DNA from: Paludisphaera rhizosphaerae
Lineage (GTDB): Bacteria > Planctomycetota > Planctomycetia > Isosphaerales > Isosphaeraceae
Direction of reading: 5' to 3'
DNA: 64,000 nucleotides
Assembly: GCF_011065895.1 (NCBI RefSeq)
Contig: NZ_JAALCR010000002.1
Location: 372,001 to 436,000 of the forward strand
Shown: in pieces, positions 1 to 64,000 of the stretch
Layout of the letters: the number at the start of each line of letters is the position of its first letter
Position numbering within the stretch: position 1 is the stretch's first letter
The notes under the pieces: generated by a model
What the model saw: the letters and a program-made list of their open reading frames with translations, nothing else
Database searches by the model: none
What the model was told of the DNA's origin: nothing
Position numbers and translations under genes: made by a program

Positions 1-1
1 T

Positions 2-100
2 TTCTCCGTGCTCGGCTGCCAGATCTGGGCCGGGGCCGTCGGCCGCCGCCTGGGGTTGCTGCTGGATCTGCAACGCGCCGGATCTCGTCCCAGACAGTAG
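2..100 (+). CDS. C-terminal end of an unidentified protein (5' truncated by window edge)
   Basis: An open frame enters from the left edge and ends at a TAG at 98-100. It gives about 32 residues: a hydrophobic stretch with a Trp and a Cys, then a Leu-rich stretch and a basic Arg/Gln-rich tail. This looks like the last membrane segment and cytoplasmic tail of a membrane protein. The fragment is too short to assign a family, and a chance open frame cannot be excluded. Confidence 0.4.
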   Translation, partial: FSVLGCQIWAGAVGRRLGLLLDLQRAGSRPRQ

Positions 101-513
101 ACCGACTCAGGCTGGCGGCAGGATCCTCACCGGGTCTGGGCGATTGGGTTTGGATTGGCTTCGATTGCGGCCGCTCGGTCACACCTGAGTCGGCTGCAAA
201 GCTAATCAGCAAAGGAATTTGCGATTGCCGACCGTTTGGCTTCGATTGCCAAACAACTCATCCTTCGACTGGTTGCATTCCATGCCGATCTGCGTGGCAT
301 CGCATCCTCGACGGTCTCGGACCGCCCATTACGAGCTTCTGATTTGCCAAAGAGCCGAGGTACTGAAACGACCTCTACATGGATGGTACGACCGAATCGC
401 CGGTCCTTTTCGTTGATCGCGTGAACAGACTGGGCGGTCAGGGCGCAAATTCAGAATCTCCGGATCAGGGCGATGAGTCCGAAAAGGAGGCTGCCGAGCC
501 CCGGTGCTGCTGC
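101..513. other. Intergenic stretch, no convincing gene
   Basis: About 410 bases between the truncated left gene and the end of yjbQ. Two overlapping open frames of 62-65 codons in the first half have Arg/Ser/Pro-rich low-complexity translations and no ribosome-binding site, so they are not called. The stretch holds a 14-base direct repeat (155-168 and 236-249). At 451-513 it also holds a 20-codon hydrophobic extension in frame with yjbQ beyond its stop codon (see findings). Confidence 0.6.
155..249. repeat. Pair of 14-base direct repeats
   Basis: The 14-mer TTGGCTTCGATTGC occurs at 155-168 and again at 236-249, 81 bases apart. The second copy is followed by CAA, so it can also fold as TTGGC-ttcgatt-GCCAA. 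A related inverted copy (GATCGAAGCCAAA) lies near 53247 in another non-coding stretch. It may belong to a dispersed non-coding repeat family, but the function is unknown. Confidence 0.4.
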
Positions 514-936
514 CTACTCTCCGATGATCTTCACGAGCACTCGCTTGGGACGACGGCCGTCGAACTCCCCGTAGAAGATCTGTTCCCAGGGGCCGAAGTC
601 GAGCTGGCCGTTGGTAACGGCGACGACGACCTCCCGTCCCATGATCTGCCGCTTCATGTGGGCGTCGGCGTTGTCCTCGCCGGTTCGGTTGTGCTTGTAA
701 CGGGTCGGCGAGGCATCAAACGGGGCGAGGGCTTCGAGCCACTCCTTGTAATCCTCGTGCAGGCCCGACTCGTCGTCGTTGATGAAGACCGAGGCGGTGA
801 TGTGCATGGCGTTCACGAGCACGAGCCCCTCCTTGACGCCGCTTCTGTGGACGAGGGCCTCGACCTCGGGCGTGATGTTCACGAAACCCATACGAGCGGG
901 GAGGTTGAACGTCAGGTGTTCCGTCAGCGATTTCAT
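514..936 (-). CDS. YjbQ/UPF0047 family protein (secondary thiamine-phosphate synthase-like)
   Basis: 140 residues, the usual length for this compact single-domain family. Visible family features are the [10 protein letters not shown] segment with the conserved His, the [11 protein letters not shown] stretch, the [12 protein letters not shown] motif that carries a second conserved His, and the closing [18 protein letters not shown] segment. Family members bind a metal through these His residues and can weakly substitute for ThiE, but their true role is uncertain. The frame extends 26 codons further upstream. The ATG at 936 is chosen because it matches the family N-terminus and follows an AGGGGA ribosome-binding site. 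The gene appears monocistronic. The TAG stop is followed by a 20-codon in-frame hydrophobic stretch. Confidence 0.9.
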
Positions 937-1490
937 GGGGATAGTCCCCTGGCGGAAGCGTGAGAGGGAAGCACGGGACGACCTCCTTGTCGTCCATCGG
1001 CGGACTTGCTGCAAATGGAAGAAGCCGCGCCGATCCTCCTTCCTGAACGTGGGGTCTCCCCCAGTTCCGGACGGCGGGCCGTGCTCCTGGTACGCATTGG
1101 AAGGTGCGGCGACAGCCGAGGTGCATGCCTGGGTGGCACCGGCGGCTCGATGTCGTCCTGAACTGCAATTCAGGGTTTTATCATGATCGCTGCTTGAACG
1201 CGAGCAGCAGCTTCTGGGGTCTGGCCGAGCACAAGGGGCAGAACCGGCTGTTCATCGCCGGAATGTGAAGGGAGAAGCCTACAGCGATCTACTCTGAAAT
1301 GTCTCCTCAGAGGCGGTTGCCGCTCGGTCGTTGCGAACCTTCGATTGAGACATCCGGGCTGGCGGCCGGACTACCGATCGCGAGACGCCTGGTCAGTCTG
1401 CAACCCATGAGCAGACCGCTGTGCCGTGGGATCGGTGGGCCTGACTCAGCAGGCTTAACTCTTACTCACTTTAATGCGTCCGCTTCGGGG
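937..1490. other. Intergenic stretch between divergent genes, possible short gene remnant
   Basis: About 550 bases between yjbQ and the glycosyltransferase operon. The longer open frames here are shadows of yjbQ or Arg-rich. One short frame at 1125-1268 (+, ATG, 47 codons) has a better amino-acid balance. Its second half reads like real coding sequence ([18 protein letters not shown], then LFIAGM and a stop). I recognise no family, and it could be the tail of a decayed gene or chance. Confidence 0.45.
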
Positions 1491-1519
1491 TTGGTTGTTT
1501 TGGAGGTTCGGATTAAGAT
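1491..1519 (+). promoter_or_regulatory. Sigma-70-type promoter of the glycosyltransferase/kinase operon
   Basis: A -35-like TTGGTT (1491-1496) is separated by 17 bases from a -10-like TAAGAT (1514-1519). The predicted start near 1526 leaves a leader of about 68 bases before the ATG at 1594. The match is fair rather than strong. Confidence 0.4.
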
Positions 1520-1593
1520 TCCGACGTCGACGGCCGACACGGAGAGGCTGCAGACTCCGAAGCATGGTCGCCCGAACCGTCACGGAGGACGGG

Positions 1594-2727
1594 ATGAGAC
1601 TACTCGCCCTGGTGGACTCGCCTGACCATGTCTGTTGCCGATACCGGGTTCGCGCGTTCGAATCCGCCCTTCGCGACGTCGGATGCACGTTAACGTGCGA
1701 GTCGTTGGAGCGAGGCCTCTTCCCCAGGCTTCGCCAACTTCGTTCAGCGGCCCAGTACGAGGCCGTCCTGATACAACGTAAGCTGTTGCCTGCCTGGCAA
1801 TTGGCTCTCTTGCGTCGAAACGCGAGACGACTGGTCTTCGACTTCGACGACGCGGTGATGCTCCGGGACTCGTTCGACCGACGCGGCCCACATTCGGCTC
1901 GTCGTCGGGCGCGGTTTGCGAGAATCGTCCGCGCAGCCGACGTCGTGATCGCCGGCAACGACTATCTGGCAGACCAGGCCCTGCGAGCGGGCGCCTCGGC
2001 CGAAACGGTCTGCACGATTCCAACGTGCATCGATCTCAGCCGCTACGCCGTCAAATCGGCGAACCAGCGCGACGGGCCGCCGGAACTGGTCTGGATCGGA
2101 TCTTCGAGCACGTTGAAGGGGCTCGAAGAACGTCGCGACCTCTGGGAGCGGCTGGGTGCGGAGATTCCCGGCCTGCGTCTCCGCGTCGTCTGCGACCGGT
2201 TTCCGCGATTCCAGAACGTCGAGGTCGTGGAAGTTCGCTGGTCAGACGTCGATGAGGCTCGCGACCTTGCGATGGGCGACATCGGCGTCGGCCTGATCCC
2301 GGACGACGACTGGAGCCGCGGCAAGTGCGGGCTCAAGATCCTTCAGTATCAGGCCGCGGGCCTGCCGGTGATCGCCAACCGCGTCGGCTCTCACCTGGAG
2401 ATGATCGAACCAGGAGAGACGGGCTTTCTCGCCGACGATGTCGGCGAGTGGGCGGCGGCGATCACGGCCGCGGCCGATCGTTCGTCCCGCGCTCGGATGG
2501 GAGAGGCCGCCCGACGGCAAGTCGAGGAGCAGTATTCGACGGCCGTGTGGGGCCCAGCGTTCGCCGCCGCCGTGACCGGCGTGGACCTCCGAAAGTCCGG
2601 CGCGGAAGCACGCAGTCATTCGTACAACCCATGTTTCAACCGGGAGAAGCCGTGGGCCGTCGGCGGCTCACGAGCGACGCCCGCCGCCCCTTCGTCCGGG
2701 CGAAGGGTCCGACGGGGATCGGAATAG
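1594..2727 (+). CDS. GT4-type glycosyltransferase (GT-B fold)
   Basis: 377 residues, slightly short for family 4. The N-terminal half (about 1-170) is the acceptor-binding Rossmann domain. The C-terminal half has the donor-binding signature: a CGLKILQYQAAGLPVIA segment, an E-x7-E type region ending HLEMIEPGETGFL, then a typical GT4 C-terminal helix region. The last ~40 residues are a Pro/Arg/Ser-rich tail with no family match. The ATG at 1594 is chosen over upstream starts because ACGGAGGAC lies just before it and the product begins like family members. The stop is 4 bases from the next gene, so the two are surely co-transcribed. A role in building a cell-surface glycan is inferred from the neighbouring kinase; donor and acceptor are unknown. 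Confidence 0.85.
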   Translation: MRLLALVDSPDHVCCRYRVRAFESALRDVGCTLTCESLERGLFPRLRQLRSAAQYEAVLIQRKLLPAWQLALLRRNARRLVFDFDDAVMLRDSFDRRGPHSARRRARFARIVRAADVVIAGNDYLADQALRAGASAETVCTIPTCIDLSRYAVKSANQRDGPPELVWIGSSSTLKGLEERRDLWERLGAEIPGLRLRVVCDRFPRFQNVEVVEVRWSDVDEARDLAMGDIGVGLIPDDDWSRGKCGLKILQYQAAGLPVIANRVGSHLEMIEPGETGFLADDVGEWAAAITAAADRSSRARMGEAARRQVEEQYSTAVWGPAFAAAVTGVDLRKSGAEARSHSYNPCFNREKPWAVGGSRATPAAPSSGRRVRRGSE

Positions 2728-2731
2728 CACC

Positions 2732-4507
2732 ATGACCGCAATCCTTCCCACCATCCCGGCGAGGTCGTCGGATCACCGGATGTTCAAGCCCCCCGAATGG
2801 ACCTTCGTGCGGGCCGGCGACGTCGGCTGGTGGCTCCAGGGCCGCTGGCGCGACTCGTTGCTCGACGCCGACGGGCTGAGGCTGGAGCAGTGGCGCAGCG
2901 AGGGCCGGCTTGAGATCGTGAAAGAAGGACCGCATCGCGTCGTCTATCGCGTGCAGCTTCCGGATACCGCGGTCTACATCAAGCACTACCTCGTTCCCGA
3001 TCGACGCGCCAAGTATCGCCAGTGGTTTCGGCGGGGGAAGGGCCGCAACGAAGGCAAGCGATCCTCGCAACTCGCCTCGATCGGCGTGCCGACGATCTCG
3101 CCGATCGCGCTCGGTGAACGCCGCCGTCGTGGCTTCCTGTTCGATAACTTCCTGATTACGCGCGAGATCCAGGACGCGCCGCCACTGGACGACTTCGTGG
3201 AGCAGGAGTTGCCCAACCTGCCGGAGCCGCGACGTTCCCGCCTCCGTCATCGGCTCGCGAAGGCCATGGGGATCCTCACCGCGAAGCTCCACAACGCGGG
3301 CCTGCTGCACATCGACTTCCACCCCGGCAATATTCTGGTGCGGCTTGGACCCGGCGACGAACCCCAACTCACGATGATCGATCTGGACGCGCTCCGGACG
3401 TCCAAGAAGCTGAGCTGGCCTCAGGCCCAACGCAACCTCGCGCTCCTCGACCACTACTTCTGGACGCGAAGCACCCGCGTCGACCGGAACCGATTTCTCA
3501 AGGCGTATCTCCAGGCTCGCGAGGGCGCTCCGGACTCCGTTCGCGACTTCGCCGTCGGCGTCGAGACCGCAACCCGGCGCTGGGCGGAGCGGCTCTGGCG
3601 ACGTTGGGGAAAGCGTTGCCGGTCCACGAACAAATACTTCTACGTCTCCAAGTCGAACAACGCCCTTTGCATCGCCTCGCGCGACCTCGACCCATCGGAG
3701 GTCGCCCCACTGCTGGTCGATCCCGACGCGGCGTTCAACGCTCCGGGGGTGAAGGTCATCAAGGATTCTCGGACGACCCGGCTGATCGAAGCGACGATGA
3801 TCGTCAACGGCAAGCCGACGCCCGTCGTCTTCAAGAGGTTCAATCGCAAGAAGTGGATCGACCCCGTGCTGGCCATTTTCAGGCCGTCGCGTGCCTGGCG
3901 CTCCTGGCAAGCCGGCCAGCACCTCTCCGCTCGCGGCATCCCCACGCCTCAGAACCTGGCGTTCGTTGCGAGGCGTCGTAAGCCCTGGTTCTCGCCGTTC
4001 CAGGGGGTGCTGCCGCACGAGACCTACCTGATTACAGTCGAGCAACTCAACGCGTCGACCCTCTCCGAGCACGTCTACGAGGTCTTGCCGGAGTTGGAGG
4101 GAGATGCGCTGCACGCGGAGATCGAGAGACTGACCCAGGCGCTGGCGTCGCTGGTTCGGCTGCTCCACGATCGATCGCTCTCGCACCGTGATCTAAAGGC
4201 TTCCAACATTTTGATCCGCCGCGACGCCGAGCCGGGCGAGAGCATCCTCTCGCTCATCGATCTCGTCGGAGTGCGACTAAAGGCTCCGTTGCCGATGCAC
4301 CGTCGCGTGCAGAACCTGGCGCGGCTCAGCGTCAGCCTGGCGGACGCTCCCGGTCGAACTCGCACGGCGTCGCTCCGCTTCCTTCGGGCTTACTTGCCGC
4401 ATCGCCTTCAACAGACCGACGAATGGAAGGCCCTTTGGCGGGCCGTCGAGGCAGCCTCGTACACGAAGAAGGCCCGTAATCGCCGCCGCGGTCGACCGTT
4501 GTCTTGA
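2732..4507 (+). CDS. Tandem lipopolysaccharide-kinase-like protein (two Kdo/WaaP-type kinase domains)
   Basis: 591 residues holding two complete kinase-like units. The first (about 60-300) has a VYIKHY lysine near residue 83, the catalytic loop HIDFHPGNIL near 193, and the metal-binding IDLDAL near 216. The second (about 345-575) has VVFKRF as its lysine motif, the catalytic loop HRDLKASNIL near 484, and IDLVG near 509. The loops resemble the Kdo kinase/WaaP/RIO-like families that phosphorylate sugars of lipid A-core, rather than eukaryotic protein kinases. WaaP-type enzymes normally have one domain and about 240-270 residues, so this is a duplication or fusion. In the second unit the metal-binding DxD/DFG position is DLV, so it may be weaker or specialised. 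It follows the glycosyltransferase directly. Phosphorylation of a surface glycan is an inference. Confidence 0.85.
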   Translation: MTAILPTIPARSSDHRMFKPPEWTFVRAGDVGWWLQGRWRDSLLDADGLRLEQWRSEGRLEIVKEGPHRVVYRVQLPDTAVYIKHYLVPDRRAKYRQWFRRGKGRNEGKRSSQLASIGVPTISPIALGERRRRGFLFDNFLITREIQDAPPLDDFVEQELPNLPEPRRSRLRHRLAKAMGILTAKLHNAGLLHIDFHPGNILVRLGPGDEPQLTMIDLDALRTSKKLSWPQAQRNLALLDHYFWTRSTRVDRNRFLKAYLQAREGAPDSVRDFAVGVETATRRWAERLWRRWGKRCRSTNKYFYVSKSNNALCIASRDLDPSEVAPLLVDPDAAFNAPGVKVIKDSRTTRLIEATMIVNGKPTPVVFKRFNRKKWIDPVLAIFRPSRAWRSWQAGQHLSARGIPTPQNLAFVARRRKPWFSPFQGVLPHETYLITVEQLNASTLSEHVYEVLPELEGDALHAEIERLTQALASLVRLLHDRSLSHRDLKASNILIRRDAEPGESILSLIDLVGVRLKAPLPMHRRVQNLARLSVSLADAPGRTRTASLRFLRAYLPHRLQQTDEWKALWRAVEAASYTKKARNRRRGRPLS

Positions 4508-4534
4508 ACGGTCTCCCTGGAGGAAGGATTCTCC

Positions 4535-5488
4535 ATGCTCACACGCCCTGAGATCCTCCGGCGGCCCCTGCGCCTCGTCTGGCTGGCGTTGCTTCTGGCC
4601 GCGAGCGGTTGCTCCACGATCGCGAAACGGGAGCCCTCGCTGCTGCCGACGGCCTATGAACTCAAAACCGGCCCGTTCGTCGTCCATTCCAACGAGGCGA
4701 TGAAATCCGACGTCCCCGCCGTGCAGGCTCTCGAACAGCTTCGAGGCGATCTCGCGAAGCGTTTGAAGGGGAGCCAGGGCGAAGCCGAGGACAAGGGGCC
4801 CATCGAGGTCTACGTTCTCGACGACCGCAGCTCATTCCTCCATCTGCTTCGGTTTTACTTCCCCGAGTTACCGCCGCGCAGGGCGTTCTTCCTGGCCCAG
4901 GGAGACGAGCGGATCGTCTACACGTACCAGGGCCCGATGCTCGAAGAGGACCTACGACACGAGGCGGCCCACGCTCTGCTCCGAGGGCGCTTCGGCGACA
5001 TCCCCCTCTGGCTTGACGAGGGGCTCGCCGAGTATTTCGAGGTCGGTCCTGACGACGTGCACGACCGCGAGTCCCGATTAGCCAAGCTGGAGGCGGACCG
5101 CAAGGCTGGGTGGAAGCCCGATCTCGCCCGCCTGGAAGGTCTCGCCGAGGTCCACGAGATGAAACCGCGCGACTACCGCGAGGCCTGGGCCTGGGTCGAT
5201 CTGATGCTTTCCGACTCAGGTCCGGGATCAGCGGTTCTGGTGGACTATCTGAGCGTTCCGAGCGACCGTCGATCGTTGGCTGATCGCCTCGAATCTCGAG
5301 GGATGAACGGTGAGTCGCTGCTCGCCCACATGGACGGGCGACCTCTCAAGCTCATTGCACGGAAGCCGGCGGATCGCCCGGATCGAGCCGTGCGGATGCA
5401 GGATCGGGATCTCGAAATTCCTCGTCGGCTTCAAGAACCGAGGCGGCCGAGTTTCCTCCGCCGCCTCGGCGAATTCCTGGGCTTCTGA
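4535..5488 (+). CDS. DUF1570-like lipoprotein with gluzincin metalloprotease motif
   Basis: 317 residues. The N-terminus is a lipoprotein signal (basic start, Leu-rich core, lipobox LAASGC), so the mature protein is probably anchored to a membrane. A zinc-protease motif HEAAH lies near residue 142, followed about 20 residues later by DEGLAEYF, the downstream Glu ligand of gluzincins. This arrangement is typical of DUF1570 proteins, common in planctomycetes and of unknown substrate. Start chosen on the strong GGAGGAAGG site. It lies 27 bases after the kinase gene and is probably the last gene of that operon, which suggests a shared envelope role. Confidence 0.8.
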   Translation: MLTRPEILRRPLRLVWLALLLAASGCSTIAKREPSLLPTAYELKTGPFVVHSNEAMKSDVPAVQALEQLRGDLAKRLKGSQGEAEDKGPIEVYVLDDRSSFLHLLRFYFPELPPRRAFFLAQGDERIVYTYQGPMLEEDLRHEAAHALLRGRFGDIPLWLDEGLAEYFEVGPDDVHDRESRLAKLEADRKAGWKPDLARLEGLAEVHEMKPRDYREAWAWVDLMLSDSGPGSAVLVDYLSVPSDRRSLADRLESRGMNGESLLAHMDGRPLKLIARKPADRPDRAVRMQDRDLEIPRRLQEPRRPSFLRRLGEFLGF

Positions 5489-5492
5489 CGGC

Positions 5493-5858
5493 TCAGTGCG
5501 ACTTCTCCTCGATCGGGATCGTGTTGATCTTGGCCGCGAGGATGAAGTCGTTCTCGGTCAGGCCGCCGACGGCGTGGGTCGTGATCTCAACGGCCACGTT
5601 GCGGTACCCGGCGAGGTGCAGGTCGGGATGATGGCCCTCGTCCTCGGCCAGCTCGCCGACCTTGTCGAAGAATCGGAGGCCCGCGACGAAGTTGCGCGCG
5701 CGCCACTCGCGACGAATCCGCTTTCCGTCCGCGCTGAGAGTCCAGCCCGGCACGGTTTGGAGCAATTCAGCAACGTCTCCCTGTGCGAGCGGAGGGACCC
5801 CACCCTCGCACGGGATGCATTTCTTGGTGGTCAGGTCGGTCAGGGTTGGCGTGCTCAT
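5493..5858 (-). CDS. Pterin-4a-carbinolamine dehydratase
   Basis: 121 residues, full length for the family. It removes water from 4a-hydroxytetrahydrobiopterin-type carbinolamines to recycle pterin cofactors after aromatic amino acid hydroxylation. The active-site signature is intact: EGHHPDLHLAGYRNV, then a later TH in ITTHAVGGLTENDF. The start at 5858 is preceded by AGGGGAG; an upstream in-frame ATG at 5906 would add 16 atypical residues. No aromatic amino acid hydroxylase is nearby, so a role in other pterin metabolism or a non-enzymatic role is possible. Its end is 4 bases from the end of the convergent lipoprotein gene. Confidence 0.92.
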   Translation of the reverse strand: MSTPTLTDLTTKKCIPCEGGVPPLAQGDVAELLQTVPGWTLSADGKRIRREWRARNFVAGLRFFDKVGELAEDEGHHPDLHLAGYRNVAVEITTHAVGGLTENDFILAAKINTIPIEEKSH

Positions 5859-5932
5859 GGTGAGACTCCCCTGGTGGCGATGGTTCGACCCGGCGAAACT
5901 AAGCATGCGAACGCCGCGCCAGGCGCGAAGCC

Positions 5933-6733
5933 TCAGTGAAAACTCTCGGAATCGCCCGGGAATTCGCCCGAGCGGACGTCGGCGACGTACCGAGCTGCGG
6001 CCCCCTGCATTAGTTCGCCGATTTCAGCATACCTCCGCGCGAACCTGGGCCGAAAGCCCTCGATCAGCCCGAACATGTCGTGAACGACAAGGACCTGACC
6101 GTCGCAACCGGGGCCTGCACCGATGCCGATGGTCGGAATCGGGATCTCAGCGGTGATCGTCTCCGCCAGCGGGGCCGGAACGCATTCGAGGACGACGGCG
6201 AACGCGCCGGCCTCGACGATCGCCTGGGCGTCCGCCCGGATCGCGTCCACCTGACGCTGGACCTTGAACCCGCCGAACTTGCGGACGGATTGCGGCGTCA
6301 GGCCGAGGTGAGCCATGACGGGAATCTCCGCGTCGACGACGGCCCGGATCGTCGCCGCCGATCGCCGGCCCCCCTCCAGCTTGACGGCCTGGCAGCGCGT
6401 TTCTTTGAGAATGCGGCCGGCGGAACGGATCGCATCAGCGTGCGAGGTCTGGTAGCTGAGAAAGGGAAGATCGGCCACCACGAAGGCTCGCTTGGCCGCC
6501 CGGGCGACCATCTCCGCATGGTAGACCATCTGATCGAGCGTCACGCCGAGCGTCGTCTCACGCCCCTGGACGGTGGTTCCCAGCGAATCGCCGACGAGGA
6601 GGCAGTCGACGCCGGCGGCGTCCAGCCATCGGGCCGTGGGAAAGTCGTAAGCGGTCAGGCTGGTGATCTTCCGACCCTGCTTCTTCCAGGCGCCGAAATC
6701 CAGAACGGTCACGGGGCGGTCTTCACTGGCCAT
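5933..6733 (-). CDS. panB: 3-methyl-2-oxobutanoate hydroxymethyltransferase (ketopantoate synthesis)
   Basis: 266 residues, matching the usual PanB length of about 263. It transfers a hydroxymethyl group from methylene-tetrahydrofolate to 2-oxoisovalerate, the first committed step to pantothenate and CoA. Conserved features are the TAYDFPTARWLDAAG start, the VGDSLGTTVQG metal site, KLEGG in the middle and MAHLGLTPQS. The ATG at 6733 is preferred; a TTG at 6757 would add eight residues without a ribosome-binding site. The start overlaps the end of the upstream membrane glycosyltransferase gene by 11 bases, so the two are probably translated together although their functions look unrelated. No panC or panD lies in the window. 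Confidence 0.95.
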   Translation of the reverse strand: MASEDRPVTVLDFGAWKKQGRKITSLTAYDFPTARWLDAAGVDCLLVGDSLGTTVQGRETTLGVTLDQMVYHAEMVARAAKRAFVVADLPFLSYQTSHADAIRSAGRILKETRCQAVKLEGGRRSAATIRAVVDAEIPVMAHLGLTPQSVRKFGGFKVQRQVDAIRADAQAIVEAGAFAVVLECVPAPLAETITAEIPIPTIGIGAGPGCDGQVLVVHDMFGLIEGFRPRFARRYAEIGELMQGAAARYVADVRSGEFPGDSESFH

Positions 6734-8246
6734 CGGTCGCAGGCTCGTCGGGTTCAAGTTTGGCCAGGACGAAGTCGTAGTGTCCCGGCATCAATTTATA
6801 AATATGCGCGAGCGACTCATTCAGATCGAAGCGCAATTGATCGCTGGAATCGGCGTTCAGGTCGGCCGCCCATCGAGCGCCGTTGCGGCGGTAGAGATCG
6901 ATCAACTCGATGGGGGAAATCAACTGACCTTGCGGCTCCCACTCGGAGGCGGCGCGGGTGGCGGCGGCCATCGTGTACTCCAGCCGACAGCCGCGACGAT
7001 CGGCGTAGAACAGCAGGGCCTCCGGCGCGACGATCAGGTCGTCCTTCCCCGTCGCCTCGGCGAGTTCCCTCCCTGCTTCAGCGATTCCCAACCATTCGTC
7101 GGGAGTGCGCCAGGTTGAGTCGGAGGCCGCGAGGGCGAGCAAGGCGAATCCGACGGCCGCCGAGAATGCGACCCCAGGCCGCCATGAGTCGAGCCGCGCC
7201 CAGACGAGTCCCAGCCCGGCCGACGCCACAGGCGCGAGGCACAGCCAGTAGTATTCATGGTGCAGCTTGGATGCGAGCAGGGCCATCGTCGCAATCGCCA
7301 GCCCAGCCCAGGTCCACCAGAGTCGGGTCGTCTGGGATTGAACGGAGGACAGGAAACCACAGACCGCTCCGAACAGCCCGAACGGAGTGAACGCCCGCAG
7401 CAGGAGAAATCGGCCGGCTTCCTGCCACGTGTCCCATTCCGCCAGAGCTGCCAGACCGACCGCGGCCATCCAGATCTCCCGATTCTCAGCCGAAGCCCTT
7501 GAGCCGGAGGTCTGCACGAGGTGGTTGGCCCAGAGATACCAGGCGATCGTCGGCAGCAGAACCGAGCCGCAAAGGAGCGCTGACTTGAGGTTCCGCCGGG
7601 GAAGGACGGCAAGGAAAGCCACGGCCAGCAAGTAAGCAGCGGTCGCCTTGGCCGCGATTCCAACGGCCAGCAAGATCCAGCCGCCGACTGTGAGCAGTCG
7701 CCTTCGGCTCGATGTTGCGGCGAGATCCCAGCAGGCGAGCCCCGCCGTGCAGGCGCCCAGCATGAGGGCGTCGGGCTGAAAAGCTCGGCCGTAGCGGATC
7801 GTGATGGGGAGCATTGAGAACGCCGCCGCCGCCGCGAGCGCAGCTTCCTCGCCCGCGCGTCGCTTGACGAGGGCATAAATACCCCAAGCGCAGAGCGTCG
7901 CGGCGAGGGCCGACGCCAGGCGTCCACTCACGTCGAGCGGCAGTCTCGTTGCTTTTCGTAAACCCACGACGAGCGCCTGATAGATGGGCGGCTCAACGGG
8001 GAAGTAGTTCGGAAAGGGACCTGTCTCGAGTCGTGGGTGCAGGAAATCGCCGTCGCGCTCGAGATTCCGGGCGACCATCGCCGTGGGAATCTGGCGGCCC
8101 ACGTAGTTCTCGACGATCGGTTGAGAAGGGTGCAAGGACCGCAGCACGAATCCGGCCGCGAGCACGAGGACCAGCCTTGCGAGCGCGCCTGGGCCCAGGG
8201 TTCCATCCATCAGCGCCGGCTCCCGATTCGTCGCAACGTCTTGCAT
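6723..8246 (-). CDS. GT39/ArnT-like polyprenyl-phosphate-dependent membrane glycosyltransferase
   Basis: 507 residues with roughly ten hydrophobic segments. The N-terminal loop after the first membrane helix (ENYVGRQIPTAM, then FPNYFPVEPPIYQ) matches the periplasmic region of PMT_2/ArnT-type enzymes, which carry acidic catalytic residues there. Such proteins move a sugar from a lipid-phosphate donor to a protein, lipid A or glycan acceptor on the outer face of the membrane. The C-terminal ~100 residues form a soluble domain. Start ATG at 8246; a second ATG at 8210 is possible. It probably heads a two-gene unit with panB. Substrate unknown. Confidence 0.8.
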   Translation of the reverse strand: MQDVATNREPALMDGTLGPGALARLVLVLAAGFVLRSLHPSQPIVENYVGRQIPTAMVARNLERDGDFLHPRLETGPFPNYFPVEPPIYQALVVGLRKATRLPLDVSGRLASALAATLCAWGIYALVKRRAGEEAALAAAAAFSMLPITIRYGRAFQPDALMLGACTAGLACWDLAATSSRRRLLTVGGWILLAVGIAAKATAAYLLAVAFLAVLPRRNLKSALLCGSVLLPTIAWYLWANHLVQTSGSRASAENREIWMAAVGLAALAEWDTWQEAGRFLLLRAFTPFGLFGAVCGFLSSVQSQTTRLWWTWAGLAIATMALLASKLHHEYYWLCLAPVASAGLGLVWARLDSWRPGVAFSAAVGFALLALAASDSTWRTPDEWLGIAEAGRELAEATGKDDLIVAPEALLFYADRRGCRLEYTMAAATRAASEWEPQGQLISPIELIDLYRRNGARWAADLNADSSDQLRFDLNESLAHIYKLMPGHYDFVLAKLEPDEPATDGQ

Positions 8247-8403
8247 GAGAGTGCGCTCATTTCGCGAATGAGGCGTAAAATCGGTTGCTTCCCAAGGATC
8301 GGCGTGTCACGATACGACGAATCCCATCTCGCTTCCAGGTCCCAGACGCGGGCGGTTCTCGCCTCTGCGTCGGACTCGCTTCCAATCCCGTCAGGAGGTC
8401 GCC

Positions 8404-8838
8404 ATGCTCGTGAGCGAAGTTCTCGACATGAAAGGCCGTCGGGTGGTCACGATCGATTCAGGGGCGAACGTCCAGGAGGCCGTCGCCAAACTTGTACAGC
8501 ACAACGTCGGCTCTCTGCCGGTGGTCGACGATGCCGGCCGACTCATAGGGGTCTTCTCGGAACGAGACGTCCTCCGGTTGATGCACCACAGGGGAGAGGG
8601 CTTCGGCCGCACGCAAGTCTCCGAGGTCATGACCTGCAACCCGGCCACGTGTCGCGTCGACGACACCGTCGAACAGGTCATGGGTCTCATGAGCGAACGC
8701 CGGATCGCCAAGGTGCCGATCGTCGAGGACGACGAGTTGGTCGGCATTGTTTCGGTCGGCGACGTGGTCAAGGTCATGTACGAGAAGGTCTCCACGGAGA
8801 ACCACCACCTTCTATCTTACATCCAGGGAGGCCTCTAA
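8404..8838 (+). CDS. Tandem CBS-domain protein
   Basis: 144 residues, almost entirely two CBS domains (about 8-62 and 73-127). Typical phrases are VGSLPVVDDAGRLIGVFSERDVLR in the first and RIAKVPIVEDDELVGIVSVGDVVK in the second, each ending in the usual ligand-contacting strand. Stand-alone CBS pairs bind adenine nucleotides and act as energy or stress sensors. An excellent AGGAGG site precedes the ATG. The gene is monocistronic, with its end 9 bases from the convergent malQ. What it regulates cannot be told from the sequence. Confidence 0.92.
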   Translation: MLVSEVLDMKGRRVVTIDSGANVQEAVAKLVQHNVGSLPVVDDAGRLIGVFSERDVLRLMHHRGEGFGRTQVSEVMTCNPATCRVDDTVEQVMGLMSERRIAKVPIVEDDELVGIVSVGDVVKVMYEKVSTENHHLLSYIQGGL

Positions 8839-8847
8839 GGGCCGGCC

Positions 8848-10473
8848 TCATGTGGTTGAAGTCGAGGAGTCTCCGCGGATTTCCTCCGCGGAGGACTCCG
8901 GCTTCAGCTCCGCCGGCAGATCGGAGGGCTTCTTTCGGTGCAGGTCGTGGGTTTTCGGCAACGTGCCGTTCCAGCGGCCGAAGAGGGCCGTCAAGTCCGC
9001 CAACCTGTCCTCCTCGGCCGCCGTGGGCCGATCCGGCAGCATCCGCCATCCCCAATTGCCTTCGCCCCGTCCGGGCACATTCATCCTGGCCTGGCTGTCC
9101 AGGCACAAAACATCCTGCATCGGCGCGACGGCGATGTCCGCCACCGATCCCCAGGCTTGACGGATGAGATCCCAGGGGAACTCCGCACCGTCTGTGCCGA
9201 CGAACCGGAGGGCGAATCGGCGCTCTTCCTCGATCTCGTCGAGCGACTGAGTCGACTCCACGTGCTGACTGGTGAGCCAGCCCAGACTGGTGTCGTTGTC
9301 GTGCGTCCCCGTGTAGGCGACGCAGTTGGGGACGTGACGGAAGGGGAGATGCTTGTCAGCCTCGGGATCGTTGGCGAAGCCGAACTGGAGTACCCGCATC
9401 CCCGGCAGGTCGAACTCGTCGCGGAGCGCCTCCACCGGCGGCGTGATCAGCCCGAGGTCCTCGGCAATGAAGGGCAGATCCGGGAAGTGTTTCCGAAGCG
9501 CCGTGAAGAGCGCGGGCCCCGGGCCGGGCACCCACCGGCCGTTCACGGCGGTCTCGGCGCCACCGGGAACCTCCCAGTAAGCCTCAAAGCCTCGGAAATG
9601 GTCGATGCGGATGAGATCCACCTGCTTCAGCAACGCTCCGATGCGATGCGACCACCAGGCGTAATCCTCGGCGGCGTGCGCCTCCCAGTTGTACAGAGGG
9701 TTGCCCCACAACTGGCCGGTCTCGCTGAAGTAGTCCGGCGGGACGCCGGCGACGAACGTCGGCTTGCCTTCAGCGTCGAGGAAGAAGAGGTCGGGACGCG
9801 CCCAGACGTCCGCGCTGTCGTGGGCCACGAAGATCGGAATGTCTCCGATCAACTTGACGTCGTGAGTTCGGCACGTCTCCCGGAGCGATTTCCACTGGAG
9901 GTCGAAGACGAACTGGACGAATTCGTGAAACCGGACCGCCTCGGCGGATTCTCTGGCGAAGTCCTCCAGCGCGGCCGGGTCGCGGAGCGCCAGTTCGGGC
10001 TCCCACTGAAACCACGCGCTGCCGTTTCGCACCTCCTTGATCGCCATGAAGAGGGCGTAGTCCTGGAGCCACTCCTTTTCCTGGGTGATGAAGCGGTGGA
10101 AGTCCGCGTCCGCCGGGGAGAATCGGGAGAACGCCCTGGAAATCAGGCCGTTCTTCACGCGGATCGCTTCGATGAAGTCGACCTCCTCGGTCGGCTCCAC
10201 GGGGTCGGGCAGCTCGGAGGGTAGGAGCCAACCGCGATCAACCAGGCCCTCGGGGCTGATGAGCAACGGGTTGCCAGCAAAGGACGAGTGAGACTGGTAG
10301 GGCGAATTACCCGCCCCCGTCGGCCCGAGCGGCAGGGTCTGCCACCAGCGCTGGCCGGCCTTCGCCAGTGTTTCGACGAACCTGTGAGCCTGCGGTCCAA
10401 CGTCCCCGACTCCGAATGGGCCGGGAAGCGACGTCGGATGCATGAGGATTCCGCTCGACCTGGGATGTCTCAT
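8848..10473 (-). CDS. malQ: 4-alpha-glucanotransferase (GH77, amylomaltase)
   Basis: 541 residues, family GH77. It transfers alpha-1,4-glucan segments between maltodextrins in glycogen/starch turnover. Conserved signatures are GILMHPTSLPGPFGVGDVG at the N-terminus, GNSPYQSHSSFAGNP, IRIDHFRGFEAYWEVP carrying the nucleophile Asp, FIAEDLG carrying the acid/base Glu, and YTGTHDNDTSLGW carrying the third acidic residue. All are intact, so the enzyme should be active. It stands alone between the CBS gene and a hydrolase gene on the same strand (45 bases upstream). No glycogen synthase or phosphorylase lies in the window. Confidence 0.97.
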   Translation of the reverse strand: MRHPRSSGILMHPTSLPGPFGVGDVGPQAHRFVETLAKAGQRWWQTLPLGPTGAGNSPYQSHSSFAGNPLLISPEGLVDRGWLLPSELPDPVEPTEEVDFIEAIRVKNGLISRAFSRFSPADADFHRFITQEKEWLQDYALFMAIKEVRNGSAWFQWEPELALRDPAALEDFARESAEAVRFHEFVQFVFDLQWKSLRETCRTHDVKLIGDIPIFVAHDSADVWARPDLFFLDAEGKPTFVAGVPPDYFSETGQLWGNPLYNWEAHAAEDYAWWSHRIGALLKQVDLIRIDHFRGFEAYWEVPGGAETAVNGRWVPGPGPALFTALRKHFPDLPFIAEDLGLITPPVEALRDEFDLPGMRVLQFGFANDPEADKHLPFRHVPNCVAYTGTHDNDTSLGWLTSQHVESTQSLDEIEEERRFALRFVGTDGAEFPWDLIRQAWGSVADIAVAPMQDVLCLDSQARMNVPGRGEGNWGWRMLPDRPTAAEEDRLADLTALFGRWNGTLPKTHDLHRKKPSDLPAELKPESSAEEIRGDSSTSTT

Positions 10474-10518
10474 CTTCGCCCTCTCAGGGAGTCCTATCCA
10501 CGGCCGAAAGGGCCCGGT

Positions 10519-11325
10519 TCAGCCCGTCGACTGCAGGAACCGTTCCAGCGCGTCCCGGAAATCGCCCTTGTTCTCAATGTGCGGCATGTGACCGACGCCT
10601 GGCAGCACTTCCATCCGAGCCCCCGGAATGCACTCGGCGAGTTCGCGAGCGATCGTCGGGGGGTTGATCAGATCGAGTTCACCCGTCAGCACCAGACAGG
10701 GGATGTTGAGCTTCTCGAGCCGGCCCCGCGCTTCATGGGTTGTGGCTGCCCGGGCCTGCCGGGTGAAGGCGGCGGCGTCCTGGGGCCATGGATTGCGTTC
10801 GGCGAAACGGATCAGCCCCTGGATCTGCTCCATGTGCTCGTAGAACGGCGGCGCGACCAGCCAGGGGAGCGTTCCGATCGAGAAACGCGCTGGGTCGTCC
10901 CCAGCCAACTGGCGGAGCTGGATCCACGATTCCACCACCCCCTTGCGCCAGAGGCTCGCCCCCGCATGCGTCGAGACCAGCACCATTGATTTCAGGAGTT
11001 CTGGATGACGGATCGCCGTCTCCTGGGCGACGAGTCCGCCGAGAGACTGCCCCACGACGTGGACGGGTCCGGTCCCAAGCGCCCGGAGCCAGGCCGCGAC
11101 GTCGTCGGCCATGTCGGCGGTCGTGTAGGGGGCGTCGGCCCGCCAACTGCGGCCGGCGTCCCTGGAGTCGAGAGCAAGCGTCCGGCGCGAACGGGCGAAG
11201 TGCCGCTGCACCAGGCTGAAGGCCCTGTGGTCGCCGCCGAGGCCGCTCAAAAAGACCAGAGGCTCTCCGCCTTCTCCCACTTCCTCATAGTAGAATTCGC
11301 GACCGTTCAGAGATTGGATGGGCAT
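10519..11325 (-). CDS. Alpha/beta-hydrolase fold protein
   Basis: 268 residues, one alpha/beta-hydrolase domain. The nucleophile elbow GQSLGG lies near residue 95, a candidate acidic residue in GELDLINPP, and the catalytic His in GVGHMPHIE near the C-terminus. The oxyanion segment is [11 protein letters not shown]. The overall pattern resembles 3-oxoadipate enol-lactonases and related esterases/dienelactone hydrolases, but no aromatic-degradation genes are nearby, so the substrate is not predicted. It may be co-transcribed with malQ, 45 bases downstream. Confidence 0.88.
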
Positions 11326-11473
11326 CAGCGATCCCGGGCTCGACCGATCTCAAGGCGCGGGCCGCCGCCCACGCACATCCGTGATAGCGTATGTCGAACT
11401 GATGCCAGAGGAAAGTCGTCCTCGGGAAGGTCGCGGCCAATCGCCCTGATTTCCCCGGATTCCCCCCGAACCC

Positions 11474-11501
11474 TTGACGCTCGGCGATCGTCGAGTAAGA
11501 T
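11474..11501 (+). promoter_or_regulatory. Promoter of tRNA-Glu
   Basis: A -35 TTGACG (11474-11479), a 16-base spacer and a -10 TAAGAT (11496-11501, overlapping a GATAAT at 11499-11504) sit directly before the tRNA. The expected start point, near 11508, lies about 10 bases before the mature 5' end. Confidence 0.65.
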
Positions 11502-11517
11502 AATTCTCGTGCCAGCC

Positions 11518-11590
11518 GCCCCCATCGTCTAGCGGCCTAGGATACTTGGTTCTCAGCCAAGGGACCGGGGTTCGAGTCCCCGTGGGGGTG
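11518..11590 (+). tRNA. tRNA-Glu (anticodon CTC)
   Basis: A full cloverleaf of 73 bases can be drawn. The acceptor stem is GCCCCCA (11518-11524) with TGGGGGT (11583-11589), ending in a G-T wobble. The anticodon stem is CTTGG/CCAAG with loop TTCTCAG, giving anticodon CTC at 11552-11554. The T stem is CGGGG/CCCCG with loop TTCGAGT. The discriminator base is G at 11590. CCA is not encoded. CTC reads GAG, the favoured Glu codon of a GC-rich genome. Confidence 0.97.
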
Positions 11591-11602
11591 CTTTGAAAGA
11601 GG

Positions 11603-11631
11603 AAACGACGTCCTTTGCGGCGTCGTTTTTT
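11603..11631 (+). terminator. Intrinsic terminator of tRNA-Glu
   Basis: An 8-bp stem AAACGACG (11603-11610) pairs with CGTCGTTT (11621-11628) and is extended by a CC/GG pair after a bulged T. The loop is TTTGC and the stem runs into an unbroken T tract to 11631. It lies 12 bases after the tRNA. Confidence 0.85.
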
Positions 11632-11775
11632 CATGCGCAGTTCTCCCCTGCGCTCCGGCCTCCTCGATTCCGGCCGTCGCCTTCCCCCGGGCGTACTCTA
11701 TAGAATCACTTTCGGACGACATCGCCGTCGGCCTACTCCACGTCCAACATACTGCACTCGGAAGCGGGGAGCGGC

Positions 11776-13305
11776 ATGGACGAACCACTTCTCCACGCCA
11801 TTCAGCGGATGATCGGCCGCCTGACGGCGTTAGCGCGCGAAGACGAAGAGCTTCGAGCCGATCTGCACAAACTCGGCGAAACGCTCATCAAGGCCGCCGC
11901 TCCATGCGATCGAACCGACGAAGAAGCAACCGAGACGCCCCCCGTCGACGTCGCAAGCATCCCCACGCCCGAAACCCCGGCGGAGCGGGTCGTTCAGACT
12001 CCGCTGCCCGAGCTCACGCTGGGCCGAATCACGCCACCCGCGCCGCGGGCCGAGCCACCAACCACGTTCCGGAACAGCCGCGACGTCGAGGACGAGGATC
12101 TGGAGGCGATCGAGGCGCGTTGCCGCCTTAAGGCCGAGGGGCTTCGCTGGGCCTGGGATCGGCGTAGTTCAGACCTTGGTTCGGCCGAGACCGCCGCGAA
12201 GGATCGAGACATCATCGAACGCGCGAAGGGCCTGGAGTGCCAGCTTTGGATGAACTCCCCACACTTCCGTGTTCCAGCCGATCCAGGTCGGCTTGATGAG
12301 GCTGCCGGTTGCTTCGAAGCCGTTGCGGCGGCGGTGGCCCTCCTGCGTGGGCTTCTCCAAGAGGCCGGAACCGATCACAGGCTCTTCAAGTCCGGCCTGG
12401 AGTTGCTTGCCGAGGCGCAATCCGGACTCCGCATCGCGATCGACCGACTCGACGGCCGCAAGGATCCGGATCAGTTCGCCGTTTACACCTGGCTGAGAGG
12501 CGTCGCCTACCGCGAGCAGATCTACCTGCCCCGATTCATGACGCTGGATCGGCCCGCCGATCCGGCCGACCATCAGGTCGTCCTGGAACGAATTCGTCGT
12601 CTGCACTCGGATCGAGGCGACATCCACCGTCAGACGCGCGAGCGAAAGTCCCTTTTCGGCAAACTCCGATACCACGCGCGACGGGCGCGCGAGGGCCTCG
12701 CCGATGAGCACGACTGGCAGAAGATCAATGTAACCCTCGATAACTTGATCGCCGCCGGCGAGCCCCCCAGCAGCGTTGAGATTCGCGAGGAAGTGCTGCC
12801 GATCGTCGATCAGCTTCCAGACGTCGGCGAGCCGTCGCGCGGGCTCGTCCTGGTTCTTCGCGAGATCGACTCCTACCTCGCCGCCCGCCGCACGACCAGC
12901 GAATCAGACCAGCAGGCCGAGGAGCCACCGACTCCCGACGTGGCCGAAGCTGCCCAACTGCTCGAAGGGAAAACCGTCGTACTGATCGGCGGCGCATGTC
13001 GCCCGGGTTCGGAGCGTGCGCTCTGCGAGGCGTTCCGACTGAAGGAGTTAATCTGGGTCGAAACCCGCGAGCATGAATCGATCGAGCGTTTCAAGCCGTT
13101 CATCGGGAGATCGGACGTCGCTCTGGTGATTCTGGCCATTCGATGGTCGAGCCATTCCTTCGCTGAGATCAAGCCGTACTGCGATCTTCACGGCAAGCCG
13201 CTCCTCCGTCTTCCCCGGGGGTACAACCCCAATCAGGTGGCCAGGGAACTTCTGGACCAGTGCAGCGAACGGCTTCGCGACACTTCTGACGACTCGAACG
13301 CCTGA
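11776..13305 (+). CDS. Protein of unknown function with C-terminal DUF2325-like domain
   Basis: 509 residues, no signal peptide or membrane segment. The N-terminus (1-30) resembles a helical dimerisation segment. About 30-95 is Pro/Glu/Thr-rich and probably disordered, and about 95-385 is mostly helical and unassigned. The last ~105 residues form a Rossmann-like DUF2325-type domain: KTVVLIGGACRPGSERAL, a middle D in RSDVALVILAIRWSSHS, and YCDLHGKPLLRLPRGYN. DUF2325 proteins have no established biochemical role. The start has only a weak GGGAG site. It is followed 126 bases later by the ECF sigma gene, with a small palindrome between them, so a shared transcription unit is uncertain. Confidence 0.7.
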   Translation: MDEPLLHAIQRMIGRLTALAREDEELRADLHKLGETLIKAAAPCDRTDEEATETPPVDVASIPTPETPAERVVQTPLPELTLGRITPPAPRAEPPTTFRNSRDVEDEDLEAIEARCRLKAEGLRWAWDRRSSDLGSAETAAKDRDIIERAKGLECQLWMNSPHFRVPADPGRLDEAAGCFEAVAAAVALLRGLLQEAGTDHRLFKSGLELLAEAQSGLRIAIDRLDGRKDPDQFAVYTWLRGVAYREQIYLPRFMTLDRPADPADHQVVLERIRRLHSDRGDIHRQTRERKSLFGKLRYHARRAREGLADEHDWQKINVTLDNLIAAGEPPSSVEIREEVLPIVDQLPDVGEPSRGLVLVLREIDSYLAARRTTSESDQQAEEPPTPDVAEAAQLLEGKTVVLIGGACRPGSERALCEAFRLKELIWVETREHESIERFKPFIGRSDVALVILAIRWSSHSFAEIKPYCDLHGKPLLRLPRGYNPNQVARELLDQCSERLRDTSDDSNA

Positions 13306-13322
13306 TCGTCTGTTCACAAAAT

Positions 13323-13337
13323 GAGCGATGATCGCTC
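13323..13337. repeat. Perfect 7+1+7 palindrome upstream of the sigma-factor gene
   Basis: GAGCGAT-G-ATCGCTC starts 18 bases after the stop of the DUF2325 gene and lies about 95 bases before the sigma-factor start. It has no T tract, so it fits an operator for a dimeric regulator better than a terminator. No regulator can be named. Confidence 0.4.
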
Positions 13338-13431
13338 GTCCTGAGTTGCCCCCCCTTGAAAAACCGCCTGCGCCCGGGGGATTATCTGTGAGACGTCGAC
13401 GTCGGCGGCGAATCATAGAGGTGGAACGTCC

Positions 13432-13989
13432 GTGCTGACATCAACCGAGATCGACGAGGTCATCGACCAGGTCTTGCGCGGCCACCGCGACGCTTTCCGT
13501 TTCATCGTCCGTAGTTACAGCCTGCCGATTCGAGCCTACATCGCCAGCCGACTGCGTCGCGCCGACGACGTGGACGACCTCACCCAGGAGGTTTTCATCG
13601 CGGCGTTTCGCGATCTCGCCCAGTATCACCCTGGGGGCGACTTCGGTGCCTGGGTCCGGGGCATCGCCCGCCACAAACTGAACGACTATTTTCGGAGTAC
13701 GACGCGACGGACGCAGGCCCATGAGCGGTTCCGTCTCGATCTCGCCTCCTCGGTCGAGACCGAGCTGGACGCAGCGGCGACCTGCGAGCCGAGCGATTCC
13801 ATCGAAGCCCTCTTGCGCTGCATTTCCCGGCTTCCGGAGAAATTGCGGCGAGTCGTAAAGTCGGGGCTGGACGGCGACAAGCCGGCCAGCCTCGCGGAAG
13901 AATTGGCCACAACCGTGGGCGCCGTCTACAACCTCCATTATCGCGCCAATCAAGTGCTTCGCGACTGTGTGAAGAAAGAGTTGAGTTGA
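13432..13989 (+). CDS. ECF-type RNA polymerase sigma factor
   Basis: 185 residues. Region 2 (about 18-85) has the DDLTQEVFIAAFRDLAQY core that binds the polymerase clamp and the -10 element, followed by GGDFGAWVRGIARHKLNDYFR. Region 4 (about 120-175) has the helix-turn-helix SLAEELATTVGAVYNLHYRANQVL. The start is GTG with an AGAGGTGG site. The stop overlaps the next gene by one base, so this sigma factor is translationally coupled to the FecR-like protein. That is the usual planctomycete arrangement, in which the partner is an anti-sigma-like membrane protein. Confidence 0.93.
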   Translation: MLTSTEIDEVIDQVLRGHRDAFRFIVRSYSLPIRAYIASRLRRADDVDDLTQEVFIAAFRDLAQYHPGGDFGAWVRGIARHKLNDYFRSTTRRTQAHERFRLDLASSVETELDAAATCEPSDSIEALLRCISRLPEKLRRVVKSGLDGDKPASLAEELATTVGAVYNLHYRANQVLRDCVKKELS

Positions 13990-15665
13990 TGGACCCGGAC
14001 CTTCGAGACCTGCTGGCGGCCTGGCGCGACGACCGCGCGGACCTCGACGACGCGGAGCAGGAGCGATTGCTCCAGCGTCTCCACGCGGACGAAGAACTCC
14101 GCCGCGCCTTCGCTGCCGAGCTCTGGATGGACGCCAAGGTCCAGGCCGTACTCACGCCCGAGCCGAATTGGCCCGCGCTCGACGCCTTGATCGACGGTCG
14201 CGACGCCGTTCCGTCTCCGATTCCGTCGATCTCGCCGCCAGCGTCGCTCGTGAATTCCTTCCCGTTCACGACTCCACTGCATCGCCGCCCCTTTCTCAGG
14301 GCGGCTGCTGCGGCGATTCTGGTCGCGGCGGCCCTCGCGGGCTACTTTCTACGGCCTCGTTCCGAGCCGACCCCTGTTCCACAGATCGCCAAAACCTACG
14401 AGAAGGTCGACGCGACCTCGGGGCTGGCGATGATCGTCAAGCTGGACGATGTGAATTGGGGTGCTGGAGACGAGGCCCACCCAGGCGAGGGGGATATCCT
14501 TGCTCCTGGCCCGCTTCGCTTCGAGTCGGGCCGAATGATGATCTCCATGCTCACGGGCGTCACCATGGCCGTCGAGGGACCCGCCGAGCTGGATCTCGTG
14601 TCGAACGACAAGGTCGTCTGCAAGATCGGGAAAGTCCGGGTTCGCTCCACCGCGGGGAGCCGAGGTTTCATCGTCGCCGGCCCCGATTCCGCCGTTCTCG
14701 ACCTGGGAACCGAATTCGGGATGAACGTCTCAAAAGACGGGAAGTCTCGCGCCCGGGTGTTCGACGGGGTCGTCGAATCCGCCGTCACGGCCCCGGACGG
14801 CAGCCCTCAGCGCACTCGCCTCTTCACCGAGAATCAGGCGTTCGAGATCAACCCGTCGGCAGGCGCGATCGAGAAGATCGAAGAGGTCGACGAGTTCCTG
14901 TCAGCGACGAAACTGCAAATACCTCCGCTGAATCTGGCCCCCAGCTACTCAGCGGCCGTTCGCGCCGATGAACCGTGGGGATACTGGAGGTTCGAGTCGA
15001 TCGAGGAAGCGACGACGCCTAGCGAGGTCGCGGGTCGTCCCGCGTTCAAGGTGATCGGTCCCATTCACACGGTCGAGGCTGGGCCCGAGGATCGTTGCCT
15101 GGAATTCCCCGACGGCGACGGATTCCAGTTGCTGGAGTTCCCCGAACTCTGGAGGCCGACGTGGGAGACCGGCTTCGCCTTCGAGTTCTGGGCCGCGCCG
15201 GAGAAGATCAACCACAGCAGCCTGGTTTCGGTGCTCGACACCGTGGGGACGGACAGCCATATCCTGCTGCTGGAGATGACCGCGCGGAACCTGCTGCACA
15301 AACCGGCGTCCGTGCGATTCCTCCACCGCTGGCCCCCCGGTTGGAGGGGCGGGGACAATCTTTACTCGCAAACGCCCTACGTCCCCTACCGCTGGCACCA
15401 CGTCGTCGCCCAGTTCCACGAGGGGAAGCTGGAGGTTTACCTCAACGGTCGACCGATGCCGTCGCTGTCCGTCGCGGCCGAGCATGCCGATAAAGGCTTT
15501 CGATTCATGCTGGGCCGACTGACCAGCAAGACCGGGCACGGGATCTCGATCGATCGGAACTTCGTCGGGAGACTGGACGAGTTCGCCGTGTATGATCACC
15601 CGCTCTCCCTGGAACGAATCCAGGAACACCATCGCCTGGGGTCCAGCGCCGCCCTGAAACCTTAA
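13989..15665 (+). CDS. FecR-domain and LamG-domain membrane protein (putative anti-sigma/sensor)
   Basis: 558 residues. The N-terminal ~90 residues form a short acidic anti-sigma-like cytoplasmic region (ERLLQRLHADEELRRAFAAELW). A single membrane helix lies near residue 100-118, followed by a FecR-like beta domain (about 180-280, centred on GSRGFIVAGPDSAVLDLGTEFGM). A C-terminal concanavalin-like LamG domain (about 320-550) ends in LDEFAVYDHPLSLERIQEHH. This domain order is common beside planctomycete ECF sigma factors. A glycan- or protein-sensing outside domain is inferred to control the sigma factor. The ATG at 13989 forms a TGATG overlap with the sigma gene; a TTG codon directly before it is less likely. 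Confidence 0.88.
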   Translation: MDPDLRDLLAAWRDDRADLDDAEQERLLQRLHADEELRRAFAAELWMDAKVQAVLTPEPNWPALDALIDGRDAVPSPIPSISPPASLVNSFPFTTPLHRRPFLRAAAAAILVAAALAGYFLRPRSEPTPVPQIAKTYEKVDATSGLAMIVKLDDVNWGAGDEAHPGEGDILAPGPLRFESGRMMISMLTGVTMAVEGPAELDLVSNDKVVCKIGKVRVRSTAGSRGFIVAGPDSAVLDLGTEFGMNVSKDGKSRARVFDGVVESAVTAPDGSPQRTRLFTENQAFEINPSAGAIEKIEEVDEFLSATKLQIPPLNLAPSYSAAVRADEPWGYWRFESIEEATTPSEVAGRPAFKVIGPIHTVEAGPEDRCLEFPDGDGFQLLEFPELWRPTWETGFAFEFWAAPEKINHSSLVSVLDTVGTDSHILLLEMTARNLLHKPASVRFLHRWPPGWRGGDNLYSQTPYVPYRWHHVVAQFHEGKLEVYLNGRPMPSLSVAAEHADKGFRFMLGRLTSKTGHGISIDRNFVGRLDEFAVYDHPLSLERIQEHHRLGSSAALKP

Positions 15666-15717
15666 GCGCGGCGGTGCTTGATCGCAGCTCGCTCGCCTCC
15701 TCTCCGGAGTCTGCATC

Positions 15718-17850
15718 ATGCGTTTCTCGCTGCTGAGGTCGGTCGTCCTCGTTCCGTTAGCCCTCTCCTCGACGTTGGCGAGTGGGGCCGCCCCGCTGGA
15801 GCCCGCCCCCGCGGGCTTGATGTGCGAGCTGCTGGCCTATCCCGAGAGGACCGCGATCACCGATCCCAGCCCCGAGTTCTCGTGGATCGTGCGATCCTCG
15901 GGGAAGGACGACGTGCAGACCGCCTATCAGATCCGCGTCGCCGCAACGGTCGAGGCGCTGGAGCGTCCCACCGACGCTCTCTGGGATTCGGGAAAGGTCG
16001 CCTCCGACCGGAGCGTCGCCGTTAGTTACGCCGGGCGGCCGCTTGAGTCGGATCGAACCTATCACTGGCAGGTCCGCACCTGGAACAAGGACGACCACGA
16101 GAGCGGCTGGTCGACTCCCCAGGCCTTCCGGACCGGGAAGCTCGCCCCGGCGCATTCGACGGCCCTCTATCCGCTTGAGCAGGTCGAGATCGCCCCAGCC
16201 TCTGTGACTCGGACGGCCGAGGGCCGCGACTTTTTCGACTTCGGTCGCTCGGCCTTCGGCGGTCTCAAGCTGATGCTGACCGCGCCGGCGGGGGGCTCGA
16301 AGGTCGTCGTCCACCTCGGCGAGAAGCTTTCGGCGCCGCAGACGATCGACCGCAAGCCTCCGGGCTCGGTCCGGTATCAGCGCGTCGAACTGACGCTCCA
16401 GCCCGGCAAGCAGACTTACATCGTCCCCTTCCGGGCCGAGGACAAGCGTCGGATGCCGGACGCGATCGGCGCGGTGATGCCGTTCCGTTACGTTGAGATC
16501 GAGGGCGCCGCGGGGCCGCTCGATCGCGAGTCGGCCCGGCAGGTCGCGGCGTTTTATCGATTCGACGACTCAGCCGCGCGGTTCACCTCGTCCGACGCCC
16601 GGCTGAACGCGGTCTGGGATCTCTGCAAGTACTCGATGAAGGCGACGAACTTCTGCGGCGTGTTCGTCGACGGCGACCGCGAACGGCTCCCGTACGAGGC
16701 CGACGCCTACATCAACATGCTCGGCTACTACGCGTGCGACCGGGAGTTCACGATCTCGCGGCACTCTCACGAGTACCTGATGGTGAACCCGACCTGGCCG
16801 CCGGAATGGAAACACCACTCCGTCTTCATGGCGTGGTTCGACTACCTCTACACCGGGGACGCCGAATCGCTGGCCGCCTTCTACGACAAGCTGAAAGGCG
16901 AGAAGCTACTGGCCGACCGCGCTCGGGGCGACGGCCTCCTCGACACCAAGGGCCTGCGCGACCTCGTCGACTGGCCGATGTCGGAACGGGACGGCTATGA
17001 GATGAAACCCGTCAACACCGTCTACAACGCCTTCTACGCCCGGTCGCTCTCGCTGATGTCCGAGATCGCTGCGGCGCTCGACAAGTCCGAAGACGCCTCA
17101 AAGTTCCGCGCCGAGGCCGCCCGCGTCACCGCCGCGATTAACGAGAAGCTCGTCGATCGAGCGACCGGCCTCTACGTCGACGGCGAGGGATCGAAGCATT
17201 CCTCGCTTCACGCCAACATGTTCCCGCTGGCCTTCGGGCTCGTCCCGGCCGAGCGGAAGGCGAAGGTGGTCGACTTCGTGAAGTCGCGCGGCATGGCGTG
17301 CAGCGTCTACGCCGCGCAGTACTTGATGGACGCCCTCTACGACGCCGGCGAGGCCGATCACGCTCTGTCGCTGACCACCGCGAAGAACGACCGCAGTTGG
17401 AGCCACATGGTCGAGGGAGTCGGCACGACGATCGCCCTGGAGGCCTGGGACCAGAAGTACAAGCCGAACCAGGACTGGAACCACGCCTGGGGAGCCGCTC
17501 CGGCGAACGTCATCCCCCGCAAGCTGATGGGGATCGAGCCCACCGAGCCCGGCTTCCGAACCGTCCGGATCCGCCCCCAGCCCGGCGACCTGAAATGGGC
17601 CGCCATGGTGCTGCCGACGATCCGGGGGCCGATTCAGGCGGATTTCACTTCCGCTCCTGCGGAATTCGTCCTCAACGTGGATCTGCCCGCCAACATGAAG
17701 GGCCGCGTGGAAGTCCCCCGACCCACCGCCGCCGGCGACGTCAAGGTGACCGTCGACGGGTCTCCCCGCGAGGTGAAGACGGAGGGAAACTTCCTGGTCC
17801 TCGAAGGAATTGGGTCGGGACAGCACCGGATCGTCCGGACTTCGCACTGA
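15718..17850 (+). CDS. Secreted alpha-L-rhamnosidase (GH78)
   Basis: 710 residues with a signal peptide cut near residue 24. The N-terminal part is the rhamnosidase Fn3/beta-sandwich region (EFSWIVRSSG, then TYHWQVRTWNKD). The middle is the (alpha/alpha)6 catalytic barrel with DGDRERLPYEADAY, where the general acid of GH78 sits, plus the NTVYNAFYARSL and WNHAWGAAPANVIPRKLMG segments. A C-terminal beta domain closes it. It should release rhamnose from plant or algal glycans outside the cytoplasm. It lies 52 bases after the FecR-LamG gene on the same strand, so it may be a target of that sigma factor. Confidence 0.93.
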   Translation: MRFSLLRSVVLVPLALSSTLASGAAPLEPAPAGLMCELLAYPERTAITDPSPEFSWIVRSSGKDDVQTAYQIRVAATVEALERPTDALWDSGKVASDRSVAVSYAGRPLESDRTYHWQVRTWNKDDHESGWSTPQAFRTGKLAPAHSTALYPLEQVEIAPASVTRTAEGRDFFDFGRSAFGGLKLMLTAPAGGSKVVVHLGEKLSAPQTIDRKPPGSVRYQRVELTLQPGKQTYIVPFRAEDKRRMPDAIGAVMPFRYVEIEGAAGPLDRESARQVAAFYRFDDSAARFTSSDARLNAVWDLCKYSMKATNFCGVFVDGDRERLPYEADAYINMLGYYACDREFTISRHSHEYLMVNPTWPPEWKHHSVFMAWFDYLYTGDAESLAAFYDKLKGEKLLADRARGDGLLDTKGLRDLVDWPMSERDGYEMKPVNTVYNAFYARSLSLMSEIAAALDKSEDASKFRAEAARVTAAINEKLVDRATGLYVDGEGSKHSSLHANMFPLAFGLVPAERKAKVVDFVKSRGMACSVYAAQYLMDALYDAGEADHALSLTTAKNDRSWSHMVEGVGTTIALEAWDQKYKPNQDWNHAWGAAPANVIPRKLMGIEPTEPGFRTVRIRPQPGDLKWAAMVLPTIRGPIQADFTSAPAEFVLNVDLPANMKGRVEVPRPTAAGDVKVTVDGSPREVKTEGNFLVLEGIGSGQHRIVRTSH

Positions 17851-17914
17851 TCCGGTGGTCAGGCGGGGGGCGCATCGATTAAGCTGGTGAGCGACCGCCC
17901 CGCGCGGATCGCGA

Positions 17915-17936
17915 ACCCGGCGACGCCACGCCGGGT
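17915..17936 (+). terminator. Hairpin after the rhamnosidase gene, terminator-like
   Basis: An 8-bp perfect stem ACCCGGCG (17915-17922) and CGCCGGGT (17929-17936) with a 6-base loop, 64 bases beyond the rhamnosidase stop. There is no T tract, so termination efficiency is uncertain. Confidence 0.45.
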
Positions 17937-17997
17937 CCGTCATGCGCGGGCGGGACTCTCCCAGCGCCGTCGTCGAAGCCCTCTTCAGGAAGCCGGA

Positions 17998-18525
17998 ATG
18001 TCCGAGAACGAAACCCCCGCAGCCCCCTCGCCGGAGCCCTCGACCGACGCGGCCCGCGCGCGCGTCATCAAAGCGCGGTCGATCCGAGAAGCGCAGGACG
18101 CGACCGTCCCCGAGGCCGTCGAACGTCGGAACCCGGAGCGGTTGGCGGTCGCGCTGGAGCACTCCAAGTTGGCGGCGCAGATCGCCGACGACAACCGGGC
18201 CAAGGACATCCTGCTCCTGGATCTCCGCAAAGCCACCCCCCTGCTCGACTACTTCGTCATCGCCACGGCGAATTCTCGGCGGCAGGCCAATGCCATCGCC
18301 GGCGAAATCGACGCTGAGATGAAGAAGCTCGGCGAGCGGAAGCTGGGGATGGAAGGCGAGGAGGAAGGGAGCTGGATCCTCATCGACTACGGCGACTTCG
18401 TGGTCCACATCTTCTCGGGCGAAGGCCGCAGCTATTACGCCCTGGAGGAAATCTGGGGAGACGCCCCGCAGGTCCCCTGGCGCAAGGAAGGGACTTCCCC
18501 CCCCACCGCCGAGCCGTCGGCCTGA
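17998..18525 (+). CDS. rsfS: Ribosome silencing factor RsfS (Iojap/DUF143)
   Basis: 175 residues. The RsfS core occupies about residues 50-155: AKDILLLDLRKATPLLDYFVIATANSRRQ, GEEEGSWILIDYGDFVVHIFS and the YYALEEIWGDAP end. RsfS binds uL14 of the large ribosomal subunit and blocks subunit joining under starvation. The ~45-residue N-terminal extension is Ala/Pro/Glu-rich and low-complexity, and absent from most homologues. The ATG at 17998 is chosen because AGGAAG precedes it; an earlier GTG would add a very Arg-rich stretch. It is followed by argS after 41 bases, so the two housekeeping genes probably share a transcript. Confidence 0.92.
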   Translation: MSENETPAAPSPEPSTDAARARVIKARSIREAQDATVPEAVERRNPERLAVALEHSKLAAQIADDNRAKDILLLDLRKATPLLDYFVIATANSRRQANAIAGEIDAEMKKLGERKLGMEGEEEGSWILIDYGDFVVHIFSGEGRSYYALEEIWGDAPQVPWRKEGTSPPTAEPSA

Positions 18526-18566
18526 ACGCCCCGTAAACCGTCTGGAATCCCCGCGGATCTCGCCTC

Positions 18567-20285
18567 ATGAACGTCTTGAACCAGTTGCGGGCCGCCTTCG
18601 GAGCCGTTACGCCCGAAGGGGGCGACCCGCAGGGCTTCGCCGCCGCCGTTCGACCCGCCAACGACTCCAAGTTCGGCGACTACCAGGCCAACGGCTGCAT
18701 GGGGCTGGCGAAGGCCGCGAAGAAGAACCCGCGCGATCTGGCGACGGTCGTCGCCGAGGCCGTCGACCTGGAGCCCCTCGCCGGAAAGCCCGAGATCGCC
18801 GGCCCAGGCTTCCTCAACGTCCGCCTCCACGACGAATGGATCGCCAATCAGCTTGAGGATCTTCTCCGCGACGGCAAGCACGGCCTGGAATCGCCGAAGC
18901 AGGCGAAGACCGTCGTCGTCGATTTCTCGTCGCCCAACGTCGCCAAGCCGATGCACGTCGGCCACATCCGGTCCACCGTGATCGGCGACAGCCTGGCGCG
19001 GATCTTTGAGGCCCTGGGGCACAAGGTCGTCCGCGACAATCACCTGGGCGACTGGGGCTCCCAGTTCGGCATGATCCTCTGGGGGTGGAAGAACCACCGC
19101 GACGAGGCCGCGTACGACGTCGATCCCGTCGCCGAGCTGGCCCGCCTGTATCGTCTCGCTCAGTCGAAGATCAAGGGGGGCGACAAGGAGGTTGAGGAAG
19201 CGGCCCGCGCCGAGACCGCCAAACTGCACGCCGGCGACCCCGAGAATCGCGAGTTGTGGAAGCGGTTCATGCCCTTCTGCCTGGCCGCCCTGCAGAAGAT
19301 CTACGACCGGCTGGGCGTCCGCTTCGACGTGGAGCTGGGCGAGAGCTTCTACGATCCCATGCTGGCCGACGTCGTGACCGACCTGGAGAAGAAGGGGATC
19401 GCCGAGGAGAGCGAAGGGGCGACCGTCGCCTTCGTCCAGGGGATGAAGGCCCCCTTCATCATCCGCAAGCGAGACGGCGCCTTCAACTACGGCACCACCG
19501 ACCTGGCGACCATCCAGTATCGGGCCCAAACCTGGGATCCCGACCAGATGCTCTACGTGGTCGACACCCGCCAGGGGGACCACTTCAAGCAGCTCTTCGA
19601 CGTGGCCCGCCGCTGGGGGTATACGAAGGCCGACATGGAGCATGTCGCTTTCGGCACGATCCTGGGCGCCGACCGCCGACCCTTCAAGACCCGCGACGGC
19701 GACGTCGTCGGCCTGGAATCTCTGCTGGACGAGGCCGTCGCCGAGGCCCGAAAGGTCGTGGACGCCAACAGCGGCGACCTCGAGCCCGAAGATCGGGCCC
19801 GCATCGCCGAGATCGTCGGCCTGGGCGCCATCAAGTACGCCGACCTCTCGCAGAACCGTCTCAGCGACTACGTCTTCGACTGGTCGAAGATGCTGGCCAT
19901 GAACGGCAACACGGCCACCTACCTCCAGTACGCCTACGCTCGGATTCAGAACATCTTCCGCAAGGGCGAGCTGCGTCCCGAGTCGATCCGCGAACGCGCC
20001 CCGGCCATCCTCCTCTCCCACCCCGCCGAACGAGCCCTCGGCGTTCGGATGCTCCGGCTGCCCGAAGTCCTGGAACTGGCCGCGTCCGAGCTGAAGCCCA
20101 ACATCCTGACCGACTACCTGTTCGACCTGGCCAACGCCTACAGCACGTTCTACGAAGAATGCCCGGTGTTGAAGGCCGAGTCGGCCGAGCGTCGCGACAG
20201 CCGGCTCGCCCTCTGCGACCTGACGGCCCAGATGCTGAAGTTCGGCCTGGCCCTGCTGGGCATCGACGTCGTCGACCGCATGTAA
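18567..20285 (+). CDS. argS: Arginyl-tRNA synthetase
   Basis: 572 residues, normal for class I ArgRS. The N-terminal Add-1 tRNA-binding domain is followed by the SSPNVAKPMHVGHIRSTV segment with the HIGH-type motif at about residue 130. VRDNHLGDWGSQFG comes next, and FKTRDGD stands in place of a canonical KMSKS, as in most ArgRS. The DALR anticodon-binding domain ends the protein. It charges tRNA-Arg with arginine. It is the second gene of an apparent rsfS-argS unit. Confidence 0.98.
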   Translation: MNVLNQLRAAFGAVTPEGGDPQGFAAAVRPANDSKFGDYQANGCMGLAKAAKKNPRDLATVVAEAVDLEPLAGKPEIAGPGFLNVRLHDEWIANQLEDLLRDGKHGLESPKQAKTVVVDFSSPNVAKPMHVGHIRSTVIGDSLARIFEALGHKVVRDNHLGDWGSQFGMILWGWKNHRDEAAYDVDPVAELARLYRLAQSKIKGGDKEVEEAARAETAKLHAGDPENRELWKRFMPFCLAALQKIYDRLGVRFDVELGESFYDPMLADVVTDLEKKGIAEESEGATVAFVQGMKAPFIIRKRDGAFNYGTTDLATIQYRAQTWDPDQMLYVVDTRQGDHFKQLFDVARRWGYTKADMEHVAFGTILGADRRPFKTRDGDVVGLESLLDEAVAEARKVVDANSGDLEPEDRARIAEIVGLGAIKYADLSQNRLSDYVFDWSKMLAMNGNTATYLQYAYARIQNIFRKGELRPESIRERAPAILLSHPAERALGVRMLRLPEVLELAASELKPNILTDYLFDLANAYSTFYEECPVLKAESAERRDSRLALCDLTAQMLKFGLALLGIDVVDRM

Positions 20286-20320
20286 TTCCTGCCCATTCCC
20301 GCGCGACGGAGCCTCCCGCC

Positions 20321-22150
20321 ATGAGGAAGATCGGCCCCCCGATGCTCGTCACGCTCGCCGTCGCCGCCCTGGCGACGGCGACCTTCACCGCCGCCGGCGA
20401 CGACGCCGCTCCGGCGCCTCACCGTTCGCCCATCGCCCTCTCGCTCTCCACCGACGGCCAGCGACTGCTGACCGCCAACCAGACCGCTGGCACGGTAAGC
20501 CTCGTCGATACGGCCGCGCGGAAGGTGCTCGACGAGATCGAGGTCGGCGACAAGCCGGCCGGCGTCGCGTTCGCACCCGGCGGCCATCGCGCTATCGTCG
20601 CGAACTGGTACGGCTACGACGTGGCCGTGCTGGAGGTGAAGGACGACAAGCTCCGCGTCGCCGGCCGGATCGAGGTCGGCCCCGAGCCCCGTGGAGTCGC
20701 CGTACATCCGGACGGCAAGACGGCGTTCGTGGCCGTCGGCGTGGCGGATGAGGTCGCACGAGTCGACCTGGACGACCTCAAGGTGACGGGCCGCCTCGCG
20801 GTGGGCCGGGAGCCCCGGGGCCTCGCGCTTTCGCCCGACGGCAAGACGCTCGTCGTCGGCGACGCCCGCTCGCGCGAGGTCTCCGTGGTCGACGTCGACG
20901 CCTTCAAGGTCGCGAAGACCGTCGGGATCGAGGGGGAGAACCTGCGCCAGGTCGTCGTCGCGGCCGACGGACGCTACGCGTACCTGGTCAACATGAAGAA
21001 CCGCCAGTTCGCCACCACGCGGAACAACATCGACCAGGGCTGGGTCCTCGGCCAGCGCCTGACTCGGATCGACCTCAAGAAGTCCGAGCCCTATGCCACG
21101 ATCACCCTCGACCCTCGCGGCAAGGCCGCGGCCGACGTCCACGGCGTCGCCGTCAGCCCGGACGGTCGCTTCGTCGTCGCCTCGCTTGGCGGCACCCACG
21201 AGCTGATGATCCTCCGAAACGCGCCCGACGTCCTCCCCTGGCGCGTCAACGGCTCTCGCGACCTGATTCAGCCCGAACTGCTCAATGACCAGAAGGGCCG
21301 GTTCCGACGCGTGCCTCTGGGCGGCCGGCCGACGGAGCTGGCCTTCGCACCCGACTCGAAGACGGTCTACGTCGCCAACTACCTGGGGGACTCGGTGCAG
21401 ATCGTCGACGCCGAGACGGGCTCGCTCCTCGGCGAGGTTCCGCTCGGCTCGCCGTCGACGCTCTCGTTGGCCCGGAAGGGAGAGATCCTCTTCCACGACG
21501 CCACCCGTTCTTTCAACCAGTGGTATAGCTGCAACACCTGCCACAGCGACGGCCACACCAACGGGCTGCACTTCGACACCTTGAACGACGGGCGGCAGGA
21601 TCTCAGCAACGCCCACGAACGGAGCCGCAAGAAGGTCCCGACCCTTCGGCGCGTCGCGCAGACCTCGCCGTGGACGTGGCATGGCTGGCAGACGAGCCTG
21701 GAAGACGCGACCATTGAATCCTTCACCAAGAGCATGCAGGGGATTAAGCCAACCGACGAGGAAACGCGGGCGATGGTCGCCTTCCTCGAATCCCTTGAAT
21801 TCCCCCGCAATCCCTACAAGAACGCCGACGGCACCCTGAGCCCTGAAGCCGAGCGCGGCAAGGCCGTCTTCACCTCGGCCAAGGCCTCCTGCAATACCTG
21901 CCACAAGGGACCTGAGTTCACCGACGGGAAGATCCACGTCGTCGGCCTTGAAGAACGGGACGACGTCTATGAGGGCTACAATCCTCCCTCGCTTCGGGGC
22001 GTTTATGACAAATACCCCTATCTCCACGACGCCCGTTCGGCGACGCTTCGCGACGCTCTTTCCGGCCCTCATTCCACCGAGTTCGTTGGCACGGGCGAGT
22101 TGAGCGAGCAGGAGCTTACCGACCTCGTCGCCTACCTCAAGTCGCTCTGA
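20321..22150 (+). CDS. Secreted YVTN beta-propeller protein fused to a di-haem cytochrome c region
   Basis: 609 residues with a signal peptide (core of small hydrophobic residues, about 1-26). Residues about 40-370 form a YVTN-type beta-propeller with repeated units such as EVGDKPAGVAFAPGG and AVGREPRGLALSPDGKTL. The C-terminal ~240 residues carry two CNTCH haem-binding motifs near residues 404 and 524. The surrounding phrases (SPEAERGKAVF, then YLHDARSATLRDAL) resemble the MauG/cytochrome c peroxidase-like family. It should sit outside the cytoplasm and move electrons. Start ATG at 20321. The stop shares a base with the eutB start (TGATG), so it is translated with the ethanolamine genes, which is unusual. 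Confidence 0.88.
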   Translation: MRKIGPPMLVTLAVAALATATFTAAGDDAAPAPHRSPIALSLSTDGQRLLTANQTAGTVSLVDTAARKVLDEIEVGDKPAGVAFAPGGHRAIVANWYGYDVAVLEVKDDKLRVAGRIEVGPEPRGVAVHPDGKTAFVAVGVADEVARVDLDDLKVTGRLAVGREPRGLALSPDGKTLVVGDARSREVSVVDVDAFKVAKTVGIEGENLRQVVVAADGRYAYLVNMKNRQFATTRNNIDQGWVLGQRLTRIDLKKSEPYATITLDPRGKAAADVHGVAVSPDGRFVVASLGGTHELMILRNAPDVLPWRVNGSRDLIQPELLNDQKGRFRRVPLGGRPTELAFAPDSKTVYVANYLGDSVQIVDAETGSLLGEVPLGSPSTLSLARKGEILFHDATRSFNQWYSCNTCHSDGHTNGLHFDTLNDGRQDLSNAHERSRKKVPTLRRVAQTSPWTWHGWQTSLEDATIESFTKSMQGIKPTDEETRAMVAFLESLEFPRNPYKNADGTLSPEAERGKAVFTSAKASCNTCHKGPEFTDGKIHVVGLEERDDVYEGYNPPSLRGVYDKYPYLHDARSATLRDALSGPHSTEFVGTGELSEQELTDLVAYLKSL

Positions 22151-23565
22151 TGAAGCTCTCGACGACCCTGCGCGGCGAGTGTTTCGTCTTCCGAAACCTT
22201 GCCGACGTCCTCGCGAAAGCCAACGAGGAAAAGTCGGGCGACCAGCTCGCCGGCATCGCCGCACGGACCGAGCGGGAACGCGTCGCCGCCAAGATCGTCC
22301 TCGCCGAGTTGACGCTCGGCGAGATCGTCGACAATCCCGTCGTGGATCCCGACGAGGACGAGGTCAGCCGCCTGATCCTGGATTCCATCGATCAGAACAT
22401 CTTCACCAGGCTCCGAGCCTCCACGATCGGCGAGTTCCGCGAGTGGATCCTCGACGACGCGACGACCGGCGAGGCTCTTGCCTCCGCTCGAACCGCGATC
22501 ACGCCCGAGGTTGCCGCGGCGGTCGCCAAGCTGATGAGCAACAAGGATCTCGCCGTCGCAGCGGCGAAGATCCGCAACGTCAGCCGTTGCCGCAACACGA
22601 TGGGCGAGCGCGGGGTGCTCGGTATCCGAGTTCAGCCCAACCACCCGACGGATGACCTTGCGGGGATCCTGCTCTCCGCCGTGGACGGCCTTACGTTCGG
22701 CTGCGGAGACGCCGTCATCGGCGTGAACCCGGCGACCGATTCCGTCGACGTGGTTGAGAACATCCTTCGCGGCCTGGCTCGCCTGATTGACGTCTTCGCC
22801 ATTCCAACGCAGGCCTGTTGTCTGGCCCACGTCACGACGCAACTCGCCTGCCTCGATCGCGGGGCGCCGGTCGACCTCCTCTTCCAGTCCGTCGCCGGGA
22901 CGCAGGCTGCCAACCGAAGCTTCGGAGTCGACCTGGCCATGCTCCGCGAGGGCCGCGAACGCGTGTTGGAAAGCCACGCCGCGCGCGACGTCCGCTGGGT
23001 CGGTTCTCAGGTCATCTACTTCGAAACCGGTCAGGGGAGCGCCCTGTCCGCCGGAGCGCATCACGGCGTCGACCAGTTGACGCTCGAGGCTCGGGCTCAC
23101 GCCGTTGCGAGAGCCTTCGACCCGTTCCTGGTCAACAGCGTCGTCGGCTTCATTGGTCCCGAGTACCTCTTCGACGAGCGCCAGATCATCCGGGCGGGGT
23201 TGGAGGACCACTTCGTCGGCAAGCTGCTGGGACTGCCGATGGGTGTCGACGTCTGCTATACGAATCACGCGGCGGCCGACCAGAACTCAGCCGACAACCT
23301 GCTGTTGCTGCTGGCCGCTTCGGGCTGCAATTTCTTCATGGGCGTCCCCTGCTCCGACGACGTGATGCTCAACTACCAGTCGACGAGCTATCACGACGCG
23401 CTCGCCGTTCGCGAGCTGTTCCGGCTGCGGCCTGCGCCCGAGTTTGAAGCCTGGATGATCGAGCGTGGACTCGGAGTCGGCGGCTCGCGTCTCGACCATG
23501 AAAGGGCTCGTCGACTCGCACTGGAAGGGGTTGAATCCATCCTCTCGGAGGCCGGGAATCACTGA
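22150..23565 (+). CDS. eutB: Ethanolamine ammonia-lyase, large subunit
   Basis: 471 residues, slightly longer than the 453 of enteric EutB. With EutC and adenosylcobalamin it splits ethanolamine into acetaldehyde and ammonia. Family segments seen include NHPTDDLAGILLSAVDGLTFGCGDAVIGVNPATDSV, GQGSALSAGAHHGVDQLT and the FFMGVPCSDDVMLNYQSTS C-terminus. The start overlaps the cytochrome gene by one base and the stop overlaps the permease start by one base. No microcompartment shell gene, reactivase eutA or acetaldehyde dehydrogenase is in the window, so this is a minimal, shell-free version. Confidence 0.97.
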   Translation: MKLSTTLRGECFVFRNLADVLAKANEEKSGDQLAGIAARTERERVAAKIVLAELTLGEIVDNPVVDPDEDEVSRLILDSIDQNIFTRLRASTIGEFREWILDDATTGEALASARTAITPEVAAAVAKLMSNKDLAVAAAKIRNVSRCRNTMGERGVLGIRVQPNHPTDDLAGILLSAVDGLTFGCGDAVIGVNPATDSVDVVENILRGLARLIDVFAIPTQACCLAHVTTQLACLDRGAPVDLLFQSVAGTQAANRSFGVDLAMLREGRERVLESHAARDVRWVGSQVIYFETGQGSALSAGAHHGVDQLTLEARAHAVARAFDPFLVNSVVGFIGPEYLFDERQIIRAGLEDHFVGKLLGLPMGVDVCYTNHAAADQNSADNLLLLLAASGCNFFMGVPCSDDVMLNYQSTSYHDALAVRELFRLRPAPEFEAWMIERGLGVGGSRLDHERARRLALEGVESILSEAGNH

Positions 23566-25073
23566 TGAACTCGAATCACGAGGCCGAATCCGACGCTCAC
23601 CGTTTGCGCCGGCTGGGCTACAAGCAGGAGCTGGCCCGACGGCTCAGCGGGTTCTCGAACTTCGCGATCTCGTTCTCGATCATCTGTATCCTGGCCGGCG
23701 GCGTCAGTTCGTTCCATCTTGGTCTCTGCAGCGTCGGGGGGGCGTCGATTGGGCTTGGCTGGCCGCTGGTCGCCCTCTTCTCGCTCGCGGTGGCCGCAAC
23801 GATGGGGCAACTCGCCTCGGCCTTTCCCACGGCTGGGGGCCTCTACCATTGGGCGGCGATCCTCGGGGGTCGAGGATGGGGATGGGCGACCGCCTGGTTC
23901 AATCTCGCGGGCTTGATCACGGTTCTGGCTGCGATCAACGTCGGTACATATCGAACGGCGGCGACGGCGCTCGGTTACGCCGTCGGCGGGGAGTCGTGGA
24001 GCGAACACCTCGCCCAGATTCTCGTCGTGGTTGCGATCACCGCGTCGCAGGCGGCGATCAACCATCTGGGAATCAGCGCGACGGCGAAGCTCACGGACTT
24101 CAGCGGCTACTGGATTCTGCTAATCTCGGCGCTCCTGACGTGCTGCCTGATCGGCTTCGCTCCGTTCCTCGACTTCTCCCGGCTCGTGGAGTTTCGCAAC
24201 ATGAGCGGCGAGGCCGGCGGCGGCGTGTGGCCGTCGACCGAGAGCCTTGCCTTGCTCTTCGCCCTGGGGATGCTGCTGCCCGCCTACACCATCACGGGAT
24301 TCGACGCCTCAGCCCACGCCTCGGAGGAGACGCTCCACGCCTCAGAGGCCGTTCCGCGGGGCATTGTCCAGTCGGTCCTGATCTCGGGGGTCGCGGGATG
24401 GGTCTTGCTCTCGGCCGTGGTGCTGGCGGCACCAAGCGTGCCTGAAGCAGGCGCGATGGGCGAAGGCGCTTTTCCGTGGATTTTGCACGGCGTTTTCCCC
24501 ACCTGGCTGGCGTCGTCGTTTGCGGCGGCGATCGTCGCCGCGCAGTACCTTTGCGGGCTGGCGACCGTGACGTCGGCCTCGCGGATGGCCTTCGCGTTCG
24601 CCCGCGACGGCGGCCTGCCGTTCTCTCACTCCGTGCGCTGGGTCTGCCCGAAGCGTCGCTCGCCGGCCGTCGCGATCTGGGTCACCTCGACCGCGGCCGT
24701 GCTATTCACCCTCTACACGCCGGTCTATTCGACGATCACGGCAGTCTGCACAATATTCCTCTACCTCTCGTACGTCCTGCCGAACATCCTGGGTGCGAGA
24801 GCTTACGGCAAGACCTGGACGACGATGGGTCCCTGGAGCCTGGGCCGTTGGTACAAGCCGCTGGCCTGGCTGAGCGTGTTGGGTTGCATTGGGCTGATCG
24901 GCGTCGGAATGCAACCGCCCAACGATCGTTCGATCTGGGTCGTGGGCGCGATGGCGCTCGTGTTGGCGATGGTCTGGTTCTCCGGCGAGCGTCATCGGTT
25001 CCCGGGTCCGCCGATCCTCCGCGAACGAACCGCCGACGTCCCCGAGGAGCCGGCTGCGGCCGTGACTTCATGA
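23565..25073 (+). CDS. APC-family permease, probable ethanolamine/amino-acid transporter
   Basis: 502 residues with about twelve hydrophobic segments. The N-terminus (LGYKQELARRLSGFSNFAISFSII, then GGVSSF) and the SAFPTAGGLYHWAA motif in helix 3 are typical of the amino acid/GABA permease branch of the APC superfamily, which includes ethanolamine permeases. Its place between eutB and eutC, overlapping both by 1-4 bases, makes ethanolamine the likely substrate. The specificity is inferred from context. Confidence 0.88.
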   Translation: MNSNHEAESDAHRLRRLGYKQELARRLSGFSNFAISFSIICILAGGVSSFHLGLCSVGGASIGLGWPLVALFSLAVAATMGQLASAFPTAGGLYHWAAILGGRGWGWATAWFNLAGLITVLAAINVGTYRTAATALGYAVGGESWSEHLAQILVVVAITASQAAINHLGISATAKLTDFSGYWILLISALLTCCLIGFAPFLDFSRLVEFRNMSGEAGGGVWPSTESLALLFALGMLLPAYTITGFDASAHASEETLHASEAVPRGIVQSVLISGVAGWVLLSAVVLAAPSVPEAGAMGEGAFPWILHGVFPTWLASSFAAAIVAAQYLCGLATVTSASRMAFAFARDGGLPFSHSVRWVCPKRRSPAVAIWVTSTAAVLFTLYTPVYSTITAVCTIFLYLSYVLPNILGARAYGKTWTTMGPWSLGRWYKPLAWLSVLGCIGLIGVGMQPPNDRSIWVVGAMALVLAMVWFSGERHRFPGPPILRERTADVPEEPAAAVTS

Positions 25074-25840
25074 GCGACGTCGCACCAATTCCTGAAGGCT
25101 CGGATTTCCTGCGCCGCGTGCACGAGCGGACCCCCGCGCGGATTCTGACCGGCCGCGCCGGCGGCTCCTACAAGACGAGCACCTGGCTGGAACTCCGGGC
25201 CGATCACGCCGCCGCTCGCGACGCCGTCCGCGACGAACTGGACCTGGAGCGAGACTTCGACAGAGCGTTCCTCGACCGCTGGGAGCTCTTCGAAGTGGCG
25301 ACGCTCGCCGCCACGAAGGATGAGTACCTGCTGCGTCCCGACCTGGGACGATCTCTGCGCCCGGAGGCACGCGAGGCGATCGTCGCGAGACGACCTCGCG
25401 GGGCGGACCTCCAGATCGTCCTGGGAGACGGCCTGTCCGCCGCAGCCTTGATCGCGCAAGCGCCGAGCTTGCTGCCGACTCTGGCCGAGGCGACAGCTAG
25501 GATCGGCCTCAACCTCGGTGCTCCGTTCTTCGTGCGACGCTGCCGTGTCGGCGTCATGAATGACGTGGGCGAGTTGCTCAATCCGGCCGTCGTGGTGCTG
25601 CTGATCGGCGAACGCCCGGGCCTCGCCACGGCGGAGAGTCTCTCGGCGTACCTGGCGTATCGGCCTCGGCCGGGCGACGACGACTCGCGCCGAAACCTCA
25701 TCTCGAACATCCACGCCCGAGGCGTGCCGACCGAGCAGGCAGCCGCACGGATCGTCCACCTCGCACGTCGCATGATCGGCGAACAAACCAGCGGCGTGGG
25801 CGTCAAGGAAACGTGGACGCCCAGCCTTCCCTCGGCCTGA
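25070..25840 (+). CDS. eutC: Ethanolamine ammonia-lyase, small subunit
   Basis: 256 residues, close to the family norm. EutC completes the adenosylcobalamin-binding active site with EutB. Conserved stretches are RTPARILTGRAGGSYKTSTWLELRADHAAARDAV, the AATKDEYLLRPDLGR segment, QIVLGDGLSAAAL and VVVLLIGERPGLATAESLSAY. The start ATG lies inside the permease stop (ATGA, 4-base overlap), so it is translationally coupled. The longer open frame upstream is a shadow of the permease gene. Its end is 4 bases from the end of the convergent ATP-grasp gene. Confidence 0.97.
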   Translation: MSDVAPIPEGSDFLRRVHERTPARILTGRAGGSYKTSTWLELRADHAAARDAVRDELDLERDFDRAFLDRWELFEVATLAATKDEYLLRPDLGRSLRPEAREAIVARRPRGADLQIVLGDGLSAAALIAQAPSLLPTLAEATARIGLNLGAPFFVRRCRVGVMNDVGELLNPAVVVLLIGERPGLATAESLSAYLAYRPRPGDDDSRRNLISNIHARGVPTEQAAARIVHLARRMIGEQTSGVGVKETWTPSLPSA

Positions 25841-25844
25841 GTTT

Positions 25845-26981
25845 TCAGGCCTCGCGGCTGCGTTCGAGCCGCTCTCGTCGCAGCTTCACGCTCTGTTCAA
25901 GGCGTTCGCGACAGTCCTGGGCAGTGCGTCCCATGCGGAGGATCGTCAGGACGGGCTCGCCGGCCTCGATCACCGTCCCTGCAGCCGGGAGATCGGCGAC
26001 CCAAGGCGGTCTGTAGTCCTCGCATTGCCAGTCGTGGTTGTTCTCGCCCTGAAACCTCAAACGGCATGGAGCATACACGACGGCCTTGCCGTAGACCCAC
26101 GCATCATGCAACGGCCTGGGACCCATTCCCAGTTCGTCGTTCAGGCACGCCCGGATGTGGTCGGCAAGAAAGGGACGCTGGTAGACGGCCTCATACAGCT
26201 CCACCGAGGCCGTGTAGCGCGGGTTGACCTCGATCGTCCAGGGGACGTCGTCGTTCAGGATGAAGTCGACCCCGAAGAGTCCGACCAGACCGAAATCAGC
26301 CGCCAGTACATCCCCCACCCGGCGGACAGTCTCCGTGGCCCCTCCGACAGGCCACGGGGCGATATTGCCGCCGTACAGGAAAGGCGTATCCGGCGGTCCA
26401 GGCAATTGCAGGGCCGTTCCGATCAGTCGGGACTTCCCCGCGGCGGCAACGAAGAGAGCAGAGTACGTCTCGCCCTCGATAAACCGCTGGCAGTAATCGT
26501 CGGGGCCGGGATCGTTCGTCGCCGCGCCCTCCCATTGGACGCTCACTCCTCCCGCGCTCACTCGCGACTTCCTCAGCCAGCGGCCGGCGCTCTTCCTCGC
26601 CTCGGCCGGGATGCGAAGTTCGGGGGCCGGCAAACCCGCCTTTCCGAGAGACGCTGACACGAGCCAGGGATCGCGCACTCGGCGAAGGACTTCCGGCCCG
26701 TTGCCGAGCCGCCGGCCCACCCCGGAAAGACGCTCCACCAGATCGGGACGCCCCTCCATCGATCCGGTGTACAGCCAGTGAGGGCATCCGAACGAAGCGG
26801 CGGTGCGTTCCAGGTCGTCGGCGTCGCGATCGGGATCGAACCGAGCGACCGGCCAACGTTCGGCCAGGTCGGTATCGGCGAAGAGGTCCATGCAACGCGG
26901 GCGCAACCCAGCGCGATACGCGGAGAAAGCAGCCGCGCGGGCGGTCGCACCGATAATCAAGACTTCATCTACGCCATACAT
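25845..26981 (-). CDS. ATP-grasp domain protein, probably linked to tetrahydromethanopterin C1 metabolism
   Basis: 378 residues. An N-terminal Rossmann-like domain (VLIIGATARAAAFSAYRAGLRP) is followed by an ATP-grasp fold. The nucleotide- and metal-binding part includes GLVGLFGVDFILNDDVPWTIEVNPRYTAS, with the two acidic/Asn metal ligands (D and ExN). The C-terminus is a basic Arg/Glu-rich helix. ATP-grasp enzymes join carboxylates to amines. Its position beside fae and mtdB suggests a ligase in making or modifying the methanopterin cofactor, as for the ATP-grasp genes in methylotroph C1 clusters. That is inference, and the substrate is unknown. Confidence 0.8.
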   Translation of the reverse strand: MYGVDEVLIIGATARAAAFSAYRAGLRPRCMDLFADTDLAERWPVARFDPDRDADDLERTAASFGCPHWLYTGSMEGRPDLVERLSGVGRRLGNGPEVLRRVRDPWLVSASLGKAGLPAPELRIPAEARKSAGRWLRKSRVSAGGVSVQWEGAATNDPGPDDYCQRFIEGETYSALFVAAAGKSRLIGTALQLPGPPDTPFLYGGNIAPWPVGGATETVRRVGDVLAADFGLVGLFGVDFILNDDVPWTIEVNPRYTASVELYEAVYQRPFLADHIRACLNDELGMGPRPLHDAWVYGKAVVYAPCRLRFQGENNHDWQCEDYRPPWVADLPAAGTVIEAGEPVLTILRMGRTAQDCRERLEQSVKLRRERLERSREA

Positions 26982-27057
26982 GAAAAAACCCCGCCCCGGC
27001 TGGACCGCGGCGAGGCTCCTGGTGGCGCCGGACGTAACGTCCGATCCCTGAAGGGCG

Positions 27058-27405
27058 TCAATCGACCTTCGCGATCTTCTCAGTCGGGGTCAGGATCTTC
27101 TTGCCGTCCTTCTCGACGCACGTCCCGACGACCTTGACCTTCACCGGGCTCTCCTTCTTGGCCCCACAGATGCCAAGGCCGGTGTGCGCATCCTTGAAGA
27201 ACTCGTTCTTCTCCAGATAGTACTTCGTCTTCTTGCCGTCCTTCTCGACGGTGACGACGTTCTGGCAGGTCTCCGTCTCGCTGAGGGCGCATTTGGCGCA
27301 GAGGCCTTCGCCCTCGATCGTGATCTTCTTGCCGTCGTCGGCCACAGCGACGCCCAGGCCGATCGTCAGGACGCCGCAGACGGCGAGCATCAAGAGCTTG
27401 TGCAT
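27058..27405 (-). CDS. Small secreted protein with paired-cysteine motifs, DUF6370-like
   Basis: 115 residues. A signal peptide (MHKLLMLAVCGVLTIGLGVAVA) leads a mature chain of about 93 residues rich in Lys, Gly and Glu. The mature part has a GLCAKCALSET motif (CxxC), further Cys in ETCQNVV, GICGAK and GTCVEKDGKK, and repeated DGKK phrases. The layout resembles small periplasmic metal- or disulfide-handling proteins common in planctomycetes, with no known function. Start at 27405 chosen on the signal peptide and a GGAGAAG site. It lies 76 bases upstream of the ATP-grasp gene on the same strand. Confidence 0.7.
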   Translation of the reverse strand: MHKLLMLAVCGVLTIGLGVAVADDGKKITIEGEGLCAKCALSETETCQNVVTVEKDGKKTKYYLEKNEFFKDAHTGLGICGAKKESPVKVKVVGTCVEKDGKKILTPTEKIAKVD

Positions 27406-27565
27406 CGTTCTTCTCCGTAGGGGGGGAAGTCGGGAGCCGGGCCGGGCCGCGGCCGAGGAGGGATCCTCGAATAAGGGCCGTGGTGAGCCCGCTCGACAAG
27501 TATTCAACCATCTGGGACGACGGGAAACAACGGGTTTCGACACTCTCGCCGGTTCTTCCGGGGGG

Positions 27566-27594
27566 TTGCCCGCCGGGAGGCGTACGTCTATCAT
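27566..27594 (+). promoter_or_regulatory. Sigma-70-type promoter of fae
   Basis: TTGCCC (27566-27571), a 17-base spacer and TATCAT (27589-27594) lie in the 301-base gap between the divergent CxxC-protein and fae genes. Initiation near 27601 would give a leader of about 106 bases. Apart from this, nothing further is recognised in the gap 27406-27706. Confidence 0.45.
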
Positions 27595-27706
27595 GCGGGT
27601 CTCGCCCGCGCGTCACTCGTTTGGAACGTGCGGAGTTCGATTGCGCGGCGGCGGTTTCGACGAACGTCGCGCGAGTTCCTTTTCTCTCTTCCGGGAGTGC
27701 GACGCG

Positions 27707-28213
27707 ATGGCCGGCGATATCCTTATGAACATCGGCGAGGCTCTGGTTGGCGAAGGCAACGAGATCGCCCACATCGACCTCTTGATCGGCAAGAAGGACG
27801 GCCCGGTCGGCGTCGCCTTCGCGAACGCCCTGGCCAACCAGTCGCACGGCCACACCAACCTGCTGGCCGTCCTCACGCCGAACCTGCTCGCCAAGCCGGC
27901 CACCGTGATGATCACGAAGGTCACGATCAAGGGGATGAAGCAGGCCGTCCAGATGTTCGGCCCCGCGCAGTCGGCGGTCGCCAAGGCCGTCGCCGACAGC
28001 GTCGCCGAAGGCGTCATCCCGGCCTCCGCGGCCGAAGACCTCGTCATCGTCTGCGGCGTGTTCATCCACCCCGAAGCCGAAGACAACGCCAAGATCCTCA
28101 AGTTCAACTATGAGGCCACCAAGCTCGCCATCGCCAACGCGATGAAGAACGAGCCCAAGATCGCCGAGATCACCGCGAAGAAGGACTCGGTCGAGCACCC
28201 CTTCGCCAAGTGA
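27707..28213 (+). CDS. fae: Formaldehyde-activating enzyme
   Basis: 168 residues, the standard length. Fae condenses formaldehyde with tetrahydromethanopterin to methylene-H4MPT, the entry step of H4MPT-linked formaldehyde oxidation. The signature is clear: GEALVGEGNEIAHIDLLIG, with the catalytic His, then GPVGVAFANALANQSHGHTNLLAVLTPNLLAKPATVMI and KQAVQMFGPAQSAVAKAV. The ATG at 27707 follows GGGAG; the longer upstream frame is not homologous. It lies 80 bases from mtdB and probably shares its transcript. H4MPT-linked C1 genes are known from planctomycetes, where they probably serve formaldehyde detoxification. Confidence 0.97.
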   Translation: MAGDILMNIGEALVGEGNEIAHIDLLIGKKDGPVGVAFANALANQSHGHTNLLAVLTPNLLAKPATVMITKVTIKGMKQAVQMFGPAQSAVAKAVADSVAEGVIPASAAEDLVIVCGVFIHPEAEDNAKILKFNYEATKLAIANAMKNEPKIAEITAKKDSVEHPFAK

Positions 28214-28293
28214 CGACCCCCGCCGACGCCGGCCGCGATCCCGCGCCGGCGTCGGCTCGCCTTCATCCCTCCCCACTGCGCGGCGAGACCGTC

Positions 28294-29169
28294 ATGGCCG
28301 ACGACAAAGCCTCGATCCTGATCCAGCTCGACGTCGACCCCCAACCCAGCGTGTTCGACGCCGTCGTCGCTGTGGATGCGAAGGTCGATCATCTCTTCCG
28401 GCACGGCGACGTCACGCCCGAGAACGTCAAGGATCTGGTCTACGGCGCTCTCTTCACGCGAGGCCCGGCCGACCTCCACCGCACGGCCCTCTTCGTCGGC
28501 GGCTCGGACGTCTCCAAGGCCGAGGCCGTGCTGGAATCGATCCGGAGCACCTTCTTCGGCCCCTTCCGCGTCTCCGTCCTTCTGGACGCCAACGGCGCGA
28601 ACACGACGGCCGCCGCCGCCGTCCTTTCGGCCGAGAAGGGAATGGGCGGATCGCTCGAAGGCGTGAACGCGGCGGTCCTGGCCGCGACCGGGCCTGTCGG
28701 CCAGCGCGTCGCCCGGCTACTGGGGAGACTCGGCGCCAAGGTCGCCGTGGGCTCCCGCGACGAAAACCGCGCTGCGAAGCTCGCCGATCAGCTTCGCGAA
28801 GCCACCGGCTCGACGTACGTACCCTTCAGCAACGCCTCGCGAGACGCGATGCAACCAGCCCTGGAACAGGCCTCGTTGATCGTCTCCGCCGGCCCTGAAG
28901 GGGCGCGGCTGCTGCCGGCCTCCCAATGGCAGGGGCTGAAGGCGCTGAAGGTCGTCGTCGACCTCAACGCCGTCCCCCCTACCGGGATCGAAGGAATCGA
29001 GCCCAACGACAAGGGCGCCGACCGCAACGGCGTCCGCGCCTGGGGCGCGCTCGGAGTCGGCGGCCTCAAGATGAAGATCCACAAGCGGGCGATCCAGGAA
29101 CTGTTCCGCTCCAACGATAAGATCCTGAACGCGGAAGAAGCGCTGGAGTTGGGTCGCGACCTCGGCTGA
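28294..29169 (+). CDS. mtdB: NAD(P)-dependent methylene-tetrahydromethanopterin dehydrogenase
   Basis: 291 residues. MtdB oxidises methylene-H4MPT to methenyl-H4MPT with NAD(P)+, the step after Fae. The N-terminal half is the pterin-binding lobe (ILIQLDVDPQPSVFDAVVAVD). The C-terminal half is a Rossmann domain with ATGPVGQRVARLLGRLGAKVAVGSR. The last third contains VDLNAVPPTGIEGIEP and WGALGVGGLKMKIHK, both characteristic. The ATG at 28294 is chosen over a GTG at 28210 because the family begins here; the Shine-Dalgarno match is weak. The cyclohydrolase (mch) and formyltransferase genes are not in the window. Confidence 0.95.
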   Translation: MADDKASILIQLDVDPQPSVFDAVVAVDAKVDHLFRHGDVTPENVKDLVYGALFTRGPADLHRTALFVGGSDVSKAEAVLESIRSTFFGPFRVSVLLDANGANTTAAAAVLSAEKGMGGSLEGVNAAVLAATGPVGQRVARLLGRLGAKVAVGSRDENRAAKLADQLREATGSTYVPFSNASRDAMQPALEQASLIVSAGPEGARLLPASQWQGLKALKVVVDLNAVPPTGIEGIEPNDKGADRNGVRAWGALGVGGLKMKIHKRAIQELFRSNDKILNAEEALELGRDLG

Positions 29170-29191
29170 AGCCGCGCCCCTCGAATCGCCT

Positions 29192-29328
29192 TAGAGCGCT
29201 GATCGCTTGGGTTGCACACGGAGCGGAGGGGTAAACGGGGACTGGCTCCGCAGCGCAGCGGAGGTGCCTGTCCCCCTTTGCTCCCCCATTCTCCTCCGCT
29301 GGACGCAATCCAAACCGACGGCGCTCTA
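29192..29328. mobile_element. MITE-like imperfect palindromic element
   Basis: About 137 non-coding bases with terminal inverted repeats. The left end at 29192-29215 matches the reverse complement of 29305-29328 at 18 of 24 positions, including the outermost 8 bases TAGAGCGC. Internal inverted pairs continue the fold: AGCGGAGG with CCTCCGCT, and GGGGACTGGCTC with GTGCCTGTCCCC. This is the layout of a miniature inverted-repeat element or large REP-like palindrome. Its right end supplies the TAG stop of the next gene. No transposase is in the window. Confidence 0.6.
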
Positions 29329-30381
29329 CGGCAGAGGGATTCCGGGAATCCGGCCGACAGTCGTGGTCTGAATTCGGCCGATGTACATATCTGAGGCGAT
29401 ATAGAGGACGCTGCCGTTCTCGCCCCAGGCGCAATTGCCGCAGGCTTCGCCGGTCGCCAGCGTGCCCAGATGCTTGCCTTCGGGCGAGAAGACCAAGACG
29501 CCGCCCGGCCCGGTCGCGAAGACGTTCCCCGCAACGTCGACCTTCATCCCATCCGGCAGTCCCTTTCGCTTGCCGGCCAGCGGCGTGACGTCGGCGAAGA
29601 CCTTGCCGGCGCCGAGGGTCCCGTCGGCCGCGACCGGGAAGGCCATCCAGATCGCGTGTTTCGGGTCGGAGTTCGCGACGTAGAGCGTCTTCTCGTCGGG
29701 AGAGAATGCGATGCCGTTGGGGAAGTCCAGCTCGCGCGTCAACAGCGTCATCGTTCCGTCGGTGGACAGCCGGTAGACGCCGCAGAAGGCCAGTTCCTTC
29801 CCCTGGTCGTGATGCTCGCCGAGCAGGCCGTAGGGCGGGTCGGTGAAGTAGTAATCGCCGTTCGATTTGAAGACGCCGTCGTTGGGGCTGTTGAAACGCT
29901 TCCCCTCGAAGCGATCGGCGAGCGTCTCGAAGCCCCCGTCGGCCTTGAGCCTACCGATGCGGCGGTCCCCGTGCTGGCAGAGTACCAGACGCCCCTGGGG
30001 GTCGAAGGTCAACCCGTTCGATCCCGGCTCGCCGCCCCGCGCGACCGTCCCCGTGTATCCGCTCGGCTTGAGGAAGTCGCCGGTCCCGCCGTCCTTCGTC
30101 CACTGGTGGACCACGTTCAAGGGAACGTCCGAGAACAAAAGCCGACGCCCAGCGGAATCCCAGACGGTCCCTTCTGACCAGTCGAAGCCCTCGGCGATCC
30201 GCTCCACTCGCGCGTTCGGGGCGATGAGCCGGTCGAAGGCTGGGTCATTCCGCTCGATGGTCCCAAGTGTCGGAGGCGACTGAGCGAAGGCGGCCCCCGT
30301 CGCCTGGAGGGTCGCGGTGACGAGCCATGCGGCGACGAACCGCTGGTGTTTTGAGATTTTCAAGCCTCGAAGCGAAGTCAT
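29326..30381 (-). CDS. Secreted SMP-30/gluconolactonase-type beta-propeller
   Basis: 351 residues with a signal peptide ending near an AFA-Q site (about residue 34). The six-bladed SMP-30 fold is clear: GFDWSEGTVWDSAGRRLLFSD with the metal-binding Glu, GSNGLTFDPQGRL, FNSPNDGVFKSNGDYYFTDPPYG with the Asn/Asp ligands, and FPNGIAFSPDEKTLYVANSD. Such enzymes hydrolyse aldonolactones using a divalent metal, here outside the cytoplasm. The last residues and the TAG stop lie inside the right arm of the MITE-like element, so the natural C-terminus may have been changed by insertion. Confidence 0.92.
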   Translation of the reverse strand: MTSLRGLKISKHQRFVAAWLVTATLQATGAAFAQSPPTLGTIERNDPAFDRLIAPNARVERIAEGFDWSEGTVWDSAGRRLLFSDVPLNVVHQWTKDGGTGDFLKPSGYTGTVARGGEPGSNGLTFDPQGRLVLCQHGDRRIGRLKADGGFETLADRFEGKRFNSPNDGVFKSNGDYYFTDPPYGLLGEHHDQGKELAFCGVYRLSTDGTMTLLTRELDFPNGIAFSPDEKTLYVANSDPKHAIWMAFPVAADGTLGAGKVFADVTPLAGKRKGLPDGMKVDVAGNVFATGPGGVLVFSPEGKHLGTLATGEACGNCAWGENGSVLYIASDMYIGRIQTTTVGRIPGIPLP

Positions 30382-30507
30382 CGTTCAGCGTCTCCCTGGG
30401 TCGGATCATTGGCGTCGCGGGAGGTCCCACGAACCGAGGCTATCCGACCACCTGGGCCGCCGCAACGATCGGCCAGCACCACGGGAACGCACCCTCCGCG
30501 CGCGCCG

Positions 30508-30540
30508 CCGCCCGGCCGCGAGAACTCGCGAGCCGGGCGG
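30508..30540 (-). terminator. Long GC-rich hairpin after the 99-residue gene
   Basis: A 9-bp outer stem CCGCCCGGC (30508-30516) with GCCGGGCGG (30532-30540) encloses a further CGCGAG/CTCGCG pairing with a minimal loop and one bulged A. It sits 31 bases past the stop of the minus-strand gene at 30572. There is no T tract, so it is a stable hairpin of terminator type rather than a classical intrinsic terminator. Confidence 0.55.
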
Positions 30541-30571
30541 TGTCAATCCAATCGTCGAGCCGGAACTTAGC

Positions 30572-30871
30572 TCAGGCGACGGCCTTCACTTCGTCGTCGG
30601 CTTCGGCCTCGTAGACGAACAGGTTGGCGCGGTGGAACTCTTCGTGGGTGACCTCGAAGTTGGCGCCGGCGATGGCCCACATCCCCTCGATCACCTCACT
30701 GGGGTCGCCTTCGGGCTCGTCCCAGGTGGCGACCATCGTCTCCTCGCCGCGAACCAGAACCTCAAGCCCCTGGTCCACCAGGTAGCTTTCGATCTCCGCG
30801 CGGTGGGCGGGGTCGACGTTGAAGGTCCAGCGGATCAACTCGATGCTCAGGGTGGTTTCTTCGGCGCTCAT
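30572..30871 (-). CDS. Small conserved-type protein of unknown function
   Basis: 99 residues, acidic, no signal peptide or membrane segment. The translation has natural composition and alternating strand/helix patterns: SIELIRWTFNVDPAHRAEIES, LVRGEETMVATWDEPEGDP and a Phe/Tyr-containing C-terminus ending EADDEVKAVA. I recognise no family. The DP/AHRAEIESYLVDQG part resembles small alpha/beta sandwich proteins, but this is not enough for a call. It is supported as a gene by codon use like its neighbours and by the strong hairpin just after it. Confidence 0.65.
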   Translation of the reverse strand: MSAEETTLSIELIRWTFNVDPAHRAEIESYLVDQGLEVLVRGEETMVATWDEPEGDPSEVIEGMWAIAGANFEVTHEEFHRANLFVYEAEADDEVKAVA

Positions 30872-31036
30872 GGCTCATCTCCCTCCGTGGATTGCATGAT
30901 CCCGACGTCTCTTCTCCCATCGACCCCTTCACGACACGGCTTGAACCAACGCCCATCCACGTGACAAGATCAAGTAAGCGTTGATCCACTGGGCGAACCC
31001 CGTGGGGTCGCGCCGAGTGTCAGGAGCATGCAGGCT

Positions 31037-31441
31037 ATGACGATTGTTCAGAAAATGCGGAGCGAACTCACCCCAGCGATGAAGGCTCGCGACAAGGCCA
31101 AGACCGATTTTCTTCGGTACTGGATCGCCCAACTTACACTGGGCACCGGCGAGGAAATGGCCGACGCCGACGCGATCAAGAAGATGCGCAGCGTCCTGAA
31201 GGAGGCGAGATCGGGCGTCACGACGTTCACCGCCGAGGAAGTGGCCCAACTCAGCCAGTGGGTTCCCGCCAGCCTGAGCCCTGAACAGATCCGGGAGGCG
31301 CTCGCGCCGGCGGCCGAACAGATTCGTTCGGCCCCCAAGGATGGAATGGCGCTGGGAATCGCCATGAAAACGCTGGCGGGAAAGCAGGTCGAGACGGAAG
31401 ACGTCAAGGCGGCGGTGTCGGCCATTCGCAGCGAAGCTTGA
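31037..31441 (+). CDS. GatB/YqeY domain protein
   Basis: 134 residues. YqeY-type proteins correspond to the tRNA-binding tail of GatB in the tRNA-dependent amidotransferase, but occur free with an uncertain role. Typical features are IVQKMRSELTPAMKARDKAKTDFLRYWIAQL at the start, EEVAQLSQWVPASLSPEQIREAL and the DGMALGIAMKTLAGK C-terminal region. Two ATGs compete. The first, at 31028, has its AGGAG only 1 base away, too close to work well. The second, at 31037, has proper spacing and matches the family N-terminus, so it is chosen. It is followed directly by a hairpin terminator. Confidence 0.9.
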   Translation: MTIVQKMRSELTPAMKARDKAKTDFLRYWIAQLTLGTGEEMADADAIKKMRSVLKEARSGVTTFTAEEVAQLSQWVPASLSPEQIREALAPAAEQIRSAPKDGMALGIAMKTLAGKQVETEDVKAAVSAIRSEA

Positions 31442-31447
31442 CCCTCC

Positions 31448-31485
31448 GGGAGCCGATTGTTTAACGTAAATGCCAGTCGGCTCCC
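31448..31485 (+). terminator. Hairpin terminator-like structure after YqeY
   Basis: GGGAGCCGA (31448-31456) pairs perfectly with TCGGCTCCC (31477-31485) around a 20-base AT-rich loop, starting 6 bases after the yqeY stop. No T tract follows. Confidence 0.55.
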
Positions 31486-31526
31486 GAGTCCGGCCCACGC
31501 CCCGCTGACCCTTGAGGCGGAACCGC

Positions 31527-33707
31527 ATGCTCGTCCGTCCTACCCTCCGACTGGCTGGGGGCTTCGCGATGGCCCTGGCAGCCGTCGCGCCCGTCGGTGC
31601 GCAAGAGCCGAAGGACGTGGCCGCCAGGGCCCAGAACATCCTCACTTCGCGCTGTCTTAAATGCCACGGCGGCGAGAAAACCCGCGGCGGCCTGCGCGTG
31701 GATGGTCGCGAATCCCTGCTCAAGGGAGGCGAGCTCGGCCCGGCCGTCGACCCCGCGACCCCGGCCGAGAGCCTTCTCCTCAAGGCGGTTCGCTACGAGG
31801 ACGGTCTGGAGATGCCCCCCTCGGGCAAGCTTCCGGAGGCCGAGGTCAAGACGCTGGCTGAGTGGGTCGCCGCCGGCGCTCCCTGGTCGGGAGAGACGAC
31901 GCCCGCCCCCACATCCGCCGAACCGGCGAAGCCGGCCGTCGCCACGACCGCCTCCTGGCCCTACCGCCAGGTCGTCCGCCCGGTCGTCCCGACAGTCAAC
32001 GGCCGCGACTGGTCTCGGAACCCGATCGACGCCTTCATTCTGGCCCAACTCGAGCCCGCCAAGCTCGCCCCTGCCCCCGAGGCCGATCGCCGGACGCTGA
32101 TCCGTCGCGCCACCTTCGACCTGATCGGCCTGCCGCCGACTCCCGCCGAGGTCGAGGCCTTTGAGGCTGATCCCGCCCCGGACGCCTACGATCGGCTGGT
32201 CGACCGCCTACTCTCCTCGCCCCAGTACGGCGAGGCCTGGGGACGGCACTGGCTGGACCTGGTCCGCTACGCCGAGACCAACGGCTACGAGCGTGACGCC
32301 GGCAAGCCGTACATCTGGCGGTACCGCGATTACGTCATCAACGCCTTCAACAATGACAAGTCGTTCGACCGGTTCATCCTCGAACAGCTCGCTGGTGACG
32401 AGATCGCCCCGGACTCGGTCGAGGAGCAGGTCGCCACGGGCTTCTATCGGCTCGGCCTCTGGGACGACGAACCGGCCGACAAACCCCAGGCGCGTTACGA
32501 CACGTTGGACGGCATCGTCTCGACGGTCGGCCAGGTCTTCCTGGGAATGACCGTCAACTGCGCCCGCTGCCACGACCACAAAAAAGACCCGATCCCTCAG
32601 TCCGACTACTACCGGTTGCTCGCCTTTTTCATCGACATGGGCGGGCAAGACGGGCTGGCGACCTCGAAAGTCGGACCGGAGGCCGTGGAGGTGATGGCGG
32701 CTCGCGAACGGGGACGCGCTGAGGCCCACGTCCTCCTGCGAGGCAACCCCAACCTCACGGGCCCCAAGGTCGAGCCGGGCGTCCCCGGCGTACTCGACAA
32801 CGGCCAGGCGACTTTCGGGACGGGCTCCGGCAAGCGTCGGGCGCTCGCCGAATGGCTTGCCGACCGGCGAAACCCGATGACGGCCCGGGTGCTGGCCAAT
32901 CGGCTCTGGCAGTACCACTTCGGCCGGGGCCTGGTCCCCTCCCCCAACGACTTCGGCAGTCTCGGCGAGCCTTCCACGCATCCGGAACTGCTCGACTGGC
33001 TGGCCTCGGAACTGGTCGACGGCGGTTGGAAGATCAAGCGCATGCATCGTTTGATCATGCTGTCGAGCGCCTACCGGATGTCGTCGCGGCCGTCGAAAGA
33101 GGCTCTCGCGAAAGATCCAGGCAATCAGAAGTTTCAGCACTTCCCCATGCGGCGGATGACGGCCGAGGAAGTCCGCGACTCCATGCTGGCCGTCGCCGGC
33201 GTGCTCAACCCCAAGGCCGCCGGCCCGGCCGTCTGCCCGCCGATCCCCGCCGAAGTGCTTGCGGGGCAGTCGCAACCCGGCAAGGGGTGGAAGGTCGCGT
33301 CCCCCGAGGAGTCGGCTCGCCGGAGCGTTTACGTCCACATCAAGCGTTCTCTCGCGCTGCCGATCCTGGCCACCCACGACGCGGCCGACACCGACTCCAG
33401 TTGCCCCGTCCGATACACGACGACCGTTCCCACCCAGGCGCTCGGCCTCCTGAACGGGTCGTTCTCCAACGAACAGGCGGAGAAGCTGGCCGACCGGCTG
33501 GCCGCCGGAAATCCGGGCGACCTTGCCGGGCAGGTTCGTCGTGCCGTCCTGCTGACGACGGGCCGCGAACCGACGGCCGACGAGACGAAGAGGGACGTCG
33601 CCTTCATCCTCTCGCTCCGGGAAGAGGCGGGTCTTTCCGAGCGAGCGGCGCTCGTTCAATACGCGTTGCTTTCGCTCAACGCCAACGCATTCCTTTATAT
33701 CGACTGA
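31527..33707 (+). CDS. Planctomycete cytochrome-type protein (PSCyt1-PSCyt2/DUF1549-PSD1/DUF1553)
   Basis: 726 residues with a signal peptide ending near GAQE. The N-terminal cytochrome c-like PSCyt1 domain has CLKCHGGEKTRGGLRVD, with its haem motif near residue 43. The DUF1549 domain follows (IDAFILAQLEPAKLAP, then FDLIGLPPTPAEVEAF), with a second haem-like motif CARCHDHKKDPI near residue 345. The C-terminal DUF1553 domain has RVLANRLWQYHFGRGLV and FGSLGEPSTHPELLDWLA. These proteins are expanded in planctomycetes and are thought to work in extracytoplasmic glycan breakdown with their DUF1501 partner, but no reaction is established. Start at 31527 chosen on the signal peptide and a GAGG site. 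It lies 11 bases before the DUF1501 gene. Confidence 0.95.
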   Translation: MLVRPTLRLAGGFAMALAAVAPVGAQEPKDVAARAQNILTSRCLKCHGGEKTRGGLRVDGRESLLKGGELGPAVDPATPAESLLLKAVRYEDGLEMPPSGKLPEAEVKTLAEWVAAGAPWSGETTPAPTSAEPAKPAVATTASWPYRQVVRPVVPTVNGRDWSRNPIDAFILAQLEPAKLAPAPEADRRTLIRRATFDLIGLPPTPAEVEAFEADPAPDAYDRLVDRLLSSPQYGEAWGRHWLDLVRYAETNGYERDAGKPYIWRYRDYVINAFNNDKSFDRFILEQLAGDEIAPDSVEEQVATGFYRLGLWDDEPADKPQARYDTLDGIVSTVGQVFLGMTVNCARCHDHKKDPIPQSDYYRLLAFFIDMGGQDGLATSKVGPEAVEVMAARERGRAEAHVLLRGNPNLTGPKVEPGVPGVLDNGQATFGTGSGKRRALAEWLADRRNPMTARVLANRLWQYHFGRGLVPSPNDFGSLGEPSTHPELLDWLASELVDGGWKIKRMHRLIMLSSAYRMSSRPSKEALAKDPGNQKFQHFPMRRMTAEEVRDSMLAVAGVLNPKAAGPAVCPPIPAEVLAGQSQPGKGWKVASPEESARRSVYVHIKRSLALPILATHDAADTDSSCPVRYTTTVPTQALGLLNGSFSNEQAEKLADRLAAGNPGDLAGQVRRAVLLTTGREPTADETKRDVAFILSLREEAGLSERAALVQYALLSLNANAFLYID

Positions 33708-33718
33708 GGACGACGCCC

Positions 33719-35179
33719 ATGCAACGCCAAGGCGACTTCTGCGGCCGAACCCGCCGCGAGTTCCTCTGGGAAGCCGGCGGCGGCTTCACGGCCGCGGCGC
33801 TGGCCGGATTGCTCTCGCAGGACGGCTTCCTCGGTCGCCAGGCTCGCGCGGCCGACGGCGTGACGCCGTTCGTCAACCCGCTCGCCCCCAAGGCCCCGCC
33901 CAAGCTGGGGAAGGCCAAGAGCGTCATCTTCCTGTTCATGTACGGCGGCCCCAGCCACGTCGACACCTTTGACTACAAGCCCCAGCTTTACGGGCTCGAC
34001 GGCAAGACGATCGAGGTGAAGACGTTCGGCCGCAGCGGCAAGAAGAACGAGGGCCGCGTCGTTGGGCCCAAGTGGCAGTTCCGCCCTTACGGCGAATCTG
34101 GCAAGATGATCTCCGACCTCTTCCCCAACCTGGGGACGTGCGTCGACGACATGGCCTTCATCCACTCCATGTACGCCGAGTCGCCGATCCACGGTTCGGC
34201 CATGCTCATGATGAACTCGGGCCGGATCCTCAGCGGCCATCCCTGCCTGGGCTCGTGGGTCACCTACGGTCTCGGGAGCGAGAACCAGGACCTCCCGGGC
34301 TTCGTCGTGATGCTCGACAAGACCGGCGGCCCGATCAGCGGCGCCAAGAACTGGTCGAGCGGCTACATGCCGGCCGTTTATCAGGGGACTGTCATCCGTG
34401 CGGATGGCATCCCGATCCACGACCTCGCCCCGCCCCCGGGCGTCGAGCGTTCACTCCAGCGCCGAGTTCTGGACCGACTCCGCGAGAAGAACGAGGAGCA
34501 CCGAGCGCCCCGGACCGACAATTCCGAGCTGGCCGCGCGCATCGCTAGCTACGAGCTGGCCTTCCAGATGCAGCAGCATGCCCCCGAGGCCGTTGATTAT
34601 GGCCAGGAGAGCGAGGAGACGAAGGCTCTTTACGGCATCGACCGCCCCGAGACGGCCGACTTCGGCCGCAAGTGCCTGCTGGCCCGCCGGCTCGTGGAGC
34701 GTGGCGTCCGGTTCATCCAGGTCTATTCGGGCGGCGCCCACAACGACGACAACTGGGACGCCCACGGCGACCTGGTCGCCAACCACACCCGCCACGCCGG
34801 CCGGACCGACAAGCCGATCGCAGGGCTCATCAAGGACCTCAAGCGCCGCGGGCTTCTCGACGAAACCCTGATCGTCTGGGGCGGCGAGTTCGGCCGTCAG
34901 CCAACCGCTGAATACGAGAAGGGGACCGGCCGCGACCATAACTCCTACGGCTTCACCGTCTGGATGGCCGGCGGCGGCATCAAGGGGGGCGTGAGCGTCG
35001 GCACGACCGACGAGATCGGCAGCCGCGCCGTCGACGACCGCTTCCACGTCAAGAACCTGCACGCGACGATCCTGAACCAGCTCGGCTTCAACCCGGACGC
35101 CCTTTCGTACTTCTACGGCGGGCTCGACCAGAAGCTGGTCGGCGTCGAGGGTGCGGAGCCGATCCACCAGCTCGTTTGA
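33719..35179 (+). CDS. DUF1501 family protein, Tat-exported
   Basis: 486 residues. The N-terminus has a twin-arginine signal (CGRTRREFLWEAGGG, then an Ala/Leu core), so it is exported folded. The body matches DUF1501, a sulfatase/alkaline-phosphatase-like fold: SVIFLFMYGGPSHVDTFDYKP at the start, GRKCLLARRLVERGVRFIQVYSGG in the middle, and DETLIVWGGEFGRQPTAE with GTGRDHNSYGFTVWMAGGGIKGG near the end. DUF1501 proteins nearly always follow DUF1549/DUF1553 partners, as here (11 bases apart). Their biochemical role is not established. The longer open frame upstream is a shadow of the partner gene. Confidence 0.95.
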   Translation: MQRQGDFCGRTRREFLWEAGGGFTAAALAGLLSQDGFLGRQARAADGVTPFVNPLAPKAPPKLGKAKSVIFLFMYGGPSHVDTFDYKPQLYGLDGKTIEVKTFGRSGKKNEGRVVGPKWQFRPYGESGKMISDLFPNLGTCVDDMAFIHSMYAESPIHGSAMLMMNSGRILSGHPCLGSWVTYGLGSENQDLPGFVVMLDKTGGPISGAKNWSSGYMPAVYQGTVIRADGIPIHDLAPPPGVERSLQRRVLDRLREKNEEHRAPRTDNSELAARIASYELAFQMQQHAPEAVDYGQESEETKALYGIDRPETADFGRKCLLARRLVERGVRFIQVYSGGAHNDDNWDAHGDLVANHTRHAGRTDKPIAGLIKDLKRRGLLDETLIVWGGEFGRQPTAEYEKGTGRDHNSYGFTVWMAGGGIKGGVSVGTTDEIGSRAVDDRFHVKNLHATILNQLGFNPDALSYFYGGLDQKLVGVEGAEPIHQLV

Positions 35180-35200
35180 ACCCAGCCGGAGTCTCTCTCC

Positions 35201-35929
35201 ATGAAACGGCTGTCGACGCTCCCTGCGCTTTTCCTATTCCTCGTCGGCTCCGCCTTTGCGGAGCCTCCGACGACCAAAAACGCCGAGTGCCGACGAGCCG
35301 TCGAGCCGCCTAAGCTCGACGGCAAGCTCGACGACCGCTGCTGGCGCGACGCCAAACCGATCACGGAGTTCGCCGCCTTCTGGATCGGCGAATCTCGACC
35401 CGGCACAAAAGCCATGCTCGCCTGGGACGACGAGTTTCTCTACTACGCGGGCGAGATGTCCGACGCCGAGCTTCGCGCCTCGGGCCGGAATCGCAACGAC
35501 CACCTCTGGGAGGGGGACGTCTTCGAGATGTTCTTCAAACCGCGCGACGATCAGCCCGCCTACTACGAGTTCCAGGCCAATCCGCTTGCCAGTGTCTTTG
35601 AGGTGGCTTTCCCGAAGCGTGGGCCGCTCGGGCACGCGTTCAACCAGGAGCCGGTGCTGGGGAACGAGGCGGTCGTGGCCCTGCAGGGGACGCTCGACCG
35701 ACCGGGCGACATCGACGAAGGGTGGACGGTCGAGGGGCGAATCCCCTGGAAGGCCTTCACCCCCACGGGCGGGCGACCGAAGTCCGGCGACGCCTGGAAG
35801 TTCGCCATCTGTCGATACGATTACGGAGCGGAAGGGACCAAACCCACCACGATGAGTTCGGCCCCGCTCACCCTCCAGAGCTTCCACCGCTTCGAGGACT
35901 ACGGCGTCCTGAAGTTCGTCGGACCCTGA
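35201..35929 (+). CDS. Secreted CBM9-like carbohydrate-binding protein
   Basis: 242 residues with a signal peptide cut near residue 20 (SAFA-E). The mature protein is one CBM9-like beta-sandwich: LDGKLDDRCWRDAKPIT, then AMLAWDDEFLYYAGEMSD, the LWEGDVFEMFF signature and WTVEGRIPWKAF. Domains of this type bind sugars or act as ligand modules. It starts 21 bases after the DUF1501 gene and is probably the third gene of that operon, which supports a glycan-related role for the set. Its end is 9 bases from the end of the convergent helicase gene. Confidence 0.88.
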   Translation: MKRLSTLPALFLFLVGSAFAEPPTTKNAECRRAVEPPKLDGKLDDRCWRDAKPITEFAAFWIGESRPGTKAMLAWDDEFLYYAGEMSDAELRASGRNRNDHLWEGDVFEMFFKPRDDQPAYYEFQANPLASVFEVAFPKRGPLGHAFNQEPVLGNEAVVALQGTLDRPGDIDEGWTVEGRIPWKAFTPTGGRPKSGDAWKFAICRYDYGAEGTKPTTMSSAPLTLQSFHRFEDYGVLKFVGP

Positions 35930-35938
35930 CCTGGGTCG

Positions 35939-37657
35939 TCAGTCTTTGCCACGCTCGCGTTCGCGGCGGACGGTGACGCTGCGGCCCTTGATCCGGGCCC
36001 CTCGGAGGGCGTCGATCACGGTGTCGGCGAGTTCGCTGGGGACCTCGACGAGCGAGAAGCGGTCGGCGATGTCGATATCGCCCACCTGGCGGCCAGTGAG
36101 GCCCGCCTCACCCGTGATGGCGCCAACGAGATCCTGCGGCCGGACGCCGGCCGCGCGGCCGGCCCCGACGAACAGCCGGGTCATATCGGCCCCCCGGCTC
36201 TCCCCACCCCCCGGTCGACGACGCTCGCGAGGGCCGCCCCGGCCAGCGCCGCCGCCTCGGCCGTCGCGGAACGGACGCTCGCGGAAGGGCTCGACGTCTG
36301 GAATCTCCTCCTCGTCTCCGTCTTCCGAGCCGATCGACTGATGGAGCAGCTTGGCGGCGGCCATTGCGACGTCCATGACGTCGAACTCGCCGGCTAGCGA
36401 CTCGACGATGACCCGGTAGCGTTCCAGTTCGCCGTCGACGATCGCCTCGCGGATCGAGGCGCGGGTCAGCTCAAGCCGACGCGCCCGCAGGTCGGCGACG
36501 GTCGGGATCTTCTCGATGGCGATCTTCTGGCCGGTCGCCTGCTCGATCATCCGAAGCTGGCGATGCTCGCGAGGCTCCGCCAGCGTGATGGCGACCCCCT
36601 CACGGCCCGCCCGGCCGACGCGGCCGATCCGGTGGACGTAAGACTCGATCTCGACGGGGACGTCGAAGTTGATGACGTGCGAAAGGTGCTGGATGTCCAG
36701 CCCGCGAGCGGCGACGTCGGTGGCGATCAGCAGGTCGGCCGTCTCGCCCCGGAACTTCTTCATCACGCGGTTGCGCTGTTCTTGCGTCATCCCGCCGTGC
36801 AGACCTTCGACCCGGCAGCCACGGGCGCCGAGGGTCTCGACGAGTTCGTCGACCTCGTTGCGGCGGCGGCAGAAGACGATGGCCGCGCTGGGGTTCTCGA
36901 TGTCGAGCACCCGGCCGAGGGTCGCCAGCTTGTGGCCGCGCGGGACGATGTAGGCGGTCTGCTTGACCAGCGGGACGGTCCCCGGCGCCGAAGGCTCGCG
37001 CTGGATCTGGACCTTCTGCGGCTCGGTCAGGTGCTTGCGGGCGATGGCGGCGATCCGCGGCGGCAGCGTCGCGGAGAAGAGGACGGTCTGACGCTCCTTG
37101 GGCGTGTCGGAGAGGATCGATTCGATGTCCTCGGCGAAGCCCATGTCGAGCATCTCGTCGGCCTCGTCCAGCACCACGATCCGGATGCCGTCGAGCCGGA
37201 GGCTCTTGCGCTTGATGAGGTCGAGGGCTCGTCCCGGCGTGGCGATGACGACGTCCGACCCACGCTCCAACGCCCGGATCTGAGGGCCGTAGGCCTGGCC
37301 GCCGTAGACGGGCAGGACGCTCGCTCCCAAAGGACGACCGTAGCGGTGAACGGCCTCGGCGACCTGCATCGCCAACTCGCGGGTGGGGACAAGAACCAGG
37401 GCGTAGGGGCGGATCCGCTTCTTGTCTTCCAGCGAGAGCCGGTGAAGCAGCGGCAAGGCGAAGGCCGCCGTCTTGCCCGTCCCCGTGGCCGCCTGGCCGA
37501 TGAGGTCCTTCCCCGTCAGCAAGATGGGGATGGCCTCGCGCTGGATGGGCGAAGGCTCCTCATAGCCGAGGCCCGTCAGCGCCTCCTGCAGTCGCGGGTC
37601 CAGCCCCAACGCCGAGAACCCCGTATCCACCGCTTTCTTCGAGCCCTTCTCACCCAT
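35939..37657 (-). CDS. DEAD-box ATP-dependent RNA helicase (DeaD/CsdA-like)
   Basis: 572 residues. All helicase motifs are intact: Q motif region EEPSPIQREAIP, motif I ATGTGKT, PTRELA, DEAD, SAT, HGGMTQEQR, ATDVAARGLD and HRIGRVGR. A Gly/Arg-rich linker (about 475-500) is followed by a C-terminal DbpA-type RNA-binding domain ending in RGARIKGRSVTVRR. It unwinds structured RNA in ribosome assembly or mRNA decay. The ATG at 37657 is chosen; an upstream start at 37705 would add 16 basic residues without a better ribosome-binding site. Confidence 0.96.
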   Translation of the reverse strand: MGEKGSKKAVDTGFSALGLDPRLQEALTGLGYEEPSPIQREAIPILLTGKDLIGQAATGTGKTAAFALPLLHRLSLEDKKRIRPYALVLVPTRELAMQVAEAVHRYGRPLGASVLPVYGGQAYGPQIRALERGSDVVIATPGRALDLIKRKSLRLDGIRIVVLDEADEMLDMGFAEDIESILSDTPKERQTVLFSATLPPRIAAIARKHLTEPQKVQIQREPSAPGTVPLVKQTAYIVPRGHKLATLGRVLDIENPSAAIVFCRRRNEVDELVETLGARGCRVEGLHGGMTQEQRNRVMKKFRGETADLLIATDVAARGLDIQHLSHVINFDVPVEIESYVHRIGRVGRAGREGVAITLAEPREHRQLRMIEQATGQKIAIEKIPTVADLRARRLELTRASIREAIVDGELERYRVIVESLAGEFDVMDVAMAAAKLLHQSIGSEDGDEEEIPDVEPFRERPFRDGRGGGAGRGGPRERRRPGGGESRGADMTRLFVGAGRAAGVRPQDLVGAITGEAGLTGRQVGDIDIADRFSLVEVPSELADTVIDALRGARIKGRSVTVRRERERGKD

Positions 37658-37762
37658 CCGCGATGACCTTCCCTTCCCACGCCGCCGCCTTCCGAAACAA
37701 ACCAAGAGGGTAACAAATTCTCAATCCATCGTCCATCGTCCACTGATCTGGCATTGACGTTC

Positions 37763-38002
37763 TCAGCCTTCGCTCCCTTCAGCGGGAACGGGGGGCACAA
37801 CTCCCAGCGAGGTAATGAGCGCCACGTCGATGAAATCCCAGGTTCCGTCAGGCGTCATGCAAACGACCGTGCGACGGGCGTCGACGTCCCAGGCGACCAC
37901 ATCCGGGTGCTTCACGACCAACTCGCGCCCGTCGGCGGTTCAAATCGTGAAAGGGAGGAAGGGGCGACGATCCTTGGCCTTCTTGAGATCCTCGATTCTC
38001 AC
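37763..38002 (-). pseudogene. Small planctomycete-type protein gene broken by an in-frame TGA
   Basis: Reading the minus strand from a GTG at 38002 (AGAGG 7 bases upstream) gives 20 residues, VRIEDLKKAKDRRPFLPFTI, then a TGA at 37940-37942. The same frame continues TADGRELVVKHPDVVAW and on to a TGA at 37763-37765, 79 codons in all before the final stop. The 'RPF-PF-I-ADGRE--V-HP' pattern belongs to a small protein family frequent in planctomycetes, in which that position is normally a sense codon. A C-to-T change of a CGA would explain the stop. Either the gene is inactivated, or this is a sequencing error. Function of the family is unknown. Confidence 0.72.
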
Positions 38003-38119
38003 GGGCGAACCTCTGGCTTCACGATAGGGCACGTCTTATCGGAAAGAAGCGCAGCGCCTCCTCGCAAACTATCGTAACGGTTCGCGACACCCTCGACGAT
38101 GTGAGCGACGCCGCCGCGC

Positions 38120-38164
38120 CCTTGCATCGCGCGGCCGACGTCCAGCCGGCCGCACGATGCAAGG
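38120..38164 (-). terminator. Strong hairpin after the hydroxypyruvate isomerase gene
   Basis: A stem of 10 perfect pairs (CCTTGCATCG 38120-38129 with CGATGCAAGG 38155-38164), one mismatch, then 7 more pairs (GCGGCCG with CGGCCGC) around a 9-base loop. It begins 13 bases beyond the stop of the minus-strand gene at 38178. There is no T tract, so the role as terminator or as mRNA 3'-end stabiliser is inferred. Confidence 0.6.
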
Positions 38165-38177
38165 AGCCGCGAGTCGA

Positions 38178-38984
38178 TCAAACGTCACACTGAGTCACAG
38201 CCTGCTTGAGCCCTTCCAGCGGGTCGCGGGTCGGGATGAACTCGTGGCCGACGTATCCCTGGTAGCCGATGTCCAGCAGCGCGTGCATGAGCGGCGGGAA
38301 GTAGATTTCCTGCTTCTCATCCATCTCGCCGCGCCCGGGGTTGCCGGCTGTGTGGATGTGGCCGATGTAGTCCTTGTGCTGGTGCAGCCGGCGGATGAGA
38401 TCGCCGTCCTGGATCTGCACGTGGTAAAAGTCGAACAGAAGCTTGAGCCGAGGGGAACCGACCCGCTTGAGGATATCGATGCAATACTCGGTGTGATTCC
38501 CCTGGTAGCCGGGATGCCCCTTCATCGGGTGGTCGTCGGCGCGGGTGTTGAGCATCTCCAGGCACATCGTCACGCCCTTCTGCTCGGCGTAACCGACGAC
38601 CTTCTTGAAGCCCTCCACGCAGTTGTCGGCCCCCTGCTCGGCTGTGAGCCCGTCCTCGTAGCCCGTGAAGCAGATGACGCTGGGGAAGCCGAACTCGGCG
38701 CACTCGTCGATCGACTTCTTCGTGGCGGCGATCACCTGGTCCCAGTGCTTGGGATTGTTGAAGCCGATCATGAACGGCGGGGTCTCGCCCAGGTCGATCT
38801 GGGCGATCGCGTTGGTGAGGCCGGCCGCCTTGAGCTTGGGATACATCGACGGCGGGGCCAGTTCGACGCTCTGGCAGCCGAGATCCTTCGTCATCCCGAT
38901 GAACGCGTCATGGTCCTTCCAGTAGGGCTCGTAGCACCAGTGGACGAGCGACTGCTTGATCCGGCCGTTCTTGATCAGGGACAT
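38178..38984 (-). CDS. Hydroxypyruvate isomerase-like TIM-barrel protein
   Basis: 268 residues, a cytosolic xylose-isomerase-like TIM barrel with no signal peptide. The sequence matches the hydroxypyruvate isomerase branch: IKQSLVHWCYEPYWKD at the start, then VTMCLEMLNTRADDHPMKGHPGYQGNH carrying the first catalytic Glu, LKLLFDFYHVQIQDGDLIRRL with metal ligands, and YQGYVGHEFIPTRDP with the second Glu. It would interconvert hydroxypyruvate and tartronate semialdehyde in glyoxylate metabolism. No glyoxylate carboligase or reductase is nearby, so a related sugar substrate is possible. Confidence 0.87.
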   Translation of the reverse strand: MSLIKNGRIKQSLVHWCYEPYWKDHDAFIGMTKDLGCQSVELAPPSMYPKLKAAGLTNAIAQIDLGETPPFMIGFNNPKHWDQVIAATKKSIDECAEFGFPSVICFTGYEDGLTAEQGADNCVEGFKKVVGYAEQKGVTMCLEMLNTRADDHPMKGHPGYQGNHTEYCIDILKRVGSPRLKLLFDFYHVQIQDGDLIRRLHQHKDYIGHIHTAGNPGRGEMDEKQEIYFPPLMHALLDIGYQGYVGHEFIPTRDPLEGLKQAVTQCDV

Positions 38985-39220
38985 GGGCTTGGCCTTCGCG
39001 GTTCAGACGCGCCCGTCGGACCGATCGCCGTCGCGCCGGCTGAGGCCGGCGTCGGCTTCGTCGCGGGTGCGGTCGATGGGATCCAGAGGTTCGGGGAGGT
39101 CCCCCCAGGTACGCCCCGGCCGTTGAGCTCGCAAGAACGCGGGGCAGTGCCCGCCACGATACGTCAGCGGTCGCGCGTTTGCGAGGCTCGACCACGAAAT
39201 CGCTCGCCTGAGCCGGGGCG

Positions 39221-39249
39221 TTGCCCGGCCCTCCCGGCTCCGTTAGAGT
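39221..39249 (+). promoter_or_regulatory. Promoter of the nucleoside hydrolase/ABC transporter operon
   Basis: TTGCCC (39221-39226), a 17-base spacer and TAGAGT (39244-39249) give a predicted start near 39256 and a leader of about 57 bases. The -35 hexamer and spacing are the same as for the fae promoter. The remainder of the 328-base divergent gap (38985-39312) holds no gene that I can support, only a short GC-rich inverted repeat (CGCCGGC..GCCGGCG) near its left end. Confidence 0.45.
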
Positions 39250-39312
39250 AGCCCCCGATCCGTCATGCACCATCGCCGCCTGGGTCGGGCCGGCTGTCAC
39301 GAGGACCAATCG

Positions 39313-40352
39313 ATGCGAGGCGTCTGTACGCGTCTGATCGCCGGGGCGATGTTGTTCGCCGCTTCAGTCACCCCGAGGGTTTCGGCCGCCGCCGACGCCC
39401 CCGTGGGCCTGATCTTCGATACCGACATTTGCGGCGACGTCGACGACGTCCTGGCCCTGGGCATGATCCACGCGATGGAATCCCGGGGCGCCTGCAAACT
39501 GCTGGCTGTCACGGTGAGCGTCGACAATCCCAAGACGGCCCCGTTCGTCGACCTGGTCAACACCTTCTACGGCCGTGGCGAGGTCCCCATCGGCGACGTC
39601 GGCGACGGCGGCGTGAAGCTGGAGGGGAAGTACCTGAAGATGGTCGACGCCGTCGACGACGGCAAGCCGCGATACCCCCACGACCTCTTGACCGCCCCAC
39701 CCGCAACGGCCGTCCTCCGGAAGGCGCTCGCGTCCCAGCCCGACAAGTCGGTCGTCATCGCGCAGGTCGGCTTCTCGACCAACCTCGACCGTCTGCTCGA
39801 AACGAAGGGGGATGAGTACTCGCCCCTCTCGGGCGTCGAACTCGTGAAGGCGAAGGTGAAGTTCCTCTCGCTGATGGCCGGGTCGTTCACTCCGATCAAC
39901 GGCAACAAGCATTACCTTGAATACAACGTGGTGAAGGACGTCCCGAGCTGCGCCCGGATGGTCGAGAAGTGGCCGACCGAACTGGTCTGGAGCGGCTTTG
40001 AGATCGGCATCGCACTCCCCTACCCCGCGACGAGCATCGAGCGCGACTACGGCTACGTGAAGCATCACCCGCTCGCCGAAGCCTACTACCTCTACAACCC
40101 CCCGCCGCACAACCGGCCGACCTGGGACCTGACGAGCGTCCTCTACGCCGTTCACCCCGACCGGGGGTATTTCGACCTCTCGCAGCCCGGCGACGTTACC
40201 GTCGAGAAAGACGGCTTCACGCGTTTCGACGCCGCGCCGAAGGGACGCAGCCGCTACCTGATTCTGCCGGACGAGGCCCGCAAGGCCCGCGTCCTGGAGG
40301 CCCTGGTCCAGCTTTCCAGCGAGCCGCCTCACAACCACGAAGGAGGCCGGCC

Positions 40353-40356
<4 letters not shown>
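39313..40356 (+). CDS. Exported nucleoside hydrolase-like protein
   Basis: 347 residues. A signal peptide (about 1-26, ending VSAAA) precedes the inosine-uridine-preferring nucleoside hydrolase fold. The calcium-binding N-terminal motif LIFDTDICGDVDDVLAL replaces the classical DTDPGxDD but keeps the Asp cluster. Other parts include VSVDNPKTAPFVDLVNTFYG and LVWSGFEIGIALPY. It should cleave the N-glycosidic bond of nucleosides, releasing base and ribose outside the cytoplasm. The ATG at 39313 follows GAGGA. Its stop overlaps the start of the ribose-type binding protein gene (GTGA), so release and uptake of the sugar are probably coupled. Confidence 0.87.
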
Positions 40357-41321
<965 letters not shown>

Positions 41322-41322
41322 C

Positions 41323-42840
41323 GTGATCGCGCCCCGACTGACGATCCGAAACCTGAGCAAGAGCTACGCCGCACCAGTCCTTCGCGCCGTTGACCTGGAC
41401 CTGTTCTCGGGTGAGGTCGTGGCTCTGATGGGCGCCAACGGCGCGGGCAAGTCGACGCTCGCGCGGATCGTCGCGGGGCTCGGTCAACCCGACGCCGGCT
41501 CGATGCACCTCGACGGAGAACCCTACCGGCCCACGTCGCGACGCCGGGCCGAGGACTTCGGCGTCCAGATCGTCCAGCAAGAGTTAACGCTCATCCCCAC
41601 GCTGACCGTGGCGGAGAACCTCTTCCTGGACCGGCTCCCAAGGCGCCTGGGATTGGTCCGCTTCGGCTCATTGCGGAAGGAAGCCGTCAAGGCCCTGGCG
41701 CTCGTGGGTCTGTCCTCGATCGACCCGGAGACACCCGTCTCGCGGCTGGGGGTCGGCGAACAGCAACTCGTCGAGATCGCCCGCAGCCTGGCGCGCGACT
41801 GCCGGATCCTGATCCTCGACGAGCCGACCGCCGCCCTGACCAGCCCACAGGTGGACGTTCTCTTCGAGAACATCGCGCGCCTCAAGCGGCAGGGAGCGTC
41901 GGTCGTCTACGTCAGCCACCGGCTGGACGAGGTGCGACGGATCGCCGACCGGATCAGCGTCCTCCGCGACGGCAAGCTCGTCGCCACGCGGCCGGCATCG
42001 GAAATGAGCCTTGATGAGGCCGTCCGCCTGATGGTCGGATCGAACCCGTCGCGCGACGAGGTCCGTCACGCGCGAACGCCCGGCGAGGTCGTGTTGAGCG
42101 TACGCAACCTCTCGCGCGGGGACCGAGTCAAGGACGTGAGCCTGGACGTTCGAGCGGGCGAAGTGGTGGGCGTTTCGGGGCTCGTCGGGTCGGGTCGTTC
42201 GGAACTCCTGCGGGCGATCTTCGGGGCTGATGAGGCCGAATCGGGGGGCGTCTCCATCGCGGGAGGACCGCCCAGACGGTTCCGCTCGCCCCGACAGGCG
42301 GTAGTCGCCGGACTCGGGATGGTGCCGGAAGATCGAAAGACCGAGGGCCTGCTCCTTCCACGTTCAATCCGCCTGAACCTGACCCTGGGCGATCTGAGGC
42401 GGCTCCGCAATCGAGTGGGCTTCGTTGACACGCGCCGGGAACGGGCCGACGCGGTCGCCATGACGGAGCGCGTTCACCTGGCCTACGCCTCCACCGAGCA
42501 GGCCGCCGAGCAGCTCAGCGGCGGCAACCAGCAGAAGGTGCTCGTCGGCCGCTGGCTCGCCCGCGAGCCGAAGGTGATGCTTTACGACGAGCCGACGCGG
42601 GGCGTCGACGTCGCGGCCAAGTTCGCGCTCTATCGCCTCATCGACGAGACGGCCGCGAAGGGAACGGGCGTACTCGTCGTGTCGAGCGAGGTTGAGGAGC
42701 TGATGTTGATCTGCGATCGGATCGTCGTGATCTCCGACGGTCGGCTGGTCGCGAATTTCAACCGCGGCGAATGGACCGAGGAAAAGCTCCTCGCCGCGGC
42801 CTTCCAGGAATACACGGACCGACCGGGGGCGCGCGGGTGA
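41323..42840 (+). CDS. Sugar ABC transporter ATP-binding protein (RbsA/MglA-like)
   Basis: 505 residues with two ATPase domains, as usual for CUT2 sugar importers. Domain 1 has Walker A GANGAGKST near residue 36, signature VGEQQLVEIARSLARD and Walker B ILILDEPTAALT. Domain 2 has a degenerate Walker A GLVGSGRSE, as in RbsA, signature LSGGNQQKVLVGRWLA and YDEPTRGVDV. It powers import by the neighbouring binding protein and permease. Start GTG 1 base after the preceding stop. Confidence 0.96.
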   Translation: MIAPRLTIRNLSKSYAAPVLRAVDLDLFSGEVVALMGANGAGKSTLARIVAGLGQPDAGSMHLDGEPYRPTSRRRAEDFGVQIVQQELTLIPTLTVAENLFLDRLPRRLGLVRFGSLRKEAVKALALVGLSSIDPETPVSRLGVGEQQLVEIARSLARDCRILILDEPTAALTSPQVDVLFENIARLKRQGASVVYVSHRLDEVRRIADRISVLRDGKLVATRPASEMSLDEAVRLMVGSNPSRDEVRHARTPGEVVLSVRNLSRGDRVKDVSLDVRAGEVVGVSGLVGSGRSELLRAIFGADEAESGGVSIAGGPPRRFRSPRQAVVAGLGMVPEDRKTEGLLLPRSIRLNLTLGDLRRLRNRVGFVDTRRERADAVAMTERVHLAYASTEQAAEQLSGGNQQKVLVGRWLAREPKVMLYDEPTRGVDVAAKFALYRLIDETAAKGTGVLVVSSEVEELMLICDRIVVISDGRLVANFNRGEWTEEKLLAAAFQEYTDRPGARG

Positions 42841-42841
42841 C

Positions 42842-43882
42842 ATGAACGATCCGGGCCAAGAATCGCGAACCGACCTCCGTGCTTCCTCGCTCGCCGCCTG
42901 GAGGAGCACCGGTGATGTCCTCGGCATGCTCGTCGTGCTGGCCGCGCTCTCGGCGGCCTTCGGTTTCTTCAGCGACCATTTCTGGTCGCCGCAGACGGTA
43001 AAGACGATCGTCAACCAGTCAACCGATCTCACGGCGCTCGCGGTGGGGATGACGCTCGTCCTGGTCATCGGCGGGATCGACCTCTCGGTCGGCTCCGTCG
43101 TCGCCCATTGCGGGGCGGTGCTGGCGATCGCGCTCGTCGACTGGAACGCGCCCTTCCCGGTCGCGCTGATCGCCTGCCTGGGGGCTGGGGCGCTCATCGG
43201 TCTCATCAACGGGCTCATCACCGTCCATCTGACGATCCCCTCGTTCATCGTCACGCTCGGGATGCTCGAATCGGCCCGAGGCGCGACCTACCTGCTGACG
43301 AACTCGGAAACGAAGTACGTCGGCCCCCGGATCGAGTGGCTGGCGCGGCCGATTCCTGGCCTCGGAGCCTCGACGAGCTTCCTGATCGCCCTTGGGCTGG
43401 TCGTGGCCGGCCAGATCCTACTCACCCGGACGGTCTTCGGCCGCTACGCGGTCGCGATCGGAACGAACCGCGAGGCGGTGCGGCTCTCGGGGATCGACCC
43501 TCGGCCGACCGAGTTGCTGACGTTCGTGCTCTCCGGCCTGTGCGCAGCGATCGCGTCAGTCTTTCAAGTGGCCCGAGTCTCTTCGGCTGATCCCAACGGC
43601 GGCGTGGGGATGGAGCTTGGAGCGATCGCCGCGGTGGTGATCGGCGGCACAAGCCTGATGGGCGGCCGGGGTTCCGTGCTCCGGAGCTTCCTCGGCGTCC
43701 TCATCATCGCCGTGCTCCAGACGGGCCTGGACCACGTCGGGGCCAGCGAACCGGCCAAACGACTCATCAGCGGCCTGGTGATCGTGCTGGCGGTCGTCGC
43801 CGACGTCCACCGCCGAAGGTGGACGGCGTTCGTCGCCCGCAGCTTCGGTCGCCTCAGACGGACTCCTCGACCTTCGACGTGA
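42842..43882 (+). CDS. Sugar ABC transporter permease (RbsC-like)
   Basis: 346 residues with 8-10 hydrophobic segments of the BPD_transp_2 family. Typical stretches are LTALAVGMTLVLVIGGIDLSVGSVVA, TVHLTIPSFIVTLGMLESARG and the cytoplasmic coupling loop ALGNREA-type sequence AIGTNREAVRLSGI. ELGAIAAVVIGGTSLMGGRGS follows. It forms the channel for the importer. It starts 1 base after the ATPase stop. Its 3' end overlaps the end of the convergent MFS gene by 29 bases. Confidence 0.96.
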   Translation: MNDPGQESRTDLRASSLAAWRSTGDVLGMLVVLAALSAAFGFFSDHFWSPQTVKTIVNQSTDLTALAVGMTLVLVIGGIDLSVGSVVAHCGAVLAIALVDWNAPFPVALIACLGAGALIGLINGLITVHLTIPSFIVTLGMLESARGATYLLTNSETKYVGPRIEWLARPIPGLGASTSFLIALGLVVAGQILLTRTVFGRYAVAIGTNREAVRLSGIDPRPTELLTFVLSGLCAAIASVFQVARVSSADPNGGVGMELGAIAAVVIGGTSLMGGRGSVLRSFLGVLIIAVLQTGLDHVGASEPAKRLISGLVIVLAVVADVHRRRWTAFVARSFGRLRRTPRPST

Positions 43883-45047
43883 CGAAGACCGGCCGGTCCC
43901 ATTTCGTCGTTGCGAAGACAGTCAGCGCGGCGAGAAGAAAGACGATCCCGACCGCGCAGGCGCCGATCCATCCGTGACGCGGCCAGACCGCCGCCCCCAC
44001 GGCGGAGCCCATCGACCCGCCCAGGAAGAACGCGACCATGTAGACGGTGTTCAACCGGCTCCGCGCCTCGGGTCTCAAGCCGTAAATCCGCGTCTGGTTC
44101 GAGATGTGGTTGCACTGAGCCCCCACGTCCAGCAGCAGCACCCCGACGACCAATCCGGTCATCGTCCATCCGAGGACGCCAAGAACCAGGTAAGCCGCCA
44201 GCATCATCAACAACCCAAGGCCGATCGACCAGCGCGAGCCTCGGCGATCGGCGAAGCTGCCCACCAATGGCGCAGCCGCCGCGCCGCCGGCTCCGACCAG
44301 CCCGAACAGGCCCACGACGTCACTGCCGTAATGAAACGGCGGCGTCGCCAGATGGAAGGCCAGCACCGTCCAGAAGACGCTGAAGGACGCGAAGGCCAGG
44401 CCACCGAAGAGGGCCGAAGTCCGAAGCGCGGGAAGCTCTCGAACCAGGCCGACGATCGAGCGCATCAAGGCCCCGTACGAGGTCCCGACCAGCGTCGGCG
44501 AGGATTTCGGCAGCCCACTGGCCATCACCCCCGCCAGTACGATCATCAGCCCGGAAGCCAGCCAGTAGACCGCCCGCCAGCCCAGATGCGAGCCGATGAA
44601 ACCGCTCGCGGTCCGCGCCAGCAGGATGCCGATCAGAAGCCCGCTCATTACCGTCCCCACGACCTTCCCACGCTCGTTGGGCTCGGCGATCGCCGCGGCG
44701 AAAGGGACGATGATCTGAGGAGTCACCGTTGAGGCCCCGAGGATCAGGCTCGCGACCGCCAGCCAGGCGAAGCTCGGCGAGACGGCCACCGCCGCAAGCG
44801 CCAGCGCCGTCGCCAGCAGCAGGACCACGATCAGCCGCCGCCGCTCCAGCAGGTCGCCGAGCGGGGCCAGCAACAGCATCCCCGACGCATAACCGACCTG
44901 CGTGGCGGTCGAGACGATTCCCATTCGAGAGGCAGACGCGGAGAAGTGATCCCCCATGCGTTCCAGCAGCGGTTGGCTATAGTAGAGGTTCGCCACCGAC
45001 AGCCCGCTGCCGATCGCCATGATCCAGACCGTCCTACGTTCAATCAT
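43854..45047 (-). CDS. Major facilitator superfamily transporter
   Basis: 397 residues with 12 predicted membrane segments, resembling the DHA1/YybF-type branch. The loop 2-3 motif A appears as LLLAPLGDLLERRRLIVVLLLATAL, and the antiporter-type motif C region as GWRAVYWLASGLMIV. Substrate not predictable; these proteins export diverse small molecules or sugars. The ATG at 45047 is chosen; a TTG at 45089 would add 14 unconserved residues. The last 29 bases overlap the end of the permease gene on the other strand. Confidence 0.9.
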   Translation of the reverse strand: MIERRTVWIMAIGSGLSVANLYYSQPLLERMGDHFSASASRMGIVSTATQVGYASGMLLLAPLGDLLERRRLIVVLLLATALALAAVAVSPSFAWLAVASLILGASTVTPQIIVPFAAAIAEPNERGKVVGTVMSGLLIGILLARTASGFIGSHLGWRAVYWLASGLMIVLAGVMASGLPKSSPTLVGTSYGALMRSIVGLVRELPALRTSALFGGLAFASFSVFWTVLAFHLATPPFHYGSDVVGLFGLVGAGGAAAAPLVGSFADRRGSRWSIGLGLLMMLAAYLVLGVLGWTMTGLVVGVLLLDVGAQCNHISNQTRIYGLRPEARSRLNTVYMVAFFLGGSMGSAVGAAVWPRHGWIGACAVGIVFLLAALTVFATTKWDRPVFVTSKVEESV

Positions 45048-45175
45048 CGTCTCGGCGGGAAGCTCGTTCGAGAGGTGGAAGCCCCGCAACGGCCGGGATC
45101 GGCGTCGCGAGAGGGCTTCGCGGGGTTTGAAGACATCTTAACCGTCGGGTCAACCGTCCGACACAGGAGTTCACG

Positions 45176-46318
45176 TTGAAGCGGGCTTTCCCACGCGTCA
45201 TCCTCGCCCTGGCCGCCCTGTTCCTCGCCGTCGCGCCGCCGGCGGAAGCGCAACAGGCCTCGATCAAGTCGCTGGACCTCGCCGGCCAGACCGAACGTCA
45301 GGTGATCGTGGACCAGGAGTCGGGCCAGTATCTCGGGCATCCAACCACGGTCCTGCTCGAAGACGGCAAGACGATCGTGATCGTCTACCCCAAGGGACAC
45401 GGCAAGGGTGCCATCGTCCTGAAGCGCAGCACCGACGGCGGCCTGACCTGGTCGGACCGGATGCCGACGCCTGAGAACTGGTCGACCTCGTTGGAGACGC
45501 CGACGATCCACCGCGTGATTGACAAGGACGGCAAGAAGCGACTGATCGTCTTCTCGGGGATGATGCCGATTCGATCGTCGCTCAGCGAAGACGACGGGAT
45601 CACCTGGTCGCCGCTGAAGCCCATCGGCGACTTCGGCGGGATCGTGGCGATGGCGAGCGTCGACCGCCTGAAGGACGGGACTTACATGGCCCTCTTCCAC
45701 GGCGACGGATCTCCGGCCGTCGCGGGGAAGTCGGAACCCCGGCGCTTTCGCGTCAAGAAGACTCTCTCGCATGACGGCGGACTGACCTGGAGCGAGCCGA
45801 TCGTGATCGCCGAGTCAGACACGCTTCGCCTCTGCGAGCCCGGACTCGTTCGCTCACCCGACGGCCGTCAAATCGCGGTGATCCTTCGTGAGAACAGCCG
45901 CAAACACAACTCGTACCTCATCACGTCCGACGACGAGGGCGAGACGTGGACCAAACCCCGCGAGCTTCCACTCTCCCTCACCGGCGACCGCCACACCGCC
46001 AGGTACGCTCCCGACGGCCGCCTCTTCATCGCGTTTCGCGACATGGCCAAGGACAGCCCGACCCAGGGCGACTGGGTCGCCTGGGTCGGAACGTATGACG
46101 ACATCGTCCAAGGTCGCGACGGCCAGTATCGCATCCGTCTGATGGACAACCACGCCAAATGGGACTGCGCGTATCCCGGCGTGGAAGTCCTCCCGGACGG
46201 CACGATCGTGACCACGACTTACGGCCACTGGAACCCGGACGAGAAGGTGAAGCCTTACATCGTCTCCGTCCGTCTGAAGCTGGGCGAACTCGACGTCATG
46301 GCCGCCCCGTCGCGCTGA
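45176..46318 (+). CDS. Secreted BNR-repeat sialidase-like protein
   Basis: 380 residues with a signal peptide cut after EAQ (about residue 26). Four Asp-box repeats mark the six-bladed propeller of the sialidase superfamily: STDGGLTWSD, SEDDGITWSP, SHDGGLTWSE and SDDEGETWTK. Arg residues in LCEPGLVRSPDGRQ and the Arg-rich strand RHTARYAPDGRLFIAFRD could provide part of the carboxylate-binding triad. A true sialidase also needs a Tyr/Glu pair, which I cannot place securely, so the substrate is left open. The start is TTG, supported by CAGGAG and the signal peptide. It appears monocistronic. Confidence 0.85.
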   Translation: MKRAFPRVILALAALFLAVAPPAEAQQASIKSLDLAGQTERQVIVDQESGQYLGHPTTVLLEDGKTIVIVYPKGHGKGAIVLKRSTDGGLTWSDRMPTPENWSTSLETPTIHRVIDKDGKKRLIVFSGMMPIRSSLSEDDGITWSPLKPIGDFGGIVAMASVDRLKDGTYMALFHGDGSPAVAGKSEPRRFRVKKTLSHDGGLTWSEPIVIAESDTLRLCEPGLVRSPDGRQIAVILRENSRKHNSYLITSDDEGETWTKPRELPLSLTGDRHTARYAPDGRLFIAFRDMAKDSPTQGDWVAWVGTYDDIVQGRDGQYRIRLMDNHAKWDCAYPGVEVLPDGTIVTTTYGHWNPDEKVKPYIVSVRLKLGELDVMAAPSR

Positions 46319-46326
46319 TCGCAGAT

Positions 46327-46357
46327 CCCCGGCCGCGCTCGACTCGCGCGGCCGGGG
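46327..46357. terminator. Bidirectional hairpin terminator between convergent genes
   Basis: A perfect 12-bp stem CCCCGGCCGCGC (46327-46338) with GCGCGGCCGGGG (46346-46357) and a 7-base loop lies 8 bases after the BNR gene and 17 bases beyond the end of the convergent TIM-barrel gene. It lacks a T tract on either side. Confidence 0.6.
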
Positions 46358-46374
46358 CTGGCGGTCGTCTCGGA

Positions 46375-47277
46375 TCAGAGCATGTCGCGGAGCTTCCTCG
46401 AATAGCGCGGCATGGCGAAACGGACGTCCTCGGCCGCTTCGTACTCGATCACGACATACCCCGCGTAAAGGGCCGCGACGAGGATGTCGACGATCCGCTG
46501 CAGGTCGGCCTCCTCGGTCGGCTTGCCCTTGGGGTGGATCTCGGTCTTCACCTGGACGTTCACCGCGTAGGGAGCCAGCCGGGCGAGGTCGCCGTAGGGG
46601 TCCTCGGTCCGGAAGTTCCCGGTGTCCAGGTTCACGCCGAAGTTCGGATGGTTGATCGCGTTCACGAACTTCAGGAGTTGATCGGCCGACGCCGTGATCC
46701 CGCCGTGGTTCTCCAGCGCCAGGACGATTCCCTTGGCCTCGGCGTAGGGGAGAACCTCGTTGAAGCACTCGATCACCCAGCCGAAGGCGACGTCCTCGGT
46801 CGAGTCCTTGGGGATCTGCCCGGCGAAGACGCGGATCACCGGCGCGCCCATCCAGGCGGCTCGATCGATCCATTTCTTGGCCAGGGCGATCTGCTCGACC
46901 CGCTTCTCGCCCGACGGAACGCAGAAATTGTTGCCGATCGAGGTTCCCGAAACGTCGAGCCCCTCCAGGAACGCCTGCCGCTTGAACCTGGAGAAATAAG
47001 CCTCGTCGGCGTCGGGCGGGAAGTAGTAAGAGGTCGGCTCAACGGCGTCGAAACCGAGGCTCGCCGCCAGATCGAGAAATCCGAACATGTCCATCTTCGG
47101 CGGTTTCGCTTGCAGCAACTGCCGATACGAATACGCGGCCACACTCAGCTTCAGGTGGCTGGGCCGCTTGCGAAGGATCGGAGGAATGGCGCGGACCGTC
47201 GCCTGACCTAGCAGCGAGGGAGCGGCGGCCGCCGCCAACAGCGAGCGGCGCAGGAAAGCGCGACGATTGTCGTTCAT
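46375..47277 (-). CDS. Tat-exported sugar phosphate isomerase/epimerase-type TIM-barrel protein
   Basis: 300 residues. A twin-arginine signal NRRAFLRRSLLAAAAAPSLL precedes a xylose-isomerase-like TIM barrel: LKLSVAAYSYRQLLQ, DMFGFLDLAASLGFDAVEPTSYYFP, KGIVLALENHGGITASADQLL with a metal-binding Glu/His, NFGVNLDTGNFRTEDPYGDLARL and YVVIEYEAAEDV. Such exported barrels are common in planctomycete and verrucomicrobial glycan-degradation gene sets. The substrate is unknown. It does not share a strand with its secreted neighbour, so co-regulation is not implied. Confidence 0.88.
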   Translation of the reverse strand: MNDNRRAFLRRSLLAAAAAPSLLGQATVRAIPPILRKRPSHLKLSVAAYSYRQLLQAKPPKMDMFGFLDLAASLGFDAVEPTSYYFPPDADEAYFSRFKRQAFLEGLDVSGTSIGNNFCVPSGEKRVEQIALAKKWIDRAAWMGAPVIRVFAGQIPKDSTEDVAFGWVIECFNEVLPYAEAKGIVLALENHGGITASADQLLKFVNAINHPNFGVNLDTGNFRTEDPYGDLARLAPYAVNVQVKTEIHPKGKPTEEADLQRIVDILVAALYAGYVVIEYEAAEDVRFAMPRYSRKLRDML

Positions 47278-47437
47278 GGCGTGAGAACCTCAGTTTGACG
47301 GCGGTGAGCCGCGAGTGAGAAGTCGACGCGGCCAGCAGGCTGAGCCGCTTCATACCCTGAATTTACAGGGCGCGTCTGGTCGCTTCCACCGTCGACCGCC
47401 GTTCTGAAAAGTTCTCCGCCGCCCGAACGGCTCCCCT

Positions 47438-48931
47438 TTACGAATCGAGATCGGCGAGCAGTTCGTTGACCTCGCGATTGAGGAAGCGCACGTCCTCGGC
47501 CGGCTTCTCCTCGTGAGGCAGCGAGAATTCGTCGACCTCCGGCCACTCCTCGCCGCCGTCCTCGCGGGGGGGCTTGTCGCCAGGCTCGGCCTGCTTCCGC
47601 GACCTCATGTAGAGCTTGATGGGAACGTCGTGGAACGGGAGCTTCTCGCGGAAGACGTTCAACAGGTAGCGGAGGTAGGTCGCGTCGAACAGCCGGGGGC
47701 TGTTGACGAACAGGACGACGGTCGGCGGGGCCGAGCCGACCTGAGTGGCGTAGTAGATCTTCGCCGGACGATTCTCACGAACCGCCGGCGGGTGCGCGGC
47801 GACGGCTTCGCGAAGAACGCGGTTGAGCGTCCCGGTCCCCACGCGGCGGTTGGCCTGCTTGAAGAGCGACTGCGACAGGTTCAACAGAGCCTTCACGTTC
47901 TTCCCGGTCTTGGCCGTGATGAACGCCATCGGCATGTAGCTCATGTTGCGGAAGGAGTGCTGAACCGCGTGGGCGAAGCGGCTCATGCCCTTGGCGCCCT
48001 CGTTCTCGTCGCTGTTCAGCATGAGGTCCCACTTGTTCACGACGAACACGCAGGGCTTGTATTCCTTGGAGATGTAGTCGGCCAGTTGCTTGTCCAGCCG
48101 GGTGATCCCCTGCGTCGGGTCCATAAACAGGTAGACGACGTCCGCCCGGCGGATTGAGCGCTCGGCTCGGTGGATCGAGTAAAAGTCCAGGTCGTCGCGG
48201 ATCTTCGCCTTGCGCTTCACGCCGGCGGTGTCGATCGCCATGAACGGCAGGCCGTCCAGCTCGAAGTGGACGTCGACCGAATCGCGGGTGGTTCCCGGCC
48301 GTTCCGAGACGATCATCCGCTCAGCCTGGGCGAGCGTGTTGATGAACGTGCTCTTGCCGGTGTTCGGCCGGCCGACGACGGCGATTTTCATCACGGCGTC
48401 GGCGGGGCGTTCGGTCTGCTCCCAGGGGAGGAGCTTCTCGATCAGCCGAAGAAGCTGCGCCTTGTTGCGATTCTGGTGCGTGGAGACGGCGATCGGCTTG
48501 CCGCGGCCAAGCTTGTAGAACTCGCCGCCGCGATCGTCGAAGATCGCGTCGTCAGCCTTGTTCATCACCAGGATGACGGGCGTCTTCATGTAGCGAAGAC
48601 GCTGGGCGACCACCTCGTCGAGGGGCATCAGCTCCTCGCGGATGTCGACGACGAAGAGGATCAGGTCGGCCTCGTTCATGGCCGTGTCGATCTGGCGCTC
48701 GACGTCCTGGTCGAGGTCGTCGCGGTCGACGATGCCGACGCCGCCGGTGTCGATCAGCTCGAAGAACCGGGGATCGTCGTCGTCCCCGATCTGCACGAGC
48801 GTCCCAACCCGGTCCCGGGTGACGCCGGCCACGTCGTCGACGATCGCGATTTTCCGACCCGCCAGCCAGTTGAACAGCGACGACTTGCCGACGTTGGGCC
48901 GACCCACGATGACGACTTTGGGCAGAGCCAT
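47438..48931 (-). CDS. der: Ribosome-biogenesis GTPase Der (EngA)
   Basis: 497 residues. Two tandem GTPase domains carry GRPNVGKSS and GRPNTGKST P-loops, DTGGVG/DTAGVK switch motifs and MNKAD/VNKWD specificity motifs. The C-terminal KH-like domain is present (KLPFHDVPIKLYMRSRKQ), followed by an acidic tail of about 45 residues. Der is needed for 50S subunit maturation. Start at 48931 chosen on homology and GGGGAG; the long frame upstream is not homologous. A good promoter lies at 49100-49129. Confidence 0.97.
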   Translation of the reverse strand: MALPKVVIVGRPNVGKSSLFNWLAGRKIAIVDDVAGVTRDRVGTLVQIGDDDDPRFFELIDTGGVGIVDRDDLDQDVERQIDTAMNEADLILFVVDIREELMPLDEVVAQRLRYMKTPVILVMNKADDAIFDDRGGEFYKLGRGKPIAVSTHQNRNKAQLLRLIEKLLPWEQTERPADAVMKIAVVGRPNTGKSTFINTLAQAERMIVSERPGTTRDSVDVHFELDGLPFMAIDTAGVKRKAKIRDDLDFYSIHRAERSIRRADVVYLFMDPTQGITRLDKQLADYISKEYKPCVFVVNKWDLMLNSDENEGAKGMSRFAHAVQHSFRNMSYMPMAFITAKTGKNVKALLNLSQSLFKQANRRVGTGTLNRVLREAVAAHPPAVRENRPAKIYYATQVGSAPPTVVLFVNSPRLFDATYLRYLLNVFREKLPFHDVPIKLYMRSRKQAEPGDKPPREDGGEEWPEVDEFSLPHEEKPAEDVRFLNREVNELLADLDS

Positions 48932-49099
48932 GACACGAACTCCCCGCAGAACCACGGTTCCGGAAACGGTCCGACGTGCGTGATGGCGGGGAGACCGACG
49001 TAGGAAGGCAGGTGCGAGGAAGGAAACCGACCCCGGATGCGCGCGCCGTCCGAATTCACCCGATGCTTGACGCGACCCGAACCACACTGAATCGCGATT

Positions 49100-49129
49100 A
49101 TTATACGATCGCACGTACGGTTTCGGCAA
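49100..49129 (-). promoter_or_regulatory. Promoter of der
   Basis: Read on the minus strand: -35 TTGCCG (49129-49124), an 18-base spacer and a consensus -10 TATAAT (49105-49100). Transcription would start near 49093 and give a leader of about 160 bases before der. It sits in a clearly AT-rich patch of the divergent gap. Confidence 0.6.
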
Positions 49130-49166
49130 ATCGTACTCAAACAAGTCTTCCGAGTCCTCGCCCAGC

Positions 49167-49667
49167 ATGACCGCAGGCACGCACGATTCGCGACTGACGA
49201 CGGCCGATTTCATGGCGTTCACAATCGGGGCCGCCTTCGCCCTGCTGCACCTGAAACGAGCGTTGGGACCGGACGTCTCCACGCCGGGTCTGATCGTGGG
49301 TTCTCTGGCTTTCCTCTGGTTGACCGCCACCACCGCCGGGCCCTTCGTCGTGCTCTTCCGACGGATGGCCGGCGTTGAATCCGAGGGTCCAACGGTCGGC
49401 GACCGCCTGTGGCTGGTGCTTGGCGCGCCCTGGATCCTCAGTTCGCTGTTCGCCTGGTTGCAATCGGGATTCCCCGCGATCGTCCTGGCCGTGGGGGTGG
49501 CCGAAGCCTGCCTGCTGGCGATGATCGAAGTCTGGCGACGCTGGATCTCCGTCTCGGCGGAGGAGGCGAAGGTCGCCTTCAGCGGCGCCTGGACGAACCG
49601 CTTCGGAATGATCCTGGCGATCGCCTGGCCCGTCCAGATTGCGTTGTTGCTGATCGCGTCGACGTAG
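49167..49667 (+). CDS. Small integral membrane protein of unknown function
   Basis: 166 residues with about four hydrophobic segments (near 14-30, 41-62, 82-112 and 147-165) and short charged loops such as RRMAGVESEGPTVGDRLW. No signal peptide, enzyme motif or known domain is recognised. It is divergent from der, ends 3 bases from the convergent GH57-like gene, and has no evident partner. Natural membrane-protein composition supports it as a real gene. Confidence 0.7.
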   Translation: MTAGTHDSRLTTADFMAFTIGAAFALLHLKRALGPDVSTPGLIVGSLAFLWLTATTAGPFVVLFRRMAGVESEGPTVGDRLWLVLGAPWILSSLFAWLQSGFPAIVLAVGVAEACLLAMIEVWRRWISVSAEEAKVAFSGAWTNRFGMILAIAWPVQIALLLIAST

Positions 49668-49670
49668 CGA

Positions 49671-51029
49671 TCACGCTCGCGCGGCGGCATTCAGATCGAC
49701 GTCCGGAAGGAACTCGGGCCCCTTCGGCGTCACAACTCGGTCGGGTCGACCCGACATCAGCGCGGCGGCCAGTTCATAGAACCGTGAGAGATGGGCCGAA
49801 GCCCGTCGCAGCCCCTCGTCGGGATCAATCGCTCCGTGCAGAGGGTACGACCAGTCGAGTTGCTGGGCGCGGAGAAGGCAACGGAGCATCTCGGCAGCGG
49901 TCTGCTTCTCCCTCTCCGACATGGAGCCGCGACGATCGAGGGCGAATGCGAGCAGGTCCGAAGCTGCGCGGCAACGGTCGAAGAGGTCGGAGCCAGCCGG
50001 ACGGGCCGCGAGGAATCCGCCGGCCGTTGCGCCGGGGCGGCCCATCACGCCGACCGGGTTGCGGGCCAGATAGCGGTCGAGCGACGCTCCGCAGGCGGTA
50101 TCGAGTCGCGACAGTTGATTCAGCAGGGTCGCCAGCCACAGGGCGCCCCCTCCGGCAGGCCAGGCCCTCGCCAGGTCGACGGCCGAGAAGGCGACGGCCG
50201 TCAGACGTTCGTCGGCGAACTCGGCGTCGTCCGGAACGGCGTAGCACTGCTCGATCCAGCGGTTCAGGAAGTGTTCCGCATGATCGCTGGCGGCTCGCGG
50301 GGCTAGCTTCGGATCGGCGTAGCGTGCGTCGAGCCCGTACCCGACGCCGGCGTCGAAGGCGTGAGCGGTAGGCTCGGTCGAGACGGCGAACGCCGCCACG
50401 CCGACCGGCGTGATCATGGGCGCGGCCGTCCGCAAGGGCGGCAGGACGGTCCCCCTGAGGAAAGCGTCGGCGGGAACCCCGAAGTATCGCAGGCCGTTCG
50501 CAGCCAGCGTTCCTTCGATTCCGGCCGCATAACTCAGCGAGGGGAGCCAGATCCCCGAGGGGCGCGTTTCCAAACGGCGGGCGTGATCCTCAACCGCCAG
50601 GCCGACCTGGGATTGAATCAGAATCCGCTCGGAGGCGAGGCTGGGAATCCACGTGTGAGTGGCCGTCGTCGGGATCACCTCGATCGCGCCCGAGCCGCTC
50701 CAACGACGGAGCAGGCTCAGCGCGTCGCCGCCTCCTGTGGAGGCGAAGAACCGATGGAGATCACGGTCGAGCCGACCGTCGCCGGCTCGTCGCGCCATCT
50801 CGCGCCTGACCATTTCACGAGCGGTCGCGTCGGCGGCCTGGGCCGTCCAGCTCGGGCTGACCGCCAGGGTGATCGAGGCGCCTCCGGAATGTTCGACGAA
50901 GTCGTTGACGGCGTGGAGAACCGGCCAGAAGACGCCCACGGCGGAGTCAGCCCAGTCCCGGCCGACGCCTCGGCCGGGAGCGGGGAGCGGGTGGTGGAGT
51001 TCCAGGACCAGGGCCAGGCAGGGCGTCAC
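49671..51029 (-). CDS. GH57-like protein that lacks the catalytic residues (putative pseudoenzyme)
   Basis: 452 residues with the layout of GH57 alpha-glucan enzymes/branching enzymes. The N-terminal strand is LALVLELHHPLPAPG. The central GIWLPSLSYAAGIEGTLAANGLRYFGV matches the GH57 motif normally written GxWLPECxYxPGL. The later AFSAVDLARAWPAGG corresponds to the region normally reading FDxELFGHWWFEGP. In the first, the nucleophile Glu of WLPE is Ser; in the second, the Asp of FD is Ser and the HWW is absent. Catalysis as in GH57 is therefore unlikely. It lies 42 bases after the GT/DUF4912 gene on the same strand and probably shares its transcript. Confidence 0.78.
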   Translation of the reverse strand: MTPCLALVLELHHPLPAPGRGVGRDWADSAVGVFWPVLHAVNDFVEHSGGASITLAVSPSWTAQAADATAREMVRREMARRAGDGRLDRDLHRFFASTGGGDALSLLRRWSGSGAIEVIPTTATHTWIPSLASERILIQSQVGLAVEDHARRLETRPSGIWLPSLSYAAGIEGTLAANGLRYFGVPADAFLRGTVLPPLRTAAPMITPVGVAAFAVSTEPTAHAFDAGVGYGLDARYADPKLAPRAASDHAEHFLNRWIEQCYAVPDDAEFADERLTAVAFSAVDLARAWPAGGGALWLATLLNQLSRLDTACGASLDRYLARNPVGVMGRPGATAGGFLAARPAGSDLFDRCRAASDLLAFALDRRGSMSEREKQTAAEMLRCLLRAQQLDWSYPLHGAIDPDEGLRRASAHLSRFYELAAALMSGRPDRVVTPKGPEFLPDVDLNAAARA

Positions 51030-51071
51030 CGTTCTTGTTCCTCGGAGGCGTCGCGAGAGTCTTGAGGTCGT

Positions 51072-52568
51072 TCAGACGACGGGACGTCTGGGGGCGACCC
51101 TGAGCCGCCGCGGATGGATTGCGGGGGCATGCCCCTCGCGCGGGAGATGGCAGATCCGGGCGTGGGTCAGCGGATGGAAGTAGCCCCATCGCGACCGTAC
51201 GCCCAGACAGGCTGCGATCGACCTTCCGTCGAACGGCAATGCGATCGTGCGATGCGTTTCGGACAGGCTCACGTCCACGTCCGACGTGTTGTGGGCGTTC
51301 AGCCCGTCGAAGGCCGTGTCGGTCACGTCGAAGAGCCGAATCGTCAATACGGCTCGCGGCGCCTCCGGTCCCAGCCACTCCAGCGCCGACCGCCAGTCGT
51401 CGGGGCGAACCGTCCAGGAGGCTTCCGCCTCACGGCTGGAAATCGGAGTCAGGGCCAACCGGGATCGAAGTTCCGGAAACGCGATCGGCGTTGAACCTGT
51501 CCCAGCCCGCCGAATCCGGCCGTCGCCGGCTTCGGGCCCGTTCCGCCGGGCGTCGATCAGCCGCATGTACGACCGGAGCCATTGCAGGGCGACGCCCTCG
51601 GGATCGCTCGAGCGAGCCTCCACGGCCGATGCGAGTCGGACGTCCTCCTCGCGACGGTCCCTATCGAAGAGGGCGTCGAGAATGTCGCGGGCCAGGGATT
51701 CGGGGGTCCGTCCCGCGACGCGAATTACAGGCGCGCCCAAAAGGCACGCCGCCCGAGCGACGGGGTCGTCGATCGCGTTCGTGGAGCCGACGCCGACGAC
51801 GGCCGCCTCCGAGACGGCCGCGTTCCAACGTCCGATCGCCGGCAGTCGAGTTCCTCCCCATTCCGTCGAGAGGAGTCCCTCGCCCTTGAGCCGACGCCGC
51901 AGTCGATCCCAGCGCGGATCCGCACCGAAAACCGCTGCCACGAGCCCGGGGGACTTCTCCCGCGCCGACTTCACTCCATCCAGGATCGTTCGAGAGCAGC
52001 GCCGCGCGTCGTGAGACATGACGAAGACGGCGCAAGAGCCTTCCTCGGGAGCGTCTCGCGGACCTTCACGGTCGAGCCAATGTGCAAGGCCCTCCTGGGA
52101 GAGAACCGTGACGATGCGGCCTGCGTTCGGGCCGATTCGCGTCCGGAGCCGTTCGGCCCCCCAGGGGTGATCGCAGAACCAGGCGTCGGGCGCCGACAGC
52201 GGTCCGAATCCAGGGTTCTCCGCCTCCTCGCCCTCGGCCCGGTCCGAGGCGATGACGACCGCTCGGCCGCCGCCGCGCGTGGCCAGTTCGCCGGCCGCCG
52301 GCCTGGCCTTCGGGTCCAGGGCGTGGATCACGTCGAAGTCGTAGCTCAGGCCCGCGTTGCTCGCCGCCCGAACCACGCCGACGCCGAACGAGGTCGGCTC
52401 GTCGCCGCCGATCTCATGGGGGCAGCGCACTTCCAGCCAGCCGGGATGCGCCTCGCGCTCGGCCTCGTCTGGGAACCATCGGGTCAGGGCGACGAGGTCG
52501 ACCCCCGGCCGGGCGATCGCGGAGACCGCCGCGCGGTCGAGGTCCCACCCGATCAGGGCGATCCGCAT
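51072..52568 (-). CDS. Glycosyltransferase-like protein fused to a DUF4912 domain
   Basis: 498 residues. The N-terminal ~340 residues look like a GT-B/GT4-type glycosyltransferase: MRIALIGWDLDRAAVS, YDFDVIHALDPKARPAAG and a C-terminal sugar-nucleotide part with GAPVIRVAGRTPESLARDIL. The donor-site motif is poorly conserved, so activity is uncertain. The last ~120 residues match DUF4912: DWRSALEWLGPEAPRAVLTIRLFDVTDTAFDG, then LPFDGRSIAACLGVRSRWGYFHPLTHARIC. DUF4912 occurs in other bacteria beside GH57 and starch/glycogen-type genes, and here the next gene is GH57-like. The ATG at 52568 begins exactly at the Rossmann strand and is preferred over 52595. Confidence 0.78.
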   Translation of the reverse strand: MRIALIGWDLDRAAVSAIARPGVDLVALTRWFPDEAEREAHPGWLEVRCPHEIGGDEPTSFGVGVVRAASNAGLSYDFDVIHALDPKARPAAGELATRGGGRAVVIASDRAEGEEAENPGFGPLSAPDAWFCDHPWGAERLRTRIGPNAGRIVTVLSQEGLAHWLDREGPRDAPEEGSCAVFVMSHDARRCSRTILDGVKSAREKSPGLVAAVFGADPRWDRLRRRLKGEGLLSTEWGGTRLPAIGRWNAAVSEAAVVGVGSTNAIDDPVARAACLLGAPVIRVAGRTPESLARDILDALFDRDRREEDVRLASAVEARSSDPEGVALQWLRSYMRLIDARRNGPEAGDGRIRRAGTGSTPIAFPELRSRLALTPISSREAEASWTVRPDDWRSALEWLGPEAPRAVLTIRLFDVTDTAFDGLNAHNTSDVDVSLSETHRTIALPFDGRSIAACLGVRSRWGYFHPLTHARICHLPREGHAPAIHPRRLRVAPRRPVV

Positions 52569-53289
52569 CAGCGACCTTCCTCCCCACGTGCTCATTCCCA
52601 GGTGCGCAAGGCCATCCCTCGATGACGCTCCATTTCACTGCGAACTATATCACGCGCGGGGGTCTGGCGAGCCTTTTCCCAAGCCGCACTCCATCCCGAT
52701 CACGGAGAACGCGCCGGTTGAAACGATTGTGCGGGCTCTGAAATTCGACCTCGGAATTGGTCGTAAAATCTTGAATGAGAGGCTGTGCATTCTTTCTCAA
52801 TTCGACGCGCATCGAAGTCAGGCGGACGTCGGAATCGACATCGACGTTCCGCGAAACCGACATTCCTCGCTCGTGTCCGGCATCCGCCTGAAGCCAGATC
52901 TGGCCTAACGGTTGGAATCAGGGACCAGGGACGCGCCTGCGGAGCCATACGATGGGCGACGGTTGCTCGGGCTCCCACACCGGTTCATGGCACTTAAGCG
53001 TGGCCATGGCACCCGGATGAGGCATCCTTCGCAAAGTATGGCGGAAATGCGGACGAACGAAGCCAAAGCCGGCGTCGTTAAAGCCAGCATGGATTGGGCT
53101 TTGCGCCGCCCGATGGCTCTGGCTTCCGTCGCAAACGAAGCCGCCGCGGCGGTTAACGCCCTGCTCGACCAGGTCTGTCTTCGGATCGCCCTGGCGGTCG
53201 GTGACCGGTGCGGTTCGATCCTGGCAGCCGAGGGGGATTCTCGCCGATCGAAGCCAAATCGCTGGCGTTCCCAAGTCGAACGCCCGCAG
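52569..53289. other. Long non-coding stretch with small inverted repeats
   Basis: About 720 bases without a gene that I can support. Open frames on both strands are Arg/Ser-rich, have no ribosome-binding site and overlap one another. The first 330 bases are relatively AT-rich for this genome and should hold the promoter of the GT/DUF4912 gene; a TATAGT on the minus strand near 52645 is a candidate -10. The second half holds the hairpin at 52982-53013 and several short GCC-rich direct and inverted repeats (GAAGCCAAAGCC type). Confidence 0.55.
52982..53013. repeat. Imperfect inverted repeat (hairpin) in non-coding DNA
   Basis: GGTTCATGGC (52982-52991) and GCCATGGCACC (53003-53013) pair with one mismatch or bulge around the 11-base loop ACTTAAGCGTG. 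It resembles a dispersed repeat unit. No second copy is in this window. Confidence 0.45.
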
Positions 53290-53341
53290 GACTTTAAAAA
53301 CGAAACGGCGGGTTCGCTTCGATTGAAAACGAACCCGCCGT
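53290..53341 (-). terminator. Intrinsic terminator of the PpiD-like gene
   Basis: A perfect 12-bp stem ACGGCGGGTTCG (53305-53316) with CGAACCCGCCGT (53330-53341) and a 13-base AT-rich loop lies 22 bases after the stop at 53364. On the minus strand it is followed by TTCGTTTTTAAAG, a proper T tract. Confidence 0.8.
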
Positions 53342-53363
53342 CGGTTGGTTTTGAGCCTCGGGA

Positions 53364-55247
53364 TCAACCGTGGGCTTCTTCGTCCTTGCTCGCCTCATCG
53401 GGAGGCGTCCAGTCGGCGGGGAGGCCGGCTTCGCGACGGAGGCGATCCATCCAGTCCTGGTTCTGGCGGATCGAGGTCTGGATTCGGGTGAGAGCCTTGT
53501 AGCTCATCTCCTCGCCGACCGGGCCGTACAGGTTGTTGAAGTCGACGGGCTCGCGACGGTCCAGGGCGACGACGTAATACATCGTCCCAGGCTGGTTGGA
53601 CGCGACGAGCGGCTCGCCTTCCTGGACGCTGAAGTACGCGTTGCGGAGGGCCTCACCGGGGTAGCTGATCCCCGGGATGGGGGTCTCGGTCGGCGGGGCG
53701 TAACCGAACGGGTTGTCGGCGAAGCCCGACTGCATGCTGGTGATCGGCGGAACCGAGGCGACGGTGTAGCCGTCGACCTGATCGGCCTCGATCTTCCCCT
53801 TCTTCTCCGCCTTCAGCTTGGACGCGATATCCTGAGCGGCCTTTTCAGCCAGGGGGCGGGCCTTTGCCAGTTTCCAGGCCCGGACGACATCGGCGCGGAC
53901 TTCGTCCAGACTCGGGACGCGCGGGGCCTCGTCCTTCATCTTGCGGGCGAGATAGCGGTTGCCGATCAGGTCGATCAGTTCAACGGGCTCATAGAGGCCG
54001 ACCTTGGGATCGAAGAACTCATCGACGAACCGCCGGCCGCCGCTGAGCCGGACGGATCCGACCTGGGCGTTGGCGATCATCCCGTAGCGTTCCGCCTGCT
54101 CTCGGGAAAGAAGCGGAGAGATCTCATAGGCCAGGCCGTCCTTCGCGGCGATCGCCTTGAGGTCGACGTCGACGGGGGCCTTCACGCTTGCGTTCGGGTC
54201 GGCGGCCTTTTCGTCGAGCATCGTCAAGTAGTCGTCCGCGAAGGGGATCAGTTCCTTGTCGCGGATCTCGCCGAAGACGTTGCCGACCTGCTCCTGGGCT
54301 TTCTCATCGGCGAGCCGTTCGGCCAGCAGAGCCTTGACCTGCGCGAACGGTTGGATCACCGGCGGCGTAAGTTCAGGAGCATCGGCGAAGAGGTCGTCGG
54401 GGAAATCGGAGGGAATCTTGTACTCGTTCTTGTGGTTCTCGTAGAAGGTCTGCAGCTCAGCCTCGGGGAGCTTGTCGCGGAGGGCGCGAGCCTTGCCTTC
54501 GGCGTCGATCGAGACGAACTCGACCTGAACCTTGCGGGGGACCTTGAAGCCAGGCGTCGGAGAGCCGGGGGTCGGGAGAACGTCCTTGTACTTGTCGAAG
54601 AGCGTCTGGACCTCGGTCGAGGACGGTTCCTCAACCTTGGCCAGGAAGTTCTCGACGGGAATCTCGACGATCTTGTCGGCGACCCGCTCGCCCTGATTGC
54701 GATAGGCCTGGTAGACGTCGTAGGGCGTGATCATCGGCCGACCGCCGATCAACCCGCGGACCTGCTGGATTCGGGCCTGGTTGGCGAGATCGGCCAGAAG
54801 CTGTTCGCGGCTGACCTCGTTGCTGAACCGGCTGTAGAGGATCTCGAAGTTCTCCCGGTTCAGCGGCAGCATGGAGTTGGCCTGGAGGAATTCCTTGCCG
54901 GCGGCGGAATCGGCGGGCATTCCCAGGCGGTCGGCTTCCTTCTCGAGGATCACAGCATCGATCAGGTCGCGCTGCTTGAGGCCGCCGAAGAACCCGTCAC
55001 GGTCGAATCGCTGACTCACCGAGCCCATCAGGAGATTGGCGCGGTTGCGCTGGCTGGCCATGGCGTGCAGGTCGCTGAGCCGAACGGTTTTCCCGAACAC
55101 CTTGGCGACCTCGACGTCGCCCCGGTTGCCGTAGCTCGAACTGAGCATACGGGGCAGGCTGTCGGCGAGGACGAAGGTGAACATCGCCAGGATGGCGAGA
55201 ATGGCCAGCATCTTGCGCTGGTGGCGACGGAAGACCTCGAAAGGCAT
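53364..55247 (-). CDS. PpiD/SurA-like membrane-anchored chaperone
   Basis: 627 residues. A basic N-terminus and a single membrane helix (about 13-30, MLAILAILAMFTFVLADSL) anchor it. A SurA_N/PpiD-type chaperone region follows: GKTVRLSDLHAMASQRN, LIDAVILEKEADRLGMPADSAA, then long charged helices. PpiD-like proteins help outer-envelope proteins to fold. I do not see the parvulin isomerase signature (GGDLG and the Phe/His core), so it may be a chaperone without isomerase activity. The C-terminal part ends with an acidic tail. The gene has its own terminator and stands divergent from topA. Confidence 0.85.
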   Translation of the reverse strand: MPFEVFRRHQRKMLAILAILAMFTFVLADSLPRMLSSSYGNRGDVEVAKVFGKTVRLSDLHAMASQRNRANLLMGSVSQRFDRDGFFGGLKQRDLIDAVILEKEADRLGMPADSAAGKEFLQANSMLPLNRENFEILYSRFSNEVSREQLLADLANQARIQQVRGLIGGRPMITPYDVYQAYRNQGERVADKIVEIPVENFLAKVEEPSSTEVQTLFDKYKDVLPTPGSPTPGFKVPRKVQVEFVSIDAEGKARALRDKLPEAELQTFYENHKNEYKIPSDFPDDLFADAPELTPPVIQPFAQVKALLAERLADEKAQEQVGNVFGEIRDKELIPFADDYLTMLDEKAADPNASVKAPVDVDLKAIAAKDGLAYEISPLLSREQAERYGMIANAQVGSVRLSGGRRFVDEFFDPKVGLYEPVELIDLIGNRYLARKMKDEAPRVPSLDEVRADVVRAWKLAKARPLAEKAAQDIASKLKAEKKGKIEADQVDGYTVASVPPITSMQSGFADNPFGYAPPTETPIPGISYPGEALRNAYFSVQEGEPLVASNQPGTMYYVVALDRREPVDFNNLYGPVGEEMSYKALTRIQTSIRQNQDWMDRLRREAGLPADWTPPDEASKDEEAHG

Positions 55248-55494
55248 GGGGATCCTCAGATGCTTTCAGAGAGGCTCGGGGGGGCCTCCTCGGCGCCCCA
55301 CCCCTTGACAGACCCCGTTACCCTAGCTATGCCCCTTATTGGGGAGGCAGCGGGATCGCGATCGACGGCCCAGGAAACCCCCATCGTAGCAATTCCGCCG
55401 CCCGGAGCAACCTCAAAGGGCCGGCGCTCGTAATCCGGCGGAACCCGGACGGATCGACTGATCTGATTTCTAGGAAAGACCATAGGACAACAAC

Positions 55495-58257
55495 GTGCCG
55501 CCAAAGTCCTCTCCCAAGTCCGAATCCCCCGACGGCGACGCTCCCAAGCCCAAGGCGGCCAAGGCGAAAGCCGCCCCGAAGGCCAAGGCCGCTCCCAAGG
55601 CCAAGGCCGCTCCCAAGAAGGCTGCTGCGCCGAAGGGCTCGAAGTCTGCGACCGGCAAGGGTGCGAAGTCAAAGACCGCCGAGGTCGACTACGGGACGCC
55701 GGGGACCGGCCCCTCGCTGGTGATCGTCGAGAGCCCCAAGAAAGCGAAGTCGATCAACAAGTTCCTGGGCTCGCGATACCTCGTCAAAGCCAGCATGGGC
55801 CACGTCCGCGACCTCCCCAAGCGGAAGCTCGGGCTGGACGTCGCCAACGGCTACGCCCCGTCGTACGAGGTCGTCCCCGCCAAGACGGAGACCATCGGCA
55901 CCCTGAAGCGAGACGCTTCCCGGGCCGACATCGTCTACCTGGCGACTGACCCTGACCGCGAGGGGGAAGCCATCGCCTGGCACCTCCAGCACGCCCTGGA
56001 ACTCCCCGACGAGCGGGTCCGCCGCGTGACCTTCCATGAGATCACCGAGCGAGCCGTGCGCGACGCGTTCGGCAAGGTCGGCCCGATCAACATGGACATG
56101 GTCAACGCCCAGCAAGCGCGCCGGTTCCTCGACCGCTTCGTGGGCTATCAGCTCAGCCCCCTGCTCTGGAAGAAGGTGGCCCGGAACCTGTCCGCGGGCC
56201 GCGTCCAGTCGGTCGCCACCCGGTTGATCGTCGACCGTGAGCGGGAGATCCGGGCGTTCGTCCAGGAAGAGTTCTGGCGGATCACCGCTACCGTCTCCCC
56301 CGTCGGCTCGACGAAGGAGGACGAGAAGTTCGAGGCAGGACTCGTCGACTTCGACGGCAAGAAGTTCGAGGCCACGAACGAGGCCGACGCCCAGAAGGTC
56401 CGCGACGTCCTGGCCTCCGAGACCTACGTCGTCTCGAAGGTTGAGGAAGCCGAGAAGCTCGACCGCGCCGACGCCCCGTTCAAAACGAGCACCCTGCAAC
56501 AGCAGGCGTCCGTCCGGCTGCGGTTCTCCGGCAAGAAGACGATGAAGATCGCCCAGGAGCTTTACGAGGGTATCGACGTCGACGGCTCCGGCCCGGTCGG
56601 TCTCATCACCTACATGAGAACGGACAGTCTGCGGGTCTCGGATGAAGCCCTCACCAGCGTCCGCGACCTGATCAAGCACAACTTCGGCGATCGTTACCTA
56701 CCGGCCAAGCCCAACCGCTACGCCGCCGGCAAGAACGCCCAGGAGGCTCACGAGGCCATCCGGCCGACCGACCTGGCGTACTCGCCCGAGAAGATCGGTG
56801 CCCATCTCACCCACGACCAGCTTCGGTTGTACGAGATGATCTACCGCCGATTCGTCGCCAGCCAGATGACGCCGGCCGTGTTCACCGTGACGGATGTCGC
56901 CATCCAGGCTGGGCCGGGGCTCTTCAAGGCGCAGGGCAAGATCCTCCGGTTCGACGGCCACCGACGGATGTGGGCGTCGTCCGGCAAGCAGGAAGACGCG
57001 CTGCTGCCGCCGATCAACGTCGGCCAGACGCTCGACCTTCAGGACCTGGCCGCAACCCAGCACTTCACCCAGCCGCCGCCGCGATACAGCGAAGCGACGC
57101 TCATCAAGGCCCTGGAAAAAGAGAACATCGGCCGACCTTCGACCTACGCCCCGATCATCCAGACGATCCAGGATCGGAAGTACGTCGAGCATAAGGATCG
57201 CCGGTTTTTCGCGACCGAGCTGGGGATGGTGGTGACCGACGTCCTGGTCAAGCACTTCCCCAAGATCCTCGACCTGAAGTTCACCGGTCACATGGAGGAC
57301 GAGCTCGACGACATCGCGACCGCCAAGGAGGACATGGTCAAGGTCCTGGACGAGTTCTACTACCCGTTCCAGGACGCCCTCAAGGCGGCCGAGACCCAGA
57401 TGGAGCGGGTGCAGATCGCGACCGACGAGGTCTGCCACGTCTGCGGCGCCCCGATGGTCATGAAGTTCGGCCGCACCGGCGAGTTCCTCGGCTGCTCCAA
57501 GTACCCCGACTGCAAGGCGACCCGCCCCATCGGCGGCGCACCTCGCGCCGAGGCCGTCGAGAGCGGCCACGACTGCCCGAAGTGCGGCAAACCGCTGATG
57601 ATCCGCGAAAACAAGAAGGGCGAGAAGTTCCTCTCGTGCTCGGGCTATCCCGAGTGCAAGGAGTCGTTCGACATCGACGACCAGGGGAACCCCGTCCGCA
57701 AGGTCGTGGAGACCGAGCACGTCTGCGAGAAGTGCGGCAAACCGATGGCGCTTCGGAACGGCCGTCGCGGCCCCTTCCTCGGCTGCACCGGCTATCCCAA
57801 GTGCCGCAACATCGTGGCCGTCGACGCTGAGGGAAACCCGCTGCCGACCATCAAGATCGACCTCAAGTGCGAGAAGTGCGGCAAGCCGCTGGCCGTCCGC
57901 CAGGGCAAGCGTGGGGCGTTCCTGGGCTGCACCGGCTACCCCAAGTGCCGGAACGCCGTCCCGGTTCCCGATGAGCTGAAGGACGAGGTCGCCAAGATGG
58001 CCCCGCCCCCGGCCGCGGCGGCCGCCAAGGGCCCCGACTTCAAGTCGCTTGAGATCGACGAGACCTGCGAGGATTGCGGCGGTCCGATGATTCCTCGCAA
58101 GGGTCGTCGCGGCTACTTCCTCGGTTGCGCCAAGTACCCCAAGTGCAAGGGGACCAAAGAGCCCAGCCCCGAGACGCTGGAGAAGATCAACGCCGCCGTG
58201 GCTGCCGCGGAATCGGCGGAGTCTTCGGAATCGGCAGAGGTCGCCGCGACGGAGTGA
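55495..58257 (+). CDS. topA: DNA topoisomerase I with histone-H1-like N-terminal tail
   Basis: 920 residues. Residues 1-65 form a Lys/Ala/Pro-rich tail with repeated AAPKAK units. The Toprim domain follows (SLVIVESPKKAKSINKFLG, then TDPDREGEAIAWHL). The catalytic Tyr is in ITYMRTDSLR, and the type IA core ends near residue 640. Five four-Cys zinc ribbons follow (CHVCGAP, CPKCGKP, CEKCGKP, CEKCGKP, CEDCGGP). E. coli TopA has three, so the C-terminus is extended. It relaxes negative supercoils. The start is GTG at 55495 with an AGGA site; the tail is in frame with the core and no stop intervenes. Confidence 0.97.
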   Translation: MPPKSSPKSESPDGDAPKPKAAKAKAAPKAKAAPKAKAAPKKAAAPKGSKSATGKGAKSKTAEVDYGTPGTGPSLVIVESPKKAKSINKFLGSRYLVKASMGHVRDLPKRKLGLDVANGYAPSYEVVPAKTETIGTLKRDASRADIVYLATDPDREGEAIAWHLQHALELPDERVRRVTFHEITERAVRDAFGKVGPINMDMVNAQQARRFLDRFVGYQLSPLLWKKVARNLSAGRVQSVATRLIVDREREIRAFVQEEFWRITATVSPVGSTKEDEKFEAGLVDFDGKKFEATNEADAQKVRDVLASETYVVSKVEEAEKLDRADAPFKTSTLQQQASVRLRFSGKKTMKIAQELYEGIDVDGSGPVGLITYMRTDSLRVSDEALTSVRDLIKHNFGDRYLPAKPNRYAAGKNAQEAHEAIRPTDLAYSPEKIGAHLTHDQLRLYEMIYRRFVASQMTPAVFTVTDVAIQAGPGLFKAQGKILRFDGHRRMWASSGKQEDALLPPINVGQTLDLQDLAATQHFTQPPPRYSEATLIKALEKENIGRPSTYAPIIQTIQDRKYVEHKDRRFFATELGMVVTDVLVKHFPKILDLKFTGHMEDELDDIATAKEDMVKVLDEFYYPFQDALKAAETQMERVQIATDEVCHVCGAPMVMKFGRTGEFLGCSKYPDCKATRPIGGAPRAEAVESGHDCPKCGKPLMIRENKKGEKFLSCSGYPECKESFDIDDQGNPVRKVVETEHVCEKCGKPMALRNGRRGPFLGCTGYPKCRNIVAVDAEGNPLPTIKIDLKCEKCGKPLAVRQGKRGAFLGCTGYPKCRNAVPVPDELKDEVAKMAPPPAAAAAKGPDFKSLEIDETCEDCGGPMIPRKGRRGYFLGCAKYPKCKGTKEPSPETLEKINAAVAAAESAESSESAEVAATE
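55561..55614 (+). repeat. 18-base tandem repeat inside topA
   Basis: Three units of 18 bases encode the AAPKAK-type tail. 55579-55596 and 55597-55614 are identical and 55561-55578 differs at a few positions. Tandem copies like these can change number by slippage and alter the tail length. Confidence 0.8.
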
Positions 58258-58270
58258 TCCGCCGCGGCAC

Positions 58271-58678
58271 TTACACGTCGGCGGCCGAGGGTTTCGGCCG
58301 ACCGACGATCATCGCGTAAGCCGTTGCATAGGTCCGACAGTGGGCGATCGTCACCAGGACGTCGCCCACGTTCTTACGCCGGACGACCTCCTTCGCACGC
58401 CCCCCGACCAGCACTCGCACGCCGCCGCCGGAGGCGCTCCGGATCTCCAGATCAGTCCAGCCGAAGCTCTGTTCCGGCCTCTGGCCGAGGGCTTTGAAAA
58501 CGGCCTGCTTCCCAGCCCACAAACCCGCGAAGTGCTCGATGACGTGCCGTTTCCCCTGGCACGCGCGAATCTCGCGCTCGGTGAAGACCCGCCCCAGGAA
58601 CAACTCCCCGTGCCGCTCGATCATGCCGCCGATGCGGGGACACTCCACGATGTCTGTTCCAATCCCCAGGATCTCCAT
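58271..58678 (-). CDS. acpS: Holo-[acyl-carrier-protein] synthase
   Basis: 135 residues, standard AcpS length. It moves 4'-phosphopantetheine from CoA to apo-ACP. The first motif ILGIGTDIVEC carries the metal-binding Asp. The second, HFAGLWAGKQAVFKALG, is well aligned with the family's WAxKEAxxKAL, but the metal-binding Glu of KEA is Gln here (KQA). The rest, including the C-terminal IAHCRTYATAYAMI, is normal. Its end lies 13 bases from the convergent topA. Confidence 0.93.
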   Translation of the reverse strand: MEILGIGTDIVECPRIGGMIERHGELFLGRVFTEREIRACQGKRHVIEHFAGLWAGKQAVFKALGQRPEQSFGWTDLEIRSASGGGVRVLVGGRAKEVVRRKNVGDVLVTIAHCRTYATAYAMIVGRPKPSAADV

Positions 58679-58878
58679 CCCCGCCGGCCTCCTGCATCTT
58701 GCTGATAGGTCAATCGCACCAGTCTAACGGGGCGAACCTCAAACGAGGAGGATGTGACCGATTGCAAGGCCTGCGCCCGCTTCCAGGCCTGAAATCCGAT
58801 CGCTCGGAAGTGAAGGCTCCGGTATACTTGGAGATCGCCTCCCGACCCTGTTCCGCCCCTTCCGAAGCAAGGAACGCG

Positions 58879-61173
58879 ATGGATCTGCTCGCCGACCTGA
58901 CGCCGCCCCAGCGAGAGGCCGCGACGCACGTGAACGGCCCTCTCCTCGTCCTGGCCGGAGCCGGTTCGGGGAAGACCCGCGTCATCACTCGGCGGGTCGC
59001 CTACCTGCTGCGTCAGGGAATCCCCGCCCACAACATCCTCGCGCTCACGTTCACCAACAAAGCGGCCGGCGAGATGCGGGAACGCATCGAGGCCATCGTC
59101 CCCGGCGCGAAGGTCTGGGTCGGCACCTTCCACGGTTTCTGCGCCCGACTTCTCAGAACTCACGGCTCGCTTGTCGGCCTGGACGCCTCGTTCACGATCT
59201 ACGATCAGGCCGATCGACTGCGCACCGTCCGAGACGTGCTCGACGCCATGGGCGTCGAGGAACCTCCGATCACCCCCGAGAAGATCGAGGCCGCCATCAG
59301 CCGGGCCAAGAACGACCTCGCGACGCCCAAGTCCCTGGCTCATCGCGCCCGGGACGACAGGGATCGTCTGGTCGCCAAGGTCTACGGCGCCTACGAGGAG
59401 CGGCTCAAGGCCGCCTCAGCCGTCGACTTCGACGATCTCCTCGTCCACGTCGTCAAGATCCTCAAGGAGCACCGCGACGTCCGCGCTGAGCTCGACGCCC
59501 GTTATCGCTACGTCCTGGTCGACGAGTATCAGGACACCAACATGGCCCAGTACGCCATCGTTCGCGCCCTGTCCGTCGACCATCCCAACCTCTGCGTGAC
59601 CGGCGACCCTGACCAATCCATCTACGGCTGGCGCGGGGCGAACCTCTCGAACATCCTCGAATTCGAGAAGGACTACACGGCCGTCAAGGTTGTGAAGCTC
59701 GAACATAACTATCGAAGCACGAAGACCATCCTCGCGGTCGCCGACCACCTCATCCAGCACAACGTCAACCGCAAGCCCAAGGCTCTCATCACGGAGAACC
59801 CCAGCGGCGAGCCCGTCCAGGTCACCGTCTTCGCACGGGAGACCGAGGAGGCCGAGGGAGTCGCATCGAAGATCGCCTCTCTCGTCCGCGAAGGGACCTA
59901 CAACTACTCGGACGTTGCCGTCTTCTGCCGGATCACCGCCCTGACGCGGACCTTCGAGCAGGCCTTCCGGTCAGCCCGCATTCCGTACCAGATCGTCGGC
60001 GGGGTCTCGTTCTACGAGCGGCAAGAAGTCAAGGACGTCGTCTCTTACCTGAATCTGATCAACAACCCCAAGGATGATTTGGCGTTCAGCCGCGTGGTCA
60101 ACGTCCCCCCGCGAGGTCTTGGGAAAACCTCGTTCGAGCGACTCATCGCCTTCGCCCGCGACCACGAATTGAGCCTGCTCGACGCCTCCCGCCGGGCTCG
60201 GGAAGTCCCCGGCCTGAAGGAGAAGGCCATCCGCGCCTTCCTTGATTTCGTCGCTCTTTACGACGAGTTGGCTGCGCTTCGCGACCACCCGGCGGAGACG
60301 GTCATCCTCCAGACGATGGAGAAGACGGGTTACCGCCAGCACCTGAAGGAAGAATCGCGGGGAGAAGGCGAGGACCGGCTGGCGAACCTCGAAGAACTCA
60401 TCACCGCTGCCCGTGAGTTCGATCAGGAACACCCCGGCGCGACGATCCAGGACTTCCTCGCCGAGATCACCCTCGCGTCACCCGTCGACCGCTGGGACCA
60501 GCAGACCGGCGCCGTCACCTTGATGACCCTGCACGCCGCCAAGGGGCTCGAATTCCCGGTCGTCTTCATCATCGGGCTTGAGGAAGGTCTGCTCCCGCAC
60601 AGCCGGGCCTTCGAGAATCCCAACGAGCTTGAAGAGGAGCGCCGGCTCTTCTTCGTCGGAATCACGCGAGCCCGTCGCGAGCTCTACATCAGCCGCTGTC
60701 GCATCCGAACGTTTCGAGGCCAGCAGCAAGCCACGGCGCAGTCGCGGTTCCTCATGGAGTTGCCCGAAGACTTCCTGACCTTCGACGATCGGTCGGGCGT
60801 CGCTTCCGGCGATTCGCGCTGGAGCCGTCCCTCGCACAACGCCTATTCAAACTATCCACCCCGGCGCCCCCAGCCGCCTCGAGCCGCGACCCCCGCGCCG
60901 AGCGGGTTCCGGCTCACGACGGCCGCCCAACTCGCTGGTGGTCCGGCCGCCGCCGGAGGCGGGGCTGCGGCCGCTCCGGGAAACCTCGACGCCTTCCGTC
61001 CTGGAACGTCCGTCCTTCATCCGGAGTACGGCCTGGGTCGAATCGTCGCCATCGAAGGAGCCGGCCCGAACCGAAAGGGGCGGGTTGCGTTCACCGTGGC
61101 CGGCGAGCGGACGTTCGTGTTGGCCAAGTCGCCTCTGAAGGTCGTCGGCAAGACCGGCGGAAGCCCGCGGTGA
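58879..61173 (+). CDS. UvrD/PcrA-type DNA helicase
   Basis: 764 residues, superfamily 1A helicase. Motif I is [12 protein letters not shown], motif Ia [13 protein letters not shown], motif [11 protein letters not shown], motif [17 protein letters not shown], motif IV EHNYRST, and motifs [18 protein letters not shown] and [11 protein letters not shown]. The C-terminal ~70 residues, [14 protein letters not shown] and so on, match the Tudor-like domain of PcrA that contacts RNA polymerase. It acts in nucleotide excision and mismatch repair. Start ATG at 58879 with AAGGA. The longer upstream frame is Ser/Arg-rich and not homologous. A TATACT on the plus strand near 58823 is a possible -10. Confidence 0.96.
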
Positions 61174-61186
61174 GAAGCCGAATATC

Positions 61187-61945
61187 ATGAGCAACTCCAA
61201 ACCCGCGTCACATCATCGCCGGCCCCCTCGACTGGGTGTGAACATCGACCACGTCGCCACGCTTCGACAGGCGAGGCGAGGCATCGAGCCGGATCCGGTT
61301 TGGGCCGCCGTCGCCTGCGAGATCGGCGGCGCGGACGGGATCACCGTTCACCTTCGGGAAGACCGGCGGCACATCCAGGATCGCGACGTCCGAGTCCTTC
61401 GGGAAACCGTCCAGATCGACCTGAATCTCGAGCTCTCGATCGAGCCCGAGATGGTGGCGATCGCACTAGCGCTGCGACCCGATCAGGTGACTCTCGTCCC
61501 GGAAAGGCGCGAGGAGGTCACCACCGAAGGCGGTCTCGCGGTTTCGCCGCGGCTCAAGGTCGTCGGCGAAGCCGTCGCACGGCTCCGCGACGCTGGAATT
61601 CGCGTCTCAGCCTTCCTGGATCCAGACCCGTCGGAGATCGACGCCTCCGTCAAGCTCGGTGTGGAGGCGATCGAACTGCACACGGGACGATACGCTGAGG
61701 CCCGTGAGGGTCGCGACCGCGACGCCGAACTTGAAGCGCTCCGCAGCGCTGGGGTTCGCATAATTTCCGCGGGAGTCGGCCTGCACGCGGGCCACGGTTT
61801 AAACTACCGAAACGTGGGTGACGTGGCCGCGATTCCCGAGATGGCCGAGCTTAACATCGGCCACGCGATCGTCTGCCGAGCCGTCTTCGTCGGGCTTGAG
61901 AAGGCGGTGCGTGAGATGAAAGAATGCATCACAAGGGTCTGGTGA
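61187..61945 (+). CDS. pdxJ: Pyridoxine 5'-phosphate synthase
   Basis: 252 residues, normal for PdxJ. It condenses 1-deoxyxylulose 5-phosphate with 3-amino-2-oxopropyl phosphate to pyridoxine 5'-phosphate. Signatures are [54 protein letters not shown] and [15 protein letters not shown]. It starts 13 bases after the helicase stop and probably shares its transcript. No pdxA is in the window. Confidence 0.97.
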
Positions 61946-62141
61946 GCGGCCCGCTCATGTGTAACATCTTGTAAAGCAGGCTCGCGGCTCTTCCCTCAGG
62001 GGCGGCCGCAACCTAATATATTGATCACTGGGATGCGGCGCTGCATCCTTCGCATGGTGTCATGATTCCGCAAGAGATCGTCGCAGATGCTTATGTATAG
62101 GCGACGAGATCCAAGCCGACCGATGTCTGGGTGTTCCTCTC

Positions 62142-63035
62142 ATGGCGAGTAAGGGAAACAAGTTCGCCGGCTGCACCGTGGCCCTGGCGACCCCGTTCAA
62201 GGATGGCGAGGTCGACGAGCCCGCACTGCGGGGCTGGGTCGAGTGGCAGATCGAGCAAGGAACGCCGATTCTCAGCCCTGTGGGGACGACCGGCGAGGCG
62301 CCGACGCTCTCTCATCTTGAGCACGAACGCGTCATCGCGATCGTGGTGGAGACGGCGGCCGGTCGCGCGAAGGTGATGGCCGGCACGGGATCGAACTCGA
62401 CGGCTGAGGCGATCCGGTTGACCAAGTTCGCAGCTCGGGCCGGTGCCGACGGCGCCCTGATGGTCGCTCCCTACTATAACCGTCCCAGCCAGGAAGGGAT
62501 GTATCGTCACTTCGCGACCGTCGCCGAGGCGGTTGATTTGCCGATCATCCTTTACAACATCCCTGCTCGGACCGGGCGAAACATGGAGCCTGAGACGATC
62601 GAACGGCTGGCGAGTCTCGACACGATCGTCGCGATCAAGGAAGCCGCCGGCTCGCTCGACCAGGTCAGCGACATCCTCGCTCGCACCAACCTCACCGTCC
62701 TCTCGGGGGATGACAGCCTGACGTTGCCGATGATGGCCGTCGGAGCCGAAGGGGTTGTGTCGGTGGCCGCCAACATCGTCCCCCGCGACGTCCGCGGGTT
62801 GATCGACGACTTCAACACCGGCGACGCCAAGGCTGCCCGCGAGCGACACGCTCGGTTGTTCCCGCTCTGTCGCGACCTTCTCGGACTGGCCCCGAATCCC
62901 GTTCCCCTGAAGTCGGCTCTGGCTCTGCTGGGCCGCGGCAACGGCGAGATCCGCCTGCCGCTCTGCCCGCTGAACGAAGTCGAGTCCGGAAAGCTCTCAC
63001 GAGCTCTCGCCCGTTACGGCCTGATTCAAGCTTGA
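62142..63035 (+). CDS. dapA: 4-hydroxy-tetrahydrodipicolinate synthase
   Basis: 297 residues. It condenses pyruvate with aspartate semialdehyde, the first step to diaminopimelate and lysine. The family core is intact: [31 protein letters not shown] with the catalytic Tyr, and VAIKEAAGS with the Schiff-base Lys near residue 166. The ATG at 62142 gives a normal N-terminus. The 196 bases before it contain an AT-rich patch (around 62011-62025) that may hold a promoter. No riboswitch fold that I can recognise is present. Confidence 0.96.
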
Positions 63036-63382
63036 AGCCCAGCGCGAAGGATTGTTTCGCCTGCTCCCACGCTCCGCTCGTTTCGACGCAGAAAGATCGG
63101 ATCCTCCTTGAGACGTTTCTGAAGATCTGATTCCCGTTCCCGCTCTTCCATCGACCGTCGCAGACCTTCCTGCTCCCGAAGCCTCGAATTCTCCTCGAGG
63201 CCTGACCTGCAAACTCATCAATAATTCGCACCCTAGACGCCGTGGCCTCCCGGACCTCCCCGGAAGGCCCCGGCGAGTTCCCTCGCTGTTCTTTGTCCGA
63301 ATTCTTTAGTTGAAGAAGTCAGTCTAAGGCCGCTCGGCCCAGAGGACGCTTCTGAATCTCCCCCCTTCCTAAGGAAACTGGC
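63036..63382. other. Intergenic stretch between dapA and the ArsR-type gene
   Basis: About 350 bases without a convincing gene. The frames on the minus strand are Arg/Ser-rich shadows of dapA. A small hairpin, GCCTCGA (63181-63187) with TCGAGGC (63195-63201), is present. The last 100 bases are more AT-rich, as expected for the promoter of the regulator gene, but no clear -35/-10 pair can be given. Confidence 0.6.
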
Positions 63383-63796
63383 ATGGCCCGAAAGTCGACG
63401 GCGTCGAACGCCAATGGAACCGTGAAGGTCGAAGAGGCCGCTCCGGAGGTCTCCGATCAGTCCATCCGCGAGCTGGCTCAGGTCTTCAAGCTCTTGAGCG
63501 ACGAGACCCGGCTGCGGATCCTCTTCTACCTGGCCCTCTCTGAGGACGGCGAGCTGCACGTCACCGAGCTTTGCAATCGGCTGGGTCAGAGCCAGCCGGC
63601 GGTCAGCCACCATCTCGCGCTGCTGCGGGTTTCGAGCCTGATCGAGTCTCGCCGCGAGGGGAAGCACAACTACTACAGCGTGCGGACCGAGCACTTCGGC
63701 GAGCTCTTGCTGAGCCTTTTCGCCGCCGCCGGCGAGACGCCCAAGAACAAGAAGTACCGGTTCCACGATTTCGTGCTGAACTACACCGGCGCCTGA
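63383..63796 (+). CDS. ArsR-family winged-helix transcriptional regulator
   Basis: 137 residues. The ~26-residue N-terminal tail is followed by the winged-helix core: LAQVFKLLSDETRLRILFYLAL, HVTELCNRLGQSQPAVSHHLALLRVSSLI with the recognition helix, and RREGKHNYYSV as the wing. The metal-binding ELCVCDL box of ArsR/SmtB is reduced to one Cys, so it is unlikely to sense arsenite through it. A different signal is expected. Good AAGGA site before the ATG. No target is seen in the window; the following gene is cut off. Confidence 0.92.
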   Translation: MARKSTASNANGTVKVEEAAPEVSDQSIRELAQVFKLLSDETRLRILFYLALSEDGELHVTELCNRLGQSQPAVSHHLALLRVSSLIESRREGKHNYYSVRTEHFGELLLSLFAAAGETPKNKKYRFHDFVLNYTGA

Positions 63797-63913
63797 TCAC
63801 GGAACGCCGCGCCGATCGTTCGGGGGGCGGCCTCTCCCGCCCCCGTCGAGCCGAGTTTCCCCCTCGGCCGGGTCGCATCGCCAGAGTCCCATCGAGAATC
63901 GGGACCTGCGCTG

Positions 63914-64000
63914 ATGGTTCGCCTTGACCCCCTTCGACCTTCCGACCAAAATGCCGCGTCGGCTCGCTGGAAACGGCGGCGCCCGCGGGAGCGCGCGGGC
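63914..64000 (+). CDS. Start of an unidentified open frame (3' truncated by window edge)
   Basis: An ATG opens a frame that stays open to the right edge (29 codons). The start is MVRLDPLRPSDQNAASARW, followed by very basic residues. It is too short to assign, and an Arg-rich artefact of GC-rich DNA is possible. No clear ribosome-binding site precedes it. Confidence 0.3.
   Translation, partial: MVRLDPLRPSDQNAASARWKRRRPRERAG

Follow-up and report, generated by a model that had tools for sequence, protein, structure and literature searches.

In the 64,000-nucleotide stretch of the Paludisphaera rhizosphaerae genome analysed here (the window), two adjacent genes on the reverse strand encode a GH57-like protein and a fusion of a GT-B domain to DUF4912, with the following features:

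49671..51029, minus strand: gene of the GH57-like pseudoenzyme (452 aa, GTG start), with an AmyC/branching-enzyme fold without the catalytic acids
50538..50540, minus strand: codon 164 (Ser), which the alignment places at the catalytic nucleophile position (AmyC Glu185)
50184..50186, minus strand: codon 282 (Ser), which the alignment places at the catalytic acid/base position (AmyC Asp349)
50019..50042, minus strand: residues 330-337 of the GH57-like protein, the clade loop GRPGxSxG (here GRPGATAG), replacing the Trp402-bearing SSWG loop of active enzymes
51030..51071, minus strand: intergenic gap of 42 nt (1 to 94 nt in orthologues, on the same strand)
51072..52568, minus strand: pseudo-GT4/DUF4912 fusion gene (498 aa; alternative ATG at 52595)
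51543..52568, minus strand: GT-B domain, residues 1-342 of the 498-aa protein, nearest a GT4 subfamily, with motifs lost
51129..51464, minus strand: DUF4912 domain, residues 369-480 of the 498-aa protein, retaining the five residues that never vary among 34 other DUF4912 rows

The 498-aa reading starts at the ATG at 52568 and its product (MRIAL..GWD) is common to orthologues; the upstream ATG at 52595 gives a 507-aa version. The short same-strand gap between the two genes is consistent with a single transcript. The neighbours der, a surA-type gene and topA adjoin the pair in G000-G004 and G028 and are absent beside it at the G007 and G024 loci, surroundings that say nothing about glucan.

The 452-aa protein belongs to GH57 by fold, scoring above the family cut-off of Pfam Glyco_hydro_57 (PF03065; E 2.9e-8, 33.8 bits against 21.2, over residues 100-183 only) and adopting the incomplete TIM barrel. 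Its best solved relative by sequence is AmyC of Thermotoga maritima (2b5d, E 2.1e-22), which it also matches in structure (TM 0.76, E 1.8e-14), while the BE_C match in its C-terminal part is weak (18.7 bits, cut-off 25). The original prediction, that this fold is kept with both catalytic acids missing, was borne out on both points. AmyC Glu185, the nucleophile, aligns with Ser164 (WLPS where enzymes have WLPE), and Asp349, the acid/base of the PYDAELFGHWW region, aligns with Ser282 (FS for FD). Neither column holds Glu or Asp in any of the 10 full-length clade copies, and the Glu and Asp are both present in 31 of the 31 phylum relatives examined. Serine is not what orthologues conserve at the nucleophile, as had been raised: the column reads Phe in 8 copies, His in 1 and Ser in 1, this species' own, and the acid/base column reads Ser in 8, Pro in 1 and Ala in 1. 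Loss and presence of the acids split along one tree branch with support 100/100, in a tree that includes twelve rows of deviant composition and two long branches.

As the alignments indicate, the losses extend far beyond the two catalytic residues. The 31 relatives share 113 conserved GH57 columns (identity of at least 93%), and 49 of these are kept in 0/10 clade copies. The 452-aa protein also lacks a stretch of about 45 residues, following residue 238, that AmyC-type enzymes have. Many branching-enzyme core residues are retained, and the set that characterizes a GH57 glycogen branching enzyme (nucleophile Glu, acid/base Asp, polariser and gatekeepers) is, apart from the gatekeeper Trp29, not found in this protein. 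The 31 relatives are G053, G039 and 29 loci among the matches listed, this genome's own not included; 140 of 392 genomes have a match, and catalytic residues were read in these 31 relatives. Duplicate loci, the G026 contig-end fragment, this genome's three other GH57 genes and a weak G010 match (20 bits, another GH57 gene) were omitted before conserved columns were counted.

The neighbouring protein had been described as a GT-B domain of doubtful activity fused to DUF4912, a description that the comparisons support. Residues 1-360 of the 498-aa protein matched no Pfam or NCBIfam model and, by sequence, no PDB entry. Residues 1-342 nevertheless match the GT-B fold (Foldseek E 5.9e-13, probability 1.00, TM 0.30; structure comparison Z 17.9, rmsd 8.5), in a model of modest confidence (pLDDT 65, pTM 0.41), with MshA (3c48, Z 17.9) and Pyrococcus glycogen synthase (3l01, Z 16.1) as the nearest structures. 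By profile, the domain matches GT4 of the L137/L151 type over 329 columns (E 2.8e-13, probability 98%, two GT4 rows) and six other GT4 rows at a probability of 96.8%. A glycogen synthase (GT5) origin, which the GH57-GT5 fusions of the phylum would make attractive, was rejected, as four GT5 domains gave a probability of 2.6% over 59 columns. Regular clustering of this GT4 subfamily with GH57 was not found: of the ten GT4 regions read, one, L150 (G297:C194), has a GH57 match, about 4 kb off and on the opposite strand.

The glycine loop, the Arg/Lys phosphate-binding pair and EX7E are motifs of GT4 and other GT-B retaining glycosyltransferases. By fold the domain is GT-B; by these motifs it is not a GT4/GT-B transferase. 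A 12-residue glycine loop is deleted in 9/9 of the GT domains compared; in GRxxxQKG, the Arg (Arg188 column) and the Lys are kept in 0/9, the Lys being replaced by Arg in 8/9; and both Glu of EX7E are gone in 9/9, together with the GGPxE stretch. Furthermore, the six GT4 relatives used as reference agree fully in 120 columns, 67 of which are retained by none of the nine domains; the six had been picked for an intact EX7E, with other rows lacking a clear motif omitted.

The C-terminal domain of the partner is a DUF4912 (PF16258; E 8.7e-11, 42.6 bits against a cut-off of 29.4), and of the 24 columns well conserved in DUF4912, 5 have been lost from all 10 pair copies. The 34 comparison rows hold the same gene twice (L116/L135, L125/L128) as well as close relatives. 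The notion that DUF4912 travels with GH57 holds for about half of its occurrences: among the DUF4912 places listed in the phylum with the Pfam model, 76/149 have a branching-type GH57 match no more than 1.5 kb away, and 67/149 have no such match on their contig, 37 of these 67 in genomes with no such GH57 among the matches listed. DUF4912 occurs once beside a GH57-GT5 fusion, and the second DUF4912 copy of this genome also lies away from GH57. An earlier tally of 35/52 places beside GH57 was dropped, its dead-family profile being biased and having missed this genome's second DUF4912 gene. Since DUF4912 is common away from GH57, it need not signal glucan, which slightly lowers the odds of reading the pair as a scaffold. 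DUF4912 is also named in one cotton transcriptome paper.

The two genes are conserved together, a point that had been raised as a check: the pair occurs in 11/45 family genomes, with neither gene found without the other and an identical gene order in each locus read. Paludisphaera soli is among the species that carry it. Weak partner matches in G009, G013, G016 and G030 (E 8e-7 to 4e-4; two over DUF4912, two over short stretches) were not counted. The pair was not found in 34/45 family genomes, so it is not required for glycogen metabolism there. This genome also encodes GlgA (563 bits), a GH13 GlgB (945 bits) and three further GH57 genes. The dN/dS values of the two pair genes are 0.23-0.34 and 0.21-0.43 (six species pairs each), compared with 0.33-0.37 for the surA-type neighbour. 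Moreover, 42 positions of the GH57-like protein are conserved in at least 9/10 clade copies and shared by at most 3/31 active enzymes. The sequences show that both proteins have lost their active sites, that the two genes are passed on together and that selection preserves them with newly conserved residues.

As the catalytic residues are gone yet both proteins are under selection, their job is probably non-enzymatic. The leading reading, to which we give slightly less than an even chance, is that two proteins of glucan-enzyme ancestry together form a scaffold or regulator without catalytic function, probably acting on glucan metabolism. The GH57-like protein would descend from a GH57 glycogen branching enzyme. 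Its partner would go back to a GT4 transferase joined to DUF4912, which frequently neighbours GH57 branching enzymes or forms part of them. The two products may bind each other, with contact presumably made through DUF4912 and the rebuilt GH57 surface and not through the old catalytic clefts, and the complex would have a scaffolding or regulatory role, most likely in the glucan metabolism for which the cell uses GlgA, GlgB and other GH57 proteins.

The original prediction of a glucan-binding or scaffolding pair fares unevenly, its binding half being weakened and its scaffold or regulator half, as we infer, staying the best reading. An unlikely version of the former has the dead GH57 cleft still binding alpha-glucan like an internal carbohydrate-binding module, with DUF4912 as a second glucan contact. 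The retained fold (2b5d, TM 0.76) agrees with this, as do Trp26 (the AmyC gatekeeper Trp29), His12 and AmyC Asp392-Trp393, all kept in 10/10 copies, and the second Trp of GHWW, kept in 9/10. However, by the AmyC residue roles in Table 1 of PMC6616209 (polariser His10; aromatic gatekeepers Trp29, Trp402 and Trp411), several cleft residues are lost: the His10 column is Glu in 9/10 copies, the Trp402 column is Gly in 10/10 (phmmer alternatively aligns it with Ala334, and neither alignment has Trp), Trp411 (10/10 copies) and Phe261 sit within clade deletions, and none of the 10 copies has the His or the first Trp of GHWW. With two cleft tryptophans among the lost columns, glucan binding by the old cleft is doubtful. 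In addition, a PDB profile search yielded no DUF4912 structure, its matches being weak ones and GH57 chains, the latter because the profile was built from full-length proteins, including one GH57 fusion. The Glu at the His10 column is one of four new acids, Glu10, Asp188, Asp226 and Asp285, each conserved in 9/10 copies at positions where 0/31 active enzymes have an acid, column 285 being Asp or Glu in 10/10. Lying at the old pocket rim, the new acids leave room for a new activity, and residues 10, 188 and 285 fall at the end of, or just past, predicted strands, as judged by secondary structure only. A GH57 barrel rebuilt as a different enzyme that uses these acids with His12 and His13 is nevertheless improbable, as Glu10 is missing from the G024 copy and Asp188 and Asp226 from the G007 copy, and many of the remaining newly conserved positions hold Gly, Leu, Trp or Arg. 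Equally improbable is a barrel converted such that its acidic pocket and the GRPGxSxG loop carry a new ligand or reaction, with the pseudo-GT4/DUF4912 protein as obligate partner; if true, glucan enzymes would have been turned into a new two-protein machine.

A GT-B domain that still works as a transferase through unusual motifs is very unlikely. Four residues of the GT4 HAHD stretch (Asp79, His82, Ala83 and Asp85) are retained in 9/9 domains, and EX7E is also altered in L137 and L138, the domain's nearest relatives within GT4, but such survivals have to be set against the deleted glycine loop, the lost GRxxxQKG Arg and GGPxE, and the 67 abandoned columns. Least probable of all, and hardly credible, is decay, with the two genes as leftovers of a glucan module. 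Their patchy distribution (11/45 genomes) would fit decay, but frames stay open in complete copies down to 34-35% identity, and dN/dS values of 0.2-0.4 together with the 42 new clade positions point to repurposed proteins and led us to reject pseudogene status.

Compared with known systems, the GH57-like protein resembles GH57 branching enzymes (AmyC, 2b5d; Thermus TT1467, 3p0b) in fold, core residues and C-terminal part, and differs in the loss of its two catalytic residues, of the polariser His and two cleft tryptophans, and of the segment after residue 238. The GH57 'GBE-like' group, comprising 60 bacterial sequences with one or both catalytic residues missing, has been known since 2018 (PMC6037648), and section 10 of that paper defers their analysis to elsewhere. 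The present protein fits their definition as a branching-enzyme relative with missing catalytic residues; no planctomycete name was found in the main text of that paper. The partner shares its GT-B fold with GT4 transferases (the L137/L151 type of other planctomycetes, MshA) and Pyrococcus glycogen synthase, but lacks their glycine loop, nucleotide-sugar motifs and EX7E and carries a fused DUF4912. It also shares that domain, its five invariant residues and, in about half of the listed places, GH57 linkage with DUF4912 proteins beside or fused to GH57; here, in contrast, the domain sits on a dead GT and the GH57 partner is dead too. In Criblamydiaceae and Waddliaceae, according to PMC11046441, a GlgA-GlgB fusion with an inactive branching domain likewise retains an inactive glycogen-enzyme domain beside a pathway partner, although the GlgB domain there lies within one protein, whereas here a GH57 protein accompanies a separate dead GT4-DUF4912. 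Among the papers listed in our literature search, none dealt with a GH57 pseudoenzyme paired with a dead GT4-DUF4912 partner.

Annotation by family alone would label the GH57-like gene a branching enzyme, a warning for genome annotation. Single glycoside hydrolases without catalytic residues are already known; here, relatives of a branching enzyme and of a transferase are both dead and occur together across several genera. The pair may offer a handle on DUF4912, a frequent companion of GH57 branching enzymes, and would represent a natural case of metabolic enzymes made non-enzymatic.

The pair is encoded on one strand with 42 nt between its genes, and a third gene converges on it:

51072-52568, reverse strand: partner, 498 aa, upstream gene of the pair
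49671-51029, reverse strand: GH57-like protein, 452 aa, downstream gene of the pair
49167-49667, forward strand: small protein that evolves fast (36-42% identical in five relatives)

The gene end at 52568 given in the original prediction was correct, being an ATG that matches the orthologues. The GH57-like protein matches GH57 at 33.8 bits (cut-off 21.2) and the branching-enzyme C-terminal domain below cut-off. In the partner, DUF4912 forms the C-terminus, and residues 1-360 had no sequence match in Pfam, NCBIfam or the PDB. The small protein's frame stops 3 nt short of where the oppositely oriented GH57-like gene finishes, and the protein has two tandem matches in Aquisphaera insulae (locus L065).

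Both catalytic acids of the GH57-like protein are lost, as originally proposed. In an alignment with AmyC, the Thermotoga maritima GH57 branching enzyme (PDB 2b5d), Glu185 lies opposite Ser164 and Asp349 opposite Ser282. Across ten full-length copies, including the window's, the Glu185 column reads Phe in eight, Ser in one and His in one, and the Asp349 column Ser in eight, Ala in one and Pro in one; serine thus predominates at the Asp position only, the Glu position being mostly Phe. Among relatives elsewhere in the phylum (29 loci among the matches listed by one search plus two from another), Glu and Asp are present in 31 of 31.

Remodelling extends through the protein. The 31 active enzymes share 113 columns at 93% identity or higher, of which 33 persist in nine or all ten dead copies and 49 persist in no copy; for columns identical in all 31, the figures are 21/65 (nine or more copies) and 27/65. 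AmyC His10 has become Glu in 9/10 copies, the Trp402 column is Gly in 10/10, and Trp411 and Phe261 sit within deletions of the dead clade. The GHWW motif has lost its His and first Trp and keeps the second Trp in 9/10, and most copies lack about 45 residues after residue 238; the roles of these AmyC residues are listed in Table 1 of PMC6616209. Retained are His12, Trp26 (AmyC Trp29), Asp67, Asp392-Trp393 and core glycines and prolines. Furthermore, 42 columns conserved in the dead clade (at least 9/10) occur in at most 3/31 active enzymes, among them Glu10, His13, Trp61, Asp188, Asp226, Trp258, Asp285 and several positions of a GRPGxSxG loop. In the tree, a single branch separates the dead clade from the rest; it has 100/100 support and a length of about 2.4 changes per column (1.15 + 1.23 either side of the midpoint root). 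The active state is presumably ancestral, a polarity that goes beyond what this tree shows. The predicted structure (pLDDT 73.5, pTM 0.81, higher than for the partner) has GH57 branching enzymes as top matches (2b5d: TM 0.76, E 1.8e-14, rmsd 6.1) and is least certain at 193-218 and 326-346, within which the remodelled loops fall.

Profile searches of 45 Isosphaeraceae genomes found the GH57-like protein in 11, namely in genera g1 (the genus of Paludisphaera soli; 6/6), g7 (the genus of A. insulae; 2/3), g3 (2/2, one copy interrupted by a contig end) and g20 (1/1, genome G024). A candidate twelfth carrier, genome G010, was rejected as a weak match to another GH57 gene. The partner is full length in 10/11 carriers and recognised in G024 via its DUF4912 part, and neither member was found alone in these searches. 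Gene order and strand are constant across the loci read, with intergenic gaps of 1-94 nt. A surA-type gene and der flank the pair in genomes G000-G004 and G028, and were not found at the G007 and G024 loci. Purifying selection acts on both genes: Nei-Gojobori dN/dS over six species pairs (dS 0.5-1.2) is 0.23-0.34 for the GH57-like gene and 0.21-0.43 for the partner. For comparison, in five pairs each the surA-type neighbour gives 0.33-0.37 and der 0.15-0.22.

The predicted structure of the partner (pLDDT 65, pTM 0.41) resembles GT-B transferases at a low TM-score of 0.30, matching MshA (E 5.9e-13; Z 17.9 over residues 1-342, rmsd 8.5) and Pyrococcus glycogen synthase (Z 16.1, rmsd 14.8); the high rmsd and low TM-score fit an unreliable placement of its two halves. 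Profile comparison places the domain alongside a GT4 subfamily found in other planctomycetes (329 columns, E 2.8e-13) and not alongside GT5 glycogen synthase. Of 120 columns invariant in six GT4 reference members with intact motifs, 67 are kept in 0/9 partner orthologues and 13 in 9/9. The orthologues lack the 12-residue glycine loop, the Arg of GRxxxQKG, both EX7E glutamates and the GGPxE stretch, and all nine retain Asp79, His82, Ala83 and Asp85. EX7E is also altered in two GT4 relatives (L137:5356-6549 and L138:4887-6323, both forward strand), so the partner's loss may have begun earlier. Other members in the same phylum have intact motifs; the subfamily may contain many inactive transferases. 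At locus L152 (genome G384, contig C14), two GT4 genes with identical scores lie 20 nt apart on opposite strands (3955-5181, reverse; 5202-6428, forward), which may be an assembly palindrome.

In the partner's DUF4912, nine or ten of the ten copies keep each of the five residues that never vary in 34 other DUF4912 rows; the 24 columns with at least 80% conservation include 10 kept in nine or more copies and 5 lost from every copy. The Pfam model finds DUF4912 in 148/392 phylum genomes. Its reported association with GH57 held at about half of 149 places outside the P. rhizosphaerae genome: among the matches listed, a branching-type GH57 lies within 1.5 kb at 76 (73 genomes) and farther off on the same contig at 6, and 67 are on contigs with no such match, 37 of these in genomes with none among the matches listed. 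In the class of P. rhizosphaerae, DUF4912 often occurs with no branching-type GH57 listed. At twelve places (L128:4583-7021 and 11 more) one frame of about 800 aa unites DUF4912 and GH57; Pfam confirms the L128 fusion, DUF4912 first. Other planctomycetes join a GH57 branching enzyme and a GT5 glycogen synthase in single frames of 1054-1206 aa:

L132:2-3163, reverse strand: GH57-GT5 fusion
L133:4235-7852, reverse strand: GH57-GT5 fusion
L135:1541-4708, reverse strand: GH57-GT5 fusion; the one of the three with a Rho_N-DUF4912 gene directly upstream

P. rhizosphaerae also has a second DUF4912 gene, on a contig with no GH57 match:

L032:6691-7785, reverse strand: DUF4912 gene, Pfam 127.7 bits, far above the partner's

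As the genome encodes its own GlgA (563 bits), a GH13 branching enzyme (945 bits) and three further GH57 genes, two near glgA, the cell is unlikely to depend on the dead pair for a synthase or a branching enzyme. A 2018 GH57 survey defined 60 bacterial 'GBE-like' proteins without one or both catalytic residues and deferred their analysis (PMC6037648), so the GH57-like protein belongs to a known kind. An Isosphaeraceae comparison gives four GH57 genes in Paludisphaera borealis and two in Isosphaera pallida, going by an inferred column order, and the text alongside these counts does not discuss missing catalytic residues (PMC5352709). A review mentions a GlgA-GlgB fusion in chlamydiae whose branching domain is inactive (PMC11046441). 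No paper on a dead GT4-DUF4912 partner was among those listed by our literature searches.

Glucan binding in the old cleft is less likely than originally proposed, and the rebuilt GH57 pocket may carry a new activity. The sequences establish that both active sites of the pair have been dismantled, that the genes are inherited jointly under purifying selection, and that new residues have become conserved. We infer that the two proteins would form a complex serving as a scaffold or regulator, probably in glucan metabolism, since that is where the parts originate.
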